Shown here in pieces: positions 1-23,758 of a stretch of 23,758 nucleotides of DNA. The position numbers were made by a program, and so were the translations under genes. Within the stretch, counting starts at the first letter, position 1, and the number at the start of each line of letters is the position of its first letter. Source of the DNA: Pigoraptor vietnamica (taxonomy: Eukaryota > Opisthokonta > Filasterea); the NCBI GenBank assembly GCA_943704525.1, contig CALSCQ010001620.1, forward strand, positions 1 through 23,758. The letters run 5' to 3'. Under the pieces are notes generated by a model. It was not told the DNA's origin. It saw nothing but the letters and a program-made list of their open reading frames with translations, and ran no database searches.

Positions 1-24
1 CCCCCCCCCCCCCCCCCCCCCCCC
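1..24. repeat. Homopolymer C tract (C24)
   Basis: The window opens with 24 consecutive C residues. Similar C runs occur at 15436-15458 (C23, inside an intron of the giant gene) and 4447-4460 (C14, inside a carrier intron), so poly-C tracts look like a normal component of this genome. Because it touches the window edge its true length is unknown. Confidence 0.9.
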
Positions 25-1056
25 GGCGGCCGGCGCTACAGAGTCCAGCGCACCTTTCGGCTCCGCATCTCGGGGGGTCGCCGAAGTGTGAAGAACTGAG
101 ATGGCACTACACAGTAGGCCGATTTAATATTCGTTCCCGCCACTGCTGACCACAGCCGAGTCACTGATCCGGCAGCCCGGATGGGCAAGGCTCAGTCGGG
201 GGTCCCCGGGCTCGCTTGCCGGCCGGCGGCCGCGGGCCACTCGGCGCCGGGATATCTCGCTGCCCCATTTCCCGTCGCCCGGCAGCCTGGTGCGTGGCTG
301 TCGCAGCCGCGTTGCAATTGCGGGCCCGAGTGCCTGCCTGATGCCGGCCGGGCCAGTGTCACTGTCAGACTGGCTTGCCCGATCCGTTAGTCATGCCGAA
401 GCCAACGCGCGCGCGTGCTTGAGGTCAGTGCTGGCGGCCAACTGAGCCAGTCGATGGCAGCCCGTCAATGCGTTGATGGCGGCGACGCCGAAATCCGCCG
501 GGCTGGCGCTCAGTCCCAACTGGCTGTTCCGGCCGGCTCGTTGTCGACTGGCCGCCGACGCGCCCGGCCTCTTCTCTGAACTGCCAGCCACTGGCTGACT
601 CAGTCGGCGGAGGTCACTGTGTCCGGCAACGCCGAGTGAAATGCAGTGCCCGGTTCGGTGCCGGCGGCCGCAGTACCGGCGCACTGACCGGCGTCTCGGC
701 GGGCCGGCCGGCAGCGATGTCCGCGCTCGGCACGGCGATGTCCGCGCTCGGCAGCAAAGAGCTCACAGTCAACAAGCCATCACATAACGAAGGCATGGAA
801 AAAGTCTTTTCCCCATTGTCGCGTGGTGTGCCCGGCGCCGGCGGCGCGGCCGCGTGTCTTACTCAGAGCTGCCACTGGATGGGAGTTGTCAGCATAGAGT
901 GAGGGTTACGATGTTTCCGACGGCGCCAAACCTGGTGAGGCGACAAATTTGAAAAACCGTTCCGTCAGCATTTCTACAGTGGTCAAAGGGAAGCCGAGGA
1001 AAGCAGTTTGAAAATTAGAGAACATTGCACGCGAGTTCGCGCGTGCGTGCTTACTC
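25..1056. other. Unclassified GC-rich region plus upstream region of snurportin
   Basis: No convincing gene is seen. From 25 to about 780 the sequence is unusually rich in CCGG, GCCGGC, CTGGC and CAGTC words. Open frames here (for example 181-390 + and 391-684 -) have no recognisable domain and no splice partners, so they were not called. A two-copy tandem repeat lies at 714-754. From about 780 to 1056 the composition becomes more ordinary. This stretch precedes the snurportin start codon and presumably holds its promoter and 5' UTR, but no clear TATA box or other core element was found. Confidence 0.5.
714..754. repeat. Two-copy tandem repeat, 21-bp period
   Basis: The 20-mer GCGATGTCCGCGCTCGGCAC at 714-733 recurs at 735-754 with a single difference (final C to G), separated by one G. 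It sits in the unclassified GC-rich region. It is too short to assign a role. Confidence 0.8.
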
Positions 1057-1789
1057 ATGACAACAATGGACGCTCTCGTCCAAACGCCTGCCGTGGCGTC
1101 GAGTGGCTCCGCAGCGCCGCGGTATGTGCTTGTGCGTGACCACGCGGATGTGAGCACACGTGTATGTGCACATCGTGTTTTAAAGTAGCGCGCGCGCTCC
1201 CTGTTCGTCTGCGTACTTGTGCATGGCGCGCATACACCTGCGTTCGTTCTTGCACACTCTTGGCGTTGAGTCGACAGACTTTTTTTTTTTAAAGCGTCGC
1301 TTGGCGTGCTCAGATGGGCCGTTTACAAGGGAAAGCGCGTGTCGGACCAAAACACGCGGCGCGAGAAAATGCTCGCGATGCAAAAGAAGTGGGTGCGATG
1401 CGACCGTCTGTGTGCCTTTTGCACACACATGAGTGGGCATCTTTTTCGATTAGTGTGAAGATTTGTGGTTGATCGCCGTCGCGCACGCATGCGCGCACAC
1501 CCACAGGCGACGCGAGGCTGCCCAGCAGCGCGTGCGAATGCTCCCTGATTCGGCGAGCGAGGAAGAGGACGAAGAAGAGGACGACATGGCGGCGCACGCG
1601 GCGAGGGCTGCGCGCAAGCTCCCGGACGAAGACTCTGCTGCTGTTGGGAATGGCGTGTGCATGGACGTGGAAGAACGGGCTGCTGTGAACGAGGCACAAA
1701 CGGAGGCGCTTGAGGATGTGGTTCGTTTACTCAACAACAATGTGTGCATGTGTGTGTGTGTGTGTGCACACGTGCGGGTGTGTGTGTGC

Positions 1790-1883
<94 letters not shown>

Positions 1884-3160
1884 GTGTGTGAGTGCGCGGT
1901 GAGTGGTGGGTGACACGCCGATTTGCGTCTACCGCAGGCGATGGAGGGTGTTGGGCGCAAAGCGAGGGGCGACAACCCGTTCAAAAATCGCCTCATGATG
2001 TCCGAGTGGATGGTCGAGGTGGGGATGGGGTGCTTGTGTTGCACCACACACGAACACGCACACGCACGCACGCACACACGCACAGACACATAATTCGCAC
2101 AAGCAAACACACAAACACACACGCTCGAATACACAGGGAATACCGCACACAAGTGAACGCATACACGCACACACGCACGCACACACTCAACACTCAGCAT
2201 CCACTGGGCGACCGGGGTACCGATCCCTTCTCTCTATTTGCGCAGATTCCCCCAGACCTTGCGACGGCGTGGTCGTTTGTGGTGTGTCCCGTGGGCAAAC
2301 GTTGCCTTGTCATCGCGGTGGGTTCACGCACCATCCCCGCACTCCCGACCATCGTCGAAATGCTATGTCGCACCCGCATCCCCAGCAACCACTCCCTCAC
2401 AAACAAACATATGCCGCGTGTGCTCAGCTACATTGCGCCCCGCAGAACAATTCGTCGACGTGCGCATACCAACGCAACGGGTACCGCATTAAGCGCTTCA
2501 CGTCGGCGTTGCCGGGCGGCGGGGGTTCGCGGCAGAAGGGCGGCTATGCGGCGCTCGACTGCATCTATAACGAGGGCGCCGGCGTCTTTTACGCACTCGA
2601 CATCCTCTGTTGGGGCGATTATCCCGTGCACGACAGGTGGGCGTGCAATCGATCGAATGTACCTCTTTCTGTCTTCTGCTAGCCCGCGCCTCGTCTGTCT
2701 TTTTTTGTTTTTTTCCCCTTTCAACTCCACTGTTATTTTCTTTATTTTTATTCAAGAGCTTGCCCTCGCTCGCAGCGACCGCGAGTTCCGCCACTTTTGG
2801 CTTCACTCGAAGCTGTCCGAGTGCGAGGGCGCGGGCGAACGGTCCCACACGAACGACCACCCCTTTGTCGTGCTGCAGGGTCACCCATGCACTCCCGAGA
2901 ATGTCGTCACCGCGACTGCGCACGCACTCCAGGTCAACGCTAGCGCCACTTCCACTGCGCCGCTTCACACCGGCGGAGGGGAGAGTGACATGCAGGTCGA
3001 CAGTGGCGCGAACGGCGCGCCCGCACAGATCGCAGTCGACGGCCTGCTCTTTCTCCACAACGGCGCGCACTACACTGCGGGCGCTACGCCCCTCGCGGCG
3101 TGGCTCAAGCCGCACATGGTGTCGGAAGTGCTCGGAATTGCCGTTCCGACGCTGCCGTAA
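1057..3160 (+). CDS. SNUPN: Snurportin-1: m3G-cap-specific snRNP nuclear import adaptor
   Basis: Snurportin binds the trimethylguanosine cap of U snRNAs and links the snRNP to importin-beta for nuclear import. Seven exons are modelled: 1057-1121, 1314-1388, 1507-1741, 1938-2018, 2246-2317, 2446-2636, 2776-3160. Phases agree at all six junctions and give 367 aa (human about 360). An importin-beta-binding region lies at about residues 22-60, with YKGKRVSDQNTRREKMLAMQ followed by further basic residues. An acidic stretch follows (65-73). The cap-binding domain carries LMMSEW (Ser147, Trp149), FVVCPVGKR, FTSALPGG, LDCIYNE, FWLHSKL, CTPENV, VDGLLF and TPLAAWLKPHM (Trp349). By alignment from memory, Ser147, Trp149 and Trp349 match human Ser105, Trp107 and Trp276, and human Lys144 is Arg186 here. 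The start was chosen because the short first exon joins the importin-binding exon in phase. The end of exon 3 is the least certain boundary because it runs straight into a GT microsatellite. The protein stops soon after VLGIAVPTLP, without the human C-terminal tail. The gene converges with the mitochondrial carrier, 246 bp apart. Confidence 0.93.
1742..1890 (+). repeat. (GT)n microsatellite in snurportin intron 3
   Basis: Nearly pure GT dinucleotide begins at the donor of intron 3, with an uninterrupted run of about 43 units at 1792-1878. Apparent Cys-Val or Thr-His open frames here are microsatellite read-through, not genes. In the transcript the tract is GU-rich. Confidence 0.95.
2041..2190 (+). 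repeat. CA-rich imperfect microsatellite in snurportin intron 4
   Basis: This stretch is dominated by CA and CGCA units with interruptions and lies within intron 4 (2019-2245). In the pre-mRNA it is CA-rich and therefore complementary to the GU tract of intron 3 on the other side of the 81-nt exon 4. Confidence 0.85.
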
Positions 3161-3406
3161 TTTCTCGTAGATGACATCGTGCGTTGTTTTTCATACGTTG
3201 CGTGCCGAGGCTGAGCGTCTTGCGAGTGCGTGCTATTGATCCTAATGGGGAGCGCCTGTCCGCTGGACGGACTGCCGCTTTCCCAAGGTACAACTCTGTA
3301 TCCCAATGCACACCGGTGATACACGTGTGTTGAGCGCAATTCATAGACAAGAGCGATAGGCGGGCGTGCAGGCGCACACCATGCACGCGCCACAGCAAGC
3401 TGTCGG

Positions 3407-5218
3407 CTACCTGCCGAGGACACGCATGGCCATTTCAAACGCAAGGAACGTCGCTGCGTTGGCGGGAATGGCGCGCAGAATGCACGGCGTGAATCCGCGG
3501 TAGAAGCCCCTGAGGCCGTCGGAGGCGTACGTCTGGCGAACGCAGTCGAGCATGCCCCTGGGACGACAGGCAGGCGTCAGATTGACGGCAGCGACAGTGA
3601 CGGGGATTGCACGTGCACACACACAGAGGCGCACGAAGGTACACATGCCAGTAAAACCAATGACGGGACGAACAACAGCAGTCGCAGAGAGGCAATAACG
3701 GCAAGAGGCATCCGCGGAACACGCACTTGTACTTCGGCTTGTCAAAGGGGTCGGCCTGCATCTTTGACTTGATGACGTCAAATTGGAAGGTGGGGATCCA
3801 GAACGTGAAGCCCGCGAGGGACCCGCACGCGAGAATCTGCGGCGAGAGGGCGGGCGTGAGTATGCGTCTTGCTTGCGCTTGCTACCGGTGAACGCGCGCA
3901 CATGAAAACGACGGGAGAAATTGTTGACACGCATGCATGCACACACACGCACGCAAGCATACACACGCGCGCGTATAATGCACGAGCACACGGCTCACCT
4001 GGATGAGGCTGAGGTCGGAAGCATTCTTCGTCACTGGGGCAAACTGCCGCACAGCCCACTCGTACATCATAAAGTAACCGCCTGCCAACGGCAACACAGG
4101 CCGTTAGCCGCAATATAACACACTCAACACACACGCGTACACGGCCTCGCACACAACCGTGCGCAAACACACACGCACAAGACAGCACATACGCCGAAAC
4201 GCGCGCATTCGTTCGGCTCCCACGCACCGTAGCCCTGGAACTCGCGGAGGAGGGTGGGCAGCGTGCCGCGGAAGAGGCCGCGCGCGAGCCCATGCTGGCT
4301 GACAATCTTCTTGAGGCAGTCAATGGGGCCGGAATAGGCTGCCTTCTGTCCGCCGGAATTTGTCTGGACCTGTAACATGGAGGCGCATGCTCAGCGTCCC
4401 ATTCCCGCTGTGCGCACACAAACACGCACGCTGCGCCAATGCAGAACCCCCCCCCCCCCCAATGTACTGATCAATGTGGCGATGACGAAACAAACATCAA
4501 ACGCCATGGCACACAGGCAGCGCACGTTGCGCACCGCACCTGCAGCCGAATCCTGACGTGCTCGACGGGGATGGCGACAATGGCGTTCGCGACGCCCGCC
4601 GCAGCGCCGCACAGGTACAGCTGCTGGTACGTCAGCTTGCGCGTCTTGTCGCCCTCCTGCGGTCACGTGGGCGTATCAACTTGGTGAGTACAAATGCACG
4701 GACCAGCGGCGGCCGCAGTAGGCACACACTACGACTTGGCGCGCGAGTGTGGTGTGTAGAGATAGATGGCATGCCACACTAGACAATTGGCCCGTGCGCA
4801 TCTTCACCTGAAAGTACCGCTTGACGGCCTCGACGGTGGCAAACTGAATGGACACACACGCGCCAATGCCCACGAGCGGAGGGATGGTGCCTGCACAGTC
4901 ACGCACTTGCAACTTAGCACGTCACGTGCAACTCGAGTGAACACTGCCTTTCATCCAAAAGTCCGTACAGGCGCGATAAAAGAAAGAAAAAAGAAGTGCC
5001 CCACCCTTATACAGCGCGAGGGGGCCCTCCTGTGTCACCGTCTTCTTGACGCAGTCGACGAACCCGCTGTAGAGGGGGTTTGCGGTGGGCTGCGTCTGCA
5101 GGCGCACCTTGATTGTGTCGAAGGGCTGTCCCACAAGCACCTGCGCCACGCCACCCACGGACCCCGCCGTGATGTCCTTGACCACGCGCACTGCGCCGCC
5201 GTCCCCCGCGTCCGCCAT
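3407..5218 (-). CDS. Mitochondrial carrier (SLC25) protein, YMC1/YMC2-like
   Basis: Inner-membrane metabolite carrier of the SLC25 superfamily; the exact substrate cannot be read from sequence. Seven minus-strand exons are modelled: 5218-5005, 4890-4808, 4656-4540, 4369-4228, 4081-3999, 3836-3727, 3557-3407. Phases agree throughout and give 299 aa, the usual carrier length. Three repeats are seen with signatures [10 protein letters not shown] (from Pro32), [10 protein letters not shown] (from Pro129) and [10 protein letters not shown] (from Gln231). The second, with VEHVRIRLQ, and the C-terminal pattern [14 protein letters not shown] resemble fungal YMC1/YMC2 and, more broadly, the carnitine/acylcarnitine and basic-amino-acid branch. 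In the third repeat the signature proline is glutamine. The start at MADAGDGG suits a presequence-free carrier, but an in-frame ATG at 5275 would add 19 residues. The gene converges with snurportin and diverges from the giant gene. Confidence 0.93.
4447..4460. repeat. C14 tract in carrier intron 3
   Basis: Fourteen C residues on the plus strand lie inside the minus-strand intron 4370-4539, so the carrier pre-mRNA carries a G14 run there. Confidence 0.9.
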
Positions 5219-5789
5219 GGTGAGAGAGTGTCTTCGGAGTAGCGCAAGAAGATGCGTTGATGTACCACGTGCCATTTATTAGGGGCTGTGGCTTGCAATG
5301 CACGCGCAAGGTGAGGATGAAAGTGCGCCTATAGGTGAGGGTTAAGGGTAGGAAGCGTCGACACGTGCCGGGAAAAATAATACTAAAAATAGCTAACAAT
5401 CAAATTGGCTAGTAGGAATAAGCGTCTCGATGTGCTATAAAGTAGACATGGCTATCAACCATATGCAATAGAAAATCATGATGAATCAGTGCTCAGGTAC
5501 AAAATTTTGAGACAAGTAAACATATTCTGAAACTGGTAATAATATGGATGTGAATAGTTAATTTAGAGGTGTATGTGGCTGGCGCGAATTCTGCTTGTGG
5601 CAGGGCGTACACAAACGCTCTCGACACATGCCGTTCAGCGCGCGTGCGCACACACACACGCACACACACACACACACGCACACACACATCGATAAGCAGC
5701 GCACGCATTGCGCTCGGTGCATTCGAACCTCTCCCTCGTCTCGCTCGCACGTCCGCTGCTGCGCGTGTGCGTGGCTGCGGTGCGCGAGG
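5219..5789. promoter_or_regulatory. Divergent intergenic region, carrier (-) and giant gene (+)
   Basis: This region lies between two start codons facing apart and must hold the upstream sequence of both. From about 5380 to 5580 it is markedly AT-rich compared with its surroundings. A TATAAA occurs at 5436-5441, 349 nt before the giant gene's ATG, so its role as a TATA box is doubtful. The 10-mer GTGAGGGTTA at 5335-5344 also occurs upstream of snurportin (899-908). The part nearest the giant gene (about 5648-5689) is a CA repeat. No separate gene is seen. Confidence 0.55.
5648..5689. repeat. CA/CGCA microsatellite upstream of the giant gene
   Basis: An interrupted CA dinucleotide tract lies about 100 nt before the predicted start codon, probably in the promoter or 5' UTR. 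An open frame through it (Thr-His repeats) joins in frame to the giant gene but has no coding character. Confidence 0.85.
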
Positions 5790-7998
5790 ATGGGCAAGAA
5801 GGACAAGTCCGAGGGGCACCAGCTCTTTGAGCTGTCCAACCCGCTCCACAGCAACGACGGCTCCCAGCAGTCGATTGTGGACGGCCTCGTCGAGGACGAA
5901 CACGGCCATTCGGACGACACGACGTTTTTCAAGTCAAGCGGAGGAGAGGGGCTGTCGGCGACGCGGGTTGCGATTATCGTCGTGGTTGTGGTTGCCATTG
6001 CCGCCGCAGTGGCTGTCCCCGTCGCGGTGAGTGTGTGGCATATTCTGTGCTCTAGGGAGGCGGTGCGTGATTTCACTGTGGGCTGTTGTGTATTGCACGC
6101 TCTATGGCGCCGTGCTGTGTGGAGTGAGCCCGTGTCTGCCCGTGGCTCAGCGAGTATCATGGCCGCAATGTGCGTTGATTGCGCACTGCGTTTTGGGGGG
6201 TCTGGGCTCAGATCGTTTTTGGAAGTGGTGTTCAGGCGCTGGGCTCACCAATCGCCGTCTCTCTCTCTCTCAGATTGTCCTGACGCGCAACAGCAGCAAG
6301 TCGTCCCCCGGCGTCGTGTGTCCGCTCGCCACCGCCTCTTCTTCGCTGGGGGTCGTCTACGAGGGCAATTACGCGCTGCGTGCCGCGTCAGTGCATCGCG
6401 CTCCCTCCTGTGGGTCGTCTTTTCCTTCCAACACGGCCGAGCTCAGCGTCAAGTGGACGGCGCCGTCCCCGGGCGAGTACGTCTTCCGCACCACGGCCTC
6501 GAACTCGACGCTCTATGTGCGCTCCATCTCGTGCGATGGCGCTCTCATCGCGTGTGCCGTCGGTTCGTACGTCGCTTTCAACGCCACGGCGTCCGACATC
6601 GCGGCGGGCGCGTTCGTCCTCGTGGCCGACGCGCGGGCGTCCGCGGGGTCCGTGTCGCTCAGCGTGGAACGCACCGCCGTCGAGGTGACCGGGCAGATGA
6701 CTTCCTTTGCCGACTCGTTCAACAAGGCGCCCGATGGCTCTTCCGTGGACATTGTCGCGGCTGCGGGGCCTGGCAACACGGGCAGCGCGGGCGGGGAAAG
6801 CGGCGTGTCGGCGCTCGTCGCGTCGTCGTTTGGCGGCAATGCGAAGATCGCCATCTCGGATCGCAATGTGACCGTTCTCGCGGCCGCACCCGCGGGCGAG
6901 GCGGCGTGGTTTCCGACGGCCGTGTACCCCGTCGTCGTCGTGAGCGGCAAGTTTTCGCTTCCAGGCGTCTCTGGCTGGCTCACCGGCCGCGCGGCGTTCT
7001 TCTACCGCGCCTGTCGCCCCAATTGCTCAGAGTCGGCCCTCGAGGTCGTGATGGACCTCGTATCAACCGCTGGCTGGGCGCCCACCGCGCTCCCTGGCAT
7101 TGGCGTGGGCACGTGGCTCGACAGCCTCGCCTTTGGTGGCAGCACGCACGTCGTCATCTCGTCGGTGCAGTTTGAGCGCGCGGGCGCCTCGCGGCGTCGA
7201 CGTGCGAGTGGGCCGGTGTACGCGGGGCCTGTGCCGCCCGGCATCACCTTCCTCACGACCACACGCGTCCCCCGCGGCGCCCTTTTTGGGGACCTTGGCG
7301 GCGTGCTTTCCGACACGCTTTACGATTCCGACAGCCTCCTGGAAGGGCAGCTGCCGAGCGCTCGCCAGCCGTCGTTCTCCCTCCGGACAAATGCGACGCT
7401 GCGCCTCGCAGCCCCCGCGAACGGCGGCGTTCCCGTGTTTGGCGTGGGCGCTAGCGGCGAGACGACGATCGCCGTTGACGGCACAGGCGCGCGGCCGAAC
7501 GTGACGCTGAGCACTCCCGGCGTGCTCAACGCGCTCTCGGATCTGAAGTTCCCGGACCTCTCGGCGCTGTTCGGCGGCCGCTTTGTTTTGAACAGCACCG
7601 ACCTGATCCTCTCTGCGCGCTTCCCGGGCCCCATTCACCTCCCCTTCTTCCGCAACAACGCGACGACGGCCGTTTCGCTCAGCGGCATTGCGTTTGACGT
7701 GCGCCTGCGCCGCGGCGACAAGCTGACGCTCGCATCCGTCCAGCTTGCCGGGACTGTCGACACCGGAGACAATGTGTACGCGGCGTCTGGCGGGCTGGAC
7801 CGCGATACGGGCGACTACTATGTTGCGTTTAAGGTGGTGCGCTCGGGGACGATGGATCAGGCGCTGTTTGGGCTTGTGCCGGACGACTCGCCGTTTGCCT
7901 CGCTCTACTTCAACGGAAGGTGCGCGGACCCGTTTCTTTTTCTGTCCGTGGGTTTCACTACAGTGGATCCTGTGTCCGCACATGTTGTGCTCAGTCGC

Positions 7999-8062
<64 letters not shown>

Positions 8063-11000
8063 CCTGTGTGTGCGCCCGCGCACCCATTCGCTCATCTCAC
8101 TGGTGTGTACTTCTCAATCTCGACGCCTCTCCAAAACACGCAGCATCGATGTCACCGTGGCCTCACGTGACGTCGTCGACCTCAACAACCGGACGTACAA
8201 GGCCGGCGTCGCCCTCAACGCCAACGTCCTCGTCGCGAACGCGCTCGCGGACCGCCTCCGCACGCTCAACCGCGCCGTCCGCAGCACTTCCTTCGCCGCT
8301 TCGGCCGTCTTCCCATGGAACGACAGCGGCGCGTGGTCCCTCGTGCTCGCCGCCGACGAGCTGTGGCTCTCGCCCTACATTCGCGTCGGTGCCATCCGCC
8401 TGTCTTTCGACTCTGCGTCGAGCCGCATGCACGTGGCGGGCGACGCGGTGGCCTACCTATCCCCTAGCGTGCCCCTCGGTGAGCAGATTGCGGCTTCGAT
8501 CTCGGCCGACCACAACTCGCCCGGAGACGACTACGTGCTCGAAGGGCGCGTGGCTGCATCGTGGGCGCCCGGGGGTCAGTCGTGGCTCGTCGTGCGTGAC
8601 GCCGTCCTCCACATTGAACTCTCGCCCCTCGTCTTTGGACGTGTGCGCACGGTGTCGGTGTCCGGGAGTGGCGACCTCACGCTGGGCAACGGAACAAAGC
8701 TGTCGCTCGCGGCTTCGGCGGCCGTGCAAGACGGCGACTACTCTCTCCAAGCGCGCGCCTCTGCGAGTTTCGATCTGGGCGCCCTCGTGCGCGTGGTTGC
8801 GGGCGGCCAGGCGGCTCCGTCGTGGCTCTCTACGGGGTTCACGCTTGCCGGCAATGCATCGATTGCGATCCAGTCTGCCAACGCAACCGCGGGACTGCTG
8901 ACCAAGTCGCTCGCGCTGACGGCCACTGCGTCGCTCACGGCCGACATGACGGCGGCGCTGGGCAGCGGCGTGCAGGGCGCGTCTGCGTCCCTCGTGCTCA
9001 CGATGCCGGTGCTGGGCGGCGCCCTCTCCGACATGAAGCTCACGGTCGCCGGTTCCATCGCGGAGCTGCGCCTGACGCCGGCGTTGCGGGTCGTCGGCGC
9101 GCGGTTTGTGCTGCTCGACCCCACGTCCCAAAAGCCGTCCTTCTCTGTGGGCACCGTCGTCGAGATTGCGCCGGCGCAGTTCTCCACGCCGCTGCGCTTT
9201 GAAGTCGCGGGCGAAATGTCCCGCAACGTCGGGTCGTCGCTGCTGCAGCTGTCCGGTGCACTCGCGGCGCCTTGGGAGCCCTTCGTGTGGGCCTCGCTGG
9301 AGAACGCGCGCGTCAACGCGACCATTGCGCGCGATGGCACAGGGAAGGCCACAACGGCCCTCGTCACCGTGAGCGGGACGCCGTCGTTCTCGTACGGCGC
9401 CGTCACCGCCACGACGACCTTCGACATGGAGCTCGACGGCATCACGGGCGACTTTTTCGTGCGCCTCTCCGGCATCGTTGTGCACTCGGTGGACCACCTC
9501 ATTGCTGCCGCGCTCCCCGACGTCGTCAGTGGGCCCGTCCTCGCTCCCGCGGCGGCCGTTGCGATGGGGACAACGTTCGACGTCTCCGTGGCCACGCGCG
9601 CGTTCCCCGGCCGCGCGGACGCCGGCGTCGTCGTCCACGGCCTCGTGGTCATTACTGGCATTCTGTACGATCCTATCCGCCACCTCAACCCGGACATGTC
9701 GCGCGGCGACGTCGACATTTACTTCCGCTCGCCGCTCGTCCCCCGCGCCCTCAGCGACATATCGGTGCGCGTGGTCGCGGCGCTGCGGCCTGTGCGCCTG
9801 GCCGACTCGATCTCCGTTCCCAGCGTCGCCGTGGACCTCCCGCGCCTGGACTCTGCGGTCGTCTCCGTCACGACGCGTGCCGAGGTCTACCTGTCTGACC
9901 GCAACAACCCGCTCGTCATTGAGCTGGACGGCTCCTTCCGCGCCGTGGCATCCGCGGCCCTCACGGGGTCGCAGGGACTCGCGGCGACAGCGCACATGAC
10001 CGGGCGGGTCGTCGGCGACGTGTCTTTTCCGAACGGCCGCGGCCTCCTCCGCGTGTCCGCGCTCAATGTCTCGCTCGACATTGCCGTCACGCCGCAGACG
10101 CTCTCGATTGGGAACGTCTCGTTCTCGGGACCGGGTGAGCTCGTGCTGAACACGACGCGCATCGCGCTCGCGCTCGCGGGTGCGCTTGCGCCGAACAACG
10201 TCGACTTTTATCTCCGCGCCTCCGTCTACATTGGCAGTGCGACGTCGGACGCGTCGCTCCCCGCCGCCGTGCTCAGCGCGGCCGCCGGCGCACTCGGCAG
10301 TCTCGATCCAAGTACGGTGCCGACGACGGGCGACGTCATCACGGCGGACAGCACACGTCTCAGCGCGAACACGGCGGCGACCGTCGTGTTCTCGACGTAC
10401 GACGACCCGGCTCTTGGAATTGCGGAGGGTCTGTCGCTCTCGGCGACGGCGGCGCTGCGGGGCGAGGTGTTTTCGCCCGTGTTTGCGATCCACCCCTCGA
10501 TCGCCAACGCGTCGTTCTCGATGCAGATTGCCCTCAGCCTCACTGGCCGTTACGCCCCGCGGTTTGCAGTGCGCGCGAGCATTGGTCGGCTGTGCGTTCG
10601 CGAGAAGGCGTGCCTCAAGGGCCTCGCCGTGGACGTCCGCGGACGCAACTCGGGAGTGTCGGACATCACCGTGTCCGGCACCCTCGTCCTCGCCATTTCT
10701 CGCGCAAACGACCTTCCCCTCGTCTTTGACGTCGCGGCGACTTACAACAGCTCTGCAGCAGGCGGTTCTGGGCTGCTGACGTTCGCGGGCTCGACGCAGG
10801 CGCCGTGGAACCCGCTCGGCGCCAGTTGGCTGGTCGTGCGGTCGATGTCGGCGCGCTTCTCCGTGCAGTTCAACCCGACGCGCGCGGTGGACGTCGTGTC
10901 CGTCACGGGCGCTTGCGACGCATTGCTCGGTCGCACGGGTGCGGCTGCATCGGCGACGATTGCGCTGACAGTGTACCCTGCGACCGGCGAGTGGACGCTC

Positions 11001-14000
11001 CTCGGCACGGGGGCGCTCGCGGCCGACCTCGCTTCGCTCACGCGCACTCTGTGGGGCTCTGGCACTCCGCCGGGCGTCCTACGCAACTTCTCCGTCCCCT
11101 TTTCCGCGGTGATGAACGTGACGGTGTCGACCATCGATGACAGCTCGGTCGGTGCGCGCGCGGGCATCGTGGTGGCTGTCGAGGCGTCGCTTGCGGTGAA
11201 CTTTATCGCCGTGATTAAGAAGATCGCCGGCAGCGACGGGCTCGGGTCGGCGTCGGCCGTCCTCAAGCTCTACGTGCCGTCGGCGGACGCGACGTTTGAG
11301 AGCGCGGAGATTGCTGTGGCCATTCGCATGGCTGCGATACGCCTGTCGCCGACGGTGCTTCTCGTTGGCGTCACTGCGGACGTGACGTCCCTCGAGGATC
11401 CGGACATCCGGGTGTCGTCTGTGCTCGAGATCCTCTCCCCAACGAATCCCAACCCCGTCGTGTTTGCCACGAGCGGCTCGCTGAAGGAGATCGTCGATCC
11501 CTCGCTGTACAACGGCGTCGACGACCCCCTCCTCTACGCGCTGACGCTCTCCGGCTCCCTCGTGGGCGAGTGGCGCCCGTACGCGTCGACGTGGTTTTCG
11601 GTGTCCAACTGCGTCGGCGATGCGCTGTTCGAGACGAACGGCATCGGCGTGTCGGGCGCGTCGCTCGTCCGCGCGTCGTTTGCGGGCACTCCCAAGTTCA
11701 GCTTTGCGACGTTCAACGCGGGCGCGCGTGTGGAGGGCGTGGCCAAGTCCAACATGGTCGACTGGCGCCTCCGCTCGACGGGGGTGCTCGTCGCGAACCT
11801 CGCCGCCATCGCGCAGGACGTTGTGTTTGGGGGCGCGAACATCACCGCGGCGGCCGACCTGCAGCGGCTCGCGCGGCTCGGGGAGCTCGCCCTCTCTGCG
11901 TCTGTCAACATCACCGCGTCGACCTACACGGACGTGTTTGACGACACGCAGGCGGGCCTCACTGTGGACGCCGTTGTGACGCTGAACGGCGGCGTGCTGC
12001 GTAACGTGACGTCGATGGGCTTCCGCCCGCCGAACGCGCAGGCGACGCTCCGCCTGCAGATGCCCCTGCGCCCCCAGTCGGCGTCGAACGTGACGGCCTC
12101 GCTCTCATTCTCAGCGGACGAAATCCGCGTGTCGAACCGCCTCCGCTTCTACGCCGTGCGCGTCGCTGTCCCGTCACTGTTCCCGCTGTCGCTCGCGGCG
12201 TCGTCCCTCGTCGAGCTCACCCTGGGATCCGCAGAGCCCCTCGGCTTCCTCGCGACGCTCTCGGCGGCGCAGGCGACTACCAACGGCACCGACCTCGTCA
12301 CCCTGACGGCGACGCAGGTGCGGCCGTGGCGTGCTCCCGGCACCCTCGGCACGTGGCTCACGGTCGGCAGCGCTTCCCTCCGCGCGACAATTGCCCGCAG
12401 TCCCTCTGACGGCCGCAGCCCATCGGTGGTGGGGACGATAGAGTGCGGCGCGCGCGCCAAGATGTCCCTGGGCACGGACTTGCGGCCCGCGGACATTGAG
12501 GCAGACGCCTCGTTCGTCGTCGATACGGCGAGCGGTTTCTGGGCCGTCGCCCTCCGCTCGATCGATCCCTCGCAGCTGGCCAACATCCTCGGGGCCGCTG
12601 CGGGGGCGCGCGACGCCGACCTTCCCAACACGGTCTCCGGCGCCCTCGATGCGCTCTCTGCGCTGTCGTCGATGAACATCACGTACGCGCCCACCGCAGG
12701 GCCCGCGTTTGACGTCGACGCCGGGCTGACGGTGCAGGTGCGCGCGTCGCTGGCGGAAGGCGCGGTGGCGGCGCTCCTCTCGGCCGTGGGCGTGTCTGCG
12801 ACAAAGGGCACGTCGCTCCTCGCGACCTTTCGCATGCCGGTCAACATGTCGCTTGATGCCATCGCCTTCTCCCTCCGCCTTGCGGGCGGGCTTGACTTTG
12901 GTACGAGCGGCGCCGTCGCGCTGCGTGAGATTGTCGTTGACGTCTCGCGCCTCTCCCCGCCGGCCGCGCGGGTGTCCAGCATTCTGGAGCTGGCCTTCGG
13001 GGCCTCGGCACCCCTTCGTATCCGCGTGGACGCGTTCCTGGGCGATGTTGGCGCCGGCGAGATACTCAACGCGACGGGTCGCCTCGTGGCCCCATGGTCG
13101 CCCGCGTCCGCGCGCTGGATGACCCTCCGCTCGTGCAGCGCCGCGTTCTCGTTTGCGCCCGGCCGCCGCCCGTGGTTCCGCGGCGGGCAGCTCGACTGCA
13201 GCGCGGATATTGTGCTTGGGGCGACGGTGACGTCGGTCTCGGTTTCCTTGATCGTCCCCGACGGCGCAACAGGCTACGCCGTGCGGGTGTCGGCGGTCGC
13301 ACTGCCGTCGCTTGGCGCCCTCTTCTCGTCGCTCACCAGCAACAGCACGCCCCCCGTGTGGCTGCCGGACATGAAGCTCCTCGGCTCTGCCAACATGACG
13401 CTGTCGACGTACGACGCGCCGTTTGTGGGCGTGCGCGCGGGCTTTGCGCTCTCGGCGACGGTGACCCTTCCCGTGAGCATCCAGACACAGGTGACGAGCC
13501 TCAACGCGCGCACGTCGGACGTCAAGTTCTCGCTCGACCTGTTCGCGCCGCTCGACGCGTCGCGTGCCGACGACGTTAGGTTCTCGTTCAGCGTTGGCGC
13601 TCAGGAGGTCCGCCTCTCGCCGTACGTCCGTCTCGCGGCGCTGAGCGTTGGGCTGAGCTCGCTGTCGCCGCCGACGATTGCGGCGCAGTCGGTGGTTGAG
13701 ATCACGACGGGCAACAACAGTGTGCTCAGCTTCCTCGCGGCGGGCACGGCGACGCACCTGTCGACGGCGTCTGCGCGCATCGCAGTGAACGGGACGCAGA
13801 TTGGCACGTGGCGCCCCCTCGGCTTCTCGTGGCTCGAGATATCGAACGCGCGCCTGGACATGGCCATCCTTCCCTCCGGCACCAACCGCATCGCCGGGCT
13901 CGCGCTACAGGGCGACGTGCGCATAGTGCTCCCCGACGCCCTCCTCGCGGCCTCGGCCGACGCACGCCAGCCGCCGTCCGTCCGCGTCTCGGTCGCCTTC

Positions 14001-17000
14001 AACCCGGCGACGATGGACTACGTCGTCACTGCACGGGGCATACAGGTCCGCAGCCTCGCGGACCTGCTTTCGGTCATCTTTGGCACCGTCGTCCTCCGCG
14101 ACAGCTCGCCCCCCTTGCTCGCGGACGCCGGCCTTCAGCGGCCGTCGATGGACGTGACGCTAGCATCCGCGGCGACGGCGGACGCGCAGCAGGGCCTCAC
14201 GGTCGCCTCGCGTGTCGTCGGCGTCGGGTCGGTGCTCGAGCCGCTCAATGCGATGGGGTCGCTTGTGCCGGCGGCGGACTTTGACATGTCGTTCAACGTG
14301 CCCCTCGACGCGCTGTGGAAGCGCACAATGGCCGCGCTGGCGAACGCGTCGATCGATTTCCGGGGCGTCTCGCTGAGCTTGAACCCCGGCGTCGCCATCA
14401 ACATGAGCAGCGTGTACCTCAGCGTGCGAAACCTCCTGTCGCCGGCGATTCGCGTCGGCGGCATCATCACCCTCACGCTGAACGAGAACCCTTACCCGCT
14501 TCGCCTGTCTGTCGATGGCGCGTACAACAACAGCGCGAGCACCATGACGCTGCGCGGCAAGCTGCTCAGCGCGTGGGCGCCGTTCAACAGCTCCTGGATG
14601 AGCGTCCCCGCGGCCGACGTTGCGGTGGACCTCGACATTAGCGACGACACGCCGCGCATTCTCTCTTCTCTGCGCTTGAACGGGACGCTCGGGATGACGT
14701 TCAAGTACTCGTCTGTGAGCGCGACGAACGCGGCGCTCAACTTCACGATGTACCTGGACCGCAGCGGGAAGGACTTCTGGATCAGCGCGAGCGGCGAGCT
14801 GACCGCGTTCACGGAGACGGTCGTGCGCACGGTGCTGTCGAACCTGACGGTGTCGCAGATGCCGCAACTGCTGTCGGACACGGTGCTTATGGGCGTCACG
14901 GCGCAGTTTTACCTCTCGACCTTCGACAACGGCTTCGAGGGGATATCGAAGGGGTTCACGATGATACTGCAGACCCTCGCGCCGCAGACGGTGTCGACGC
15001 AGCTGCAGAGCATCCAGAACTCGGGGTTCACGGGCATGAACGTGCTGCTGGCGACGTTCTTCTGCGAGATTAACATGCCGCTGTTTGGGGGCAAGCTGAG
15101 CGACGTGCGCTACCACCTCACGTACAATCTCGGCAGTCCCATCCAGCTGACGTCGATGCTGCGCGTCTACTACATGCACGTCGAGGTGTCGAACATTGTG
15201 TCGCCCTCGCTCAACCTGCTCTCGATTGTCGAGACGACGGTTGTCGGGTCCAAGTCGCCGCTTCGCTTCAGCGTGCAGGGCGGCATCAACCAATTTACCA
15301 CGGGATCGCAGGTGTGTGCGCGCGGGTGTGCGCAGTGCATATGCAGTCGCAGCCATGTACTCCCACTCGGCGGTTTGTGGGGAGCGTGCGTGATGTATTG
15401 CCCTTGCCGTCGTGCGCTAAGCATCCCGCCACCTTCCCCCCCCCCCCCCCCCCCCCCCTGCCACGCAGCTGATAACGCTCCAGGGCGATCTCGTCGATGT
15501 CTGGAAGCCCTTTGACGTCGACTGGCTCTCAATCACCAACGCCACCATGTACCTCGGCGTCGTTCCCGGCAACCCCGCGGGCCAAAAAGTCACCTCCCTC
15601 TACTTTGACGCAGCCGCACGCTTCCAGCTCGCGTCCCTCAGCGCGGCCGTGTCGGCGCGCGTCGACGTCGACCCCTCGACCGCGCAGTTCGCCCTCCGCG
15701 CCGTCGGCCTGAGCGTCTCGAGCGTGTCGGAGATGATGCGTTACGTTGCCGGCGCACCTTCGCTCCCCGCCATCCTTGCCCCGATTTCATTCGCGCGGCC
15801 GTCGGTGAACGTGTCGATCGCGTCGTCGGGGTCCAAGTTCGGCGTCGCTCCCGGCGTTACGCTCGACGCGCGCGTGTCGCTGGATGGCGACATTCTCAAG
15901 CCGTTCTCGCGTCTGGGCCTCGCGGGGGCGGTGCGCAATGCCTCGTTTGCGCTGTCGGTGTACATGCCGGCCCTCAACGCGACGCTTGGCGGCATCCAGC
16001 TCCAGTTCACCGCTGACGTGCGCGTCGTCCAGCTGTCGCCGTCGGTGCAGCTGACGAACGTCTTCCTCTCTCTCCGAAACCTCGTGCGGCCCGTCCTGGC
16101 CGTCGGGGGATCCCTTGCGATCTCTGCGGGGAACGCGCCCGCCGACGGCCCCGTCGTCTTCACGGTCGCCGCGACGTACGATGCAACGGACGCGGCGACG
16201 CTCACGTTTGCCGGCGCTCTGACGTCCCGCTGGCGCCCGTTCGGCCTGTCGTGGCTTTCGGTCGACCAGGCTGCTGTGACCGCCGTCGTGCAGTCGGCGA
16301 CGGACGACGGGCTGATTCGCGCGGCGGCCGCGCGCATCGATTTCAACGGCTCGCTGTCCCTCTTCAACGGCAGCGTCGCCGGGCTGCGCTTTGCTGGACG
16401 CCACGGGCCGGGCGCCGGACTGTTCTGGGTGCGCGCGAGCGTGTCGACGATGGCCGACCTCGGGCGATTTTTCAAGGCCGCGCTCAACCTCACCGCGGCG
16501 CCCGCGATCCTCGGCGACTTCGACATTGCAACACCTGCGCGCGTCGTCGCGGGAAGCTCACTCTCGCTCGCGCTCTCGGACGTTCCGGAGGATGGCGTGC
16601 GCGGGGGCGTCTCGTTCCTGGGCTACGCGCGCGTGGGCGGGGACACGATCAAGCGCATCTCGTCGCTCGGCATTTCGGTGTCGAACGCGACGTTCCTGCT
16701 CACGTGCCGCTTCCCGCTCGCCGTCCCCTCGCTCTCCGCCGTGGACTTTCAGCTGCGCGCGGACGTCAGCGAGGTGAGGCTGTCATCCTTTGTGCGGTTC
16801 TCCAGCCTCCTCGTCTCGATCGACCGCCTCGACAACCCCACTTTGAGCGTATCGACGGCTATCGACGTGACGCTCCCGGGCGACACGGCTCCCCTGCGCT
16901 TCCAGGTCGCCGGTTCGCTCGCCGGCGCGGCCCTCGCCAACTCGACGGCCGCGTTCACTCTGTCCGGCGCGCTGCTCGAGCCCTGGCGGCCGCTGGGCCT

Positions 17001-20000
17001 CGACTGGCTGATGGTGGATCGCGCTGTGATGAACATCACGGGCACCGGCAGCCGCATTGCGTCGATTGGTGTGCGCGGGTCGGCGACGGTGCGGCTGGGG
17101 CAGTCGGTCACGGCGGGGATCGCGCTCGACGTCGCCATGAACGGGCTCACCGGCGACTACAACATCACCATTGGCGGCGTGCTCGTGGGCGACTTTGGGG
17201 ACCTCGTGCGCGGCATAGCGGCGTGGGGCGGCGGCGAGATTCCCGCCGTCTTGCGCGAGTTCCGCCTCCCCGCGGCGACGTCCGCCAACGTCACCATCTC
17301 GTCGACGTCGGGCTTCTCCGTGAGCGTGCGCGCGCTGTTTGGCTCGCTCGCCGTGCAGCACCTGAGCCCGTTCGGCCGCGCCGACATTCCCGGCTTTGCG
17401 TGCACCGCGACCCTCTCGATGCCCCTCGGCACCTTCGATCCCGCGCGCATGCGCCTCTCCGTCGCCGCGGACATTGCTGACCTCTACCTCGCCGAGCACG
17501 TGCGCCTCGTCAGCCTCGGCGTCTCGCTGCAGGGCCTCTACCCGCCCTCGTTCTCCGTCGAGACGGTCGTCGACCTCTTTGCGGTGCGCGACGACCCGAG
17601 CGTCCCGCCGCTCCGCACGCGCCTTGTCGCGCTGTACGAGGACCGCGGCGTGCTGCGCATCATCGGCCGCCTGCTGAACACGTGGACGCCCCCGAAGGCG
17701 CCGTGGCTGCAGATCCGCAACGCAGACGTCAACGCCACGTTCTCCGTGACACAGCCCCAGGTCGACCGGACGCTGTCGTTCTACGCGCAGTTCGCGGCGG
17801 GCGCCTACGCTGACGTCACGTACGCCGCCGGCGCGACCATTTCGGGCGTCATTCTGGACAAGACCACCGGCTCTGACGTCACGCTCCTCGCGCGCAACGT
17901 CCCCGTCGTCGACATTGCCGTCATCGTGACGTACTACATCACGAACGCGCCCGTGACGCTGACGGGCCTTTCTCCGCCGGTGGACGGGCGCATCGACGTT
18001 GAGATATCGACGATTCCCTTCACCGCTGCGGACGGCGTGACGCAGCGCACGCCCGGCCTGTACCTCGGTGCGAGCGTGACGGCGCACGACGGCCCCCTTC
18101 TCATGCTGCTCAAGTTCCTTAAACCCGACAGCGTGCAGATTGGGACGCGCATCAACTTGTTCTTGCCCGTGTTTGCGCCCAAGGCGAAGGAGGCGCCGCA
18201 GGGCATTTACCTGAACGCGATCGTGTCGGGGTCGATTGGCCTCTCGGCGGGCATGCGTTGGGGCGGCCTCGAGGTGCGCGTCGCGTGGGACTCGCTCTTC
18301 AAGAACCCGACCATTTCCCTGACGTCGTCGCTCTCCGTCGACATGCGCTACAACCCGGACCCGCTCGTGTTCTACGTGCGCGGGACGTTCGTGTCCGGAC
18401 AGCCGCTTCTGATCCAGGGCGGCATGAGCGGCGACTGGCGCAACCCGTTCAACGCGGCCGCGTGGCTCACCATCTCGAACGTCAGCGCGACCGTCGTCGT
18501 CGACACGACGGGCACGCTTGCGCAGCCTCTGCGCACGCTGACGCTCGATGGCTCGATCCGCATCGCCCTGAACGCCGATAACGCGACGATCGTGCGCTTC
18601 CGCGGCGAGGTGGCCAACATGACGGACTTTGCCATCGCAGTGTCGGGCGTGAGCGCGCGGAGCATTTCCGCGATCCTCCCGACTGTCACCGGTCGCAGCG
18701 ACTCTGTCCCCTCGCTCATCAACAGCCTCGGCGCACTCACGACGGGCGCGCGCGTCGTTCTCTCCACGTACCCGTACAGCGACATCACGCCCTCCGGGGC
18801 CGTGCGCACGGTGGATCCCGGCTTCACATTCGACGTCGCCGTCTCGACATCGAGCGGGCCGATGATGGACCTGGTGAATGTCTTCCGCCTGGGCAGCCGC
18901 ACGAATCGCGTTGACTTCCTCGGGGGTATCTACGTACCTGTGTTCGACTCGGTCGCGCGCGATCGCCTGCGCCTGTACCTCAGCGCCGCGTCGATGGCCG
19001 ACAGCCTGACGGACCGCCTGCAGTACGTGGGCATGACCTTCGACATTCGCTTTGACCGGTTCAACGTCGCGCCGAGCGTGTACGTCGGCACGCAGCTCAG
19101 CGTGCGCTTCCCGGCCGGCCTGGACAAGATGTCCAATGGCACGATCGTCAAGTTCCAGGTGACGGGCGCCTACACGGCCACGGACGGCCGCCTCGTGCTC
19201 GCGGGCGCCATGGTCGGCGACTGGCGCAACCCGCTCGGGCTCGGCAGCTGGCTGTCCGTGCGCGACTGCAGCGTCAGCGTCACCATCGACACGCGTCCGC
19301 CGGTGCAAATGGCCGAGCTGTACGTCTCTATGGGCGCCGGCGTGACGCTCGGCGGCGTGCTGACGAGCGTCGTCGCCGAGGCGCGCGCGACGCAGCAGTT
19401 CATGGGTTTCATGGTGTCGCTGACGGTCAAGTCGCTGCAGAACCTTGCCGGCGCCGTCATGTCGATCACCAACACGAACGCGGTGCATGACGTCATCCGC
19501 ACGATGACGGCGGCCGTGGACGTCAGCGTGGCGCTGACCGTGTCGAACTACGACGACGCGAGCAAGGGGATTGAGTCTGGCGTGAAGCTCGAGGGCGCGG
19601 TTGCGCTGACGTCCGGGATCGTCCTCGACGCGATGCGGCTTATTGACAAGTCGGCGACGTCCGCGCGTTACACGCTGTCGATGCTCATCCCCGTGTTCGA
19701 CATCGACCCGCTCAAGATACGCTTCCGCCTCACGACGCCGCCGCTGGCGATCACGCCGACGTTTGGCCTGCTTGGGCTGACGCTAAGCGTGATGATCGCA
19801 GCGCCGCCAACGATCTCTGCCAGCACGGGCATCTACCTCAACCTCACCAGCAACCCCGTGCTGCAGTTCTGGGTGGAGGGGACGTTCAAGACGTACGGCT
19901 CGGTGGTGCTCACGGGCGGCATGAAGGGCATGTGGCTCAACGCGTTTGGGATCCCGGGCCTCTCGATCGGCAATGTCGTCATCTCGGCAGAGTTCGGCAA

Positions 20001-20955
20001 CACGTACGGCGTGGGGCTCGGCGGCATGATCGTGATTGGGTCGGTGGGCGTGAGCCTCTACGGCCGGGTCACGTGGCCGGACATGCGCGACCTCTTCCTC
20101 GCCGGCACCATCGCCAACAACGTGACGCCGCTGTCGTTCCAGGACCTCGCGCTGTGGTGGAACGGCGCGTCTCCGCCGAACATTGCGCGGATGGACCCCT
20201 CGCAGTATTCCAAGTCGTGGTCGTTTGGGAGCGCGTCGTTCTACCTCGCGCCGATGGACGGCGTGTTCAACCAGATCAAGTACCGCGCGGGCCTCGGCAT
20301 TCGCGCGCAAATGATTGTCTTTGGCTATATGCTGTCCGCGGAGGTCGTCGTGAGCCGCAAGAGCATCGGCTGGCTCAACATTCCCGACGTCTCGTTCTCG
20401 TTTGTGTTTGAGAGCGCGTCGCTGAGCGCACAGCTATCCAGCACGCTCGGGGACCAGCTGCCGGGCAGCATCAACGACCTCAGCGCCACGGAAAAGTCAA
20501 AGATTCTGAAGGTGCGCTTGCACGACGTTATGCACTGTTGCTGTGTGTGTGTGTGCGTGTGCACGGACGCTCTCGTTGAATTGCACTCACATCTCTTCTG
20601 TCCCTCACAGGATTACGATGTGAGCAAGCCCTTCTTCTCGCTCGAGCGCTTTGCCATTACCGACTTTAGCTTCTCGAACCTCGCCACCGGCAAACTGCCC
20701 ACACTCGAGATCGACTTCTATCTCTTCGGCAAGCTGCGTCACGTGGGCTTCTCGGTCGCCCTCCCGCAGATCTTCACGTCGGCGTTCAGCGGCATCATGA
20801 GCATACTGCGCGGCATGTTCCACTTGCCGGAGTGCCTGCGCGACTCGGACTGCTTCCGCCCCACCGGCTGCGCGTGCGAGGCGTGGCAGCAGGCTAAGGG
20901 TGCGTGTCCGGACAGCTGCTACGGCGACTGCTGGTTCTTCAAGTGCACATACTGA
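5790..20955 (+). CDS. Giant predicted membrane-anchored tandem-repeat protein, unrecognised family
   Basis: I do not recognise this family. Five exons are modelled: 5790-6026, 6274-7919, 8144-15311, 15469-20511, 20611-20955. Phases 0, 2, 0, 0 all agree and give 4812 aa. Residues 1-59 are hydrophilic and acidic and begin MGKKDKSEG. Residues 60-82 form one membrane helix (VAIIVVVVVAIAAAV) preceded by Arg59. The rest has many N-glycosylation sequons, so a type II topology with an extracellular or lumenal C-terminal part is inferred. Residues about 105-210 resemble a PPC-type beta-sandwich (KWTAPSPGEYVFRTT, then Cys-x-x-x-x-x-x-Cys). About 215-380 is a second beta-rich domain, and RRRR occurs at 386-389. 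From about residue 520 to 4700 there are roughly 17 tandem units. The tail has eight cysteines between Cys4773 and Cys4810. The start was chosen for its context (aggATGG) and the clean tail-helix order after it. The sequence suggests a cell-surface adhesin or coat protein; a long lipid-transfer-like groove is another possibility. Neither is shown. Exon boundaries are strong; function is unknown. Confidence 0.85.
8003..8054 (+). repeat. (TG)26 microsatellite in giant-gene intron 2
   Basis: An uninterrupted TG run of 52 nt lies inside the intron 7920-8143. Open frames run through it because it lacks stops, but splicing from AAG/GTGCGC to GCAG/CATCG restores the repeat-protein frame. Confidence 0.93.
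15436..15458 (+). repeat. C23 tract serving as pyrimidine tract of giant-gene intron 3
   Basis: Twenty-three C residues end ten bases before the acceptor CAG (15466-15468) of the 157-nt intron 15312-15468. It is the most extreme pyrimidine tract in the window and is probably length-variable. Confidence 0.85.
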
Positions 20956-21041
20956 GCGCGCGGGAGTCCCGTTACCACTGCTAAGCGTGTCCAGACAGCT
21001 GCTACGGCGTCTGTTGGGGCTTCAAGTGCACGTACTGAGCG
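20903..21041 (+). repeat. Direct duplication of the giant gene's last 56 bp
   Basis: Copy 1 (20903-20958) encodes the end of the Cys-rich tail plus its stop. Copy 2 (20986-21041) follows after 27 bp and matches at 50 of 56 positions, including the TGA. In the coding frame three differences are silent, and the other three change Asp to Val and Phe to Gly. All cysteines of the segment are kept. The 5' edge of both copies also shares CTAAG. Copy 2 lies after the predicted stop, so it is 3' UTR unless used by alternative splicing. Confidence 0.9.
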
Positions 21042-21269
21042 CTGGTCCCCTGTTGCTCCTCGTTAGCCTCGCTTTTTTCGTCTTGCGCATTTCGCGGCGT
21101 GTTTTCCAAAGTCTTTACATCAATGAACGGCGCACTGCGCCATGCCCAGAGAAGACCGGAAGCATCCAAGGCACGCTAGCACCACGCAAAACGCAAAGGC
21201 GGTGTAGAGGGGCGTGTATGTGTATACATGTGTGATGTGGGGTGTGTGTGCGTGTGCTTTGTGTGTGTG

Positions 21270-21316
<47 letters not shown>

Positions 21317-21339
21317 TGTGTGTGTATGTGTGTACGCGC
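20956..21339. other. Convergent intergenic region between the giant gene and TMEM230
   Basis: This holds the duplicated tail copy (20986-21041), about 190 bp of unremarkable sequence, and a GT microsatellite abutting the TMEM230 stop codon. The two genes end facing each other. No AATAAA signal was seen on either strand. Confidence 0.6.
21237..21335. repeat. GT-rich microsatellite at the TMEM230 3' end
   Basis: GT dinucleotide with a few interruptions (GTGCGTGTGCTTTG, TTTGTG, ATGTGTTG). It lies a few bases beyond the TMEM230 stop on that gene's 3' side and downstream of the giant gene. Confidence 0.93.
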
Positions 21340-22001
21340 CTAGTCAAAGTCGGGGATGTCGTCGTAAGAGTACCCCGGATATTGCTTCCACGTATAATAC
21401 GCAATGCGCACGTGATAAAAGCCCGGTATGAAGAGCAGCGAACCAATGACGAGGAGAGGGATGGCGCGGTCGTGGATCTGTCGCAAGAGAGCGCGTCAAA
21501 TTGGGCGATATGTACTGCGTGTGTGTTGCGTGTATGTGTGCGTGTATGCATGTGCGTCCATGTTAATGTGTGTGCGCGTGTTCGTGTGCGCGTGCCTGTG
21601 TTCGCGTTGATTCAAAGTTGCACACACAAAAGCGTGGAAGGGCATGTGCGTGCGTGTGAACCCACCTTGCTCTCGATGACACCGGTCATAAGGAGCGACC
21701 CAATCACAATAAAGAGCGAGCCGATAAGAAAGAGAGCGGTGGCCAGCGCAATGGCCTTCACAGGCACCTGCACACACACCAGCACGGTTGCTCGTGTGAG
21801 AACAGGAACTGACGCACGTAACGCGGCTGTGTCTGCGAGTGAGCCCCTGCGTGTGTCTGTACGGTCGAGCGCGCACGCGTTTGGGCGACACAGCTTGCCC
21901 CAGTAGCGAACCTTGGACGGCGGCTTGATGTACTGCTCGTCAGTGAACTCGTCATTTCCCGCAGAAAGGCGCGTATACTGGTATTTGCTTCTTTTCGCCA
22001 T
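21340..22001 (-). CDS. TMEM230: TMEM230 family two-helix membrane protein
   Basis: TMEM230 is a small two-pass protein of endosomal and secretory/synaptic vesicles in animals, implicated in trafficking. Three minus-strand exons, 22001-21912, 21767-21666 and 21477-21340, join in phase 0 to give 109 aa (human isoform about 120). Conserved blocks are YTRLS near the N terminus, [18 protein letters not shown] in helix 1 (residues about 35-57), [10 protein letters not shown] leading into helix 2, [11 protein letters not shown], and the C-terminal [10 protein letters not shown]. These match the human protein almost residue for residue. The donor of intron 1 (GTTCGC) is unusual for this window, but the joined protein supports it. 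The gene diverges from CYRI across 748 bp and converges with the giant gene. Confidence 0.95.
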
Positions 22002-22124
22002 GGCCACAGACTATGCTAGACGATAACGCGTCAGGAGAGCCTCTTGTAATCGTTCACTTTGTTTCACCATCTGATGCGGCTGTTGGGAGCGTGTGGAATC
22101 TTGTGCATCCATCTCCGAATTTAT

Positions 22125-22249
22125 TCCGGGGTGGTCTAGACAAATTGATACCCAATAGACTGTTATATAAAGACCATTGTTATAATGAAGAATCACTTGC
22201 GTAAGATCCGGGGTAGTCATGTAAGGACGGGATTTGATCCGGAGTAATC
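22125..22249 (+). repeat. Three 12-bp direct repeats, consensus TCCGGRGTRRTC
   Basis: TCCGGGGTGGTC (22125-22136), TCCGGGGTAGTC (22207-22218) and TCCGGAGTAATC (22238-22249) differ only by purine transitions. They sit in the upstream region shared by TMEM230 and CYRI and are candidate protein-binding sites. Confidence 0.7.
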
Positions 22250-22303
22250 TCAGAGTAATTCAAACGGACAGAGTCATCCCACGGCGATTATTTTGGCCGC
22301 CCA

Positions 22304-22326
22304 TTTTCATACATTTTGTATGAAAA
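22304..22326. repeat. Perfect 10-bp inverted repeat with 3-nt spacer
   Basis: TTTTCATACA (22304-22313) and TGTATGAAAA (22317-22326) are exact reverse complements around TTT. The position in a divergent intergenic region suits a dimer-bound operator-like site; a small hairpin is the alternative. Confidence 0.8.
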
Positions 22327-22336
22327 GCGCCGTTTA

Positions 22337-22410
22337 TTTGCGCGCCGTTTTGAAAATTTTGCAATTTTGGCCCACTTTTTCTGCGAAAGATAAAAAAAGC
22401 AGCGCGCAAA
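22337..22410. repeat. Inverted pair TTTGCGCGC / GCGCGCAAA
   Basis: TTTGCGCGC at 22337-22345 and its exact reverse complement at 22402-22410 face each other across 56 nt. The motif loosely recalls E2F-type sites (TTTSSCGC) but does not match that consensus exactly. Confidence 0.65.
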
Positions 22411-22749
22411 ACAACCGCGCACGCGTCCTCTCTCTGCGTGTGACCCTCTCCACACTGCTCGCATTCCCCTCTCTCCTCCTCTTTCCCCTCTTGCCCGCCT
22501 CTGTCCAACGCACCTTCGTTCGCGCATCCCCCGTGTGTCTGCACGCAAGTTCATATTGTGTCGGATCTCTAATAGCGGAGCACACAGTGAACGTTATTCG
22601 TGTCCGTGCTAGCGCCCGCCTGTCGCCGTTTGTTTGGTGCGGGACGCGAGACGGTTGTAGAAGACGCGGACCGCTCTCGTCTGCGCCGAGGCCCTTGGAC
22701 ACTCGCCTGACGTGGAGATAACCGCCCGGTGCGGAAATAACGCGCGAAG

Positions 22750-23679
22750 ATGGGCAATCTTATGCAGATCATCAAGAAGGATCAGAAGGGCGCCACCCAG
22801 GACCTCTTCCTCGACTTTGAGAGTGGGTGCACGGTTCGAGTGGCGCATGGGCGAGGGTGATGCGCGTTTGTGTGTGCGTGTGTGTGTCGCATCGAGGCTC
22901 GTTCGAACGTATTGCCTAAGGGGTTGACGAACCCGTAATTTGAATTTTGTGTTGTTATTGTGCTTTTTTAAAAGAGAAAAGTATACGTGGAAAGTATGTC
23001 TCTCCTCCGCGTGTGACTGGCGAACGAAGACTGACGTGCTCTCTGTGGCGCGTGCAGACGCGCAACCGACGGACAGCGAGCTCCAGGTGCACCAGTATGT
23101 GTCTGAAATTCTCGCGACGACGCCGGGGCTCTTGAGCGACTTGCGAGCATATACAGGATGCGGAGACGCCATCCGACAGGTGCGTGTGCGTGTGCGCGTG
23201 TGCGTGCGTGCGCCCTCGGCATGGCATGGATCCGTGTGTCTTACTTTGGTGTTGGAGGGGCTCAGTTACTCACCCTTTGCTGTCCGTCGCAGGCTATATC
23301 GCACCCAAGCAAAGAGACAGAAGAGAATGCGTGGGCCTCCGTGTGCCCGCAGGTCGAGAAGCTCAAGGTCTTCTACGAGTACTCTGGGCAGCTCGGTGCG
23401 TTCGAATGGTCGCGAGTTACGTGGCTGTTTCCATCAATGCGACTGCGAGAGTTTGGGACAATCTGTGTGTCTGTTGTGTTTTTTTTTTTTTTTGTGCCGA
23501 GGGAGAATGTGCCGGTCGTGTGCTCAACGATGGCTGTGCCGCGTGCAGAGAGCGCGCTCCCCAAGCTCCTCACGGCGCTGTGCCAGGGCGACCCCTTCAG
23601 GAACCTCGAGCAGAAGCAGGCGCTCGCAAAGCAGTTTGCCGACATTCTCCACTTTGTCCTCACATTCGATGACCTCAAG
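22750..23679 (+). CDS. CYRI: CYRI (FAM49) family Rac1-binding regulator, 5' part
   Basis: CYRI proteins bind active Rac1 and restrain the Scar/WAVE complex at the plasma membrane, limiting Arp2/3-driven protrusion. Four exons are visible: 22750-22822, 23058-23179, 23293-23395, 23549-23679, giving 143 codons in phase. A further donor (GTGCTT) lies at 23680, so the gene continues past the window. Conserved stretches are MGNL with the N-myristoylation glycine Gly2, FLDFENAQPTDSE (completed across the first junction), LLSDLRAYTGCGDAIRQAI, KLKVFYEYSGQLESAL and LAKQFADILHFVLTFDDLK. All align with human FAM49A/B from memory. The Rac-contacting arginine pair of the family lies further downstream and cannot be checked. 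The gene diverges from TMEM230. Confidence 0.95.
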
Positions 23680-23758
23680 GTGCTTTCCCGCGCTGGCTTC
23701 CACTCCCCTCCCCCCACCCCCCACCCCTTCTTCTCCCCCCAAAAAACCCAACACCCCT
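23680..23758 (+). other. Start of CYRI intron 4, cut by window end
   Basis: The sequence after the GTGCTT donor is pyrimidine-rich (C and T runs) with no acceptor before the end of the window. The next CYRI exon lies outside. Confidence 0.7.

Follow-up and report, generated by a model that had tools for sequence, protein, structure and literature searches.

A giant, predicted membrane-anchored protein of Pigoraptor vietnamica built of diverged repeat units of about 249 residues

Overview

A single gene of five exons in the analysed window (positions 1 to 23,758 of contig CALSCQ010001620.1 of the filasterean Pigoraptor vietnamica) appears to encode a protein of 4,812 residues, most of which consists of a genuine array of ~249-residue units: 15 firm, one partial and one weak. 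The units are amphipathic to an unusual and uniform degree, in a pattern that alternates as in beta strands. Judged from its sequence, the unit appears to be an unnamed one within a known kind of protein, the giant anchored beta-repeat protein. We tentatively read the protein as a rod anchored in the membrane, whose Cys-rich end and glycosylated faces would be held at a distance from that membrane and would serve in attachment or in the building of a coat.

Gene model and layout of the protein

The five exons, all on the plus strand between positions 5790 and 20955, join across GT..AG introns into one frame of 14,439 nt with one stop. All four donors start with GT and all four acceptors end in AG, and the phases after exons 1 to 5 are 0, 2, 0, 0 and 0. 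The GC content of the gene at codon positions 1, 2 and 3 is 0.63, 0.52 and 0.87, respectively. The single giant gene with four phase-consistent junctions that was proposed in the first-pass annotation is thus upheld by the joined 4,812-residue frame. The parts of the gene and its neighbours are as follows.

5790-6026, 6274-7919, 8144-15311, 15469-20511 and 20611-20955, plus strand: exons 1 to 5 of the joined translation
6027-6273, 7920-8143, 15312-15468 and 20512-20610, plus strand: introns 1 to 4, between the joined exons
5790..5966, plus strand: predicted cytosolic tail, residues 1-59, with no sequon
5967..6282, plus strand: single membrane helix predicted from hydropathy, residues 60-82, split by intron 1
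6283..7656, plus strand: ectodomain outside the units, residues 83-540, with 6 Cys and a very weak Pfam match of galactose-binding-like type (E 0.097)
7657..8519, plus strand: partial unit, residues 541-753 (profile match 562-720), across intron 2; 28.7 bits, hhalign probability 90.6
8520..15302, plus strand: units 1-9, residues 754-3014, all within exon 3; from leave-one-out profiles and alignments
15303..19890, plus strand: units 10-15, residues 3015-4491, with intron 3 three residues into unit 10; from leave-one-out profiles
19891..20736, plus strand: unit 16, degenerate, residues 4492-4740, across intron 4; 4.7 bits in leave-one-out, hhalign E 0.009 in register
20737..20952, plus strand: C-terminal end, residues 4741-4812, an amphipathic stretch followed by 8 Cys in the final 40 residues
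20902..20959, plus strand: 58 nt made up of the final 17 codons, the stop and a further 4 nt, with a second copy, 90% identical, at 20985-21042 behind the stop
1892-3160 (plus), 3407-3994 (minus) and 22928-23757 (plus): neighbouring gene pieces with Pfam matches to snurportin, mitochondrial carrier and CYRI/CYFIP, in that order

The repeats themselves support the splicing: intron 2 (residue 628) falls within the profile match of the partial unit, and the first three residues of unit 10 are supplied by exon 3. That two or more separate genes have been joined in error is very improbable. The gene model is a prediction from the sequence, and the joint of exons 3 and 4 (residue 3017) almost coincides with a unit boundary, as such an error would have it; against this, the membrane helix is interrupted by intron 1 and the partial unit by intron 2, and every exon phase fits. 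A second in-frame ATG lies upstream at 5628, so that the N-terminus could extend by 54 residues; by our reading the start codon at 5790 sits in the more favourable context.

The first stretch of the ectodomain past the helix (6286-6702) reads like a bacterial-type PPC/galactose-binding beta domain, the Pfam match being the above one at E 0.097 only. At the other end of the protein, the helical moment of the amphipathic stretch reaches 0.53, and the 58-nt copy behind the stop is a local duplication of the Cys-rich end. Long (CA/TG)n runs occur upstream of the gene (~5650-5690), in intron 2 (8003-8053) and downstream (21263-21300). The neighbouring pieces match the snurportin m3G-cap binding, mitochondrial carrier and CYRI/CYFIP Rac1-binding families, and on these matches the neighbours appear to be ordinary cell genes. 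A further frame on the minus strand (21612-22010), in which Pfam gives nothing at E up to 0.1, may resemble TMEM230.

The repeat array

Each unit was scored with a profile built from the other units, alongside one reversed and one shuffled control per unit. In total, 15 of the 16 units were recovered at 64.0-152.2 bits, the best control reaching 9.6 bits, and the odd units aligned with the even units at an hhalign probability of 99.8 (E 4e-30). The partial unit was matched by a profile from which it had been excluded. Unit 16 was not significant in the leave-one-out scoring, and its hhalign probability was 4.5. With 15 firm units, one partial and one weak, the earlier count of about 17 is upheld, the last unit being unproven.

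The anchor motif proposed at first, W-x-P-x(5)-W-[LMF], was said to recur 15 times; as typed it has no match in the protein, being one residue too long. The corrected form, W-x-P-x(4)-W-[LMF], has 10 exact matches, far beyond chance (mean 0.007, maximum 1 in 2000 shuffles). Variant anchors carry two extra residues at 2023, 4007 and 4269, are shortened at 1005 and are degenerate in units 3 and 16; the spacing of 233-262 residues that had been given for the anchors is correct. The most conserved columns of the 243-column profile are G9, W15, P17, W22, P104, G135 and P171, each kept in 13-15 of the 15 firm units. Between units, variable loops free of low-complexity linkers were seen by eye.

The 15 firm units share a mean pairwise identity of 20.6% (range 14-29). 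Neighbouring units (20.1%) are no more alike than the others (20.7%), which gives no hint that units were duplicated or homogenised recently; the array of diverged copies is old.

Search for known families and relatives

When the 16 units were scanned singly, nine Pfam families were matched at E up to 1, each by one unit, with an unconvincing best E of 0.021; NCBIfam gave one family (E 0.054) and PHROGs two matches, each by one unit (best E 0.0081). Scanned as open frames, exons 3 and 4 gave two further Pfam rows, the better of which (E 0.023) lay in the stretch read through intron 3. Among PDB sequences, the unit profile found nine weak rows (best E 0.92), and single-sequence searches returned one row at E 0.43 and two at E 2. 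The matches of the units in these four collections are at chance level. The remark in the first-pass annotation that it knew of no named domain with this motif set is consistent with these scans, in which no single unit strongly matched a described repeat family. Its wider proposal, a new family, holds only relative to the libraries compared, Pfam, NCBIfam, PHROGs and PDB sequences.

In the genome of P. vietnamica itself (32.5 Mb, 1395 contigs), unit 7 had 10 matches with E no higher than 10 among the best-scoring candidates, all of them within this gene, and none of the reported matches marked another copy of the unit elsewhere. No relatives were found in viral contigs (four of eight scans) or in prokaryote genome contigs (queries: exon 4 and three units), both with single-protein queries that reach close relatives only, nor by tblastn among phages and plasmids with 975 of the 4,812 residues as query. 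Since the searches for relatives covered viral, prokaryote, phage and plasmid collections, the gene is not an established orphan among eukaryotes. A search of the literature on giant surface proteins of protists found nothing evidently to the point.

Predicted membrane anchor and topology, and N-glycosylation sequons

Hydropathy in a 19-residue window has its maximum, 3.2, at residue 62. The second-highest peak (2.2, at residue 1634) belongs to unit 4, and five further peaks of 1.65-1.85 are likewise inside units. Past the helix the chain contains 61 sequons, as compared with 27.7 +/- 4.8 (maximum 44) in 1000 shuffles; the 59-residue tail contains none, a count that is uninformative at so short a length. 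Of the 25 Cys residues, eight fall in the last 40 positions. One helix, a sequon excess and a C-terminal Cys cluster together fit an extracytoplasmic chain, and the earlier description of one membrane helix followed by a sequon-rich repeat ectodomain agrees with these values. By our count the charges flanking the helix are about +1 before and +2 after, which does not favour a type II orientation; despite this, type II is likely for the predicted membrane protein.

Anatomy of the unit and amphipathic alternation

In the 15-row profile, each unit shows 12 runs of alternating hydrophobicity, 7-13 columns long, which make up 47% of the columns. When treated alike, the Ig-like YeeJ repeat of E. coli (84 columns, 13 rows) has four runs of 7-9 and 38% of its columns in them. 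Helix-like periodicity was noted by eye around columns 88-98, 104-110 and 147-157. The helix-like stretches follow the fifth and the seventh strand, and five-strand modules are not evident, in what is a reading of the profile rather than of a structure. Two comparisons of one half of the unit with the other gave no clear sub-repeat (E 0.078 and 0.028, probabilities 0.7 and 1.7).

The strength of the pattern was expressed as an alternation index, the fraction of windows in which the beta-amphipathic moment is strong. For residues 754-4740 the index is 0.232, with shuffled sequence at about 0.11. Among 160 E. coli open reading frames of at least 250 residues, drawn from 13 stretches that were picked to include AsmA-like proteins and barrels and hence not a random sample, the unit region would rank fifth, below TamB, AsmA, LpxD (third) and YhdP. 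YdbH (0.225) came just below the units; further down lay the FimD barrel (0.194) and, level with it, YicH (0.193), as did OmpT (0.175), YeeJ (0.165) and BamA (0.145).

In a composition-matched control within the P. vietnamica genome, the 15 firm units had a mean index of 0.244, higher than that of cadherin chunks (mean 0.159; 7 chunks from two reading frames; p = 1e-4) and of VPS13 chunks (mean 0.158; 21 chunks from two reading frames; p = 6e-6). The latter two did not differ (p = 1.0). The VPS13 frames include regions outside the groove, and the two segments matching VPS13_N gave 0.206 and 0.183 when taken alone. Outside this test stood unit 16 (0.14), a third reading frame that matches VPS13_N weakly (0.172) and shorter cadherin frames (0.127-0.176). 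Because the VPS13 and cadherin values of the same genome are equal, alternation cannot tell a groove from a sandwich. The index was accordingly rejected as proof of a groove, LpxD, which is not known to be a groove protein, also having ranked third. Strict alternating runs, tried as a second measure, were less selective: their ratio to shuffles was 4.5 in the units and 5.3 in TamB, but likewise 3.7 in YeeJ, 5.3 in CusB and 5.6 in an IS5 transposase, with YdbH at 0.6.

Possible roles of the protein

As we infer it, the N-terminus would hold a long single-pass glycoprotein in the membrane, and the ectodomain would form a rod of about 17 amphipathic beta units, each of 12 strands, placed end to end. 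Such a rod could act as a fibre or stalk, either on the surface of the cell or on the lumenal side of a secretory organelle, keeping the Cys-rich tip and the polar faces of the units distant from the membrane. It might attach to prey, to a substrate, to another cell or to the coat of its own cell. The single open frame, the firm units with their 12 alternating runs, the want of low-complexity linkers between them, the one clear membrane helix, the excess of sequons and the C-terminal Cys cluster are in favour of this reading; these features are seen in the sequence, while fold, orientation, location, glycosylation and the adhesive or structural role are inferences. The genome also seems to make use of giant beta proteins at the surface: cadherin has 47 matches in it with E of 0.001 or less (39 above the curated cut-off), in two places (contigs C1328 and C874), so that it seems to hold giant cadherins. 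Several features speak against a rod or adhesin. The even divergence of the firm units would be unlike that of many adhesin arrays, in which divergence is not so even; the higher alternation of the units relative to the cadherin chunks does not clearly indicate the usual adhesin sandwich; no known adhesin domain is among the Pfam matches; and the flanking charges do not favour the predicted orientation. If the fold of the unit is new, the surface biology of little-studied protists gains a large repeat family.

Three other readings were weighed against this rod. In the first, which we consider unlikely, the protein would be an exoplasmic, bridge-like lipid conduit: its units would lie edge to edge and form an unbroken U-shaped beta groove, hydrophobic on its inside, with the N-terminal helix anchored in one membrane and the amphipathic C-terminal end reaching another membrane or a particle. 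This proposal draws on the alternation index of the unit region, which lies among those of TamB, AsmA, YhdP and YdbH, and on the order of an N-terminal anchor followed by a beta ectodomain as in TamB-type proteins; TamB and AsmA are anchored in one membrane by an N-terminal helix. The even divergence of the units would also fit fixed positions along a rod. The amphipathic stretch at the C-terminus is a further point in its favour, and amphipathic helices are reported at the extreme ends of groove multimers (PMC7613979). Set against it are the equal indices of VPS13 and cadherins in the same genome, the high rank of LpxD and the low value of AsmA-like YicH, the lack of Pfam TamB or AsmA matches in the genome, a unit of 12 strands that by eye is not made of clean five-strand modules, and the about 458 residues that separate the helix from the partial unit. 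Taken to its full extent, the proposal becomes a glycosylated, anchored lipid bridge outside the cytoplasm, in which ~200 strands (17 units of 12) would line one groove, perhaps tens of nm long, and move lipid between the cell membrane on one side and prey, a coat or a secretory organelle on the other; this we regard as a shade more doubtful still. With a fold of this kind, bridge-like transfer of lipid would take place on the exoplasmic face of eukaryotic membranes. A narrow literature search, itself weak evidence of absence, found no exoplasmic lipid bridge in eukaryotes.

Less probable again is a membrane-tethered chain of closed beta domains (TULIP-like or jelly-roll-like), in which every unit on its own would bind a lipid or other ligand. 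The size of the unit, its 12 alternating runs with short helix-like stretches and the want of a clear sub-repeat would suit such domains, but families of this kind are unmatched in Pfam or among PDB sequences, and the helix-like stretches, at only ~11 residues, are shorter than the helices of TULIP domains. An amphipathic beta belt lying on a lipid surface, as in apolipoprotein B, would account for the giant size and the uniform amphipathic strands; it is nevertheless highly improbable, as vitellogenin/apoB is unmatched among the Pfam matches listed at E up to 1 and a membrane anchor is unexpected in the protein of a secreted particle.

Comparison with known systems

The AsmA-like proteins of Gram-negative bacteria combine an N-terminal membrane anchor with a long, beta-rich extracytoplasmic part. 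The giant protein is similar to them in the strength of its alternation (in four of the five tested, YicH being lower), and with one predicted N-terminal helix and an excess of sequons after it, it may have the same order of anchor and extracytoplasmic beta part. It differs in its true 249-residue sequence repeat, its sequons and its Cys-rich end. The Pfam TamB and AsmA profiles had no match in the P. vietnamica genome at E up to 1; as positive controls, TamB was matched in 6 and AsmA in 2 of 14 control genomes, E. coli being among both. Profile-profile comparison with the five E. coli AsmA-like proteins (TamB, YhdP, YdbH, AsmA and YicH) gave probabilities of 0.1-0.2, in a test in which these proteins, as single sequences against each other, also reached at most 1.8.

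The VPS13/BLTP repeating beta-groove (RBG) proteins are described as cytoplasmic, with a repeated module of a five-strand meander and a sixth element that is a helix or loop, and VPS13C and VPS13D are reported to contain internal duplications about 500 residues long (PMC7613979). The giant protein resembles them as a giant rod of repeated beta strands, predicted in its case, while its units alternate more strongly than the VPS13 chunks of the same genome. None of the VPS13/BLTP families was among the Pfam matches listed for it at E up to 1; VPS13_N has nine matches in the genome, four of them above the cut-off, and none in the giant gene. No match at E up to 1 was listed, either, for the TULIP profiles LBP_BPI, SMP and JHBP or for the vitellogenin-type profiles that stand for apoB, in both cases without a positive control.

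Cadherin, Big and Ig profiles were likewise not among the matches listed at E up to 1, and the same library finds seven cadherin stretches in another reading frame of the genome. Giant surface proteins of the cadherin or Ig type share with this protein a chained array of beta units with sequons, and cadherin repeats are present in the same genome. The unit of the giant protein differs from theirs in its size of ~249 residues and in its 12 long alternating runs, as opposed to the four shorter runs of the YeeJ repeat.
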